In this document: positions 1 to 45,889 of the stretch, piece by piece | Layout of the letters: every line of letters begins with the position of its first letter | Position numbering within the stretch: position 1 is the stretch's first letter | Assembly: GCA_012035135.1 (NCBI GenBank) | Contig: JAAUPI010000010.1 | Coordinates: 1-45,889 of the forward strand | Source of the DNA: Microcoleus sp. CSU_2_2 | GTDB lineage: Bacteria; Cyanobacteriota; Cyanobacteriia; Cyanobacteriales; Microcoleaceae | Direction: 5' to 3' | Length of the DNA: 45,889 bases | Notes under the pieces: generated by a model | Told to the model about the DNA's origin: nothing | The model's database searches: none | Seen by the model: the letters and a program-made list of their open reading frames with translations, nothing else | Program-made: the position numbers and the translations under genes

Positions 1-607
1 AGCGCTCGCTTGATGGCAAACATGGTTAAACTTGGTTGGATGTGGTTACTTGCCTAAAGTCCTGCGGGGGAATTAATTTGCCTTCCCTTTCCTAGCGCCT
101 CAATGTTGAGTCCGATACTCCCGATAATTTTGCAAACTCTGCCACTTTCGACATAAACTCTCTCGCGATAGCTAACTATGGATAAGTTTAGTAAGCAATT
201 TGCCACTTAAGTCAAGCTCTGATCCGACTCTTCCGATTGACACTTTCAGCATTGACTTCAGGATATCACAGCAGATTCTGAGTGGACAGATTCAACTTAC
301 TTCTAATTTTTCCTAAGAGTTTCACCTAGTAGAGGAAAATAAATAAATCTTGATGATGTTTGAACGTTCGCTAGCTCTTTGGACACGTTTGGGCCACAAG
401 CATGGACTCTGAGTGCGATCGCACGTTTAATTAGTCCGGGTACAGCATTAACACTGATTTTTTGTGTATTTTAACCTTGGCTGCAAGTTTTTGACAACTC
501 GATCGCCGATATCCGGGTCAATCGATTTTAGATTAAAGAGGCGATAGTGATGTTGCAAAGCTTTCGGTATAAGATAGATAGACCTGGAATGATACCCTGA
601 AGAACTC
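1..607. other. Gene-free stretch upstream of ndhM
   Basis: I see no convincing gene here. The first 57 bases read in frame to a TAA (ending in WMWLLA), which could be the last 18 codons of a gene cut by the window edge, but I cannot assign it. The rest is AT-rich and would contain the ndhM promoter. I could not pick out a clear -10/-35 pair. Confidence 0.4.
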
Positions 608-952
608 ATGCAGCTCAAGTCAACAACCCGCCATATTCGCATATATACCGCTATCCTCGAAAACAACGAACTCGTACCCAGCAATGACCTTTTGACGATC
701 GACATCGATCCCGACAACGAACTCAACTGGAATGACGAGTCGGTTAAACAGGTGTACGCTAAATTCGACCAACTCGTAGACTCCTACGAAGGCGAAGACT
801 TGACTGAATACAACCTCCGCCGTATCGGTTCGGAATTGGAACACTTGGTGCGATCGTTCTTGCAAAAAGGCCAAATCAGCTATAACCTCAATAGTCGCGC
901 TGTCAACTACAGCATGGGATTGCCTCAAGTTGACTCCAAAATACACCTCTAA
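608..952 (+). CDS. ndhM: NAD(P)H-quinone oxidoreductase subunit M
   Basis: This is a small soluble subunit found in cyanobacterial and plastid NDH-1, the photosynthetic complex I that takes electrons from ferredoxin to plastoquinone in respiration and cyclic electron flow. The 114-residue length suits the cyanobacterial family. Family-typical stretches are TTRHIRIYTA near the start, ENNELVPS, the acidic DIDPDNELNW, EDLTEYNLRRIGSELEH and QISYNLNSRAVNYSMGLPQ at the C-terminus. There is no membrane segment, in line with its place on the stromal-side arm. It is a single gene, convergent with the small ORF at 1037-1354. The ATG is the first in the frame; no strong Shine-Dalgarno sequence is visible. 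Confidence 0.93.
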   Translation: MQLKSTTRHIRIYTAILENNELVPSNDLLTIDIDPDNELNWNDESVKQVYAKFDQLVDSYEGEDLTEYNLRRIGSELEHLVRSFLQKGQISYNLNSRAVNYSMGLPQVDSKIHL

Positions 953-1036
953 GCTCTGTGAGAACGAGGGCGAGATGGCGAGATGAGGAAATGGAGAATG
1001 AAGAAAAATCTTCCTTGAGGCTTCTTACTTCTTCTT

Positions 1037-1354
1037 TTATGCTTCTTCCTGCTTCCTTGTTCCTTCTGGCTTCTCCTCAATATCTTCAGCAGTATCAACC
1101 CCACTGCTCGGATCGCGATCGCGCTGCAAAAACTGTTTCACAGCAAGTTGGCGGTTAGTCATAAACTGACCCCAAGCGCCCGGAAATACTCGATCGAGCG
1201 TTTCCACCAGCGCCCAAACCTCGAGATTCATCACCTTGCAATAAAGACCGTGAGAATGCTTAATCCTAGTCAGCATTTCGTCTACTTCAACTGCCGGAGG
1301 ACGTTTCGGATTTGACAACTGATCTGGAATGGCACTGGATTCGTGTAGGGGCAT
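1037..1354 (-). CDS. Conserved hypothetical protein (cyanobacterial)
   Basis: I do not recognise a named family. The 105-residue product has a compact middle part (EVDEMLTRIKHSHGLYCKV, then a helical stretch with WALVETLDRVFPGAWGQFM) and a charged, low-complexity C-terminus rich in E, D and K. It looks soluble. It converges on ndhM with about 85 nt between the stop codons, and the C-terminal coding part runs into a CT-rich low-complexity sequence. The start at 1354 is the first ATG; the methionine at residue 27 is an alternative. The residue pattern looks like a real protein rather than a shadow frame, but function is unknown. Confidence 0.55.
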   Translation of the reverse strand: MPLHESSAIPDQLSNPKRPPAVEVDEMLTRIKHSHGLYCKVMNLEVWALVETLDRVFPGAWGQFMTNRQLAVKQFLQRDRDPSSGVDTAEDIEEKPEGTRKQEEA

Positions 1355-1798
1355 GGCTAAGGGCTCAACAGCTTGCAGAGACGGGTAAACTTAAACTTCA
1401 CGACCAAAAATTACCGAAAAACGAACGGGAAGCGCCTGCCTTCAGGCATGATCCGGAACGTGGCTGGGACGATCGTCGCCGACTCTCTCTGATTTTAGGT
1501 GCAAAATGTAGTAATTAATAGGTAGATTATCGATAACATGGGTCTAAAACCCCGTCATCAGCTTGACTGCTTGCTGCTATACTGTTTAAAAAGTCGGGAT
1601 CGAGCATTGCCACGACTCTAAACGGACAGGTCGGGAGAGTCAGACTACCGAATGGTAGCATCACCCAAGGTCGCGTCAAGAATCACCGCACTTATAGGGT
1701 GGTGAGTATGTAAAATAATCGCCACGTATTAACCCGTCGAGGTTCAAGCGCTAAAATAGTTCAGATCAGCACTGGGCTGAGAAGCGTCAGGAACCCTT
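1355..1798. other. Gap with a possible structured RNA, upstream of the PP2C gene
   Basis: I see no convincing protein gene. Between about 1621 and 1712 several short inverted repeats are packed together: CTACC/GGTAG around a 4-nt loop at 1645-1658, and CATCACCC (1659-1666) facing GGGTGGTG (about 1697-1704). This pattern recalls the structured 3' ends of IS200/IS605 elements, but I cannot confirm it from one copy. The final ~80 nt lead into the phosphatase gene and would hold its leader. Confidence 0.3.
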
Positions 1799-4111
1799 AT
1801 GCAAAACTCTGTGCCAAAACACTACTTGTGGGCTGTAGGTGAAGGGATTAAAGCCTGTCGGCCAGGCGATTTGATCGCCGGTCGCTACTTGCTCAAGCGC
1901 GATCGACTTCTGGTCGATACTCAACCCGAACATTTGCCGGAACTGCCCGAAGAGATTCCGAGCCTTGTCACCCCTTACCTGAGACTGTTTGCCTATCAAT
2001 TGCACGTACCCCAAATATATGGGCTGGTATCGTCGCAGGCGAGCAAGCTACCGGGAGATATCTGGCTGCTGGAAAACGGCCCAATATTGAAGGTTAGCGA
2101 ATCCTTGATGCCGGAATTGGCGGACTCGTGGAAAGGGTCCTCAGCCATGCGCCAGCTTAATTGGCTGTGGCAAATGGCCCAACTTTGGCAGCCCTGTATC
2201 TCTCAGGGCGTGGCTTCGACGCTACTGACTCCCGAACTGCTGCGAGTGGAAGGCCAGTTGGTGCGATTTCTGGAATTGCAGCCGGATCGCAAACCACCTA
2301 ATTTGTCTGAGTTGGGCAAGTTATGGCAGCAGTGGCTGGACGAAGCTCATCCGGCAATTGCCAATTTTTTAAGGCAACTGTGCCAGCAAATGGTAGCGGG
2401 TCAGGTGCGCAACGGCGAACAACTGATCAGCCAATTGGATAAAGCTCTGGCAAAATGCGGGCGATTGTACGATCGTACCGTTGAAATTGCCACAGGCACG
2501 GATGTGGGTCGATCGCGCGCCCACAACGAAGACGCTTGCTACCCGCCCAGTGGCACGGTGTTTGCTGGCTCTCCGGGTTCGGAAGCTTGTGCTATCGTCT
2601 GCGACGGTATCGGCGGACAAGACGGCGGGGAAGTCGCTTCGGAATTAGCGATTGCCGTGCTACGGGAAAAGTTGGAACAAATGCCCTTGCACCAGGCCAA
2701 CTGGGACCCGCTAAGTCTGACTTCCAAGCTGGAACGAGCCACTTGTGCTGCTAATGACAAGATTGCCGGCCGCAACGATAGCGAACACCGCCAAGGCCGC
2801 CAGCGGATGGGAACTACCCTAGTGATGGCTTTAGCCCACATTCACGAACTCTACGTTGCCCACGTCGGTGACAGTCGGGCTTACTGGATTACCCGCACCG
2901 GCTGCTATCAAGTCACTCTCGATGACGATGTAGCTTGTCGCGAGGTGCGTTTGGGCTACGCACTTTACCGAGACGCTTTGGAACAAGTGGCGGCGGGAGC
3001 TCTGATTCAAGCTTTGGGGATTACTTCATCCAATACTCTGCACCCGACGGTGCAGCGTTTTCCGGTGGATGAAGACTGCGTTTTGCTGCTGTGTTCGGAC
3101 GGTTTGAGCGATAAAGACCGGGTTGAAGAATGCTGGGAAACGGAGATTTTGCCAATTTTAGATGGCACTATTGGCGTTGCCGAAGCGCGCGATCGATTGA
3201 TCGATATTGCTAATACTAAAAACGGTCATGACAATGTAACCATTGCTTTAATTTACTGTCAGTCACATTTGAGAGAAGAAAGCAATAGTTTTACAGAATT
3301 GTCGGTGGCGCCTTTAGAAGTGCCGATCGAACCAATTGCAGACAGCGAGGACGTGCCAACCGATTTAACCGATCGCACATTTGCTGGCGATGGTAGTTCT
3401 CAACTGAAAACGCAGTTTATACCGCTACCAAACAGCAGCAAGAGTCCTTTTGCACTGCTGCTCAAAATTGTATTGTTGTTAGGTTTGGGAGGAGTATTTG
3501 CTTATTTTTTCATTCCTCCGGTAGGTCGAGCGATCGATGCTGCCGGGGAGTCGATTTTGGGCAAACGCAATAATATTTATGCTGAAAGTAGCCCGCAGGC
3601 AACTGTTGAAATTGTACCTTCTCCCGTTCAATCTTTAGAAAAAGGCTCGTTTGTAGAAATTAAAAGCTCTGCGACAGCGGAATTAGAAAAAGAAGGCGCT
3701 CGCTTAGATTTGCGCGGCGAAATCGGTCAGTTGGATGTGAAAGGAACAGTCCCAATCGGCAGCGTTTTGCAGGTAACAAATAAACAGCTTACGCCTCAAG
3801 GTAATTGGCTGGAACTGAAAGTTTGTTCGCTTCCTGAAATAGCGCGATCGACTTCTCCAAAACCAAAGTCAAATAAGGACTTTACAGCAGTTGCAAAACC
3901 AGAGACTAATCAATCTCCCCCCGTTTTAAATCCTTCCCCTTCCCCCACTGTTAAAGCAACAGTTGAAGTAGAAATCACTAAGCTACAAGTGGGGGAAGTC
4001 GGATGGATTCAAGAAACAGATGCGGTTGCGAAAGTAATCTCCAATCCAGTCTTAAACTCCAATCAACAGGGAAAATGCCTCGATTCTAATTCAGATCTAA
4101 ATGCTAATTAA
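1799..4111 (+). CDS. PP2C-family protein phosphatase with C-terminal membrane anchor
   Basis: This is a 770-residue metal-dependent Ser/Thr phosphatase of the PP2C (PPM) family. The catalytic domain covers roughly residues 230-490 and shows the expected motifs: GRSRAHNEDAC, CDGIGGQDGGEVAS, GTTLV, HVGDSRAYWI, CSDGLSDK and GHDNVTIALIYC, with the metal-binding Asp residues in place. The first ~225 residues are an unassigned helical domain that may be a degenerate kinase-like or ligand-binding module (inference). A single hydrophobic helix at about 549-575 (FALLLKIVLLLGLGGVFAYFF) is followed by a Ser/Pro-rich linker and a beta-rich tail resembling an SH3-like sensor, probably on the other side of the membrane. 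It stands alone and converges with the glycosyltransferase at 4145. The natural target is unknown. Confidence 0.85.
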   Translation: MQNSVPKHYLWAVGEGIKACRPGDLIAGRYLLKRDRLLVDTQPEHLPELPEEIPSLVTPYLRLFAYQLHVPQIYGLVSSQASKLPGDIWLLENGPILKVSESLMPELADSWKGSSAMRQLNWLWQMAQLWQPCISQGVASTLLTPELLRVEGQLVRFLELQPDRKPPNLSELGKLWQQWLDEAHPAIANFLRQLCQQMVAGQVRNGEQLISQLDKALAKCGRLYDRTVEIATGTDVGRSRAHNEDACYPPSGTVFAGSPGSEACAIVCDGIGGQDGGEVASELAIAVLREKLEQMPLHQANWDPLSLTSKLERATCAANDKIAGRNDSEHRQGRQRMGTTLVMALAHIHELYVAHVGDSRAYWITRTGCYQVTLDDDVACREVRLGYALYRDALEQVAAGALIQALGITSSNTLHPTVQRFPVDEDCVLLLCSDGLSDKDRVEECWETEILPILDGTIGVAEARDRLIDIANTKNGHDNVTIALIYCQSHLREESNSFTELSVAPLEVPIEPIADSEDVPTDLTDRTFAGDGSSQLKTQFIPLPNSSKSPFALLLKIVLLLGLGGVFAYFFIPPVGRAIDAAGESILGKRNNIYAESSPQATVEIVPSPVQSLEKGSFVEIKSSATAELEKEGARLDLRGEIGQLDVKGTVPIGSVLQVTNKQLTPQGNWLELKVCSLPEIARSTSPKPKSNKDFTAVAKPETNQSPPVLNPSPSPTVKATVEVEITKLQVGEVGWIQETDAVAKVISNPVLNSNQQGKCLDSNSDLNAN

Positions 4112-4144
4112 TTAAGTAGCCTTTTGGCACTTATTCAGCAGGCC

Positions 4145-5320
4145 CTACTTAGATGATAAAATCTGTTGGTAAGCATCAATAGTTTGTTGGGCGATCGCAT
4201 CCCAATTATAATGCTTTTTGGCATATTCTTGCGCATTCAATCCCCGCCGTTTGCGCTCTTGGGGATCGAAAAGTGCTGATTTAATTAAAGAGGCGATCGC
4301 CCCTACTTCCAAAGGCCCCACCCAACCAGCTTCTGCTTGCTGTATGTCTTCCGAAATATGAATGCGATCGGAAATTACTACAGGTTTGCCCGCAGCCATC
4401 GCTTCTGCAACGGCAATGCCAAAGTTTTCGTAGTAAGAAGGTAGCACAAATAAGTCGGCTTTTGTCAACAGTTCAAGTTTTAAATCGCCGCTCACAAAGC
4501 CAGTTATTGTCGTGTATTTTGCTAAGCTGGAATTCTGAATTTGTGTTTGAATTTTTGTTTCATAATCTGCATCTTGAGGATTGGAACCTGCTAAAATAAA
4601 GCGAAACTCTATCCCTGATGCCAAAATATTTTCTAAGGCTGGAATTAGCAAATCGAGACCTTTTTTAGGTTCAATTCGCGACATAAATAAGATTATTGGT
4701 ACTTCTGATTGTGGCAATCGCTGAGTCAAAAAAAGTTCTGTCACCCCCAATGGAATCACCAAATCTTGTGGCACGGGTATCTTGCCTGTGCTGCCCAAAC
4801 CAAATCTTTCTGAGATTTTAGCTTCTTGTTTGCTCGTGAAATGAATTGCTGCTGCCCCTGCTAAATTAGGACGTTCTAAAAGTGTACCGTAAATCTGTTT
4901 TAATTGCTTTTTCTTCTGCAAATCAGCCGGATCGAGCATACCGCAGGGACGGATAATGTAGGGCAGATGATGCCTTCTAGCAACTGTAGCGGCGAGAGTA
5001 GTTACTGGTGAGAAAAGAGCGTGAATGTGGGCCAGGTCAAATTGCCGTGCATTTGCATTTAACCACTGCAATAACGAGAGTGAAAATTTATATCTGCGAA
5101 AGGGAGAACAGCGGAAATAAATAATCTGATAGCCGTTTTGTGCTATTGGTTGATTTAGGGGAACGTCTAAAGGCAGTTGGCCGATATCTCCATTAGAATC
5201 TGTAGTGATAATTGTGACATCAATGCCTTGGGAAGCGAGGGCAGCAGAAAGTCCGAGCAACATTTGACTGGGGCCGCCGTAGATTAGGGAAATTGAGGGG
5301 ATAATTTGGATAATTCGCAT
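4145..5320 (-). CDS. Glycosyltransferase family 4 (group 1)
   Basis: This 391-residue GT-B fold enzyme would transfer a sugar from a nucleotide donor during extracellular polysaccharide or lipopolysaccharide assembly. The N-terminal half carries the acceptor-side loop GGPSQMLLGLS and DVTIITTDSNG. The C-terminal half has LFMSRIEPKKGLDLLIPAL and the EX7E motif in ENFGIAVAEAMAAGKPVV, the usual donor-binding signature of GT4 retaining enzymes. There is no signal peptide or membrane helix. It is the promoter-distal member of a same-strand glycosyltransferase block reaching to 9369, and its start lies about 120 nt beyond the stop of the split glycosyltransferase. Donor and acceptor cannot be told from sequence. 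Confidence 0.87.
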   Translation of the reverse strand: MRIIQIIPSISLIYGGPSQMLLGLSAALASQGIDVTIITTDSNGDIGQLPLDVPLNQPIAQNGYQIIYFRCSPFRRYKFSLSLLQWLNANARQFDLAHIHALFSPVTTLAATVARRHHLPYIIRPCGMLDPADLQKKKQLKQIYGTLLERPNLAGAAAIHFTSKQEAKISERFGLGSTGKIPVPQDLVIPLGVTELFLTQRLPQSEVPIILFMSRIEPKKGLDLLIPALENILASGIEFRFILAGSNPQDADYETKIQTQIQNSSLAKYTTITGFVSGDLKLELLTKADLFVLPSYYENFGIAVAEAMAAGKPVVISDRIHISEDIQQAEAGWVGPLEVGAIASLIKSALFDPQERKRRGLNAQEYAKKHYNWDAIAQQTIDAYQQILSSK

Positions 5321-5444
5321 GAGCGATCGTACTTTAAAATTTCAAGGATTTCCAGGAGTTGGCTATCATCGGGTAATTGTTTCATGGCAATGCTTCTAAT
5401 CTCTCAATTACTTTTATTTGACACTTCTATTATACTGCTACAAG

Positions 5445-6613
5445 TTACAACAACTCTTGATAAAAATCTAACAACTGTTCAGCTAAAGCGTGATTCGTAT
5501 AATTATTCATCGCTCTATGATAACCTTTTACCCCCAAATTTGCTACTAACTCCGGCCGCTCCATCAATTGCTGCAAACACTTTCGCAATTTCTCTGCATT
5601 ACCCTCGGGAAATATCAATCCAGCATCTCCGATGACGTGGGGAATTTCGCCACAGTCGGAACCGATAACTGGAACGTGACAAGCCATTGCTTCGATTAAA
5701 ACGTGACCGAATTGTTCTTTCCAACCCACAGCGGTTAAAGTTTTGAATTTATAACTTGTTTGCGAGGGCAATACTAAACAGTTCATCAAGTTAATGTATT
5801 GAGGAATTTCTTCGTGGCGAACGCTTTCTACCCAGATGATTCTGTCGCTCATTCCCCATTCAATACATTTTTCTGCAAGGCGCGATCGCAATTTTCCTTG
5901 CCCTACTAACAACCATTTCCAAGAGCGTTGTTTCAACCCTGCTAAAGCCTCGACTAAAGTTAGCAGTCCTTTTTCTTCGACGAACCGTCCTACATATCCT
6001 ACTACAAAATCTGTCGGTGCAATGCCCGATCGACGCGAAAGATCGGCATCTTTATCAGTACGATAAAACAAAGTTTCATCGACTCCCAACTGCGGCATTA
6101 CTTTTAATGATCCTTTGTACCCTCGCTGTCGCAAAATTTTCGCTCCATCTAAGTTGCCCGCAATAATTCCATCGGTGTGTTGAAGGTTACAATCTTCTAA
6201 GACAGAAACAGGCCATTTCAATTGATAAGGCAGGTTCCACCAAGTAAAAAATATATTTTTGCTTGCAGGCTCAGAAGTTTATTTAAGGCAATTAACTGCG
6301 CGTAAGCCAGGGATTTTGAACCTTGTTCTACTTGAATAATTTGCGGCTTAAATTTTTGCAAAAGCTCAATTAAATCCGTGCCAAAGGTTAGCAATCCTTG
6401 ATTGTTTTGACTAAAATTAGAGACTGGTACTACTTGAAATGAACCTGCTTGAGAGAATGATGTTTCTACAATCTTATTTTGTACGCCACCTGGTTTCCAA
6501 CGCCTCGGTACTACAATTGTCACTTCAATATCGGGTTCTAGGTTGGCTAAAATCTTGAATTTTTCCCGATTGATGTCAACAATATAGGTGTGGCTGGCAA
6601 CTAGGATTTTCAT
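5445..6613 (-). pseudogene. Glycosyltransferase family 4, split by a one-base frameshift
   Basis: Two adjacent reading frames make one glycosyltransferase. The first (6613 to 6218) gives an N-terminal GT-B half starting MKILVASHTYI and ending KIYFLLGGTCLIN. The second (to 5445) opens without an ATG and carries the donor-binding half, with VVGYVGRFVEEKGLLTLVEAL and EQFGHVLIEAMACHVPVIGSD. Adding one T to the run of six T in the coding strand (near 6250-6255) turns the end of the first frame into KIYFFTWWNLPYQLKWPVSV, which reads straight into the second. The rest shows no decay, so this is a recent mutation, a phase-variable tract or a sequencing error. Without repair the enzyme would be inactive. 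The intact protein would be about 390 residues, like its neighbour. Confidence 0.85.
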
Positions 6614-6654
6614 TTATTGGGAATTGGGAATTGGGCATTGGTCATTGGGAACAA

Positions 6655-7629
6655 TTATTTAACCTGAATGTTATCTTGACGAGTATAAATTTGTCCGTCG
6701 CTCCATAAAGACTGAATTAATGTATTGATAACACTTATAAACCCAAGAATATAAAAAATAAAGCGAGTTATAATTTTCAGGGGCGATCGACTTTTATAGC
6801 AAGGTGGATTTCCCAAAACGTGACAGTCAAAAAGTTTGGCAAAAAATCGCAGGCATTCAAAAGGCGTTAAATTTTTCAATCCCATTAAAAAGTGGTTGTG
6901 ATAAAATGTGACTTGATATTCGATCGACCTTGTGCTGACATCGTGACAGCCGCCACCTTCTTCTCCTAAGTGCACTAAACAGGCATTCGGATCGTACCAG
7001 ATTTTAAAACCGGTCGATCGCAACCTCAAACAAAAATCCGACTCCTCCCGCACAGCACTCCCTGCAAAGCGCTCGTCAAAACTCAGCCCGCAGTCGGCAA
7101 AAATTAGCCTGCGAAACGACATATTGCAGCCTCTAGCTGACAGCACTTGCTGCGGTTTTACTGTGTGTACCAAATCGATAAAATACCAAGCAATCCCTGC
7201 ATCCATGGCTTCTGGTGGCAAATATTCGATCGCCAAATCGCCTCCAGAAAGATCCAATTTCATCCTGTCAAAAACCCTTCCCGCGACGCATCCCACATCC
7301 GGTTTTTCTAAATAGCAATCGGCGTGAGCAGCCAAAAAACCATCCGGTAACTGTACGTCATCGTCAATAAATAAGATAATATCTCCTGTTGCCCGCCGCA
7401 TTGCATAATTCCGAGCTCCCGGCAAACTCGCCCAATTTACGCGAAACCAGCGAATTTTGCCAGCATTTGCTAGTTGTTCTAAATACACTTGAGTTTCCGA
7501 TTCGTGGCTGCGAGTTTGATCGATTACTAGCACTTCAAAATTCGGGTAATTTTGTTTCACGGCATCAGCCAGCGTGTCTCGCAGGGGTTGCTCGCGGTTG
7601 TAAGTGGGTATCACAACAGAAATCATCAT
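6655..7629 (-). CDS. Glycosyltransferase family 2
   Basis: This is a 324-residue GT-A fold inverting glycosyltransferase. The N-terminus SVVIPTYNREQPLRDTL and EVLVIDQT is the nucleotide-binding start of the family, and the metal-binding DXD region is FIDDDVQLPDGF near residue 91. A later block (ERFAGSAVREESDFCLRLR) matches the acceptor/ED motif region. The C-terminus has one hydrophobic stretch (IITRFIFYILGFISVINTL) that may tether it to the membrane. It sits upstream of the split family-4 enzyme on the same strand and very likely works on the same glycan. Substrate unknown. The ATG at 7629 is followed directly by the conserved domain, so the start is well placed. Confidence 0.88.
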   Translation of the reverse strand: MMISVVIPTYNREQPLRDTLADAVKQNYPNFEVLVIDQTRSHESETQVYLEQLANAGKIRWFRVNWASLPGARNYAMRRATGDIILFIDDDVQLPDGFLAAHADCYLEKPDVGCVAGRVFDRMKLDLSGGDLAIEYLPPEAMDAGIAWYFIDLVHTVKPQQVLSARGCNMSFRRLIFADCGLSFDERFAGSAVREESDFCLRLRSTGFKIWYDPNACLVHLGEEGGGCHDVSTRSIEYQVTFYHNHFLMGLKNLTPFECLRFFAKLFDCHVLGNPPCYKSRSPLKIITRFIFYILGFISVINTLIQSLWSDGQIYTRQDNIQVK

Positions 7630-7743
7630 TTTAAACAGTTGACAGTTAACAGTTAACCCTTCGACTACGCGAGCGGGCAGGCAGTTGACAGATTAGCTAA
7701 TACTGTCATGCCGAGGGATATGTCTGTGGCAATTGCAATCGAA
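7630..7743. repeat. Heptamer-type tandem repeat and leader between glycosyltransferase genes
   Basis: The spacer contains several copies of CAGTTGA/CAGTTAA heptamers, of the kind scattered through this window (see 25195, 26939 and 35203). No gene is visible. It may separate the family-2 gene from the upstream membrane enzyme as transcription units. Confidence 0.5.
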
Positions 7744-9369
7744 TTATTTTTCTAAATGCCAAAGCCAGACATCGCCCGGTTTGTAAATTGGTTGTATGTG
7801 ATAATTTTGCACTTTTTCTAGTTCAAATAGCAAGGATTCAGTAGCCCGGTAGAGAAATACGTCGCTAAAACCTTCAGGAATTTTAACTAAATTCGGTTGA
7901 ACTACTAACAAAAAATGTACTTGTGGTTCCAGTAAATAGCTGAGAGAGAGGATTTTTCCGGTGATGTTGTTGCCTCCGTGACTGACAATCAGGGGTTTTT
8001 GGGATTGGTTGACTATTTTGGCGATGGCGGGATTGTATTTGGTGCTAGAAGGATATTTGTTCCACCAAAGTTGAGACTGACTGCTGACTGTGCAAGAAAT
8101 GATTTGCATCGATATTAGTGCGATAAAACCTAACTCCCACAGCTTTTTTTTTCTGTTATTTGCAGAGACTAAAATTTTAGTGGCGAATAGGTAGGCAGTG
8201 GCTAGCTGGATTCCCAAAATATAGGCGATCGTATAGCGATCGGCAATGCCTCTGACTGCGATCAATACGATCGCTGTAATCCCGATCGCTGTCAAGACAA
8301 ACAGCCACACTCGTTGATGAGTCGAGCGGCAGAGCCAGTATATAGAATAGGCGATCGTTAATAGCAACCAGCCTGCTGTAATTATTCTGATTAAATCTGT
8401 TAACCTATTCCTCAAACCGAAATCGATAATTCCGCCCGCCCAATGCGTGTCTATAAAAACTCGGCAGGTAATGATAATTAAGGGCTTAATTAAAGATAAA
8501 AAAGATAGAGATATGTGAGGAAATCCTACTGTTTTATCGACTTGTATAGCGTTAAAAACTAGTACCAAAATCCAAGGAGCAAAACAGAGAGTTCCCGCTG
8601 TTGCAGACACTAAAAAAACTATTATTTTTTTGCTAAAACGCAATTTGTCTATTATAATTATATAAACAGTGTGTGCGATCGCTACCAAAGAAAATAATAA
8701 ATTAGTATAGAGTCCGAAAGTAATTGAGAGCGCATAAAAGCACCAAACAACCGGAGTAAATTTAGAGCTGACAGGGGATGCTGTCAGGGCGATCGCCCGC
8801 AGCAAAATTGCACTCGACAGCAACACTATTACTGTAAATAGCATATACGGCCTTGCCTCTTGCGCGTACAAAACGTGAAAAGGCGAAACAGCCATAATCG
8901 CAACAGCCATCCATCCGACTGAGGTAGATTGAAATAATTCCCAGCACAGCCAATAAACGCTAGGAAAAACTAATAAACTAATCCCAGCAGAAAGACTTCT
9001 GACAGCACCAACTGTCGGACCGAACAATTGCGCCCAAAATCGGGCTAAAATAAAATACAATGGTGGCAGTTGAGGTTCTTCTGTCGCTAAACCTTTGACA
9101 GTATGGAATAAACTTTTTTCAGTATTTATATGCTGATATTTCGCCAGCAAATAGGAGGCGCTAACTGGCTGACCTTGAAAATCTTGCTGAACCATTTCTG
9201 TCCAGGTATAGCCAGAAATTCGCAGCGAAGTGATAGATTCGTCGTAGGAGTAAACTTTGCGATCGAGATTAGTGAAGCGAAAAAATATCCCCGTTATTAA
9301 TAGGGCAAAAATTAAAACAATTAACGAAATTCGAGTCAGCCACCCATTTTGACTTAATTTGTTGTTCAT
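7744..9369 (-). CDS. GT-C membrane glycosyltransferase (family 39/PMT-like)
   Basis: The 541-residue product is a polytopic membrane protein of the ArnT/PMT type. It likely moves a sugar from a polyprenyl-phosphate carrier onto an extracytoplasmic acceptor. After the first helix (LIVLIFALLITGIFFRF) comes the loop RKVYSYDESITSLRISGY, whose acidic residues match the catalytic D/E of GT-C enzymes. About ten further hydrophobic helices follow, then a soluble C-terminal domain. I chose the ATG at 9369 (MNNKLSQNGWL): the open frame reaches back 46 codons further, but that part is low-complexity repeat-like sequence. It shares strand and direction with the downstream glycosyltransferases, suggesting one glycan-building locus. 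Confidence 0.8.
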   Translation of the reverse strand: MNNKLSQNGWLTRISLIVLIFALLITGIFFRFTNLDRKVYSYDESITSLRISGYTWTEMVQQDFQGQPVSASYLLAKYQHINTEKSLFHTVKGLATEEPQLPPLYFILARFWAQLFGPTVGAVRSLSAGISLLVFPSVYWLCWELFQSTSVGWMAVAIMAVSPFHVLYAQEARPYMLFTVIVLLSSAILLRAIALTASPVSSKFTPVVWCFYALSITFGLYTNLLFSLVAIAHTVYIIIIDKLRFSKKIIVFLVSATAGTLCFAPWILVLVFNAIQVDKTVGFPHISLSFLSLIKPLIIITCRVFIDTHWAGGIIDFGLRNRLTDLIRIITAGWLLLTIAYSIYWLCRSTHQRVWLFVLTAIGITAIVLIAVRGIADRYTIAYILGIQLATAYLFATKILVSANNRKKKLWELGFIALISMQIISCTVSSQSQLWWNKYPSSTKYNPAIAKIVNQSQKPLIVSHGGNNITGKILSLSYLLEPQVHFLLVVQPNLVKIPEGFSDVFLYRATESLLFELEKVQNYHIQPIYKPGDVWLWHLEK

Positions 9370-9564
9370 AAACTGAGAAATGGGGAAAAACAGTTGACAG
9401 CTTGCCCGCTCGCCGGCCGTTGGGTTGAGAACCCCCCCTTGCCCCCCCAAGAGGGGAAGACAGTTGAGAGTGGCGTTTGAGGATGGGGATTTAAACCCCT
9501 CCCTCAAACCTTATGAACAGCGTTGATGTTGCGTAAGTCCTAAACAATTGTCAATTGTCCACTA

Positions 9565-11028
9565 TTAAATAGCCTGATATTGCTGAACTGCCAAAACCAA
9601 ACTTTCCGTCCAGAAATTAGCCAATTCAGCACTGGCAGCTTCCACCATAACTCGGATTAGCGGTTCAGTGCCGGAAGCGCGGACTAGAACCCTTCCCTGT
9701 TCTCCCATTGCAGTTTTAGCACGGGCGATCGCCCCTTGCACGGCCTGGCACTCCTGCCATTTCAAGCGTTTTTCGCGATCGTCCACCCGCACATTTCGCA
9801 GCAATTGCGGGTAAGTTTCAAAGCTGCCATCCACCAATTGTGCCAAAGATTCGCCCGACTCGCGCACCAGCGAAGCCAAGTGCAAAGCAGTCATCAAACC
9901 ATCGCCACTAACACCGTAATGAGGACAAAGAATGTGACCGGACTGTTCGCCACCCAACATCGAACCGGTGCGTTGCATTTCAGCATGAACGTATTGATCG
10001 CCGACGGAAGTTCTAATTAGTTTGCCGCCCAATTGTTCCCAAGCTCTCTCAAAGCCGAGGTTAGCCATTACAGTAGAAATAATTAAATTGTCCGGCAACT
10101 TTTGGGCGCGCTGCAACTGTCGCCCCCACAGATAAAGAATATAATCGCCGTCAATCGATCGACCTTTGTTGTCAACAGCTAAAACCCTGTCTGCATCGCC
10201 ATCAAAAGCAAATCCCAAATCGGCATTGTGCTCCAAAACAGCCGCTTGCAAACTTTCCAGATGAGTCGAACCGCAGTTAACATTAATGCGAGATCCATCG
10301 GGAGAATTGTGCAAACAGATAACATCCGCCCCCATTTGCGCGAACACAGCCGGGGCCAAACCAGCCGCAGCCCCCCAAGCCAAATCCAAAACTACCCGCA
10401 TTCCCCGCAAATTCATCTGTTGCAGCGGCGTCTCTAGGGAAGCTGCATAATCTTTAACCAACTCTGGGCGGTGGTAGTTGTGTCCCCAAGCAGTGCTAGA
10501 AATGGCAACCTTTGCCCCCCGAATTCCCGCTTCTATTTGTTCCTGCAACTGCTGCGACAGCTTGTTGCCGTTTGGGCCAAAAAACTTAATGCCGTTGTCT
10601 TCTGGAGGATTGTGGGAAGCCGAAATCATCACTCCGCCCACAGACTCCGAAACGCTTGCCAGATAAGCAACGCAGGGAGTGGGACACAAACCCAAATTCC
10701 AGACTTCCAAGCCAGCGGCTGTCAAACCCTCTGACAGCGCCATTGCCAGCATATCGCTAGAATTTCTGCTGTCTTGTCCGAGAATAACTGGCCCTTGGTT
10801 AGGCGAATTGTGGCGTAAAACTTGTCCAGCCCAAAAGCCAATTTGCAGCGCTAAGGTTGCATTCAGCAACTCTCCAACTTTCCCGCGAATGCCGTCCGTG
10901 CCAAATAGTTTTGTATTGGGCAAGGGGAGGCTATTTCCTACGAGAATATTATCGGGGCGTTTGGCTGACTGTACTGAGTTAGCAGCCGAAAAATCGCTGC
11001 TACGGTGTCGCGAAGGTGTTTGAACCAT
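9565..11028 (-). CDS. glmM: Phosphoglucosamine mutase
   Basis: GlmM converts glucosamine-6-phosphate to glucosamine-1-phosphate, feeding UDP-GlcNAc, peptidoglycan and lipopolysaccharide synthesis in the cytosol. The alpha-D-phosphohexomutase signatures are all present: [10 protein letters not shown], the phosphoserine loop [10 protein letters not shown] (Ser138 from the chosen start), the metal loop [12 protein letters not shown], the sugar-binding GGEQSGHI and the phosphate-binding [13 protein letters not shown]. The protein is 487 residues with a ~40-residue N-terminal extension before the catalytic domain. An ORF start ten codons upstream (11058) is possible, but an AAAGGAG 5 nt before the ATG at 11028 decides for the shorter form. 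The gene lies upstream of the polysaccharide block on the same strand and may support it with precursors. Confidence 0.93.
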
Positions 11029-11033
11029 ATTCA

Positions 11034-11040
11034 CTCCTTT
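11034..11040 (-). promoter_or_regulatory. Shine-Dalgarno sequence of glmM
   Basis: AAAGGAG lies 5 nt before the ATG at 11028 on the minus strand and is the reason for choosing that start over the upstream ATG at 11058. Confidence 0.7.
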
Positions 11041-11501
11041 AGTAATATCCACACTCACACTTTGGAGTTTATGTTACAACTGAAAATCGAATTTTTCAGC
11101 ATGAACTCCATTGATTTTTGAGATTGCTCTAGCAACCTGACACTGAAGACTGCCCTGACAAAATTTTGATTATTTGTTGAATATACTGCATTTAATTAAA
11201 ATTTCAGGTTGCTAGGCAGATTCTAGGATACCAGTTTAGTTGCAGGAAACCGTGTGGCACGGAATACGATCGAGACAAAGCCTTTGCTCGTTGGCGCAAA
11301 CTCAAGCTACAAGCTGCGTGCAGAGTTTTTTTCGCAGGTGGCACATTTTTGTGCGATCGTGGGTGGCGTCGCAGGCCGCTGGCAGGGCTGTTTTATTCTC
11401 ACCAAAAAACTCAAATGATCGGGAGAGGGGGATGGGTTGATGGGGAGTCGGAGGGATCTGAAAAGCTCAAAAATTAATCCCTCTACTGACTACTGCCCAA
11501 T
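11041..11501. other. Gene-free stretch between ilvD and glmM
   Basis: I find no gene in these roughly 460 nt. The part next to glmM is AT-rich and would contain its promoter. At 11382-11420 there is a copy of a dispersed sequence (CTGTTTTATTCTCACC, an A run, then CTCAAATGAT) that reappears inverted at 35969-36008. Confidence 0.6.
11382..11420 (+). repeat. Dispersed repeat, copy 1 (partner at 35969-36008)
   Basis: The roughly 39-bp sequence around ATTCTCACCAAAAAACTC is repeated on the opposite strand at 35969-36008 with only a few changes. Both copies are intergenic and both are followed by G-rich/C-rich low-complexity sequence. Function unknown. Confidence 0.7.
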
Positions 11502-13187
11502 TTAACCCAAACCTAAATCGGTAACAGCACCAACACTGCTCGAAGAAACCAACTTAGCGTATTTAGCCAAAACGCCTTTAGTATATCGTGGTTTAGGAGG
11601 CTGCCAAACAGCCCTGCGTTGCTCCAATTCTACCTCAGAAACATTGAGCTGCAACAAGCGATTTTGAGCATCAATTGTAATCGAATCGCCTTCTTTTACC
11701 AGAGCGATCGTCCCGCCAACTTGTGCCTCAGGAGCCACGTGTCCGACCACCATTCCGTAAGTTCCGCCAGAGAAACGGCCGTCAGTAATTAACCCCACAG
11801 AATCGCCCAAACCAGCGCCAATAATTGCCGAAGTCGGAGCTAACATTTCGCGCATTCCCGGCCCGCCTTTTGGCCCTTCATAGCGAACAATAATCACATC
11901 TCCCGCTTGAATTTTGCCAGCCAAAATTGCTGCCAAACAATCTTCTTCTGATTCAAATACCCGCGCCGGCCCGGTAATTTGTGGCTTTTTAACGCCAGTA
12001 ATTTTAGCAACTGCTCCTTCTGTTGCCAGATTTCCCCGCAGAATTGCTAAATGTCCTTGCGCGTAAATCGGGTTGTTCCAAGGGCGAATTACATCTTGGT
12101 CGGTGCGAGGTTCCGCTGGAATATCTGCCAATACTTCAGCAACAGTTTTGCCGGTAATTGTGAGAGCATCTCCGTGCAGCAAACCTTGTTCCAAAAGCAT
12201 TTTCATAACTTGCGGAATGCCGCCAGTTTTGTGCAAATCAGTTGCTACATATTTACCGCTAGGTTTGAGGTCGCACAGCACCGGAACTTTCGCTCTAATA
12301 GTTTCAAAATCGTCGAGAGACAATTCAACTCCGATCGCATTAGAAATCGCCAACAAATGCAAAACAGCATTAGTGGAACCGCCGACAGCCATAATCACGG
12401 CGATCGCATTTTCAAAAGCTTTGCGAGTCAAAATTTGGCTGGGAAGCAACTGTTGGCGAATCGCTTCTACCACAACTTTTGCAGATTCCGCAGCGCTGTC
12501 AGCCTTTTCGGCATCCTCAGCCGCCATTGTCGAAGAATAAGGCAAACTCATGCCCATCGCTTCAAAAGCGCTCGACATCGTATTTGCTGTGAACATACCG
12601 CCACAGGAACCCGCACCCGGACAAGCTTTCCGTTCCACCTCAGCCAGTTCTGTTGCGCCAATCTTGCCCGCACTAAATTGACCGACAGCTTCAAAAGCGC
12701 TGACAACAGTTAAATCTCGCCCATCATAGTGTCCGGGCTTAATCGTGCCGCCGTAGACAAAAATAGCAGGAATATTCATCCTGGCGATCGCGATCATCGC
12801 CCCCGGCATATTTTTGTCGCAGCCGCCCACAGCCAGCACACCGTCCATACTTTGACCGTTGCAAGCAGTTTCGATCGAATCTGCAATCACCTCTCTCGAT
12901 ACCAAGGAATATTTCATCCCTTCCGTTCCCATCGAGATCCCGTCGCTGACCGTAATCGTACCGAACATCTGTGGCATCGCGCCAGCATCTCGCGCCCCCG
13001 CTTGAGCCCGCATAGCGAGGTCGTTCAATCCCATATTGCAGGGCGTAATCGTGCTGTACCCGTTGGCAATGCCCACAATGGGCTTCGTGAAATCGCCGTC
13101 ACCAAAACCGACGGCCCGCAGCATTGCTCGGTTGGGCGCGCGCTGCACGCCTCCAGTCACAGCTTGGCTTCTCAAATTTTCTGGCAT
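11502..13187 (-). CDS. ilvD: Dihydroxy-acid dehydratase
   Basis: IlvD dehydrates 2,3-dihydroxy-isovalerate and 2,3-dihydroxy-3-methylvalerate to the 2-oxo acids in valine, leucine and isoleucine synthesis; it acts in the cytosol and carries an Fe-S cluster. Cluster-binding cysteines are seen in [21 protein letters not shown] and [11 protein letters not shown]. The C-terminal substrate loop [19 protein letters not shown] is intact. The length of 561 residues is normal. I start at the ATG at 13187 ([10 protein letters not shown]), preceded by GGAAG at a good distance, rather than the TTG two codons upstream. The acetolactate synthase small subunit of the same pathway is 13 kb away (26417), so the pathway is not clustered. 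Confidence 0.95.
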
Positions 13188-13318
13188 TCTCAAACTTCCT
13201 TTATCAGTAGTGGGGGCATCTGTCAGTGGTCAGTTGTCTGTTGTTAGCCAGTGTTAGCCAGTTATAGCAACTGCCAAGACGGCGCCGGACATCCTCGATC
13301 GCTGAAACTATTGCTAGT

Positions 13319-13549
13319 ATGGCCTGTTCCTTAGACCTCTGGCATAATTCTTGTGGAACAGACATCCTGCTTGTTCAAAACCTATGTGGGCATTGTGGTA
13401 ATCATTGTGATGCGGATGAAAATGGTGCCAACATGATTTCAATTGTTGGAGCGGCATTTGTAAACCCGCTCGGAGGTTCGATGTTGTCGTGTAATCTTGT
13501 AGACAACATCAGGGCTACTGAAAGCCCCCGGCTTAAGGCCGTGGGGTAG
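13319..13549 (+). pseudogene. IS200/IS605-family TnpB, C-terminal relic
   Basis: This frame encodes only the tail of a TnpB (OrfB) protein, the RNA-guided nuclease carried by IS200/IS605 elements. The visible remnant is the second half of the zinc ribbon and the final RuvC region, LCGHCGNHCDADENGANMI, followed by FVNPLGGSMLSCNLVDNIRA and the terminal ESPRLKAVG. The rest of the gene is missing upstream, where ordinary intergenic sequence and the ilvD leader begin. The end of the frame runs into a hairpin typical of the right end of such elements (13525-13546). The assignment is by pattern recognition of the CDADxNGAxN motif. It cannot be functional. Confidence 0.65.
13525..13546 (+). repeat. 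IS200/IS605-type terminal hairpin with a bulged T
   Basis: CCCCCGGC pairs with GCCG-T-GGGG around a TTAAG loop, leaving one unpaired T in the stem. Imperfect hairpins with an extrahelical T are the recognition structures of Y1 (HUH) transposases at IS200/IS605 ends. It overlaps the last codons of the TnpB relic, as expected at the right end of such an element. Confidence 0.6.
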
Positions 13550-13589
13550 TTTACTCCAACGTTTGGAAAAAAATTGTGAGGCGAATTAC

Positions 13590-14432
13590 ATGGTGGCCGA
13601 TCGAATTTTGAGGCAATATGCGGCCGGAGAAAGAATTTTTCGAGAGATCAATCTCACCGGGGCAGATCTCAAAGGGGCAGACCTCAGCGAGGCTAACTTT
13701 ACCAGAGCCAACTTCCAGCAGGCAAACCTCAAAGGCGCTAACCTGACGGGAGCCAACCTGCGCGAGGTGAAGCTAACCGGGGTGGAGCTGACGGAAGCCA
13801 ACCTCAGCGAAGCAAATCTCATCGGCACCGATTTGAGCCGCGCCAATCTGAGCGGAGCCAACATTACCGGAGCGAATCTGCGCGGCTCAATGGCGAGGGA
13901 AGTCAACATGACTAAGGCTAACTTGACCGAAGCTAATCTGACCGAAGCCAACTTTACCGAAGCAAATTTGTTTGCGGCCAACTTAACGGACGCTAGCATG
14001 ATTCGGACTAATTTAATGAAGGCAAATTTGAGTTGGTCAACCCTGAAAGCGGTAAACCTGACAAATGCGATTCTCAGCGAGTCGCTTTTAGAAAGAGCTA
14101 ACCTGACTCAGGCAATTCTCAGCGGGGCGATGCTAAGCGGCGCAAATCTTACTGGTGCAGATTTACGCCAAGTAACGATGGTTGGAGCTAATCTGAGCGA
14201 AGCTAATCTGAGCAATGCTAATCTGAGAGTTGCTAATTTGAGTTGGTCAACGCTGCGTGGTGCTAATTTGAGCGGTGCTAATTTGTACCGAGCAAAGTTG
14301 TACTGGTCTAATTTGAGCGGGGCGATTTTGGTAGAAGCTGTTTTAATTGATGCCAACCTCAATCGAACTAACTTCCGCGATGCTGATTTGAGGCGAGCGA
14401 TTATGCCTGACGGTACAACTCATGAATCTTAA
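13590..14432 (+). CDS. Pentapeptide-repeat protein
   Basis: The 280-residue protein is almost entirely tandem pentapeptide repeats of the A(D/N)LXX type. The repeats begin after a short leader (MVADRILRQYAAGERIFREI) and run to the C-terminus (about 50 units, with LSWSTL interruptions near residues 150 and 220). Such proteins fold into a right-handed quadrilateral beta-helix; family members range from DNA mimics protecting gyrase to structural proteins of unknown role. There is no signal peptide or membrane segment. I start at the ATG at 13590, not the TTG 27 nt upstream, because GAGGCG lies 8 nt before the ATG. No partner gene suggests a specific role. Confidence 0.85.
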   Translation: MVADRILRQYAAGERIFREINLTGADLKGADLSEANFTRANFQQANLKGANLTGANLREVKLTGVELTEANLSEANLIGTDLSRANLSGANITGANLRGSMAREVNMTKANLTEANLTEANFTEANLFAANLTDASMIRTNLMKANLSWSTLKAVNLTNAILSESLLERANLTQAILSGAMLSGANLTGADLRQVTMVGANLSEANLSNANLRVANLSWSTLRGANLSGANLYRAKLYWSNLSGAILVEAVLIDANLNRTNFRDADLRRAIMPDGTTHES

Positions 14433-14481
14433 AAGTTGACAGTTGACTGTTTGCTCACTAATGACTAATGACTGCTAACTA

Positions 14482-15315
14482 ATGACCATTAGCGAATTAT
14501 TGATTCTGGCTGCGGCCGGACTTTTTGCCGGAATTCTAGCTGGATTTTTGGGCATCGGCGGCGGTACGGTACTCGTGCCTCTGTTGGTAGCTCTCAAGTA
14601 CGCGCCACTGCAAGCGGTTGCTACTAGCAGTTTGTCGATCGTAATTACAGCTATTTCTGGCAGCATCCAGAATTGGCGAATGGGCTATCTCAGTTTGAGT
14701 CAAGTCGCAGGCATCGGATTTCCCGCCATAATAACAGCACAAATTGGCGTTTATTTGGCGGGGATTTTTCCTCCTTATTTGCTATTAGTTACTTTTGGGT
14801 TGTTGTTGTGGTTTAATATTTATTTGGTAGAAGTTCGCAAACGATTGACTGCCAATAATTTAGTAGAAGAGGAACCAGGACAAAATCCTCAATTACCCAT
14901 TACCAATGATCGATTATCCGATCGTTCAAATGTTTTAGTGAATCCAATTTTTGCAAGAATTGCCACAGGCAGTGCTGCGGGTTTATTAGCGGGTTTGTTC
15001 GGAGTGGGTGGAGGCGTGATTATGGTCCCACTGCAAATTTTGCTGTTGGGGGAAAGCATTAAAACAGCAATTCAAACGAGCTTGGGGGTGATTGTCATTA
15101 CGGCAATTTCGGCAACTTTGGGCCACGCAGCGCGGGGGAATGTATTGTGGGTTGTGGGACTGATTCTAGGCGGTGGCGGTTTATTGGGAGCGCAAATCAG
15201 CACGCGGTTTTTGCCGAGATTGTCCGATCGAGTAGTTAGTTTTGCTTTTCGATCGCTCTTGGCAATATTATCAATTTATGTTTTTTGGCAGGCTTGGCAA
15301 AAGTTGAGTTATTAG
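14482..15315 (+). CDS. TauE/SafE-family anion permease
   Basis: This is a 277-residue integral membrane protein of the TauE/SafE (formerly DUF81) family, which exports sulfite, sulfoacetate and related small anions or takes part in sulfur metabolism. It has the internal duplication of the family: GILAGFLGIGGGTVLVPLL near the N-terminus and GLLAGLFGVGGGVIMVPLQ in the second half, each starting a four-helix unit, for about eight helices. A short charged loop (RLTANNLVEEEPGQNPQ) separates the halves. It lies 49 nt downstream of the pentapeptide-repeat gene and may be co-transcribed with it, but the spacer holds heptamer repeats. The substrate is not predictable. Confidence 0.85.
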   Translation: MTISELLILAAAGLFAGILAGFLGIGGGTVLVPLLVALKYAPLQAVATSSLSIVITAISGSIQNWRMGYLSLSQVAGIGFPAIITAQIGVYLAGIFPPYLLLVTFGLLLWFNIYLVEVRKRLTANNLVEEEPGQNPQLPITNDRLSDRSNVLVNPIFARIATGSAAGLLAGLFGVGGGVIMVPLQILLLGESIKTAIQTSLGVIVITAISATLGHAARGNVLWVVGLILGGGGLLGAQISTRFLPRLSDRVVSFAFRSLLAILSIYVFWQAWQKLSY

Positions 15316-15358
15316 TTATTAGTTGTATATTTCAAGATTATCCTTCTTCCTTCTTCCT

Positions 15359-15859
15359 TCATTCTTCTTTATTCAAACGCAGCCCGACAATTACTACATC
15401 TTTTTCCACCTCATCGAGTTCGACGACTTTTGGCAGATATCCCCAACGCTGGAAGCCAAATTTATCAAATAATTTTAAACTGGGCTGATTGTGATCAAAA
15501 ATGATGCCTATTAAAGTTTTAATGCCTAATTCTGGACTTCGCCTAATGGCTAATTCTAATAATTTGTGTCCGACTCCGCAGCATTGGCGATCGGGCGCAA
15601 CGTAGATGCTAACTTCTGCTGTATGCTGATAGGCAGCGCGTCCGTAGAAAAGCTGAAAACTCAGCCATCCAATGATATTTTGTTCTGATTCCATTACCCA
15701 AATTGGCAAAGAATTGGGTGAGTGTTCTCTGTACCAGGCGCGACGACTTTCGACAGAAACGGGTGCTAAATCTGCTGTCGCCATTCTGCCCGGAATTGCT
15801 GCGTTGTATATTTGGACAATAGCTGGCAAATCGCTTTCAACTGCATCGCGGATTTTCAT
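15359..15859 (-). CDS. GNAT-family N-acetyltransferase (phosphinothricin acetyltransferase-like)
   Basis: The 166-residue protein is a single GNAT domain transferring an acetyl group from acetyl-CoA to an amine. The N-terminal IRDAVESDLPAIVQIYNAAI and the acetyl-CoA pyrophosphate loop VAPDRQCCGVGHKLLELAI (a variant of R/QxxGxG/A) are visible, as is the C-terminal NQPSLKLFDKFGFQRWGYLP common in the Pat/Bar-like branch. Family members acetylate phosphinothricin or methionine sulfoximine-like compounds or act as general small-molecule acetyltransferases. It converges with the TauE/SafE gene. The ATG at 15859 starts directly at the domain. Substrate unknown. Confidence 0.82.
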   Translation of the reverse strand: MKIRDAVESDLPAIVQIYNAAIPGRMATADLAPVSVESRRAWYREHSPNSLPIWVMESEQNIIGWLSFQLFYGRAAYQHTAEVSIYVAPDRQCCGVGHKLLELAIRRSPELGIKTLIGIIFDHNQPSLKLFDKFGFQRWGYLPKVVELDEVEKDVVIVGLRLNKEE

Positions 15860-15877
15860 GAATTGCGGTAATGGTAG

Positions 15878-16021
15878 AGGATGCGTAAATTATTGCAGAA
15901 ACCCGGTTTCTTCGATGGCTTGGATACGCGCACAGACTCAGAAACCGGGTTTCTGCGCAAAATCTCGTGAGGATGCGTAAATACTCGTAGAAACCCGGTT
16001 TCTCGGATACGCGCAGAGACT
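15878..16021. repeat. Tandem copies of the GAAACCCGGTTTC palindrome repeat
   Basis: A unit of GAGGATGCGTAAAT, a few variable bases, then GTAGAAACCCGGTTTCT (or GCAGAAACCC...) and GGATACGCGCAGAGACTCAG-like sequence occurs twice head to tail, about 91 nt apart, with an inverted GAAACCGGGTTTC copy between them (15940-15953). The palindromic core is shared with repeats at 16288, 22213 and 35906. This is a dispersed palindromic repeat family, not a CRISPR, since spacing and unit order are irregular. Confidence 0.75.
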
Positions 16022-16287
16022 CAGCGGACTAGGCGGGTGGAGATTCAGAAACCTTACTTAAACCTCACGATCGCCAAAATATTCATGTTATTTTGTTTCG
16101 ATCGAGCAGCAGTTTCATTGAGGCAGTGCCGTGTCCCTAGGTTTCCTGGGAAAATACACTGCTTGATTAGAGTGCGATCGTTCTCTATCTTATCCATTGG
16201 CTAATTACCTCCGATCGAATCTCGAAAACTATAATTGAAATTTGATTTTGGTCGATCGTAAATTTAGTCCAGGACGCACGAGTGTTT

Positions 16288-16351
16288 AGAAACCGGGTTT
16301 TTACCAGAAGACGCGTTGTGGCTGACAAATTTGGTAAAAAACCCGGTTTCT
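16288..16351. repeat. Inverted-repeat element, GAAACCGGG family
   Basis: AGAAACCGGGTTTTTACCA at the left faces TTGGTAAAAAACCCGGTTTCT at the right, a stem of about 19-20 bp with one length difference in the T/A run and a loop of some 24 nt. It matches the element at 22213-22279 in its outer arms. It looks like a small non-autonomous palindromic element. Confidence 0.75.
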
Positions 16352-16584
16352 GGGCCCCATGTAAGTCCTGAAATTGAATTAATCGAGCTTATAGATTGAT
16401 TATACAAAACTTATGTAAATATTTCTATATACAAAATTATTTTTTTGTCAATGCTTGCAGAAGTATAAATTTTGCGATCGGGCTGAGAAACCGACTTATT
16501 TAGTTAGATTTATCTGCGTAAAACATCCTGATGACTCTGCCTGACAGTCGGAATTGATGCTATACATACAAATAAATCTTAAAC

Positions 16585-17658
16585 ATGAAACTAAATTTGG
16601 CAATCCCTGGATTACTGATCGCACTGTTAGTTGGGTGTAACGACACTACTACAGTTGCAACATCAGCATCACCAAGCGCCACACCCAGCCCGACTAGCAA
16701 TCCGGTAGTATCTGAAAAAACACCAACACCCAGCCCGACACCCACTCCGGTAGCATCTGAGCCAACACCCACACCCACAAATTCACCGAATCCTTTTGAT
16801 AGCGATTCATTTCCTAAAGCAGGTTGTGGCGATAAAATGCCAACTGTCAGTAAAACAGATACAGTTAACTTATATCCAGTGTTTGTTGATTACAGCGACA
16901 GCAATTTACAAACTATCAAGGATAATTATTGTGGAGATGCTTTTTTAAAAATAACCACAAAAGATCAGGACAAAAAATACGTTATACAAGTCGCATCTTT
17001 CACTAGCGAAGAACGTGCTAATCAATTTAAAGAATTTCTGGGAACTAAATTAAGTAGTGTAAATGCCAAAGTAGGAGAGCCTACCGTAAGAGCTGTAAAA
17101 CCTCAAGGTGATGTAAAAAGTCAAGGTGAAACAGCTAATGAATCAACTAGCATTTCAAGTTCAGCATCCTCTATTGGAAAGGCAGCACAACTAACTCCTA
17201 AGCAAATCAAAGAATTAATAGAGATGGAAAATCGTCTGACTGTCCCGGTAGAGCAGTCAAACCTCAAATTAGAGAAGGTTAAAGCTATTCTACCGACCTA
17301 TGTTCCGCCTGAATTTAAAGTGAAGGACTTCAAAATATCTCTATGTAACAATCCTGGAGACAAGTCAGATAGATATATCTATGGTATTACTTACCGTAAT
17401 TCGAGCAATAGCTCATTTAATATCCAAACTGGATCTTGTAGACGGGGCTATTATTATTCCAAGCCTACAATTGTCAAAGACCTTCAAATTCCCTCAAATA
17501 AATTCGATCGAGTTAATCTTCAATTTATCAAATTTGAAAGATTTGATAAATTGAGCAATGACACTCAAATCAGTGGAGAAATTTTGTCTTCTAATCCTGA
17601 ATCTCCTGGAGATTTAAAAAATTACTGTCTTTTAGATCCGCTGGCAGCAATCCTATAA
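16585..17658 (+). CDS. Putative lipoprotein with Pro/Thr-rich linker and SPOR-like segment
   Basis: The 357-residue protein begins with a lipoprotein signal: MKLNLAIPGLLIALLVGC places the lipobox Cys at residue 18. A low-complexity PTPSP-type linker to about residue 72 would span the periplasm or cell wall. A segment near residues 130-160 (YVIQVASFTSEERANQFKEF) resembles a SPOR repeat, a peptidoglycan-binding fold. The C-terminal third is unassigned and contains paired cysteines. An alternative frame just after the stop encodes a plausible tail (NWQEAQKIMKSMDYLNNRN), so a frameshift near the 3' end is possible. It converges with the WD40 gene. Function unknown. Confidence 0.7.
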   Translation: MKLNLAIPGLLIALLVGCNDTTTVATSASPSATPSPTSNPVVSEKTPTPSPTPTPVASEPTPTPTNSPNPFDSDSFPKAGCGDKMPTVSKTDTVNLYPVFVDYSDSNLQTIKDNYCGDAFLKITTKDQDKKYVIQVASFTSEERANQFKEFLGTKLSSVNAKVGEPTVRAVKPQGDVKSQGETANESTSISSSASSIGKAAQLTPKQIKELIEMENRLTVPVEQSNLKLEKVKAILPTYVPPEFKVKDFKISLCNNPGDKSDRYIYGITYRNSSNSSFNIQTGSCRRGYYYSKPTIVKDLQIPSNKFDRVNLQFIKFERFDKLSNDTQISGEILSSNPESPGDLKNYCLLDPLAAIL

Positions 17659-17725
17659 ACTGGCAAGAAGCACAAAAGATTATGAAGTCTATGGACTATC
17701 TGAATAATCGAAACTAGGAAAGGCT

Positions 17726-17787
17726 AAAAATGTAGGTTGGGTTTCGCTATGCTTTATCCAACCTACCTTAAATTAACCTACATTTTT
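17726..17787. terminator. Bidirectional terminator-like inverted repeat
   Basis: AAAAATGTAGGTT at 17726-17738 is the exact reverse complement of AACCTACATTTTT at 17775-17787, and a nested 9-bp stem GTAGGTTGG/CCAACCTAC lies inside. The arms end in T runs on both strands. It sits between the convergent lipoprotein and WD40 genes, overlapping the last codons of the latter, so it could stop transcription from both sides. Confidence 0.6.
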
Positions 17788-20700
17788 TTATTGCATATTT
17801 TTATGCTATCCTTCTCAGAAGGTTTTAAGCCATCCTTCTCAGAAGAATTTAGTGTAAGATAATTTTTCAACCAAGTACATCCATTTTGCATTAAATCTGA
17901 TAGGCTATCAATACGTCGAACACTTACAAATCCATTATCACCAGCCAGTGCAATTTGTAGACTGTTCGGGCTAAATGCAATTCCCCAAATAGCTCCTTTT
18001 GGATTTCGGAACTCCGCTACTTGCCGCCCCTGAAAATCCCATAGCCGAACTGTCCCATCCATACCCCCTGTTGCAATCAGTTTTCCATCAGGACTAATCG
18101 CTAACTCATTAATTCCGCTTTGATAGCTAAAGAATTCTTTCTGCTTTTTTCCAGAACGATCCGAAATTTTCACATTGCCCGTCTTATCAGCCGTCACAAT
18201 CTGACTTCCATCCGGTGTAATTCCCAAGCCACTAATTTGAGTTTGATCCGGCTTTAGCTTTTTCCATTTATTAATTTGGTTCCCATCTAAATCCCAGAAT
18301 GCCACATTTCCCTCCCCATCCGCTGTCACAATCTGCTTTTTATCTGCCGTAAACACTACACTAAATATTGGATTTTCCTGCTTTTGAGTCACCTTCACCA
18401 GTTCACCAGTTGGACTCTTCGGCTTCCAAATCCGCATCATCTTGTCAGTACCTCCCGTCGCAACTAACTGGCTATCGGGACTCACCGCAACAGTCATGAT
18501 ATCTCCCTGATGTATTTCTTGTGTCTCTTTATTAGTATTTAAGTTTGCTTGTGGTTCTGTTAAGCTACCTTTGAGATTCCATACTCTGGCAATAGGAACA
18601 TTTAGCCCACCCGCAACAATAAACTTGCCATCGGGACTAAAAGCAATATCCTGCACGTTGTTTTCACTGCTGGATATACGTTGAATAGCTTCTTTCCAAA
18701 CCTTCAATTCCTTTCCCGATTTAGCATCCCATAACCGCATCACACCTTCATTGCCTGCACCTGCAATAGTCTTTCCATCGGGACTAAATGCGATCGCATT
18801 CACATCATCCTTAAACCCAGTCAACTCAAGCCGTTGTACTGGCCTATCTGATAAATTCCACAACCGCACAAATCCATCTCGCCCCGCAGATACTAATCGC
18901 TTCCCATCCCCGCTAAAACTAGCAGTTAAAACCACCCCCCGATGCCCTCGGAAATCTTGCAGTTGATCCCCTGTTTTGGCATTCCACAACTTCACACTCC
19001 CATCATCAGATCCCGTTGCGACACTCTGACCATCTGGGCTGAAATTCACCACCGTCACCAATCTTTGATGCCCTTCCAGTCGCCGGACTTCTTGTCCATT
19101 CACTGTCCAAATTCTGGCTCGATTATCATCGGAAGCTGTTGCCACAAACTTGCCATCTGGACTCAGACTTACTCCCAACATTCTTTTAATTTGCGGATGT
19201 TTGAGTTCACCCAGTTTATTTCCCGTTACCGTCCAAATCCTAGCCAGCCCATCTTCTCCTCCAGCCGTTGCAAATGTTTGCCCATTTTTACTAAAAGAAA
19301 TTGCTGTTACCTTGTTCCCATGCGCTGCCAAAGTTTTGATTTGCCTGCCAGATTTATCCCACAGATAAACCGTGCCGTTGCCCTTTCCTGCGATGATTTT
19401 TTGACCATCAGGACTAACTGCGATCGCCGTAAAACTGTCATAGTTCGGCTTGCCCTCGGCCAACAACTGCCTAATTTGCTTGCCCGATTTATCCCACAGT
19501 CGCACTGTCCCATCTTCACCCGCACTAGCAATGACTGGATTCTGGGCATTTCCTCCAACACTGACAGCATTCACACCACTCAGCAAACCTCCCTCATGCC
19601 CTTGAAGACTTGCTTCTTCTTTACCAGCCAAGTTCCAAATTTGGAGAGTACGTTCTTTGTTTTCTTTGCCTTCGCCAGCCGTTATAAAGCCTTTGCCATC
19701 TGGCAGAAATACAGCACCTTTGACCTCACCTTTTCCCGCTTCAAAATAATTTTGTTCGTGAATATCATCCAGAATTTTTTGTAATGCCAATACTGGACTC
19801 ACAGCAGGATAATCTTTTGGGTTATTCCTATTCCCAATCAACTTTTGTAAATCTTGAGTGCTTTGCATTGCCGAGACTAAAGAACTTAGCTCTCCTGATT
19901 TGAACAGGAATAAGGAATTAACACCAGCCTGTTCTAATTTTGTCCCCTCTTGAGCTTCTTGCTGTTTGTCAAAAAATACTTTAGTTGATGCTCCAAATAC
20001 AGTCGCAGCCAATAAACAAATACCTAAAATTGTAGTTCCTATCTTGATTCTTAATTTTGCTTTTCGATTCGCATCTGCTAAGGTTTCATTAGCTTCAATT
20101 AATATGCGTTCCTCAAATTCCTTGTCTTGAAAACATTTCCAACTTTCATCTATGTACTCTCGCTCGTCAGGACTGAGATATTTTTCCCGATCGTCACGCC
20201 ATGTTTTAGCTTCAGTTAGAGGAACCCCTTGCAAAATATAGCCTTTATCTTTTTTATGAATTATCCACGAACTCATATACACCCGCAGCCGTTCTTGCCA
20301 GGTACGGAATTCGCGATCGCCATCTATCCAATCTTTTAAAATCTTCCATTTTGTGATTAACGTTTCATGGATAACTTCAACTGTTTCTTCAGAAGCAGAA
20401 TTAGATTCTTGAAAATTAGCGATGGGAGTTGCCTCTAATGTTCTACTTCCTGTCACAACCAGACGTGCATCGGCTAGCTTGGCAACGACATCCCAATTAT
20501 CAGTTCCCACTTCTGAACGAGTTGCCAATCTTCGTGTGTCTTCTGTTCCTTGTCCCGGATAGACTAACTGAATAAAAATCTGTTGTGCTTTTTGCTGTTG
20601 TGCCTCAGTCAGATTCTCGTACTCTTTCTGTGCATGCTTAGCTAGTGCATTTTCTACTCCACCAATCTCCTCATAAGCTTGATAGGTTAACTCACCATCA

Positions 20701-21452
20701 ACCTGTCTTTTCCATAACTCGGTCAAAGCAAACTCTAGTAGAGGTAAACTGCCTGCTTTACCCTCTACCGAATTGAGAATACGTTCAGTTAACTTAGCTG
20801 CAATTTTTACCTTATTCTTTACAGGTTCTTCAATGACAGCTTTCAACTCCTGACGATTCATCGATAGCAGCCATTTGTGGTCTAATTTTGACCAAGTTTC
20901 CGCAAAAGGTTGATATGACAGTGCAAATGGTATAAAATCAGCCCTCAAAGTCAACACAATGGTAAAATTATCGCGTTCTTTAACGGCATCCAGAATTTGG
21001 TTTAAAAACTTGTGTTGCTCTTCCTCTTTAACATTTGGCTTATAAATTTCCTCAAACTGGTCAACCACCAACAAAATTCGTTTGCCTGGATTACGCTCCA
21101 AAATATTTGCTAAAACCTGCGATAGCATTAACTTCTCCTGGTTCATTTCATTCGCCAGTTCTGCTGCACGTCCAGGTTGTTGAGTTTCATCCAATTCCGG
21201 CTTTAGCACACGTACCAAAGCAGAAGCCAGCATAAAAAACGGCTGACTCTGGGGACGAAAAGATTGAATCAGCCAAGTTCCCTCTGCCCGTAGTCGAGGA
21301 ATGAGTCCAGCAAACACAACAGAAGACTTACCACTGCCAGACGCACCAATTACAGGTACTAAAGAATGTTTTTTGACAGCAGTTACTAACTGCTCGGCAA
21401 ACTTTTTTCGTCCAAAAAATAGGTGTTGATCTTGTTCTGTAAATGCTGACAA
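17778..21452 (-). CDS. nSTAND1 NTPase with transmembrane helix and 14 WD40 repeats
   Basis: This 1224-residue frame encodes a STAND-class signal-transducing NTPase. From the N-terminus: LSAFTEQDQHLFFGR (nSTAND1 entry), Walker A GASGSGKSS at residues 36-44, Walker B RILLVVDQFEEIY near 125-135, a winged-helix/helical region, one transmembrane helix near 470-490 (GTTILGICLLAATVFGAST), then about 14 WD40 units from ~575 to ~1185 (VRLWD/ARIWT/VKLWN endings), enough for two seven-bladed propellers. STAND proteins act as ligand-triggered oligomerising switches in immunity and programmed cell death. The only start in this frame is TTG at 21452, inside a stem-loop and after codons for the conserved PYRG motif (CPYRGLSAF). 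Translation therefore probably enters by -1 frameshifting from the EAD1 gene at 21488, giving a 1434-residue fusion. Confidence 0.85.
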   Translation of the reverse strand: MSAFTEQDQHLFFGRKKFAEQLVTAVKKHSLVPVIGASGSGKSSVVFAGLIPRLRAEGTWLIQSFRPQSQPFFMLASALVRVLKPELDETQQPGRAAELANEMNQEKLMLSQVLANILERNPGKRILLVVDQFEEIYKPNVKEEEQHKFLNQILDAVKERDNFTIVLTLRADFIPFALSYQPFAETWSKLDHKWLLSMNRQELKAVIEEPVKNKVKIAAKLTERILNSVEGKAGSLPLLEFALTELWKRQVDGELTYQAYEEIGGVENALAKHAQKEYENLTEAQQQKAQQIFIQLVYPGQGTEDTRRLATRSEVGTDNWDVVAKLADARLVVTGSRTLEATPIANFQESNSASEETVEVIHETLITKWKILKDWIDGDREFRTWQERLRVYMSSWIIHKKDKGYILQGVPLTEAKTWRDDREKYLSPDEREYIDESWKCFQDKEFEERILIEANETLADANRKAKLRIKIGTTILGICLLAATVFGASTKVFFDKQQEAQEGTKLEQAGVNSLFLFKSGELSSLVSAMQSTQDLQKLIGNRNNPKDYPAVSPVLALQKILDDIHEQNYFEAGKGEVKGAVFLPDGKGFITAGEGKENKERTLQIWNLAGKEEASLQGHEGGLLSGVNAVSVGGNAQNPVIASAGEDGTVRLWDKSGKQIRQLLAEGKPNYDSFTAIAVSPDGQKIIAGKGNGTVYLWDKSGRQIKTLAAHGNKVTAISFSKNGQTFATAGGEDGLARIWTVTGNKLGELKHPQIKRMLGVSLSPDGKFVATASDDNRARIWTVNGQEVRRLEGHQRLVTVVNFSPDGQSVATGSDDGSVKLWNAKTGDQLQDFRGHRGVVLTASFSGDGKRLVSAGRDGFVRLWNLSDRPVQRLELTGFKDDVNAIAFSPDGKTIAGAGNEGVMRLWDAKSGKELKVWKEAIQRISSSENNVQDIAFSPDGKFIVAGGLNVPIARVWNLKGSLTEPQANLNTNKETQEIHQGDIMTVAVSPDSQLVATGGTDKMMRIWKPKSPTGELVKVTQKQENPIFSVVFTADKKQIVTADGEGNVAFWDLDGNQINKWKKLKPDQTQISGLGITPDGSQIVTADKTGNVKISDRSGKKQKEFFSYQSGINELAISPDGKLIATGGMDGTVRLWDFQGRQVAEFRNPKGAIWGIAFSPNSLQIALAGDNGFVSVRRIDSLSDLMQNGCTWLKNYLTLNSSEKDGLKPSEKDSIKICNKKM

Positions 21453-21510
21453 GCCCCGATACGGGCAAGGGATATCGGGGCTAACTACTTTCCCTCATCA
21501 TCTGCCTTTT
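21452..21510 (-). promoter_or_regulatory. Candidate -1 programmed ribosomal frameshift signal
   Basis: Reading the minus strand 5' to 3': SD-like AAAAGG (21510-21505), 10 nt, slippery heptamer G GGA AAG in the EAD1 frame (21494-21488), the EAD1 stop TAG, then a 10-bp stem AGCCCCGATA/TATCGGGGCT (21482-21473 with 21461-21452) around an 11-nt loop, starting 5 nt after the heptamer. A -1 slip re-pairs both tRNAs (GGA to GGG, AAG to AAA) and continues GTA GTT AGC CCC into the nSTAND1 frame. The -1 frame is closed by a TGA only one base before the heptamer (21497-21495), so any switch must occur in this ten-base window. GGGAAAG is the known slippery site of phage lambda G/GT. A mutation cannot be excluded. 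Confidence 0.75.
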
Positions 21511-22081
21511 TAAACAGTCGTTTGATGGGCTGAAATACTGTTCGTAACGTGTTTTCTGTATCTACTTCAAACTCATAAACAAAAATGCCAGGAATAAGAT
21601 TCAAAGCGAACTTCGCCTTTGCTGTCGCAGGAGTTTCCGGTTCGTTCAGCTTATCGAGAATTGTTTGTAATTTCTGCATCAACTCATCGTTGACATTTGG
21701 TTGGCTTTCAATTACTCGTACAACTTGCGCCTCAACCTCGACTATGGCATTCTTCGCATCAACTTCTTCTAGTTCGTAAGATTGGGCTTTTTGCGCTAGT
21801 TGTTCCCAATATTCTTTCTCATACACTCGAACAAAAGCAGATAACTTCGGATTATCTGGGTTTGACTCACGAGCGGCGAAAATTAGTTGAGTCTCCCATC
21901 CACGAGAGTCTGCATTTTCAATTAATTTGGAGATAAGTTCTTCTAGGTCATCCCCTAGCGCTATTGAATCTAGGTTCTTGTCCAGTTCATCTTTTACAAA
22001 CTGCTGAAGTTTTGCTTTAGTACGGAAAGCATCAAGAAGAGCTTCTTTTAGTTGTTTGCGCTGGTTGCGAGTCAGTGTCAT
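21485..22081 (-). CDS. EAD1-type effector-associated domain protein, upstream part of the STAND system
   Basis: The 198-residue protein begins with a death-like helical adaptor domain of the EAD1 type (residues ~1-82: TRNQRKQLKEALLDAF, DLEELISKLIENADSRGWE, AARESNPDNPKL), known from bacterial conflict systems where matching EADs bring effectors and STAND sensors together. A helical linker (85-150) and a conserved-looking C-terminal block (KAKFALNLIPGIFVYEFEVD, 155-190) follow; the latter may be a TRADD-N-like or other STAND-associated module (uncertain). AAGGAG precedes the ATG at 22081 by 6 nt. In many relatives EAD and nSTAND lie on one chain; here the stop codon follows a slippery heptamer, so this may be both a free adaptor and the N-terminus of the fusion. 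Confidence 0.75.
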   Translation of the reverse strand: MTLTRNQRKQLKEALLDAFRTKAKLQQFVKDELDKNLDSIALGDDLEELISKLIENADSRGWETQLIFAARESNPDNPKLSAFVRVYEKEYWEQLAQKAQSYELEEVDAKNAIVEVEAQVVRVIESQPNVNDELMQKLQTILDKLNEPETPATAKAKFALNLIPGIFVYEFEVDTENTLRTVFQPIKRLFKKADDEGK

Positions 22082-22212
22082 TCGATTCTCCTTAGCGAGT
22101 TAGTATGATTACTTTTTAGCTTCACTCATCCAGCAGGCTCTACCGGACATTTTTTAATTTGTCATACTCCCAAAGACATATCTATTCCGATCTCTTACCC
22201 ACTCCGACCCTT

Positions 22213-22279
22213 AGAAACCGGGTTTTTTGCCGAATCTGCGATGCTCAAACGCAGTATTTTCGTAAAAAACCCGGTTTCT
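22213..22279. repeat. Inverted-repeat element, GAAACCGGG family
   Basis: AGAAACCGGGTTTTTT and AAAAAACCCGGTTTCT form a perfect 16-bp inverted repeat separated by about 35 nt. The arms match those at 16288-16351 while the loop differs, which argues for a mobile or gene-converted palindrome rather than a terminator specific to one gene. Confidence 0.8.
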
Positions 22280-22399
22280 GGACTCTCACTAAACCGCCCA
22301 CTCTCCGAAACCCATCAAAAAGCCCGTGAAACTCAGCTATCGCGTTGGGAATCGCCCCACCTGTCACCAAATCAATCTGGGATTCGCGATCGCATATTC

Positions 22400-22450
22400 C
22401 CTCGTTCCCAGGCAGAGCCTGGTAACGCAGATCCAGAGGCTCTGCCTCGC
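22400..22450 (+). repeat. REP sequence, left copy
   Basis: It contains two palindromes in a row: CCAGGCAGAGCCTGG and CAGAGGCTCTGCCTC, separated by TAACGCAGATC. It is the reverse complement of the right copy with about five changes out of 51. Confidence 0.8.
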
Positions 22451-22482
22451 CCCAACCCACCAACAAACCCTCGATCGCCAAA

Positions 22483-23022
22483 ATGGGAAGAAGCAGATAC
22501 AAAGTAATATCTTCCGACAACCAACCGCACTTTGTCACCTGTACAATTATCAACTGGATTCCAGTATTCTGTCAACCAGAAATAGCACAAATAGTCTTAG
22601 ATTCATTAAGCTTTCTGCAACGGGAGAACCGTTTATCTTTACACGGTTACGTGCTCATGGAGAATCACTTGCACTTAATCGTAACTTCTTCAGAATTGTC
22701 AATGCAAATGAAAAATTTTAAATCATTTACTGCCCGCTCCATAATTGACTTACTTGAAAAAAATAGATCTACCAATATTCTCGATCAACTTGCATTCTAT
22801 AAAAAGCTACACAAAAAAGACCAAAAATATCAGTTATGGCAAGAAGGGTTTCACCCACAAGCTATTTTGGATGAGGCAATGTTGTTGCAAAAATTGGAGT
22901 ATATTCACAACAATCCTGTCAGGCGGGGCTATGTGGACGATCCGATTTGTTGGAGATATTCTAGTTATCGAAATTATATGGGTCAGGATGGATTGTTGTT
23001 GGTTGATTTGATTGATTTTTGA
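22483..23022 (+). CDS. rayT: REP-associated tyrosine transposase (RAYT, Y1/HUH family)
   Basis: This 179-residue enzyme belongs to the TnpA-REP branch of the IS200-like Y1 transposases, which cut and join single-stranded DNA at REP hairpins. The HUH metal-binding motif is MENHLHLIV (His62, His64) and the presumed nucleophile is Tyr140 in LEYIHNNPVRRG, the family signature; the typical end WRYSSYRNY follows. The ATG at 22483 starts just before the first conserved strand (NQPHFVTCTIINWIPVF). The gene appears intact. RAYTs are usually single-copy and domesticated, spreading REPs rather than themselves. The neighbouring STAND locus and tsaD are not obviously linked to it functionally. Confidence 0.9.
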   Translation: MGRSRYKVISSDNQPHFVTCTIINWIPVFCQPEIAQIVLDSLSFLQRENRLSLHGYVLMENHLHLIVTSSELSMQMKNFKSFTARSIIDLLEKNRSTNILDQLAFYKKLHKKDQKYQLWQEGFHPQAILDEAMLLQKLEYIHNNPVRRGYVDDPICWRYSSYRNYMGQDGLLLVDLIDF

Positions 23023-23044
23023 GGTGGATGATTTGTTTGGAAGA

Positions 23045-23095
23045 GCGAGGCAGAGCCTCTGGATCTGCGTTCCCAGGCAGAGCCTGGTAACGAGG
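23045..23095 (-). repeat. REP sequence, right copy
   Basis: This is the mirrored partner of 22400-22450: GCGAGGCAGAGCCTC, GGATCTGCGTT, then CCAGGCAGAGCCTGG and TAACGAGG. It lies between the RAYT stop and the end of tsaD and could also serve as a terminator hairpin for both convergent genes. Confidence 0.8.
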
Positions 23096-23122
23096 AATCT
23101 GCCCTCTCCCAACGACAAATCG

Positions 23123-24193
23123 CTACAAACTATACAATTGCATAACATCGCTAACAGCCATTCTTGAATGTGCTCCTAAAGTCAAGGGCGAAGCGTGTCC
23201 CCGCTGCAAGTGTTCCGCTGCCGCACAGCCAATCATTGCCGCATTGTCAGTGCAATACTTTAAAGGGGGAAACAATACTCGCAAATTGTGTTTTGCTGCT
23301 GCTACTTGTAAATGCTGTCGCAATCCGCTGTTAGCCGCAACTCCGCCACCGATCGCAATCGTATTGAGTCCAAGATTAACCGCACAGGCGATCGCCCTTT
23401 TTGTTAAACTCTTGGCTACAGTTTCTTGAAAACTAGCCGCTACATCATTAATTACCGATGTCGGCAAGATGCCTGCGCTAGTAAAATTGTCATTTTCTTT
23501 TTTGAGTTTCTGCACTAATTGCAAAACCGCTGTTTTTAAGCCACTAAAACTGCTGTCATAGGGATGATAACCACCTTCGGGTAGTGAAATTCTGCCTTCT
23601 GGTAAAGCAAATGCTTGAGGATTGCCAATAGTTGCCAATTTGTCGATCGCCGGGCCGCCGGGATACCCTAGCTGCAACAATCTCGCGACTTTATCAAAAG
23701 CTTCGCCAGCGGCGTCGTCGCGAGTTTGTCCGACAGTTTCGTAAACCCCGCAATCTTTGACGTGAATTAAGCTGGTGTGTCCCCCGGAAACTAACAAGCA
23801 CAAAAATGGTGGCTGCAATTTGGGTTCGTTAAGGTAAGAAGCGTAGATGTGGCCTTCGAGGTGGTGGACGCCCAAAAAAGGTTTTTGGTGGACAATCGCC
23901 AAGGTTTTTGCTGCTGTCAGCCCGACTAACAAAGCACCGACTAAACCGGGCGCGCAAGTAGCTGCAATCCCGTCAATTTCTGACCAAGTGAGATTTGCAT
24001 CAGAAAGACATTGGGCAATTACCTGATTTAGCATTTCTAAGTGACTCCGCGAAGCCACTTCCGGTACTACCCCGCCATACTGCTGGTGGATCTTAATTTG
24101 TGATGCTACAACATTGCTGCAAACTTGACGATTCTTAACAATTGCTGCGGCTGTTTCGTCACAACTTGTTTCAATTGCGAAAACGGTTGCCAT
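23123..24193 (-). CDS. tsaD: tRNA N6-adenosine threonylcarbamoyltransferase
   Basis: TsaD transfers the threonylcarbamoyl group onto A37 of ANN-decoding tRNAs, giving the t6A modification needed for accurate decoding, working with TsaB, TsaE and TsaC in the cytosol. The ASKHA-fold ATPase signatures are clear: [14 protein letters not shown] at the N-terminus, the metal-binding HHLEGH near residue 108, [31 protein letters not shown] and the adenosine-binding [11 protein letters not shown], followed by [14 protein letters not shown]. Length 356 is normal. It converges with the RAYT cassette and diverges from psaF, with about 135 nt in between that must hold both promoters. Confidence 0.96.
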
Positions 24194-24328
24194 TAACTGG
24201 TAATTTAATTTGATAGGTTGGCTATTGCTAGCTTAAGCTGTCAACAGAGCAGTAATCTGGATTCCAGATAAGCAAGTTGAAATGCTTGTAAAAAAACTTA
24301 TTGTTTTGTAACAAAAGGAAACAATTTC

Positions 24329-24817
24329 ATGCGACGATTGTTTGCTGCGATTTTAGTGGTGAGTCTTTGGATCAGTTTTGTTCCTGTTGCTTCGGCTTAC
24401 AATTTAGTGCCGTGCAAGGACTCTCCCGAATTCAAGGAACTGGCTAAAAATGCGCGTTCTACGAATGGTGACCCCGCATCAGCGAAAGCACGATTCGAGC
24501 GTTATTCCGAAGCTTTGTGCGGCCCGGAAGGATATCCGCACTTAATTGTGGACGGCAATTTGAGCAAGGCTGGTGACTTTTTAATTCCCAGCGTGCTGTT
24601 CTTGTATATTGCTGGTTGGATTGGTTGGGTGGGCCGCGCTTATCTGCAAGCAGCCAAAAAATCTGACTCTCCTGAGGAAAAAGAGATTATTATCGATGTT
24701 CCAATGGCAGTCAAATATATGCTGAGTGGCTTTTTGTGGCCTCTGGCAGCTCTCAAAGAAATCACCACTGGTGAAATGTTTGCTAAGGACGACGAAATTA
24801 CCGTTTCGCCACGCTAG
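24329..24817 (+). CDS. psaF: Photosystem I subunit III (plastocyanin/cytochrome c6 docking)
   Basis: PsaF is a lumenal/membrane subunit of photosystem I near the donor side. The 162-residue precursor starts with a signal peptide ([22 protein letters not shown]) cleaved before [12 protein letters not shown], which opens the mature protein. The lumenal domain includes the paired cysteines (VPCKDS and [11 protein letters not shown]). A membrane helix follows ([21 protein letters not shown]), and a second hydrophobic stretch ([16 protein letters not shown]) precedes the C-terminal tail. AAAAGGA lies about 11 nt before the ATG. psaJ follows on the same strand, the standard cyanobacterial psaFJ order. 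Confidence 0.97.
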
Positions 24818-24828
24818 CAATTTGGGAT

Positions 24829-24895
24829 TTTAGATTTTAGATTTTAGTTGGTTTACAAATTCCAAGTCTGAAATCCTTAATCTAAAATCGGTTCA
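24829..24895. repeat. Inverted repeat between psaF and psaJ
   Basis: Three tandem GATTTTA units are followed about 30 nt later by the complementary AATCTAAAAT, giving a hairpin-capable stem in the psaF-psaJ spacer. It may influence processing or relative expression of the two cistrons; this is inference. Confidence 0.4.
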
Positions 24896-24934
24896 CATAA
24901 TTTAAGTTGTCTCGACTTTTGAGGAGCAGTATTC

Positions 24935-25063
24935 ATGCAATACTTTCTGAAGTATCTTTCGACCGCACCAGTATTGGCAGCAGTTTGGATGGTTGTAACG
25001 GCGGGAATTTTGATTGAATTCAACCGTTTTTTTCCTGACTTGCTTTTCCATCCGATGCCCTAA
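24935..25063 (+). CDS. psaJ: Photosystem I subunit IX
   Basis: This 42-residue single-helix membrane protein begins [19 protein letters not shown] and ends [15 protein letters not shown], matching the PsaJ family closely. PsaJ binds chlorophyll and stabilises PsaF at the edge of the photosystem I complex. GAGGAG lies 8 nt before the ATG. The gene follows psaF by 117 nt and is presumably co-transcribed with it. Its small size makes it easy to miss in automatic ORF calls. Confidence 0.95.
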
Positions 25064-25104
25064 AATTTCAGCGGATTTAGGTTGCAAAACCTAGGTAAAC
25101 AAAG

Positions 25105-25172
25105 TTGAGAGTTTTGAATTTTGAGCGGTGATTTATCAAGTTATTTCAAAGCTCAAATATCAAAACTCTCAA
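25105..25172. terminator. Long hairpin downstream of psaJ
   Basis: TTGAGAGTTTTGA (25105-25117) is the perfect reverse complement of TCAAAACTCTCAA (25160-25172), with nested TTTGAGC/GCTCAAA. It could end the psaFJ transcript, although no T run follows directly, so a dispersed palindromic repeat is equally possible. Confidence 0.45.
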
Positions 25173-25194
25173 ATCGTAGGTTTCTAATGGGTAA

Positions 25195-25297
25195 TGGGTA
25201 ATAGTTGACAGTTGACAGTTGACAGTTGCAACCAATAACTAATGACTAATGACTAATGACTGCTGACTAATAACTACTGACTACTGACTACTGAATA
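25195..25297 (+). repeat. Heptameric short tandem repeats
   Basis: Runs of GTAATGG, GACAGTT, GACTAAT and GACTACT heptamers follow one another up to the next start codon. They resemble the STRR sequences known from filamentous cyanobacteria. No gene lies here. Confidence 0.8.
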
Positions 25298-25302
25298 TTT
25301 CA

Positions 25303-26115
25303 ATGAAGTCTTATCTCGCCGCAGCAATTCAAATGACTAGCTTGCCTGACCTGCAAAAAAATTTGGTTCAGGCAGAGGAATTAATCGACCTGGCAGTGCG
25401 TCGGGGTGCTGAGTTAGTTACCTTGCCAGAAAATTTCCCGTTTATGGGAGAAGAGGAGGAAAAGATTGCTCAAGCAGAAGCTATCGGGCAGCAAAGCGAA
25501 AAATTCCTCAAAACGATGGCCATGCGTTTCCAGGTAACGATTCTGGGTGGCGGGTTTCCTGTACCGACGGAGGGGGGCAAGGTATACAATACTTGCTTGC
25601 TAGTAGATCCGAATGGCAGCGAGGTGGCAAGGTACGAAAAAGTACATTTGTTTGATGTCAATGTACCTGATGGCATTACTTACAGAGAATCTAGCACGGT
25701 GAAAGCTGGTCAAGACTTGCCGCCGGTTTATGCGTCGCCTGAGTTGGGGACGTTGGGACTTTCGGTGTGCTACGACGTGCGGTTCCCGGAATTGTATAGG
25801 CATTTGTCGCAGAAGGGTGCGGATGTTTTGTTTGTGCCGGCGGCGTTTACGGCTTACACTGGCAAGGATCATTGGAAAGTTTTGTTGCAGGCTAGGGCGA
25901 TCGAAAATACTTGTTATACGATCGCCCCGGCACAGACTGGCCGCCACTACGGTCGCCGTCAAACTCACGGTCATGCGATGATTGTAGATCCTTGGGGTGT
26001 GGTTTTGGCGGATGCTGGGGAGGAACCGGGAGTGGCGATTGCCGAAATTAATCCTGATAGATTAGAACAAGTTCGCCGCCAAATGCCGTCGCTGCAACAC
26101 CGGGTTTTTCTGTGA
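25303..26115 (+). CDS. Nitrilase-superfamily amidohydrolase (Nit1/Nit2-like)
   Basis: The 270-residue enzyme belongs to the carbon-nitrogen hydrolase superfamily. The catalytic triad is visible: Glu43 in TLPENFPFMG, Lys113 in YEKVHLFDVNVPDG and Cys156 in LSVCYDVRFPELYR. The VNVPDG and RFPELYR sequences fit the Nit1/Nit2 branch, whose members hydrolyse deaminated glutathione or omega-amides such as alpha-ketoglutaramate (metabolite repair). The exact substrate is not certain. It is cytosolic, with no signal peptide. The ATG is preceded only by heptamer repeats, so no clear ribosome-binding site is seen. It is followed by an unrelated ilvH. Confidence 0.9.
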   Translation: MKSYLAAAIQMTSLPDLQKNLVQAEELIDLAVRRGAELVTLPENFPFMGEEEEKIAQAEAIGQQSEKFLKTMAMRFQVTILGGGFPVPTEGGKVYNTCLLVDPNGSEVARYEKVHLFDVNVPDGITYRESSTVKAGQDLPPVYASPELGTLGLSVCYDVRFPELYRHLSQKGADVLFVPAAFTAYTGKDHWKVLLQARAIENTCYTIAPAQTGRHYGRRQTHGHAMIVDPWGVVLADAGEEPGVAIAEINPDRLEQVRRQMPSLQHRVFL

Positions 26116-26243
26116 AGGAATTTTGAGACCCATGGGTCTCAAAATTTCAGTCCATTTGAGGGGGAAGACCCGAATAATTTTTATGCGATCGAGAAATTGT
26201 GTACGTTCGTACACAGATTTTATGCGATCGTTCGGTATAGGAT

Positions 26244-26307
26244 GTAGGGTGCGTCGCTGCCAGATTTTCGATCTTGTTTGAGATTGTAGGAAGGCGACGC
26301 ACCCTAC
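26244..26307. repeat. Dispersed inverted repeat, GTAGGGTGCGTCG family
   Basis: GTAGGGTGCGTCGC at the left faces GGCGACGCACCCTAC at the right, a 13- to 14-bp stem with about a 35-nt middle part. A second copy of the same arms lies at 45802-45861, with a different middle. Confidence 0.8.
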
Positions 26308-26416
26308 GGTATCTACAAAATAATATATTGTTTAATGCAGGTTCAATGAGCGTGCAGTTCTGCTAAAAGGAGAATTGGCGAAAGTAGAATTGCACGAGAT
26401 GCGTCTTTTTGGAGAA

Positions 26417-26935
26417 ATGAAACACACTCTTTCGGTTTTAGTTGAAGATGAAGCGGGTGTCCTCACCCGAATTGCTGGTTTGTTTGCCCGTCGGGGTTTT
26501 AATATTGAAAGTCTGGCTGTGGGCCCGGCGGAGCAAGGGGGAGTGTCTCGGATTACTATGGTTGTACCGGGAGATGACCAGATTATCGAGCAGTTGACCA
26601 AGCAACTGTACAAGTTGATTAATGTACTGAAAGTGCAGGATATAACGGAAATTCCTTGTGTGGAACGGGAGTTGATGTTGCTGAAAGTGAATGCTGCTAG
26701 CGCGACTCGATCGGAGGTAATTGAGTTAGCTCAAATTTTCCGAGCACGAGTGGTGGATATTGGTGATGATACGCTGACCTTGGAAGTAGTGGGAGATCCG
26801 GGTAAAATGGTGGCGATCGTCCAGGTTTTGAATAGATTTGGGATCAAAGAAATTGCTCGGACTGGGAAAATTGCCCTAACACGGGAGTCTGGTGTAAATA
26901 CGGAGTTTCTCAAGTCTTTGGAAGCGAAAGTTTGA
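26417..26935 (+). CDS. ilvH: Acetolactate synthase small (regulatory) subunit
   Basis: IlvH is the regulatory subunit of acetohydroxyacid synthase, the first common step of branched-chain amino acid synthesis; it binds valine through its ACT domain and activates the catalytic subunit. The N-terminal ACT domain is typical ([44 protein letters not shown]), and the C-terminal domain follows ([45 protein letters not shown]). From MKHTLSVL the protein has the family's usual 172 residues. Starts at 26375 (TTG) and 26399 (ATG) are in frame, and AAAAGGAG at 26365-26372 is too near the TTG, so the exact start is uncertain. ilvD is elsewhere in the window. Confidence 0.93.
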
Positions 26936-26938
26936 GTA

Positions 26939-27072
26939 TTGGTAATGGGTAATGGGTAATTGGTAATTGGTAATTGGTAATTGGTAATTGGTAATTCTGA
27001 CTAATGACTACTGCCAACTGCCAACTGCCAACTGCCAACTGTCAACTGTCAACTGTCAACTGTCAACTGACA
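26939..27072 (+). repeat. Heptameric short tandem repeats, long run
   Basis: About seven GTAATTG/GTAATGG heptamers, a short break (ACTAATGACTACTGCC), then roughly eight CAACTGC/CAACTGT heptamers. The run ends at the stop codon of the convergent GGDEF-EAL gene. It is one of several STRR tracts in the window. Confidence 0.85.
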
Positions 27073-27074
27073 AA

Positions 27075-30000
27075 TTACCATTCTGGTTTAGTCGCTATCA
27101 AAACAGTTGCGCTTTTGCTGTCTACAGGCTTTGAGAAAAAGTATCCCTGTCCGTATTCGCATTGCAGCGATCTGAGCAAGTTAAGTTGTTCGATCGTCTC
27201 TACTCCTTCAGCAATTACATTCATGCCTAAATGACCGGCTAAAATCAAAATTGTTTGTACGATCGCTTCATTGCCTGCGTCCTCAGCCATGCGACTCACA
27301 AAAGCCCGATCGATTTTTAAAGCATCAGTCGGAAAAGTGTGCAGTCGGCTCAATGACGAATAGCCAGTACCGAAATCATCGATATACAATTGAATTTCTA
27401 AATTTCTCAATTCCCCCAGAACAGCCGCTGCTGACTCGGCATTTTCCATGATGACACTTTCAGTAATTTCTACCTTCAAAGTGCGGGGATCTAGATGAGT
27501 ATCTTGTAAAATTTCGCTAATTTGTTCGATTAAATCCGGTTGTTTGAATTGTTGGTTAGAAAGGTTGACGCTGACATTTAAAGGCGGATTTGCCGGGAAT
27601 TCTTGATGCCACTGGTTCATCTGATGGCAAGCCGATCGCATCATCCACCAGCCAATAGGTACGATCGATCTAGTTTCTTCTGCTACTGCAATAAACTCGG
27701 CGGGAGATACTAATCCGCGTTGGGGGTGCTGCCATCGCAGCAGCGCCTCAAAACCGTTAATTGTACCGCTAGTGAGGGAGACAATGGGCTGGTAATAAAG
27801 CTGAAATTCCTGGCGTTCTAAAGCGCGCCGCAGGTCGTTTTCCAGTTGCAAAAGGGCGACGGCGCGAGTGTGCATACTTAAGTCAAAAACTTCGTGACGA
27901 GCTTTGCCCAATGCTTTAGCATGATACATGGCAGCATCTGCATCTCGGAGCAATTCTTCGGGACGATTATACAAAGTTTGCTGCCTGAAATTGGGGGCTG
28001 GAGGCAAGATAGACTGGGCGAATAAGGGAGATAAAGGAGTTTTTGCACCGTCATTATTTTCCTCGCCCGGTGCGATCGACAGTTGGCTGCTTTCTCCTGT
28101 TTCCTGTCGCAAACCAGAACAAACTATGCCGATGCTGGCACTGGTAAAAACCTGATATTCGTTGAGATAAAAAGGCTCTGCCAGTTCTGCTTGCACTCGC
28201 TCAGCAATGTGCGTGGCATCGCGACTGTCTTTGATATTTTCCAGTAAGATAGCGAATTCGTCACCGCCGAGACGGGCAACAGTATCTCCGGTACGCAAAC
28301 AGGTTTCTAGGCGTTGGGCGATCGACACTAGCAATCGATCGCCCACTAAATGCCCCAAACTGTCATTGACAACTTTAAAGCGATCGAGATCGATAAAAAG
28401 TACCGCAAATAAAACTTCAGCATTGCGTTTTGACAGTTCGATCGCGTGTCCCAAGCGATCCATAAATAACGCTCGGTTTGGCAAACCAGTCAGCGTGTCG
28501 TGCAAAGCGTCGTGTACTAACTTGTCTTCTGCTATTTTGCGAAGGGTGATATCTTCCACAGTGCCTTCGTAGTAAAGCAAATTGCCACCAGCATCGCGAA
28601 CAGCCCTACCGTTCTCTGAAACCCAGATGGTGGCGCCGTCAGCGCGGTAAACTTGAGACTCAAACTCAGACACAGAACCGTGTTTTTCGATCGCGCGCAA
28701 AAACTCGACCCGGCGGTTGGGATCGACGTAGAGTTGGCGCTTGATATCGCGTATTTGCATCATTAGTTCTTGCGCCGACTCGTAGCCGTAAATCCTCGCC
28801 AAAGCCGGATTAGCGCTGAGGAAGCGCCCGTTTGGTGTCGTTTGGAAAATTCCCTCGATGGCGTTTTCAAAGATGCTGCGGTATTTTGCTTCTGCATTTT
28901 GTAATGCTTCTTCTGTCCGCTTGCGATCGCTGATATCAGTCAGCGTACCGAGATAGCCGAGAACTTCCCCGCTTTTGGCTATTTGTGGTACTGCTTGCGA
29001 AAATACCCAGATTGTGATGTCTCCCTGGCAAAAACGATACTCTAAGTTAGAAGGCGTCTTGTCTCTGACAGCCTGATACCATTGGCTCAAAACGCGATCG
29101 CGATCGTCTGGATGCAAACGTTGCGTCCAACCTTCACCCAGTGATTCTGCTAGAGTCAGCCCAGCCATGTGCAAAAAGCACTCGTTGACATACAAGTAAT
29201 CTCCAGAAGCGTCTGCACGGAAAATCCCGACCGGCAGTATTTTTGCCAAGGTGTAATACCGATATTCGCTTTCTAGCAGCGCACTTGCTGCTATTTTAGT
29301 CTCCGTAATGTCAAACATGGCACCTTGAAGGATCACAGACTTGCTGGCTTCGTCGCAAACTGCAATTGCTCGATCGCGGAACCACACAATTTTCCCGTTG
29401 CGGGCGATCGCGCGGTATTCTGAAACCAGTGGCTGGTCGTCAGGAATCTGTTCTCCACAGGTGAATTTCAGAGTGGCGTTTTCAACCGTGAGGTTGTCGC
29501 GATCTTCTGGGTGGACGAGTTTGAGCCACAAATCGGGGTCTGCCTTCCATTCAGCCACGGAATAACCTAGTAAAGTCTCAATTTGCGGGCTGATGTAAAG
29601 TTTGATACCAGTGCAGTTGAGGGGGGAAATGTAGGTAACAGCAGGCGTTTGTTCGACAAGGGCGCAGTATTTTGCTTCCACGGTGCGAAGTGCTGCTTCT
29701 AGCCGCCGCCTCTCTAATTCACCAGAAGCCCGCGAGGCAAAGATGCTGAGAATTAATCTGAATTTAGCAAGATTTTCTTCGGGAATAGGTCGATCGTGAA
29801 AAATGCAAATAGTGCCTAAAGGTTCGCTATAAGAGTTTGTGAGCAATACTCCCAGGAAACTGCGAGCACCTGTAGCCACCGGCCTTTGGTCTTCGGGAAA
29901 GGTTTCAAGAAGGCAGTCGCTACAGCAGTACATTCCCAGCTCGAAAACAAGTGCTTCCGGGGTGTTTGCTGTGTCGTACTCAAAGCTTGGCTGCGATTGC

Positions 30001-30500
30001 CGATCGCCCCAAAAGCTGATAAGTTGCAATCTATGAGAGGTAGAACCAGCGCGAGTGTTCAAATCGAGCAATTTGGAGGCGATCGCGCTGCGAACTCCGA
30101 GTGCGGAGGCTAAGTGTCTAACTAAGACCTCAAAGAATTCTTCTCCTACATCCTCGCCAGTACCTGCTAAAATTTCTCGGAGCAAGTCTTCCTCTACTTT
30201 AGCCGAAGTGCTAACTTCGGGAGGATTGCTGGCATCGGGGCGATCGCGATTTTCTTCTGCAGAACCGCCCGTGTTCGTAGCTATGATGTTGTGGGTTACG
30301 GGTCCAACCAAAGGTCGAGAATTTTTAGTTGGCCGCTGTTGCTCGGCGAGGAAAAGGAAGTCGCCAATACCTAACACTTGACTGGGAAATGGTTTTAGCT
30401 GCCACTTAAGATATTGCGCACTCGCCAAAGCTACAGTCGCCCATAAGCCCAGAATGTATACAGCAATCTCAAAGTCAATGAATGGGTCTAGCTCGAACAT
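27075..30500 (-). CDS. Membrane-linked GAF-PAS-GGDEF-EAL cyclic-di-GMP signalling protein
   Basis: This 1141-residue protein probably senses signals and makes and/or degrades cyclic di-GMP. It opens with a hydrophobic segment (FEIAVYILGLWATVALASAQY). A GAF-like domain spans about 120-270, followed by three PAS domains (starting near KYCALVEQTPAVTYIS, RYYTLAKILPVGIF and KYRSIFENAIEGIF), each with a PAC tail. The diguanylate cyclase domain has an intact RLGGDEFAIL motif near residue 741 and upstream DHTLTGLPNRALF-like DALHDTLTGLPNRALF. The phosphodiesterase domain has FEALLRWQHP near 917, DDFGTGYSSLS and later AEGVET. Both catalytic sites look complete, so the net activity cannot be predicted. 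It starts next to a TnpB relic, whose decay may have removed a former upstream neighbour. Confidence 0.9.
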   Translation of the reverse strand: MFELDPFIDFEIAVYILGLWATVALASAQYLKWQLKPFPSQVLGIGDFLFLAEQQRPTKNSRPLVGPVTHNIIATNTGGSAEENRDRPDASNPPEVSTSAKVEEDLLREILAGTGEDVGEEFFEVLVRHLASALGVRSAIASKLLDLNTRAGSTSHRLQLISFWGDRQSQPSFEYDTANTPEALVFELGMYCCSDCLLETFPEDQRPVATGARSFLGVLLTNSYSEPLGTICIFHDRPIPEENLAKFRLILSIFASRASGELERRRLEAALRTVEAKYCALVEQTPAVTYISPLNCTGIKLYISPQIETLLGYSVAEWKADPDLWLKLVHPEDRDNLTVENATLKFTCGEQIPDDQPLVSEYRAIARNGKIVWFRDRAIAVCDEASKSVILQGAMFDITETKIAASALLESEYRYYTLAKILPVGIFRADASGDYLYVNECFLHMAGLTLAESLGEGWTQRLHPDDRDRVLSQWYQAVRDKTPSNLEYRFCQGDITIWVFSQAVPQIAKSGEVLGYLGTLTDISDRKRTEEALQNAEAKYRSIFENAIEGIFQTTPNGRFLSANPALARIYGYESAQELMMQIRDIKRQLYVDPNRRVEFLRAIEKHGSVSEFESQVYRADGATIWVSENGRAVRDAGGNLLYYEGTVEDITLRKIAEDKLVHDALHDTLTGLPNRALFMDRLGHAIELSKRNAEVLFAVLFIDLDRFKVVNDSLGHLVGDRLLVSIAQRLETCLRTGDTVARLGGDEFAILLENIKDSRDATHIAERVQAELAEPFYLNEYQVFTSASIGIVCSGLRQETGESSQLSIAPGEENNDGAKTPLSPLFAQSILPPAPNFRQQTLYNRPEELLRDADAAMYHAKALGKARHEVFDLSMHTRAVALLQLENDLRRALERQEFQLYYQPIVSLTSGTINGFEALLRWQHPQRGLVSPAEFIAVAEETRSIVPIGWWMMRSACHQMNQWHQEFPANPPLNVSVNLSNQQFKQPDLIEQISEILQDTHLDPRTLKVEITESVIMENAESAAAVLGELRNLEIQLYIDDFGTGYSSLSRLHTFPTDALKIDRAFVSRMAEDAGNEAIVQTILILAGHLGMNVIAEGVETIEQLNLLRSLQCEYGQGYFFSKPVDSKSATVLIATKPEW

Positions 30501-30543
30501 CGATGAGTACCGCTAGATGAATGTAGTATTTGCCTGAACTCAA

Positions 30544-30789
30544 TTTAAATGATTCCGCGGTCGTTAGGCATTGCTGAGCGACATGAGAATACATCGCTCC
30601 CAAATGCGGATTACTAGGCAACTCACGATGCAAGTCGTATTTACTGGGAATCTTGCCAGTTTTGAAAAACAGTTGACGCGAATAGCAAGTTCCACAATTG
30701 GCAATTCTTGTGGACTCACCGCATAGGAATTCTAAGAGCCCTTTTAGAGCCTTGTCTTTGCTAATTAATATTTGCTGACAACCAAACAT
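30544..30789 (-). pseudogene. IS200/IS605-family TnpB, N-terminal relic
   Basis: The frame gives the first ~82 residues of a TnpB protein: MFGCQQILISKDKALKGLL, ESTRIANCGTCYSRQLFFKT, then NPHLGAMYSHVAQQCLTTAESFK. After AESFK the frame runs into unrelated sequence and stops at 30475. The RuvC catalytic residues are all gone. The break lies about 45 nt from the start codon of the GGDEF-EAL gene, so the relic and that gene's promoter region overlap. It is not the missing half of the C-terminal relic at 13319, which lies 17 kb away in opposite orientation and belongs to another copy. Confidence 0.75.
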
Positions 30790-30876
30790 TGTATTATTAC
30801 CTCATGCCTAGAGATAGCCGCGCTTACGGGGATGTATTCTATCTGCTGCAATCAAGCGACTAATCAGAGAAAACGA

Positions 30877-30903
30877 AAAGCCGTCCTCAAAGGACGGAGC
30901 TTA
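30877..30903 (-). repeat. Hairpin at the probable left end of the TnpB relic
   Basis: CCGTCC (30881-30886) pairs with GGACGG (30892-30897) around TCAAA, with further complementarity in AAGC/GCTT outside. It lies about 90 nt upstream of the TnpB start codon, where the left-end hairpin of an IS200/IS605 element would be. It is also just upstream of the oxidoreductase gene and could affect it. Confidence 0.45.
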
Positions 30904-30946
30904 AATTCCAATTTTTGGATCGCCAACAGGAGGATTAGCATCAAGT

Positions 30947-31954
30947 ATGAAAGCGATCGTTTTTGAAATGCCGGGAAGTCCGGAAGTATTGAGACTGGAA
31001 GATATCCCAGCCCCTACTATACAAAAAGAAACTGAAGTTTTGGTACAGTTGCGAGCGGCTGGAATCAATCCGATCGATACTAAGTTGCGGGCGCGCGGTA
31101 CTTTTTACCCGGAAAAAATTCCTCACGTTTTGGGGTGCGACGGTGCGGGAGTCGTAAAGGCTGTAGGTGCTGCTGTCCAAGGTTTTCAAGTTGGGGACGA
31201 GGTTTTTTTCTGCAATGGCGGTTTGGGCGGTCCGATCGGTACTTATGCTGAATTGGCTATTGTAGACGAAAGATTTCTAGCCAAAAAGCCTGCTTCTTTA
31301 AGTTTTGCTGAGGCGGCTGCTGCACCGTTGATCTTAATTACAGCATGGGAATCGCTGTACGATCGAGGACGATTGCAAGCTGGCCAAAAAGTGTTGATTC
31401 AAGCCGGTGCTGGCGGTGTCGGCCACGTCGCGATACAGTTAGCCAAATTGCAAGGTGCTGAGGTCTGTACGACGGTTAGTTCGGAAGAAAAAGCCGAATT
31501 TGTCAACCAATTAGGCGCCGATGAAGTTATTTTCTACAAAAATACCGATGTTGTCGATGCAGTTTTGACTTGGACTCAGGGAGAAGGAGTGGACTTGGCT
31601 TTCGATACAGTCGGGGGAGAAACTTTCTACAAAACTATTCCCGCCGTGAAGATTTATGGAGATTTGGTAACAATTTTGGAACCCGATCCGGTCTTGGGGA
31701 ATTTGAAAACAGCGAGGACGCGAAACCTACGAATTAGTTTGGAATTAATGTTAACGCCGATGCTGCAAGGTTTGGTAGAGGAACAAAAACAGCAGGCTGA
31801 TATTTTGCAGCAGTGCGCTCGTTTGTGCGATCGGAATTTGCTGAAAATTCACGTCAGCAAAACTTTTCCTCTCGCACAAGCCCAAGCCGCTCACGAATTG
31901 TTAGAAACAGGCTCAGTAACTGGTAAAATAGTGCTTGAAATTCCGGGCGATTGA
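30947..31954 (+). CDS. NAD(P)H:quinone oxidoreductase-like, zinc-free medium-chain dehydrogenase
   Basis: This 335-residue protein belongs to the quinone oxidoreductase/zeta-crystallin branch of the medium-chain dehydrogenase superfamily. The GroES-like N-terminal domain contains RAAGINPIDTKLRARG and PHVLGCDGAGVVKAVG. The Rossmann domain has the nucleotide-binding AGAGGVGHVAIQLAK, and the end GSVTGKIVLEI is typical. The cysteine cluster and catalytic zinc ligands of alcohol dehydrogenases are absent. It likely reduces quinones or reactive enones with NADPH. AGGAGG lies about 14 nt before the ATG, a longer spacing than usual. It stands alone, next to the TnpB relic. Confidence 0.88.
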   Translation: MKAIVFEMPGSPEVLRLEDIPAPTIQKETEVLVQLRAAGINPIDTKLRARGTFYPEKIPHVLGCDGAGVVKAVGAAVQGFQVGDEVFFCNGGLGGPIGTYAELAIVDERFLAKKPASLSFAEAAAAPLILITAWESLYDRGRLQAGQKVLIQAGAGGVGHVAIQLAKLQGAEVCTTVSSEEKAEFVNQLGADEVIFYKNTDVVDAVLTWTQGEGVDLAFDTVGGETFYKTIPAVKIYGDLVTILEPDPVLGNLKTARTRNLRISLELMLTPMLQGLVEEQKQQADILQQCARLCDRNLLKIHVSKTFPLAQAQAAHELLETGSVTGKIVLEIPGD

Positions 31955-32397
31955 GATTCCCAGCGAATCTAATTCGCGACAACACATACGAAACCCGCCT
32001 CCGCAGGTTGAAGAATCTTCGATATTTACCTCGCAATCTTCCATTTCGTCGAGGTCTTTTAAAGCTTCGGGATAGGCAGCTAATCCGGAGCAAAATCAGG
32101 CAATTTTTTTGGAGGTAATAACGATCGTGTTATTTTGCTTTGTGCTTTGTTTGCTGGACAAGTTTAGGAGTTAAAGTAGATATTATAGCATTTTTTTTGA
32201 TTGGGCGATCGAATAACCGCAATTGCTTCCCGTCCCGTGCAAGTCATGAACTGGTGTGCAGATCGTACAAAGGTTGGAATTTTAAACTTGCCAAATTATG
32301 GCTCTCTCGTAGTTATGGTGATAACTAATACTTATAATTTGGAAAGTCAAGGATTTTAGCTTTCATAATTCAAAAATTTAGTATCTATTGCTACATT
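31955..32397. other. Gene-free stretch with a dispersed repeat
   Basis: I see no reliable gene. Around 31970-32010 there is a repeat-like sequence (GCGACAACACATACG, AAACCCGCCTCCGCAGGTT) containing the palindromic part CCTCCGCAGG, related in style to the repeats at 33775-33860. On the minus strand it reads as a short Cys-rich peptide, which I regard as chance. The rest, to 32397, is AT-rich. Confidence 0.5.
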
Positions 32398-33069
32398 TTG
32401 CACCAAACATCCGAGAGAGCCGATTTTTTTAAGCTTTTTCTTGGCTGTATAAAAGATTTTAAAGATTATGAGCAGAGCTTCATCGAAGATAATCAGAAAT
32501 ATTTAATTTTTTTATTAGAAACCTTGCGCTTGATTTTTGTAACACAAAGTAAAATTTACAGATTTATTTCTACTCAAAATTTTGAATCAAAATTTTCTCG
32601 ATCGGCATATATTAGTGAATTAGAAGAACACGAAAGTACCATATCAACTAACTTAGAAAATTATAATAAGCGGCTGAAAACTATAGCCGAAAATATGGCA
32701 AACAACCCAGAAGAGCTAAAATTTCTGAAAAGTTTCAGCGATTTTGCCGAAGCAAAGTATGTCGCGCAAGTTGAAGCGGATCTGCGGAGTTTGAGTGCGG
32801 GATTAAGATTGTTAGAAAATGCGATCGCAACTATTGAAGGAATTATCGAAATTGAAAGAGCCAAGAGCGATCGCACTTTAAATGTTACAATTGCAGCGGC
32901 TGGTGTGGGAATTGCCACTAGCGGAGTTTATGCCAGCACTTATGCTAGCCAAATCGATAGTAAGCAAAATCCAATCCCTGCGGATACAGTCTTTTGGTCT
33001 AGTCTTGTTTTGGGAATTTTGGTAGCAGGCGCGATCGCCCTAATCGCGATCGGCAAAAAATGGCGCTAA
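32398..33069 (+). CDS. Hypothetical membrane protein with coiled-coil region
   Basis: I do not recognise this 223-residue protein. It is helical and charged for most of its length, with a likely coiled coil around residues 60-165 (SELEEHESTISTNLENYNKR, ENAIATIEGIIEIERAKSDR). It ends with two hydrophobic segments, one weak (VTIAAAGVGIATSGVYAST) and one clear (VFWSSLVLGILVAGAIALIAIG). The frame is open from 32338 but has no ATG before residue ~95; the first usable start is TTG at 32398, without a clear ribosome-binding site. The 5' end may therefore be damaged or the start non-standard. The C-terminal two-helix arrangement resembles some prokaryotic STAND- or effector-associated membrane modules, but this is only an impression. 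Confidence 0.5.
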   Translation: MHQTSERADFFKLFLGCIKDFKDYEQSFIEDNQKYLIFLLETLRLIFVTQSKIYRFISTQNFESKFSRSAYISELEEHESTISTNLENYNKRLKTIAENMANNPEELKFLKSFSDFAEAKYVAQVEADLRSLSAGLRLLENAIATIEGIIEIERAKSDRTLNVTIAAAGVGIATSGVYASTYASQIDSKQNPIPADTVFWSSLVLGILVAGAIALIAIGKKWR

Positions 33070-33189
33070 AATAGATTAGCCGGAATTTTAGAGGAAACGG
33101 CGATTGGAATCGGCGATTAAAATCGCTTCTTATCAAACGAAGTCCGCCTGAGCGGACTGGAGAGAGGAGAAGAGAAGGGAGGTAATAAA

Positions 33190-33759
33190 ATGACAACCGT
33201 TACTTTAAACTTAGATACTGTTGAATTAACAGACGAACAATTTTACCGTTTGTGCCAGATGAATCGAGATTGGCAATTTGAACGGACTGCTAAAGGAGAA
33301 ATTATCATTATGTCACCAGTAGGCGGAGTCAGCGGCAATCGAGAAGCCAGTTTAATTGGTTTAGTTTGGGTATGGAATCAGCAAACGCAGCTAGGGAGAG
33401 TGTTTAGTTCTTCAACTATTTTTCGGCTGCCAAATAATGGAGATAGATCCCCTGATGCGGCTTGGGTTAGTTTGGCAAGATGGGCTGCTTTAACTGATGA
33501 ACAAAGGGAGAAGTTTCCGCCAATTTGTCCTGATTTTGTCATAGAATTGCGATCGCGTACAGAGCCGCTAAAGCCACTTCAGGAGAAAATGCAGGAATAT
33601 CTCAACAGCGGTTTGCGTTTGGGTTGGTTGATTAATCCTCAGGACGAACAAGTGGAAATTTATCGCGCTAATCGTGAGGTGGAAATTGTACAGTTTCCGG
33701 TTAATTTGTCGGGCGAAGATGTGTTGCCGGGATTTGTGCTGAGTTTGCCGATGGTTTGA
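33190..33759 (+). CDS. Uma2-family (DUF820) putative endonuclease
   Basis: This 189-residue protein is a member of the large cyanobacterial Uma2/DUF820 family, which has a PD-(D/E)xK nuclease-like fold. The family pattern is seen in LTDEQFYRLCQMNRDWQFE, GEIIIMSPVGGVSGNREA, the active-site SPDAAWVSLARW and CPDFVIELRSRTEPLKPL, then EKMQEYLNSGLRLGWLINP. Members occur in dozens of copies per filamentous genome, often near mobile DNA; their biological role is not settled. GAAGGGAGGTAATAAA before the ATG supplies a strong ribosome-binding site (GGAGG, 6-8 nt). It follows the membrane hypothetical by 120 nt and may share its transcript. Confidence 0.9.
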   Translation: MTTVTLNLDTVELTDEQFYRLCQMNRDWQFERTAKGEIIIMSPVGGVSGNREASLIGLVWVWNQQTQLGRVFSSSTIFRLPNNGDRSPDAAWVSLARWAALTDEQREKFPPICPDFVIELRSRTEPLKPLQEKMQEYLNSGLRLGWLINPQDEQVEIYRANREVEIVQFPVNLSGEDVLPGFVLSLPMV

Positions 33760-33774
33760 ATGAGAATTAGAGGA

Positions 33775-33860
33775 ATCACCGATTTCAATCGCCGAGGCTG
33801 TGTCGCAGCGGTTTCCAAGCGCCCGGGCTGTGTAGGCGCAGTTTTCAACCGCCCGGGCTT
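33775..33860. repeat. Tandem imperfect repeat, CCGCCCGGGCT type
   Basis: Three imperfect copies of a unit of about 28-30 nt, each with TTTCAA(T/C)CGCCGAGGCT, TTTCCAAGCGCCCGGGCT or TTTTCAACCGCCCGGGCT followed by GTGT, lie head to tail between the Uma2 gene and argJ. The CGCCCGGGC cores are palindromic. Confidence 0.65.
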
Positions 33861-33878
33861 TTGAAATTACGATCGCCC

Positions 33879-35120
33879 TTAAGTCGTATACTCCGCATTA
33901 ATTTTCACGTAATCGTAACTCAAATCGCACCCCCAAGCTTTAGCAAAACCGTTACCATTCCCAACACTTACCTGAATTAAAACCGTATCCGCTTTCAAAT
34001 ATTCGCCCGCAGCCGCCGTTTTCATATAATTACTCGCAGCAGATTTATCGAACTCCTTAGGTTGCCCATTTTCCATCATCAAAAAATCTCCCAGTTGAAT
34101 GCGCAAATTCTCCTGTTCAAATTGCACGCCCGCACGCCCCGCAGCGGCCGCAATTCTGCCCCAATTCGGATCTCGTCCAAAAATAGCAGCTTTTACTAAA
34201 GAAGAACCGACTATTGTTTTGGCAATTTTACTAGCAGAAACTTCGTCGGGTGCGCCGCTAACTTGGACTTCAAGCAAACAAGTTGCACCTTCGCCATCGC
34301 GGGCGATCGCCTTCGCTAAATGAACGCAAACTTCTGTCAGCATCGCCTCTAATTTTTCTGCATCCGCACCCATTTCTGTAATTGCCGGCGTGCGAGATTG
34401 ACCGTTTGCTAAAGCAATTAGCGAATCGTTGGTACTGGTATCTCCGTCAACAGTAATTTGATTGAAACTCCTGTCGGCCGCCCGACTCAGCATTTCTTGC
34501 CACAAATGCGACGACACTGCTGCATCGCAAGTTACAAATGCCAGCATTGTTGCCATATTCGGGTGAATCATTCCCGAACCTTTACAAATGCCACCGATAC
34601 GAACGGGGCGATCGCCAAATACGGTTTCCAGGGCGATCGTTTTCGGCACTAAATCTGTGGTGCAAATAGCCTTAGCAGCAGCATCGGAACCATCTTGGGT
34701 AGCTTTTGCGATTAATTGGGGAATTGCTGCCTTCAGCGCTGCCATTTTAATTCTTTGTCCGATTACTCCAGTGGAAGCTAACAGAATTGATTCTGGGGGA
34801 ACATTAAGCTCTTGTCCCAATAACTGAGCGCATTCGATCGCATCTGCCCAACCTTGTTCGCCCGTCGCGGCATTTGCTTGTCCTGCATTGCACAAAATTG
34901 CTTTGGCGCTGGGTTTTGCTTGCAGTCCCTGACGGCAGTAGTCCACGCAAGCTGCCCGGACAGTAGAGGTGGTGAAAACTCCGGCGGCGATCGCCTCTAC
35001 CTCTGACAAAATTAAAGCTAAATCCGGCGCGCCTGAAGGCTTCAAACCCGCTGTAATTCCCGATGCTCGATATCCTTTGGGTGCTGTAACTCCGCCACTA
35101 ATTACTTGCCAGTCTGTCAT
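33879..35120 (-). CDS. argJ: Bifunctional glutamate N-acetyltransferase / ornithine acetyltransferase
   Basis: ArgJ recycles the acetyl group from N-acetylornithine to glutamate in the cyclic arginine pathway and often also makes N-acetylglutamate from acetyl-CoA. The precursor cleaves itself before a threonine; here the site is in CKGSGMIHPNMATMLAFV, with Thr of MATML as the new N-terminus of the beta chain. Other signatures: FTTSTVRAACVDYCR, NAGQANAATGEQGW, ITVDGDTSTNDS and the end CDLSYDYVKINAEYTT. Length 413 is standard. The gene stands alone and converges with the Uma2 gene. Arginine synthesis is a main nitrogen sink, so its neighbourhood to gifA is suggestive, but no shared promoter is seen. 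Confidence 0.95.
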   Translation of the reverse strand: MTDWQVISGGVTAPKGYRASGITAGLKPSGAPDLALILSEVEAIAAGVFTTSTVRAACVDYCRQGLQAKPSAKAILCNAGQANAATGEQGWADAIECAQLLGQELNVPPESILLASTGVIGQRIKMAALKAAIPQLIAKATQDGSDAAAKAICTTDLVPKTIALETVFGDRPVRIGGICKGSGMIHPNMATMLAFVTCDAAVSSHLWQEMLSRAADRSFNQITVDGDTSTNDSLIALANGQSRTPAITEMGADAEKLEAMLTEVCVHLAKAIARDGEGATCLLEVQVSGAPDEVSASKIAKTIVGSSLVKAAIFGRDPNWGRIAAAAGRAGVQFEQENLRIQLGDFLMMENGQPKEFDKSAASNYMKTAAAGEYLKADTVLIQVSVGNGNGFAKAWGCDLSYDYVKINAEYTT

Positions 35121-35202
35121 GATAGTCTCCCTAGAGCCTTCTATTCTGCTGAGAGCGGATTATATCAAGTTAAAAGGCAAGAAATTACAAAAAATGTCGA
35201 GA

Positions 35203-35245
35203 CAATTACCAATTACCAATTACCAATTACCAATTACCAATTACC
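35203..35245 (+). repeat. Heptameric short tandem repeat (CAATTAC)n
   Basis: Six perfect head-to-tail copies of the heptamer CAATTAC lie in the spacer upstream of argJ. This is the inverse of the GTAATTG heptamer run at 26939. Confidence 0.9.
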
Positions 35246-35384
35246 GGGCAATAAAATTAATCGCGACTTCTTCTGGGGAACTCTAGCTGGAGAAGAAGTC
35301 GCGACAGTTTGGTAACTGGCATTATTGAATTTTGGCTGGCATTCAACAAACTCGATTCAACAGTCTCGCCGTTGAAATAAGGAG

Positions 35385-35525
35385 TTATTGACGATCGACA
35401 CTCGCTTGAAAACCAGCATCTAAACCAACTTCAGCAGCCGCGCGGCTCAGCAGAGATTGCTGGCGATTTTTAACGAGGTGTTGGTGGCGCATCATCAGGC
35501 TGCGAGCTTGTGCTTGGGTAGACAT
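35385..35525 (-). CDS. gifA: Glutamine synthetase inactivating factor IF7-like, shortened copy
   Basis: This 46-residue protein is a second IF7-type factor. It shares MSTQAQARSLMMRH, HLVKNRQQSLLSRAA and AEVG with the 64-residue copy just upstream and keeps arginines at positions 8, 21 and 28, which are reported to be needed for binding glutamine synthetase. Compared with its sister it lacks about 14 residues (the HYWGHIQGKPQPS part) but keeps a similar end (FQASVDR). It starts 60 nt after the sister's stop, with GGAGAA 8 nt before its ATG and no visible promoter of its own, so it is likely co-transcribed. The shortened tail may change stability or affinity (inference). Confidence 0.75.
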   Translation of the reverse strand: MSTQAQARSLMMRHQHLVKNRQQSLLSRAAAEVGLDAGFQASVDRQ

Positions 35526-35585
35526 GACTGGTTTCTCCAAATGTATGTAATCAGTTTGCGGGCAATTGGGGAAATTGAGCTTGCC

Positions 35586-35780
35586 TTAACTCATGGTGGC
35601 GTTGCTGCGATCGTAACTGGCTTGCAGGCTGGGCTGTGGCTTGCCTTGAATGTGACCCCAGTAGTGTGTGTCTTCCATTCCAACTTCGGTAGCGGTGCGG
35701 TTGAGCATGGATTGCTGCCGATTTTTCACCAAGTGGTGGTGGCGCATCATCAGGGAGCGGGCTTGATTTTCGGTAGACAT
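35586..35780 (-). CDS. gifA: Glutamine synthetase inactivating factor IF7
   Basis: IF7 is a small, basic, disordered protein that binds cyanobacterial type I glutamine synthetase and switches it off when ammonium is plentiful. The 64-residue product begins MSTENQARSLMMRHHHLVKN and ends QASYDRSNATMS. Arg8, Arg21 and Arg28 fall exactly where the essential arginines of IF7 are reported. GGAGG lies 8 nt before the ATG. An NtcA-type box overlapping the -35 region (35849-35862) fits the known NtcA repression of gif genes under nitrogen shortage. A shortened copy follows directly. The family call rests on recalled motifs, not a database search. Confidence 0.82.
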   Translation of the reverse strand: MSTENQARSLMMRHHHLVKNRQQSMLNRTATEVGMEDTHYWGHIQGKPQPSLQASYDRSNATMS

Positions 35781-35830
35781 ATTCGGTTCCTCCGTATCTT
35801 TGTGTCACGCTTGTTTTTTCTGACATTTTT

Positions 35831-35836
35831 ACTATA
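35831..35836 (-). promoter_or_regulatory. Probable -10 box of the gifA promoter
   Basis: TATAGT on the minus strand lies about 50 nt upstream of the gifA start codon and 12 nt downstream of the NtcA-type box, a workable sigma-70 -10 element. Confidence 0.5.
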
Positions 35837-35848
35837 ACAGATATTTCT

Positions 35849-35862
35849 GTATCTAAAGTTAC
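35849..35862 (-). promoter_or_regulatory. NtcA-type box upstream of gifA
   Basis: GTAACTTTAGATAC on the minus strand is a perfect GTA-N8-TAC. Its edge lies 12 nt from the -10 box, so it covers the -35 region. In activated NtcA promoters the box sits about 22 nt from the -10; the closer position here is what a repressed promoter would show, as known for gif genes. Confidence 0.65.
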
Positions 35863-35905
35863 CAAATCGAATTTGTAATAAAACTTTACATTAACCGGAC
35901 TGACA

Positions 35906-35932
35906 CACCGGGTTTTTTACCAAATCTGCGGG
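35906..35932. repeat. Partial copy of the GAAACCGGG-family element
   Basis: ACCGGGTTTTTTACCAAATC matches one arm and part of the loop of the elements at 16288 and 22213; the other arm is missing. It lies upstream of the gifA promoter. Confidence 0.6.
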
Positions 35933-35968
35933 CTGTATCCCTCCGACTCCCCTTCTCCCCATCTCCCC

Positions 35969-36008
35969 ATCATTTGAGTTTTTTTGGTGAGAATGAAACA
36001 GCTCTGCC
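35969..36008 (-). repeat. Dispersed repeat, copy 2 (partner at 11382-11420)
   Basis: The reverse complement reads CTGTTTCATTCTCACC, an A run, then CTCAAATGAT, matching the copy at 11382-11420. It lies between the histidine kinase stop and the gifA promoter. Confidence 0.7.
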
Positions 36009-36054
36009 TCTCCCCCTCTCCCCTCATCATTTTTTAAACCGCTTTTTGGAATAG

Positions 36055-37884
36055 CTACTTAATAGGAATTTTAATTATAAATTGCGTTCCCTCTCCAAAT
36101 GTGGAAAAACATTCTAACTTTCCACCGTGTTTTTCGGTGATAATTTGGTAGCTGATAGCCATTCCCATTCCGGTTCCTTTCCCAATAGGCTTTGTGGTAA
36201 AAAAAGGATTAAAAATCTGCTGTTTGATTTCTTCAGTCATCCCAGAAGCGTTATCTACGATCGTAATTTGTACCCATTGTGAATCGATCGTAGAAGTGCA
36301 AATCTCAATTTGGCTGGGACGCTCTTTTAGTTCTTGATACGTCCGTTTAACATTGAATTCTTCCAAAGCCTCGATCGCATTTGCCAAGATATTCATTACT
36401 ACCTGATTGAGTTGTCCGGGGTAACATTTAACCAAAGGCAAATCGCCGTAGTCACGAACAAGTCTAATTTCTGGACTTTTTGAGCTAGCTTTGAGACGGT
36501 GTTGCAAAATTAGCAGCGTGCTATCAATGCCTTCGTGGATATTGACGGTTTTGAATTCAGCTTGGTCTACGCGAGAAAAGTTACGCAGAGAAACCACTAT
36601 ATCGCGGATGCGATCGGTTCCTATTTGCATTGAACTAAGCAGTTTTGGCAAATCTTCCTGCAAAAATTCCAGATCGATTTCTGCCGCTTTGCTATCAATT
36701 TCAGAAACCGGAGTCGGGTAATGTTTTTGGTATAGTTGCACAAAATTTAGTAAGTTGTGGGCATATTCCCGCACATGAGTCAGGTTGGCATAAATAAAAT
36801 TGACCGGGTTATTAATTTCATGGGCCACTCCTGCTACAAGTTGCCCCAAAGCAGACATTTTTTCACTTTGTACCATTTGCACTTGAGTGCTGTGGAGTTT
36901 TTCTACAAGTTCTTGAAGCTGAATATTTTTATCGCTCAGTTCTTGGGTGCGCTCGGTCACTTTCATTTCTAAAGTCTGGCTATATTCCTGCTGCCGATCT
37001 AGCAGTGTTTTGACAGAAGCAATTAGTTGATTGAAGGAGACTGCAAGAGTACCAATTTCATCTTCGGTCATTACGGGAGCTTGAAGCCCAAAATTGGATT
37101 CGCCCAGAGCTTGTTGAGTCACTTGGGTGAGGGATTGGATCGGACGCGCAATGGTTTGACTGGTGAGGAGGGAAAGCACAATCGCGATCGCCACTGATAC
37201 CGCCATACTCATCCCAATCACCCATAAACGGAGAGCATTGCTACTGCTAATGGCTCGCTGCGCGTCTTCGTATTCCTCTTGGGTTATAGTAGCAAGCATC
37301 TTCAAATCTTCACCAAGATCGTCAATTTGCTCCAGGAGTAATCTGCTTTGATCGAGTTGGATTAAGCTCGTCCTCAAGCGGATACCTGCTTCTGGGGTGA
37401 AGGCAGTTGGATCAAAGTTGGATCGAAGTCGATCGACAGCTTGAAAGTATGCCTCCGGGACACCCTTATACTTTTTCAAAAACGCATCAAAGGCTTCTGC
37501 TTCACCCGCTCGCTCAAACTTTTCCTGCCCTTTAGTGCCGCCTTTAGTCTGTTTGAACTCTTCCCAACTTTGCCGAAATTGCTTGTAGTTATCCTGCCAT
37601 TCTGCATAATGCTTTCGCAAGCGCAGGGGCTGAGAAAGGGATTCCCTGACATGTTGCTGCTCAGTGAATGTTTGCAGCATATCTACTTGCAAGCTAGTGA
37701 TGAGTTTCAGTTCTTCTAGGGCATCCTTGCCCATAGCCTCTGCCTGCCGTTGTTGCTGATCGGCTAACACAATCCCAAGACTTGTCCCGGCGATCGCAAT
37801 TCCCAGCGATAGCCCGTAACCCCAAGTAATTTTTTGTTGAACTTGCAAACGGCGTAACCAATGCACAATTCGAGCTTTTATCAT
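36055..37884 (-). CDS. HAMP-domain sensor histidine kinase
   Basis: This 609-residue membrane kinase would sense an extracytoplasmic signal and pass phosphate to an unknown response regulator. Two membrane helices (ITWGYGLSLGIAIAGTSLGI near residue 20, and LWVIGMSMAVSVAIAIVLSL near 220) enclose a helical sensor domain of about 175 residues of the four-helix type. A HAMP domain (ARPIQSLTQV onward), a coiled coil and the phospho-acceptor motif QLVAGVAHEINNPVNF (His near 357) follow. The ATPase domain shows the N box (NILANAIEAL), G1 (TIVDNASGM) and G2 (GKGTGMGMAIS). No response regulator gene is adjacent, so it is an orphan kinase. The upstream ~220 nt are gene-free. Confidence 0.9.
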   Translation of the reverse strand: MIKARIVHWLRRLQVQQKITWGYGLSLGIAIAGTSLGIVLADQQQRQAEAMGKDALEELKLITSLQVDMLQTFTEQQHVRESLSQPLRLRKHYAEWQDNYKQFRQSWEEFKQTKGGTKGQEKFERAGEAEAFDAFLKKYKGVPEAYFQAVDRLRSNFDPTAFTPEAGIRLRTSLIQLDQSRLLLEQIDDLGEDLKMLATITQEEYEDAQRAISSSNALRLWVIGMSMAVSVAIAIVLSLLTSQTIARPIQSLTQVTQQALGESNFGLQAPVMTEDEIGTLAVSFNQLIASVKTLLDRQQEYSQTLEMKVTERTQELSDKNIQLQELVEKLHSTQVQMVQSEKMSALGQLVAGVAHEINNPVNFIYANLTHVREYAHNLLNFVQLYQKHYPTPVSEIDSKAAEIDLEFLQEDLPKLLSSMQIGTDRIRDIVVSLRNFSRVDQAEFKTVNIHEGIDSTLLILQHRLKASSKSPEIRLVRDYGDLPLVKCYPGQLNQVVMNILANAIEALEEFNVKRTYQELKERPSQIEICTSTIDSQWVQITIVDNASGMTEEIKQQIFNPFFTTKPIGKGTGMGMAISYQIITEKHGGKLECFSTFGEGTQFIIKIPIK

Positions 37885-38109
37885 CTGTTTTCTCTGGAGC
37901 AGCTTCTTTAATTAGAAAAATGCCCGCACAAGATCGATCGAACAATGCTGCGCCCTAAGTATATAATTAGATTGCATACAAAATTTTATTATCTTGATAT
38001 TGCTATTTTAATAAATCTGGTTTTGGTTTGTCAATCTCCAATTTCTCGCGATTCAGCCAAAGTTGTTTTACTCAAAATACAAGTTTGTCAACTATAAGAC
38101 CAAGGTACG

Positions 38110-38772
38110 TCATAACAAACCGCGATAACGAATAAAAATCAACACCACCGCCCACGATCCCAAAGCAACCTTTGCAGCTACCAAAATATTCAGCAAAGGC
38201 ACCACGCCACCACTCACCAAAGCCCCAAACTCTCCATGCGGCAACTCGTACCCGCACAAAGTAATCGCCGACAATACAACAAAAACCAATACTGAAATCT
38301 TCTCCCAAGTCGCCGCGTGCGATCGCTTATAAATCCGCTGCATCCACTCGGATGATGAAGTAATAGCCACCAAACCGATCGCAGTTCCCCCCGCAACACC
38401 CGCCGCAAAACCGCCCCCCGGAGTCAAATGTCCGCGCAGCGACAATTCAATACTTACCAAAGCGGCAATAGTTGCTCCTAAACGAGCTAAAACAATTGAA
38501 GGTTGATCGGTAAACTGATAAATTGTGCAGGACGGTCTTTCTGTGGCCAAGAGAAAATTAGCGCCCATAATGGCGATCGTAAATACCACCACTTCAAAAA
38601 TCGTGTCATACAGCCGATTGCGGAAAATAATCGCCGATACTGCATTCGGAATTCCGCTGTCTTTGACAATCAATTCTACGATCGCCAAACCTGATAAACC
38701 TGACGCTGGATTGGCAAAAAACAGCATTTTAATGTAAAGCACTATTCCCGCCGCAATGTAAACCCATTTCAT
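38110..38772 (-). CDS. mrpB: Mrp antiporter subunit B
   Basis: This 220-residue membrane protein combines an N-terminal part resembling the end of MrpA (RNRLYDTIFEVVVFTIAIMG) with a MnhB domain (SIELSLRGHLTPGGGFAAGVAGGTAIGLVA, the conserved H-TPGGGF-GG signature of MrpB) and about six helices. It is the last gene of the minus-strand Mrp operon and overlaps its upstream neighbour by 4 nt (ATGA). MrpB is needed for assembly of the multi-subunit Na+(K+)/H+ antiporter, which exports sodium in exchange for protons and supports salt tolerance and bicarbonate uptake in cyanobacteria. Confidence 0.87.
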   Translation of the reverse strand: MKWVYIAAGIVLYIKMLFFANPASGLSGLAIVELIVKDSGIPNAVSAIIFRNRLYDTIFEVVVFTIAIMGANFLLATERPSCTIYQFTDQPSIVLARLGATIAALVSIELSLRGHLTPGGGFAAGVAGGTAIGLVAITSSSEWMQRIYKRSHAATWEKISVLVFVVLSAITLCGYELPHGEFGALVSGGVVPLLNILVAAKVALGSWAVVLIFIRYRGLL

Positions 38773-39383
38773 TGATAATCCTCCCCTAAACCTGAAGCAA
38801 TTTTATAGTCGAGACTCGTGTTTATTGATGCAATTTCAGGCTGCATGATGTCATATAGCCGTTGGATTCTCGTCACAGTTTGATAATGTTTGGTTTCTGC
38901 CTCACCTGCTGCATCACCATCTACCACAGGCACACAACTTGCATGAATTTCCTTCTCCATCAGGGCGCGGTGTAAAGCCTCCAGACTGGTGAAAGGTACT
39001 ACCTCAATGCGGAGATAATACTTGCTAAAAATCCGGCGAAAATCCTTCATCAATGAGTTAAAATCGCGGGGACTCTCTACTGTCAACTCTACTTTTAAAA
39101 CATCCCCCTCCGACTCGACTGTCTCCTCTTCCAATACACCCAAGCGCATCACCAAGGACGATCGCACCGCCACTGCATATAGGGTTATTGCCAGCATCGT
39201 ACCCATCAAGGCTTCCGTCAAAGCCACATCCGCCGCTCCAAAAACTGAATATATCAATGCTGCGATCGCACCTAATATGCCGCGAATTATGAGAGCATGG
39301 TAGGGATTGACCTGAACTACTACCATACAAGCAGCCAAGGGCAACAGTGCAGTTAAGATATAGATATAACTATCATCATTCAT
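38769..39383 (-). CDS. Mrp antiporter subunit A, C-terminal-type (DUF4040)
   Basis: This 204-residue protein has three N-terminal helices with the DUF4040 pattern (GILGAIAALIYSVFGAADVALTEALMGTM), which in large MrpA proteins lies after the NuoL-like part; ADVALTEA is the conserved core. The second half is a soluble, charged domain of unknown role. The NuoL-like domain of a full MrpA is absent, a layout known from cyanobacterial mrp operons where this short form is called MrpA. It overlaps mrpG and mrpB by 4 nt each, so translation is probably coupled. Confidence 0.8.
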   Translation of the reverse strand: MNDDSYIYILTALLPLAACMVVVQVNPYHALIIRGILGAIAALIYSVFGAADVALTEALMGTMLAITLYAVAVRSSLVMRLGVLEEETVESEGDVLKVELTVESPRDFNSLMKDFRRIFSKYYLRIEVVPFTSLEALHRALMEKEIHASCVPVVDGDAAGEAETKHYQTVTRIQRLYDIMQPEIASINTSLDYKIASGLGEDYQ

Positions 39384-39682
39384 AAGGCCTCTGGTGGAAA
39401 CTCCGTCTGATTTTCTTCCTCTTCATTGGAACAGTGCGCCAACACATATCCCAGCATGGTATTCCAAATTGCTAAGGAAATAATTGCCAAAGTTAGCAGT
39501 GGCCACCTACTGGGTATTTTGATCAGCAGCCCAACGACGATTAGCATCGAACCCAAGGTATCTGCAACCGAAAGACTGTGTAACTTAAATAATACCGATC
39601 GCTTGCCCAGCAGGTGAGAAGTCCCCCAATACCAGAAGACTATTCCTACACAGATAAACAGATAACTCAACACATCAATCAT
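39380..39682 (-). CDS. mrpG: Mrp antiporter subunit G
   Basis: MrpG is a small three-helix subunit of the Mrp cation/proton antiporter. The 100-residue product shows the family features SYLFICVGIVFWYWGTSHLL, KLHSLSVADTLGSMLIVVGLL (the conserved LH--S-ADT-G pattern) and a third helix LTLAIISLAIWNTMLGYVLA, then an acidic tail. It overlaps mrpF upstream and the MrpA-type gene downstream by 4 nt each. Confidence 0.87.
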   Translation of the reverse strand: MIDVLSYLFICVGIVFWYWGTSHLLGKRSVLFKLHSLSVADTLGSMLIVVGLLIKIPSRWPLLTLAIISLAIWNTMLGYVLAHCSNEEEENQTEFPPEAL

Positions 39683-39930
39683 AGGTCATTCATTCTTTTT
39701 ATTATATGTGCCAGCAGCATTAATCCCGCATTTCCGACAGTGAGGATTATCGCCCCCACAGCGCCAATCATCCAATCGTCGCGCAAGACAGAGATGAACA
39801 AAGTCATAATTCCTGCCTTGGTGGAAATACTGCCCAATGCCAGCATTTTCTGCCAAACATCATCATCCTTCAATGCCTCGTACATGGGCATGAGCATCGC
39901 TGCAATCATCGCAATTAAGAGCAAGTTCAT
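39679..39930 (-). CDS. mrpF: Mrp antiporter subunit F
   Basis: This 83-residue protein has three hydrophobic helices and occupies the MrpF position between E and G. The second helix (ALGSISTKAGIMTLFISVL) corresponds to the conserved region of MrpF/PhaF. The loop DDW before the third helix and the end LMLLAHIIKRMND are family-like. It overlaps both neighbours by 4 nt. The sequence is divergent, so the call rests partly on position. Confidence 0.8.
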   Translation of the reverse strand: MNLLLIAMIAAMLMPMYEALKDDDVWQKMLALGSISTKAGIMTLFISVLRDDWMIGAVGAIILTVGNAGLMLLAHIIKRMNDL

Positions 39931-40310
39931 GGTTTTTTACCAGGCAGAATCCGGTGGACTTCGTAGCAGCCTTGTTGGTTGTGTCTCACCACAATTGTTT
40001 TTGGTGTAAACGTAATCACAAATACATCCAAAAAAATCATTATAGGCGATCGTTTCATTTTTGCTCGTTCCAAAATCATGTCTTCTCCGTTGTGGGGACG
40101 GAGGATAATTTCAAAGGCCTCAATGTATGCTACTGGAATCGCTATCAGGATTTTTTTGAGCATACTCAGCCATTCTTTTATCCTTTCCGGGGATGTAGAG
40201 CCACGGGGTAGGAGAAATGCGATCAGCACGCCAATAATGATATTTGGGACTGTGAAATCGGCTGTCAGCAAAAACCAAATTGTCAATCGTAATATCAAAC
40301 TTCCAATCAT
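39927..40310 (-). CDS. mrpE: Mrp antiporter subunit E
   Basis: The 127-residue protein has two hydrophobic segments near the N-terminus (LILRLTIWFLLTADFTVPNIIIGVLIAFLL in two parts) and one weaker helix (AIPVAYIEAFEIILRP), then the soluble C-terminal domain with TFTPKTIVVRHNQQGCYEVH, which resembles the S-TPGT pattern of MrpE. It overlaps mrpF by 4 nt and lies about 160 nt downstream of mrpD; this is the only notable spacer within the operon. Confidence 0.85.
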   Translation of the reverse strand: MIGSLILRLTIWFLLTADFTVPNIIIGVLIAFLLPRGSTSPERIKEWLSMLKKILIAIPVAYIEAFEIILRPHNGEDMILERAKMKRSPIMIFLDVFVITFTPKTIVVRHNQQGCYEVHRILPGKKP

Positions 40311-40471
40311 CTTTTTTCCTTCTTAGATTTCTTGCATAAATCTTTGACGTGCCACAACCGCAGATGTCAGGCAGATTAACACAGATGAACGCAGATAATT
40401 ACAAGATACTTTCTACTTTTGCCAGAGGTTTCTTGCATACCCTTACTGTTAGCCATCGCAATTTCGATTAT
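40311..40471. other. Spacer inside the mrp operon
   Basis: This 161-nt spacer breaks the otherwise tightly packed operon. It holds no gene. It contains an AACACAGATGAACGCAGAT-type sequence that looks like dispersed repeat material. In some cyanobacteria a second mrpD copy lies at this place; nothing of such a gene is recognisable here. Confidence 0.4.
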
Positions 40472-41914
40472 TTAAGTGTGGGTTCCTGTCGCTAATGCCA
40501 TCCAAAACAGTACGATCAAGGTTAGAGTCATCACGCCGACTAGATGATCGAATTGCTCGGCTACACGCGGCAGACTGATGGCGAACCGTTTAATAATTAA
40601 AACATAAATCAGCCACCCGATCGCGATCGTAGCAATTGCTTTGATTGCACTCTCAATGGTATAGGCATCGAAATACACCACATTGGCGATAATTAGCCCG
40701 CTAATTAAAAGCGTGACTGCTGGCCACAAACCCGGCTTGACTTCCTGCTTTTCTTGGCGCGGTATAAAGATGAATTTGGCGAAGGTTATAGCTGTACCTA
40801 CGGCGGCAATATCCATAGGGATCGTCTGCCAAGGTGCTAGACTTTTTAAGGTCAAGACTTTGGCGCCAAATCCTGCCAACAAGGGAAATCCAGAAATGGA
40901 GAGACTGGCGATAACTAGGGCTATCCAAATTTTAGGATCGATCGACTTAGATTGCAGTTCTTTGAAGTTGCGACTTGGTAAGGAACCTGCAATTAAGAAG
41001 AGATTTGATTTAACTAAACCGTGAGTTAGCGCATAAAAACCACCTACTTCTGGTGCTGCGAGAATAAAGCCTAACTGGGCAATTGTACTGAACGCTAGCA
41101 TCCGTTTTGTATCTTTTTCAAAGATGGCATAGGATACTCCCATTAAAGCCGTCGCCACGCCAAATATTCTGACGATTATACCGAGATCGTCGGAAACTAA
41201 GGCACAGCGCAACAAAGGTAAGATACTAGCTTTGATGACTATTCCTGAGAGTAATGCTGAGACTGGGGTTTCTGATTCTGAGTGAGTTAGCGGCAGCCAC
41301 AATCCTGAGACAAAAATCCCGCCTTTTATCAACAATCCTAGAAATATCAGGGCTAAAGCTTCTGGCGGCGCACCTTTTAAACCGTCAAAAACAAAGGAAT
41401 TATGTTTTTGATAGACTAGCACCGCGCCCACAAGGTAAAATAGCATGGACGTGTTGCTAACAAACAGATAGCGCAAGGCTACCCATAAAGAGCGATCTGT
41501 GCGAGGATAGGCAATTAACAAAAAAGCCGCAATCCCGCTGACTTCTAAGGCGACATATAAACTGACAAAATCTTCGCAGATGAAGGTAGCATTTATACTG
41601 CCCATCAGAATAATCATCTGGGAGTAAAAGAAAGCTGTTTTACCGCTGTGCCAACAGTAGAAAATTACCGCAGCAGTTACTATGGCATTTGTCAAGATAA
41701 AGTAGGCGCTTAATTGATCTGCGACTACTTGAACGCCAAAATTATCTAGTAATTTTAGTTTGAGGGGTGCTTTTTCGAGAAATAGTTGTAGCGCGTAGCC
41801 GGCAGAAACAAAGGTGACTGCTAAGGCGAGATATTTGTCAAGTTTGGGAAGTAGATAAATGACGAACCCGATAAAAAATGGTATTGTCAGCCAAACGATC
41901 GTAATAATGTTCAT
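40472..41914 (-). CDS. mrpD: Mrp antiporter subunit D (proton-translocating, NuoL/M/N-like)
   Basis: This 480-residue protein has about 14 helices and is related to the antiporter-like subunits of complex I. The conserved glutamate region is seen in VSLYVALEVSGIAAFLLIA, the lysine-bearing helices in LLIKGGIFVSGLWLPLTHSESETPVSALLSGIVIKASILPLLR, quoted here only to mark two adjoining helices, and the later DTKRMLAFSTIAQLGF. These residues form the proton path. It starts 9 nt after mrpC and is the only large ion-translocating subunit in this operon, as no NuoL-like MrpA is present. Confidence 0.9.
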   Translation of the reverse strand: MNIITIVWLTIPFFIGFVIYLLPKLDKYLALAVTFVSAGYALQLFLEKAPLKLKLLDNFGVQVVADQLSAYFILTNAIVTAAVIFYCWHSGKTAFFYSQMIILMGSINATFICEDFVSLYVALEVSGIAAFLLIAYPRTDRSLWVALRYLFVSNTSMLFYLVGAVLVYQKHNSFVFDGLKGAPPEALALIFLGLLIKGGIFVSGLWLPLTHSESETPVSALLSGIVIKASILPLLRCALVSDDLGIIVRIFGVATALMGVSYAIFEKDTKRMLAFSTIAQLGFILAAPEVGGFYALTHGLVKSNLFLIAGSLPSRNFKELQSKSIDPKIWIALVIASLSISGFPLLAGFGAKVLTLKSLAPWQTIPMDIAAVGTAITFAKFIFIPRQEKQEVKPGLWPAVTLLISGLIIANVVYFDAYTIESAIKAIATIAIGWLIYVLIIKRFAISLPRVAEQFDHLVGVMTLTLIVLFWMALATGTHT

Positions 41915-41923
41915 TGATGAATT

Positions 41924-42259
41924 TTACGGCGTGTTATTTTTCTCGATCTCGCTGGTTTCCAATGTGGGATTATCCCGCGCTAGCTTCATCACACCTACCA
42001 GCATCAGCGCTTGAATCGAAAAGCCGATGACGATCGCCGTTAAGATGATACCCTGGGGCACTGGATCGGCGAAAGCTCTATTTTTGACATCTCCCATAAT
42101 TGGCGTGAACAAGCCGTTTAGCGATGCAATCACCACGTAATAGGCAATTACACCTGTGCTCATCACGTCCATAGAGACGATCTTCATTACCAGATTCTTT
42201 TTAAGGATGATACCAAAAAATCCGCACAATATTGTGGCAAATACGAATGCTTCTAACAC
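41924..42259 (-). CDS. mrpC: Mrp antiporter subunit C (NuoK-like)
   Basis: The 111-residue protein has three helices and resembles NuoK/MnhC. Family features are FVFATILCGFFGIILKKNLV, MSTGVIAYYVVIA and the C-terminal-side DPVPQGIILTAIVIGFSIQALMLV, in which DP-PQ-L-LTAIVI is the MrpC signature. Translation probably starts at GTG (42259). It is the first gene of the mrp operon, so the operon promoter should lie within 42260-42397, where no gene is seen. Confidence 0.88.
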   Translation of the reverse strand: MLEAFVFATILCGFFGIILKKNLVMKIVSMDVMSTGVIAYYVVIASLNGLFTPIMGDVKNRAFADPVPQGIILTAIVIGFSIQALMLVGVMKLARDNPTLETSEIEKNNTP

Positions 42260-42399
42260 GGAGAGTTTTGTGGCTTAAGGTTTGGTTATCATGATACATT
42301 AACGGGGGCGATCGCGATCGATACGATCGGCAGCAGTCAACTTCAATTCTGAATTTGCAGCTTGAAATAGTCCGCTGCCAAGGGTTTGTTATACAGTCT

Positions 42400-42689
42400 A
42401 TACTCTGTGGTTGCTCTGCAAAGATGCCTCTAATTTGAGTTCTTTAGCCATTTCTTTACAATTCTCCAACAGAAACCAAAATAACCAAATATACCCGAAC
42501 CTGAGAAATATTCCAAATATATGAGATCGATGAATCAAGTTATCCCGCATTCGGGCAATAAGCGACCAAGGAATTTCTGAAGGTTGCGATCGCAATTCTG
42601 GAGAAAGGCGTTTCACCGCTTCACCAATAATCAGAAGTTGAAACACGATCGCAGACTGGGTTTTATCATCATTGAGAAACGCATTTTTG
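42400..42689 (-). pseudogene. HepT-like (DUF86) toxin, truncated at both ends
   Basis: The central part of a HepT/DUF86 protein is recognisable: AFLNDDKTQSAIVFQLLIIGEAVKRLSPELRSQ, in pieces, then PWSLIARMRDNLIH with the RX4H active-site pattern of the RNase family. About the first 30 residues are missing because the gene is joined directly to a relE fragment. After RDNLIHR the frame drifts into non-homologous sequence (FGIFLRFGYIWLFWFLLENC). The HepT partner, a MNT-type nucleotidyltransferase antitoxin, is absent. This is a relic, not a working toxin. Confidence 0.7.
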
Positions 42690-42892
42690 TCCGTGTTACC
42701 TTGTCGATCGAGTAAATGACTCTGTAGTCTCCGATTCGGTAGCGATAGTACCCTGCAAAATCTCCTTTGAGGGCTTTAATATTAGGGTGCAACTGGGGAG
42801 TTTGCTCGCTTCTGGGCCAAACATCGGGCAATTTTCTTCGCTAGGGTTCGATCGACATTAGGCATGGTTTTGATTTCGATCGGGCTTTTCAT
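42690..42892 (-). pseudogene. RelE/ParE-family toxin, frameshifted and fused to the hepT relic
   Basis: Starting at the ATG at 42892, which has AAGGAGG 6 nt upstream, the frame reads MKSPIEIKTMPNVDRTLAKK and stops early. The next frame supplies the toxin core HPNIKALKGDFAGYYRYRIG and DYRVIYSIDKVTRT. A frameshift around 42800 separates the two. After VTRT the typical final strand is replaced by hepT sequence, so a deletion has joined the two genes. No antitoxin gene remains upstream. Confidence 0.7.
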
Positions 42893-42921
42893 TCACCCTC
42901 CTTAGCAAGTAGGACTAAAAA

Positions 42922-43257
42922 CTACTCGTAGCGTACCTTCTTAGATTTAATCACTTCAATTACATTATCATGCCTTTGCCCCTCAATAATATCCTTGAGA
43001 TGAATTTGCCCCTTGATGTATTGAACGTGGATGCGCCAGCCAGATATTTTATCGATATCAGCACGATAAATTGCCTGCTTTACACCTTTTATTTTGTGCA
43101 GTCTCGTTTTAGGAAATTTTCTCGTTCTGTGACATTCGTTGTCTTCAAGTTCTGCCAAAGCTTCTAGAAAACCAATCTTTAACTCATCATCTGGTAAAAT
43201 CTTCATGGCTTCGTGAATAATGCCATATTCATCGCAAAGAGTAATAGTCTGTGCCAT
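42922..43257 (-). CDS. Small protein with RelE-like C-terminal pattern, probable TA-type gene
   Basis: I do not recognise a named family. The 111-residue protein starts MAQTITLCDEYGIIHEAMK and has an acidic helical N-terminal part (DDELKIGFLEALAELEDNE). Its basic, beta-rich C-terminal part (LHKIKGVKQAIYRADI, WRIHVQYIKGQIHLKDI, VIEVIKSKKVRYE) resembles the fold pattern of RelE/HigB toxins. It follows the 127-residue RelE-like gene by 8 nt on the same strand, so the two form an operon. Whether it is toxin, antitoxin or a fused antitoxin-toxin remnant cannot be decided from sequence. Confidence 0.6.
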   Translation of the reverse strand: MAQTITLCDEYGIIHEAMKILPDDELKIGFLEALAELEDNECHRTRKFPKTRLHKIKGVKQAIYRADIDKISGWRIHVQYIKGQIHLKDIIEGQRHDNVIEVIKSKKVRYE

Positions 43258-43265
43258 AAATCAGC

Positions 43266-43649
43266 TTACGAGATTTGGGCAGTTGCTAGATTGCTGTGAA
43301 GCAGATCTTGATATAAAGACTCTGCTACACTCTGATATGCTCTTTCTAGTTCATCCTGTTTGACTGCCCGAAAAAGAGTGAAAATAACTTGCTCAAAAAT
43401 TGGATCTTCGTCAACTGCTAAAATTACTCTTAACGTTCTAGAAATCCTTAGTGCGTACAGTGAAGATTCGTAACCATTAAGATTTAACGGCAGGCGAAGG
43501 GGGTGCAGCTTGCGATAAAAATTAGCTTTTTGAGTTGGGAAGAGGCTGGCACAATCGTTAATTTTTGCGATCGCTGCTGCTTTCTCAGCTTCACTCAACT
43601 TAGCAAGATCTTGCTCAAAGTCCCTGGTTGACTCAATTACAATATCCAC
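43266..43649 (-). CDS. RelE/ParE-like protein, probable toxin
   Basis: The 127-residue protein has the order of elements seen in RelE/ParE toxins: an early strand and helix pair (ESTRDFEQDLAKLSEAEKAA), then a beta-rich core YRKLHPLRLPL, SSLYALRISRTLRVILAVDE and VIFTLFRAVKQDELERAYQ. Such proteins are usually ribosome-dependent RNases or gyrase inhibitors. It is the first gene of a two-gene unit with the 111-residue protein. The family call is by pattern only, and no classic DNA-binding antitoxin is visible next to it. Confidence 0.6.
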   Translation of the reverse strand: MDIVIESTRDFEQDLAKLSEAEKAAAIAKINDCASLFPTQKANFYRKLHPLRLPLNLNGYESSLYALRISRTLRVILAVDEDPIFEQVIFTLFRAVKQDELERAYQSVAESLYQDLLHSNLATAQIS

Positions 43650-43849
43650 TTTACGAACCGCCAGTATGATTAAGTCTATTATACCGCTGTTACGGTAGCA
43701 TATCGATCGCGCCTAAAATCACTGATTTGCTGCATGGAAAACTATCTGATTCTTCGATCGTCGTTTTTTTCAGTTAGCCGTGCAGCGAAATAAAATTAAT
43801 TTATTAGTTTACGAACCAAGTCAAGAGGCAATTCTCCAATGGATCGACG

Positions 43850-44197
43850 TTAGACATGGTTTTGATTTTTAGCAGCTTCTAGCACTTTTAGCATTGTATC
43901 TGCTGCTGCAACCGCATCATAAGGCGACCAAACGGGATAAGCTCGATCGGGCTTAATTAGATTTGTTTCATAATGATTTTGTAGCTCGATGATGCGATCG
44001 TCCATGTAAGAGGATACAAAAATTATAGCTTGTCGGATATCTTCATCCTCTAATTCAGGAAACTCTCGATGCAGTTCTTCTCGATCGGGATAAGTTGCTA
44101 GCAGTTCTATTACCCGACGCACAGTAAGTCGCAGATTGCGAATACATGGTTGACCGTTAATCCGGTTTGGATTGCTTGTAATGCGATCGAGTTTCAT
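43850..44197 (-). CDS. DUF433-family protein (VapB-like antitoxin type)
   Basis: The 115-residue protein is a DUF433 member, a winged-helix-type domain found in antitoxins that pair with DUF5615 PIN-like toxins. Typical sequence is DRITSNPNRINGQPCIRNLRLTVRRVIELLA, in two parts, and REFPELEDEDIRQAIIFVSSY. No DUF5615 gene follows it within the 200-nt gap downstream, so it appears to be an orphan. A fragment that looks like such a pair lies upstream on the other strand (44203-44345). Confidence 0.8.
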   Translation of the reverse strand: MKLDRITSNPNRINGQPCIRNLRLTVRRVIELLATYPDREELHREFPELEDEDIRQAIIFVSSYMDDRIIELQNHYETNLIKPDRAYPVWSPYDAVAAADTMLKVLEAAKNQNHV

Positions 44198-44202
44198 TTA
44201 GA

Positions 44203-44345
44203 CTAACCTCCATTTTAGGAATAGAAGCGGATTTGCTCTATCAAGCATTAGAAGCTAAACGTCTGGAGGCTTTGTACAGCAATTCGGGTAAAAACGCATG
44301 AGTGAAATTCGGCTTTATCTTGATGAAGACTCCCAAGATCGATCA
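44203..44345 (+). pseudogene. Relic of a DUF433-DUF5615 toxin-antitoxin pair
   Basis: One frame ends with GIEADLLYQALEAKRLEAL and a few more residues before TGA at 44299-44301, resembling the C-terminal tail of DUF433 antitoxins. The stop overlaps an ATGA at 44298, where a second frame begins MSEIRLYLDEDSQ, the start of DUF5615 PIN-like proteins (with the acidic LYLDED motif). The toxin frame then dissolves at the beginning of the TIGR04255 gene. Both parts are too short to work. Confidence 0.5.
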
Positions 44346-44967
44346 ACCCGAACAAACTCAAACTTTTGTCTTTGGGCCTCAAGGTGTTGTACAACCAACT
44401 CTTCAACTAACTTGGCGGTTCATAAATACAGCAGATAGCTGGCGCGTATCTTTAGCACCTAATTTTATGGCGATTGAGACAACAGATTACTCTAGCCGTC
44501 GCGATTTTTTGGAACGTTTAGAACATTTGCTCATCGCCTTCGATAAAAGTTTTAATCCCCAAATTATTGAACGATTTGGCTTGCGATATATCGACAGACT
44601 TATTGGTCAAGATTTGCAAGAAATCTCATCACTTGTCAAACCTGAGATGGCAGGACTTATGGCTGCTGAATTTATAGAAAATATTCATCAAACTATTAAT
44701 GAATCTTTGTTCGTAATTCCCAGTGGTGAGAAAATCATTGCCAGATGGGGACTTATCCCTGGTGGTGTAACTTTCGATCCAGATGCAATTGAACCTGTAG
44801 CTGAATCTAGCTGGATACTCGATATAGATATGTCTCTTTCAAAAAATCGAGAATTCAGTATAGAAGAATTGATGAGTGAAGGACGGTGTTTTGCTGAAAG
44901 GATTTATACTTTCTTCCGCTGGACAGTAAAAGATGACTTTTTGCGGCGTTTTGGAGGTGAATTATGA
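44302..44967 (+). CDS. TIGR04255-family protein, probably N-terminally truncated
   Basis: The 221-residue protein matches the sporadically distributed TIGR04255 family: LTWRFINTADSWRVSLAPNF, MAIETTDYSSRRDFLERLEH, RFGLRYIDRLIGQ and the C-terminal-side SWILDIDMS, then the end FFRWTVKDDFLRRFG. Family members are usually longer at the N-terminus (by perhaps 60-80 residues); here the frame begins with GTG inside the DUF5615 relic, so its 5' part seems to have been replaced. It overlaps the HTH gene by 4 nt. The family has no settled function; it occurs in patchy, accessory settings. Confidence 0.72.
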   Translation: MKFGFILMKTPKIDQPEQTQTFVFGPQGVVQPTLQLTWRFINTADSWRVSLAPNFMAIETTDYSSRRDFLERLEHLLIAFDKSFNPQIIERFGLRYIDRLIGQDLQEISSLVKPEMAGLMAAEFIENIHQTINESLFVIPSGEKIIARWGLIPGGVTFDPDAIEPVAESSWILDIDMSLSKNREFSIEELMSEGRCFAERIYTFFRWTVKDDFLRRFGGEL

Positions 44968-45647
44968 GCACTCTGTTGAGTAAAAATCCTAATGAGCGAT
45001 CGAGCACCTCTGCCCTGGGAGCCATGAAAGATTCAGATACTCATTTATTTATGGGTTCTATAATTTCCATAGTTAGTTCGGACACAACTGCTTCTAGAGT
45101 AACTGACGATCGAGCGTTGTTAGCTGCAGCAGACAGGACGAGCAGCGGGATTACTTTACGAGCGATTAGCTCTTCAGAAGCAACGCAAAAATCTCTGAGC
45201 GAATTGAGAAAATTAAGTGGGTTAACCTGGGAACAGCTTGCTAAGCTCTTCAATGTTTCACGCAGAAGTCTTCATTTTTGGGCAAGTGGGCAACCATTGT
45301 CTCGCTTTAATGAAGAACAGCTTAATCGACTGTTAGAAGCTATTCAATACATCGATCGAGGTAGTGCAAATCTCAATCGCAGTCTGTTACTCAAAGGCAG
45401 TAATGGTCATCTATTTTTTGACCTACTCGTCGCAGGTAAATACGAGGAATTCAAGAAGATTGTTGGCTGTGGTAATGCACCTCAAAAGCCACAATTAAGT
45501 TCTTTGCCTGAAGATACACTTGCGGCATCTCGGCCTCAGAATCCAGCGGATCTGGTTGACGCTTTTCAAGAGCCTATCCATCGGGAGGTTGGACGATCCA
45601 GATCTGCTAGAGCAGCAAGGAGTCGAAAGAATAATAGTGGCCAATGA
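44964..45647 (+). CDS. XRE-type helix-turn-helix protein
   Basis: The 227-residue protein carries a helix-turn-helix in the middle (LRKLSGLTWEQLAKLFNVSR, then RSLHFWASGQPLSRFNEEQL, around residues 80-125), of the XRE/Cro type. The N-terminal ~75 residues are Ser/Thr-rich and low in structure; the C-terminal part (FFDLLVAGKYEEFKKIVG and a charged tail) is unassigned. Its start overlaps the TIGR04255 stop (ATGA), so the two are translationally coupled. This pairing suggests a regulator or DNA-binding partner of the TIGR04255 protein. Confidence 0.8.
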   Translation: MSTLLSKNPNERSSTSALGAMKDSDTHLFMGSIISIVSSDTTASRVTDDRALLAAADRTSSGITLRAISSSEATQKSLSELRKLSGLTWEQLAKLFNVSRRSLHFWASGQPLSRFNEEQLNRLLEAIQYIDRGSANLNRSLLLKGSNGHLFFDLLVAGKYEEFKKIVGCGNAPQKPQLSSLPEDTLAASRPQNPADLVDAFQEPIHREVGRSRSARAARSRKNNSGQ

Positions 45648-45795
45648 GCATCGTGATGTTTGGATTCAGACGGTAGACACTGCTCTACAAGAGTGGTGTC
45701 AGGGTGATTGCGTACTTGGAGAATATTGGTTTGTCCATCGCTTTAATCCTGAACGCCCTTTGATACCAAATCCGGGTTTCCCATCCCCGTTATAA
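45637..45795 (+). CDS. Third cassette protein, C-terminally truncated fragment
   Basis: After the HTH gene a frame reads VANEHRDVWIQTVDTALQEW, CQGDCVLGEYWFVHRFNPER, PLIPNPGF and stops. It looks like the N-terminal part of a real protein: the QGDCVLG-WFVHR stretch has the feel of a conserved start, but I do not know the family. The start may be GTG at 45637 (overlapping the HTH gene) or a codon further upstream, since the frame is open from 45520. The stop comes just before a dispersed inverted repeat (45802), which may have cut off the rest. Confidence 0.45.
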   Translation: MANEHRDVWIQTVDTALQEWCQGDCVLGEYWFVHRFNPERPLIPNPGFPSPL

Positions 45796-45801
45796 TTGGT
45801 A

Positions 45802-45861
45802 TGGTGCGTCGCTATGAGATCTCCCAATAGCAACGAGAGTTGTTCGTAGCGACGCACCCTA
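45802..45861. repeat. Dispersed inverted repeat, GTAGGGTGCGTCG family
   Basis: TGGTGCGTCGCTA at the left faces TAGCGACGCACCCTAC at the right, with about 30 nt between. The arms match the copy at 26244-26307. It closes the accessory region at the end of the window. Confidence 0.75.
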
Positions 45862-45889
45862 CATTTACTACATTTACGAGATTATAAAA

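Follow-up and report, generated by a model that had tools for sequence, protein, structure and literature searches.

A short IF7-like gene behind gifA in Microcoleus, a candidate second glutamine synthetase inactivating factor

Introduction

The inactivating factors (IFs) of cyanobacterial glutamine synthetase (GS) are described as proteins that bind GS, require no further signal and are repressed by NtcA (PMC6316151, PMC7760959). Synechocystis IF7 no longer interacts with GS once any one of three arginines is replaced, and several possible mechanisms for the shut-off of GS by IF7 are given in the same source (PMC6316151). A second GS inhibitor of Synechocystis, IF17 (gifB), carries an IF7-like helix with conserved arginines (PMC6316151), and GS inactivation is reported to be more efficient in strains with two factors (PMC6316151, PMC7760959). 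Tandem gifA genes are already published: Limnospira indica PCC 8005 has four potential gifA genes in a row, found by BLASTp and bearing consecutive locus numbers (PMC8400943); the passages of that paper on these genes mention neither the lengths of single copies nor truncation. Among the matches listed in a search of the PMC literature, titles and abstract openings included no paper about a short form of IF7.

Here we describe such a form from Microcoleus sp. CSU_2_2. Like IF7/IF7A (gifA) of Synechocystis PCC 6803 and Nostoc PCC 7120, the protein has an N-terminal helix with Arg8, Arg21 and Arg28, and its ORF stands directly behind a gifA gene that, as in other IF7A genes, has an NtcA-type box over the -35 region. 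Unlike IF7A, which has about 65 residues, it has 46, lacks the C-terminal YWxxIQGKPxxxFxxxYDRSxASxS module and belongs to a group of short proteins in which His15 is usually replaced. It also differs from IF17, which carries a long DUF4278-related stretch at its N-terminus, and from the IF17-like proteins of loci L068 and L069, which keep the C-terminal module.

Results

Organization of the gifA locus

The window, the whole 45,889-nucleotide stretch of DNA analyzed, carries on its minus strand, in this order, an NtcA-type box, a -10-like hexamer, gifA, a spacer, the short ORF, a hairpin and argJ (Table 1). A preliminary description, made from the letters of the window, had proposed two IF7-like ORFs of 64 and 46 residues lying 60 nt apart on one strand, with Arg8, Arg21 and Arg28 in both; translation and the IF7A profile (NCBIfam NF052599, GS_inact_IF7A), which both ORFs match, confirm the pair, and the translations contain all three arginines. 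A lack of IF7 homology in a profile search, which would have refuted the description, was not observed. In the short protein the N-terminal IF7 helix is present and the IQGKP module is absent.

Table 1. Features of the gifA locus, with positions in the window
Feature	Position	Strand	Evidence or description
NtcA-type box GTAACTTTAGATAC upstream of gifA	35849..35862	-	GTA-N8-TAC, over the -35 region
-10-like hexamer TATAGT	35831..35836	-	12 nt behind the box
gifA, encoding IF7A (64 aa)	35586..35780 (including stop)	-	NF052599, 123.1 bits over 1-66 of 66
Spacer between gifA and the short gene, 60 nt	35526..35585	-	Contains ribosome-binding-like TTTGGAGAAA; no NtcA-type box
Short gif paralogue, 46 aa	35385..35525 (including stop)	-	NF052599, 68.7 bits over 1-38 of 66
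Long hairpin behind the short gene and ahead of argJ, a putative transcription end	35260..35305	-	15-pair stem, 14-base arms
argJ, downstream neighbor (context)	33879..35120	-	TIGR00120, 546.8 bits

The hairpin has a fold z-score of -7.6, and none of 200 shuffled sequences was equally stable; the terminator scan of the window did not call it. By eye, a hairpin-like inverted repeat is present in nine of ten aligned genus loci and missing in G025. Short repeats of the CAATTAC type run between argJ and the hairpin (35203-35246). No Rfam family reached its gathering score in the window.

Homology and origin of the short gene

The short protein (E = 3.9e-19) falls just below the curated cut-off of the profile (70 bits), and the short gene likewise scores under this naming cut-off in all 19 genus genomes with an intact copy. 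A Pfam search gave no match for either the 64-aa or the 46-aa protein; the DUF4278-related part ahead of the IF helix is absent from both, with no Pfam match and a helix starting at residue 3. A sequence search of the PDB gave no IF7 structure, and for the short protein one weak match of no weight. Over the N-terminal part, gifA and the short gene share 27 of 36 residues and 84 of 108 bases. Behind it, short-gene codons 39-45 (FQASVDR) agree with full-length codons 52-58 (LQASYDR) at 15 of 21 bases, a match attained by 2 of 5000 shuffled tails. Because the tail codons match gifA, the short ORF is a copy of gifA that has lost a net 13 residues internally and is clipped at its end, FQASVDR being the only remnant of the C-terminal IQGKP/YDRS module. 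The internal deletion of about 14 residues proposed earlier comes close to this figure; the last 5 residues are gone as well.

Beyond this pair, a protein search of the source genome (an assembly of 357 contigs, 84% complete) found no other IF7 protein, and NF052599 gave two further, very weak matches. By eye, the two DUF4278 proteins found in this genome have no IF helix. The genome also has a GS gene with an open frame of 474 aa, and another gene, GS-like, whose frame spans 730 aa. Among mobile elements, phage records yielded no IF7 homologue and plasmid records one, on a 277-kb Acaryochloris plasmid (NZ_CP071719.1:232625-232822; 50% identity, annotated as a DUF4278 protein).

The shared promoter region

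The GTA-N8-TAC pattern occurs six times in the window against 4.25 expected by shuffling, so that a single box is not significant alone. The same pattern lies 82-92 nt ahead of the ATG in all 27 gifA loci of the genus, and the box in the window is credible because of this constant placement. None of the 19 genus spacers between gifA and an intact short gene contains an NtcA-type box, and all 19 have GGAG ahead of the short-gene ATG. The box over the -35 region of a shared promoter region, as first described, is thus borne out, and co-expression of the short protein, claimed at the same time, is likely. The sigma-70 consensus scan did not call the TATAGT hexamer; TATA(G/T)T is found at the -10-like place in other genus gifA promoters as well, among those listed.

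A TGTAAA...TTACA-like element with two mismatches lies 11 nt upstream of the NtcA-type box (35874-35890) and resembles the HLR1 site of RpaB. Allowing at most one mismatch, 11 of the 27 Microcoleus promoters and 15 of 59 gif promoters from elsewhere have such an element, as against 2 of 860 mononucleotide shuffles, a hint that gifA may respond to light or redox state. Examples of HLR1 sites for RpaB are given in PMC6331805.

Distribution within the genus

To place the pair among relatives, 59 of them were searched with NF052599. The genus, taken as Microcoleus sensu lato, comprises 29 genomes (G000-G028). Full-length gifA is present in 27 of these 29 (G027 has no match, G014 weak matches only), and, among the matches listed, nothing in the genus besides gifA and the short gene exceeds 28 bits. 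Synteny, one of the checks suggested for the pair, holds in that an intact short ORF stands 56-66 nt behind gifA in 19 of the 27 loci, encoding 46 residues in 18 of them and 47 in one. Microcoleus vaginatus HSN003 (L081) is one strain with the pair. The short gene is broken in G028 and absent in G006, G009, G010, G017, G022, G023 and G025. In a ten-locus alignment, G010 and G017 retain the spacer with GGAG and a tail remnant, and the short gene was therefore lost there; in the other five genomes the gap starts right behind the gifA stop, which fits loss or original absence alike. The same alignment puts the short-gene tail of G026 out of frame. Since seven of the genus genomes with gifA do without the short gene and one more has a broken copy, it is dispensable. 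An argJ-like start, named by likeness to the window protein, follows downstream of gifA in all 27 loci.

Selection on the short gene

Pairwise dN/dS values and codon models were obtained for 18 short genes and the full genes of the same genomes. For residues 1-36 of the short gene, dN/dS has a median of 0.16 (0.24 pooled), close to the 0.16 (0.19 pooled) of the same residues in the full gene; residues 37-46 of the short gene give 0.60 (0.71 pooled) and residues 37-64 of the full gene 0.10 (0.14 pooled). Codon models on a tree, with omegas read from a coarse likelihood grid and the likelihood at omega 1 taken as the best of three kappas, put omega at about 0.2-0.3 over residues 1-36 of the short gene, where the free fit reaches lnL -488.3 and omega 1 gives -500.6 (a doubled difference of about 25); over the same residues of the full gene omega is about 0.15. 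For the short tail omega is 0.7-1 and neutrality is not rejected, while D44 and R45 are identical in 18 of 18 sequences. Residues 1-36 of the short gene are under purifying selection and its tail is near-neutral. On the codon models and conservation, we reject the reading of the short gene as a pseudogene; judged by these sequence comparisons, it is conserved and selected in the genus and no private accident of one strain.

Truncated IF7 outside the genus

Short forms also occur beyond Microcoleus, standing in arrays behind gifA, ahead of it or by themselves. Kamptonema UHCC 0994 and strain USR001 have one full and two short proteins of 45 aa, Oscillatoriaceae M33_DOE_052 one full and three of 52 aa, G054 one full and one of 47 aa, and G177 one full and four others, one of them of 58 aa. 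In Hydrococcus Prado102 and an assembly labelled SU_1_2, a short gene of 41-42 aa lies in front of the full gene. Separate loci with their own NtcA-type box encode two 40-aa short proteins in G040 and one of 41 aa in G129. Single short IF7 proteins are found in L127, L142 and L148, and more distant ones in L061, L064, L066, L144 and L146. In two metagenome assemblies, G425 (L127) and G427 (L148), in which the absence of full gifA may be an assembly gap, NF052599 matches no protein besides the short one at E 0.001, although both assemblies contain GS; this is an indication that IF7A is not needed for the short form to act. Outside the genus, 19 loci have an IF-like ORF of 38-58 aa with a single motif, including L089 (a frameshifted full gene) and L122 (57 aa, IQGKP kept). 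In 17 of them GTA-N8-TAC precedes the first gif ORF by at most 300 nt, in most cases by 54-103 nt. No NtcA-type box lies in this range at L064 or L066.

Full-length tandem arrays exist too, with two or three gifA copies in the family members G030, G031, G033 and G034; in G032 the second tandem copy (L042:1498-1692) has an in-frame stop near residue 24. L061 (1001-1338) encodes two near-identical 44-aa IF-like proteins side by side, both with Arg8, Arg21 and Arg28, one of which scores 29.5 bits; an NtcA-type box lies 54 nt upstream of this pair. The proteins of L065 (992-1249) and L067 (977-1219), of 80-85 aa, combine a YRG-type N-terminus with an IF helix and have no IQGKP module. With a DUF4278 match for the N-terminus of L065 and that of L067 judged by eye, they show the same truncation within the IF17-like family.

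A further set of proteins, of 75-91 aa, has two IF-like helices in one frame (L052-L060, L062 and L063; for example L052:1001-1249), with only one motif read in L058 and L059. Arg8 and Arg28 are kept in these proteins and Arg21 is replaced in 10 of the 11 loci, the exception being L062; nine of the 11 have no NtcA-type box within 300 nt. These double-helix proteins may have left GS for another target. Two assemblies labelled Tatlockia and Gracilibacteria (L085, L131) carry cyanobacterial gifA and are probably misbinned or mislabelled.

Number of origins

The number of origins was approached with a tree of 156 N-terminal sequences over 36 columns (35 short and 121 full rows). Proteins entered it if they had 40-75 aa, an ATG start, one motif, a score of at least 48 and the anchor motif near residue 7, identical proteins being taken once; L061, L064, L066, L144 and L146 were left out. 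Proteins of 57-58 aa count as full, although one of them, L158_2157, is part of a short array. The number of switches between the two forms, which may be gains or losses, is 10 on the best tree, 9-10 in bootstraps and at least 6 on starred branches, support being rough with 36 columns and a bootstrap that had not settled. Two rows are doubtful in themselves: L089, counted among the 35 short rows here and in the arginine count below, is a full-length gene broken by a frameshift, with a stop in the glnA of the same assembly too, and the full row L107_2764 is one residue short and misaligned by the anchor. Leaving both out gives 9 changes. The short rows of the genus form one group (97/71). A single origin of all short copies is disfavored (one-clade AU test, p = 0.032), the number of origins being uncertain with 36 columns, and the short copy seems from this tree to have arisen more than once elsewhere.

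Conserved residues and predicted structure

Every one of the 35 short rows has Arg8, Arg21 and Arg28, as do all full rows but one (120 of 121), the misaligned L107_2764. His15, counted without L089 and L107_2764, is found in 111 of 120 full against 3 of 34 short rows. By rows, convergence at position 15 is strong; these are counts of related rows, however, and a test on independent pairs had one supported pair, too few for significance. By eye, position 15 is changed in six of eight short groups (Microcoleus-Kamptonema-G054, M33_DOE_052, Hydrococcus-SU_1_2, G040, G129 and L127), and His15 is kept in L142, in L148 and, within Microcoleus, in G003. On an ideal helix, computed angles place His15 on the side of Arg8, with Arg21 and Arg28 on another side. 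Because His15 is changed in 31 of the 34 short rows, the short helix is not simply the same as the IF7 helix. AlphaFold2 predicts a helix over residues 3-33 of the short protein, at a pLDDT of about 90 with lower confidence behind it, and over residues 3-32 of IF7A, again at about 90, with a C-terminal part of low confidence. In 29 full-length IF7 sequences I44, Q45, G46, Y56 and R58 are invariant, and such strong conservation implies that the C-terminal module does something. A protein without this module may bind GS without inactivating it.

Discussion

We consider the 46-aa gene to encode, with a probability of roughly 60%, a second GS inactivating factor that is made together with IF7A and in which IF7 has been pared down to the GS-binding helix. 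NtcA repression, GS binding and inactivation are properties that we infer here from published work on Synechocystis and Anabaena. Under plentiful ammonium, 2-oxoglutarate would fall and NtcA would leave the box over the -35 region, allowing the gifA promoter to give one transcript for both IF7A and the short factor; both would then dock on GS via the helix that bears Arg8, Arg21 and Arg28, making GS less active. We would guess that the short factor, having no YWxxIQGKPxxxFxxxYDRS module, binds more weakly or turns over faster, and that it could provide a graded, quickly reversible part of GS inhibition. Among the matches listed the genus has no clear IF17, so its two factors may be IF7A and the short protein.

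The main rival to this reading makes the short protein an antagonist, which would occupy the IF7 site on GS without inactivating the enzyme and so limit IF7A, co-expression capping the inhibition. A helix that keeps its arginines and has shed the conserved C-terminal module is what such a competitor would look like, and the widespread change of His15 points the same way; it is also seen where the full-length partner retains this histidine (Microcoleus apart from G003, Kamptonema, G054, M33_DOE_052, Hydrococcus, G040 and G129). However, the short genes without a detectable full partner in G425 and G427, and the separate short loci with their own NtcA-type box in G040 and G129, fit an inhibitor better, and a competitor made simultaneously from IF7A's own message would be wasteful. 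We therefore regard antagonism as unlikely, while giving it more weight than either of two further explanations. That the short protein has left GS for another partner, for example another enzyme of nitrogen or arginine metabolism, would account for the changed position 15 and tail and for argJ as the constant downstream neighbor in the genus. This is improbable: the three GS-contact arginines are in every short row and the constraint on the helix is close to that of IF7A, while the hairpin separates the short gene from argJ, which follows gifA even where the short gene is missing.

Nor do we give much credence to a decaying duplicate or an untranslated relic in the 3' region of gifA. The seven gifA-bearing genomes of the genus without the gene, the eighth in which it is broken, and a tail that drifts near neutrally and is out of frame in G026 would suit decay, but the open frame, start codon and GGAG are kept in 19 genomes, omega stays low over residues 1-36, and truncated copies occur in other lineages. 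From these sequence patterns, the short copy is probably not a broken gene but a functional regulator that has been overlooked.

Beyond the reading of the short copy as a second inactivating factor in this genus, a wider proposal is more tentative, and we hold it with the odds somewhat against it: cyanobacteria may repeatedly have cut IF7 down to its 36-residue GS-binding helix and changed His15, giving a distinct class that works differently (weaker, faster or competing), that could serve as second factor instead of IF17 in Microcoleus and related cyanobacteria, and that might do the whole job in some genomes. Whichever way they act, natural helix-only proteins separate the two parts of IF7, and a direct test of whether the helix suffices is thus possible. 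In Microcoleus, a main organism of soil crusts, the short proteins suggest a second layer of control over the entry of nitrogen.
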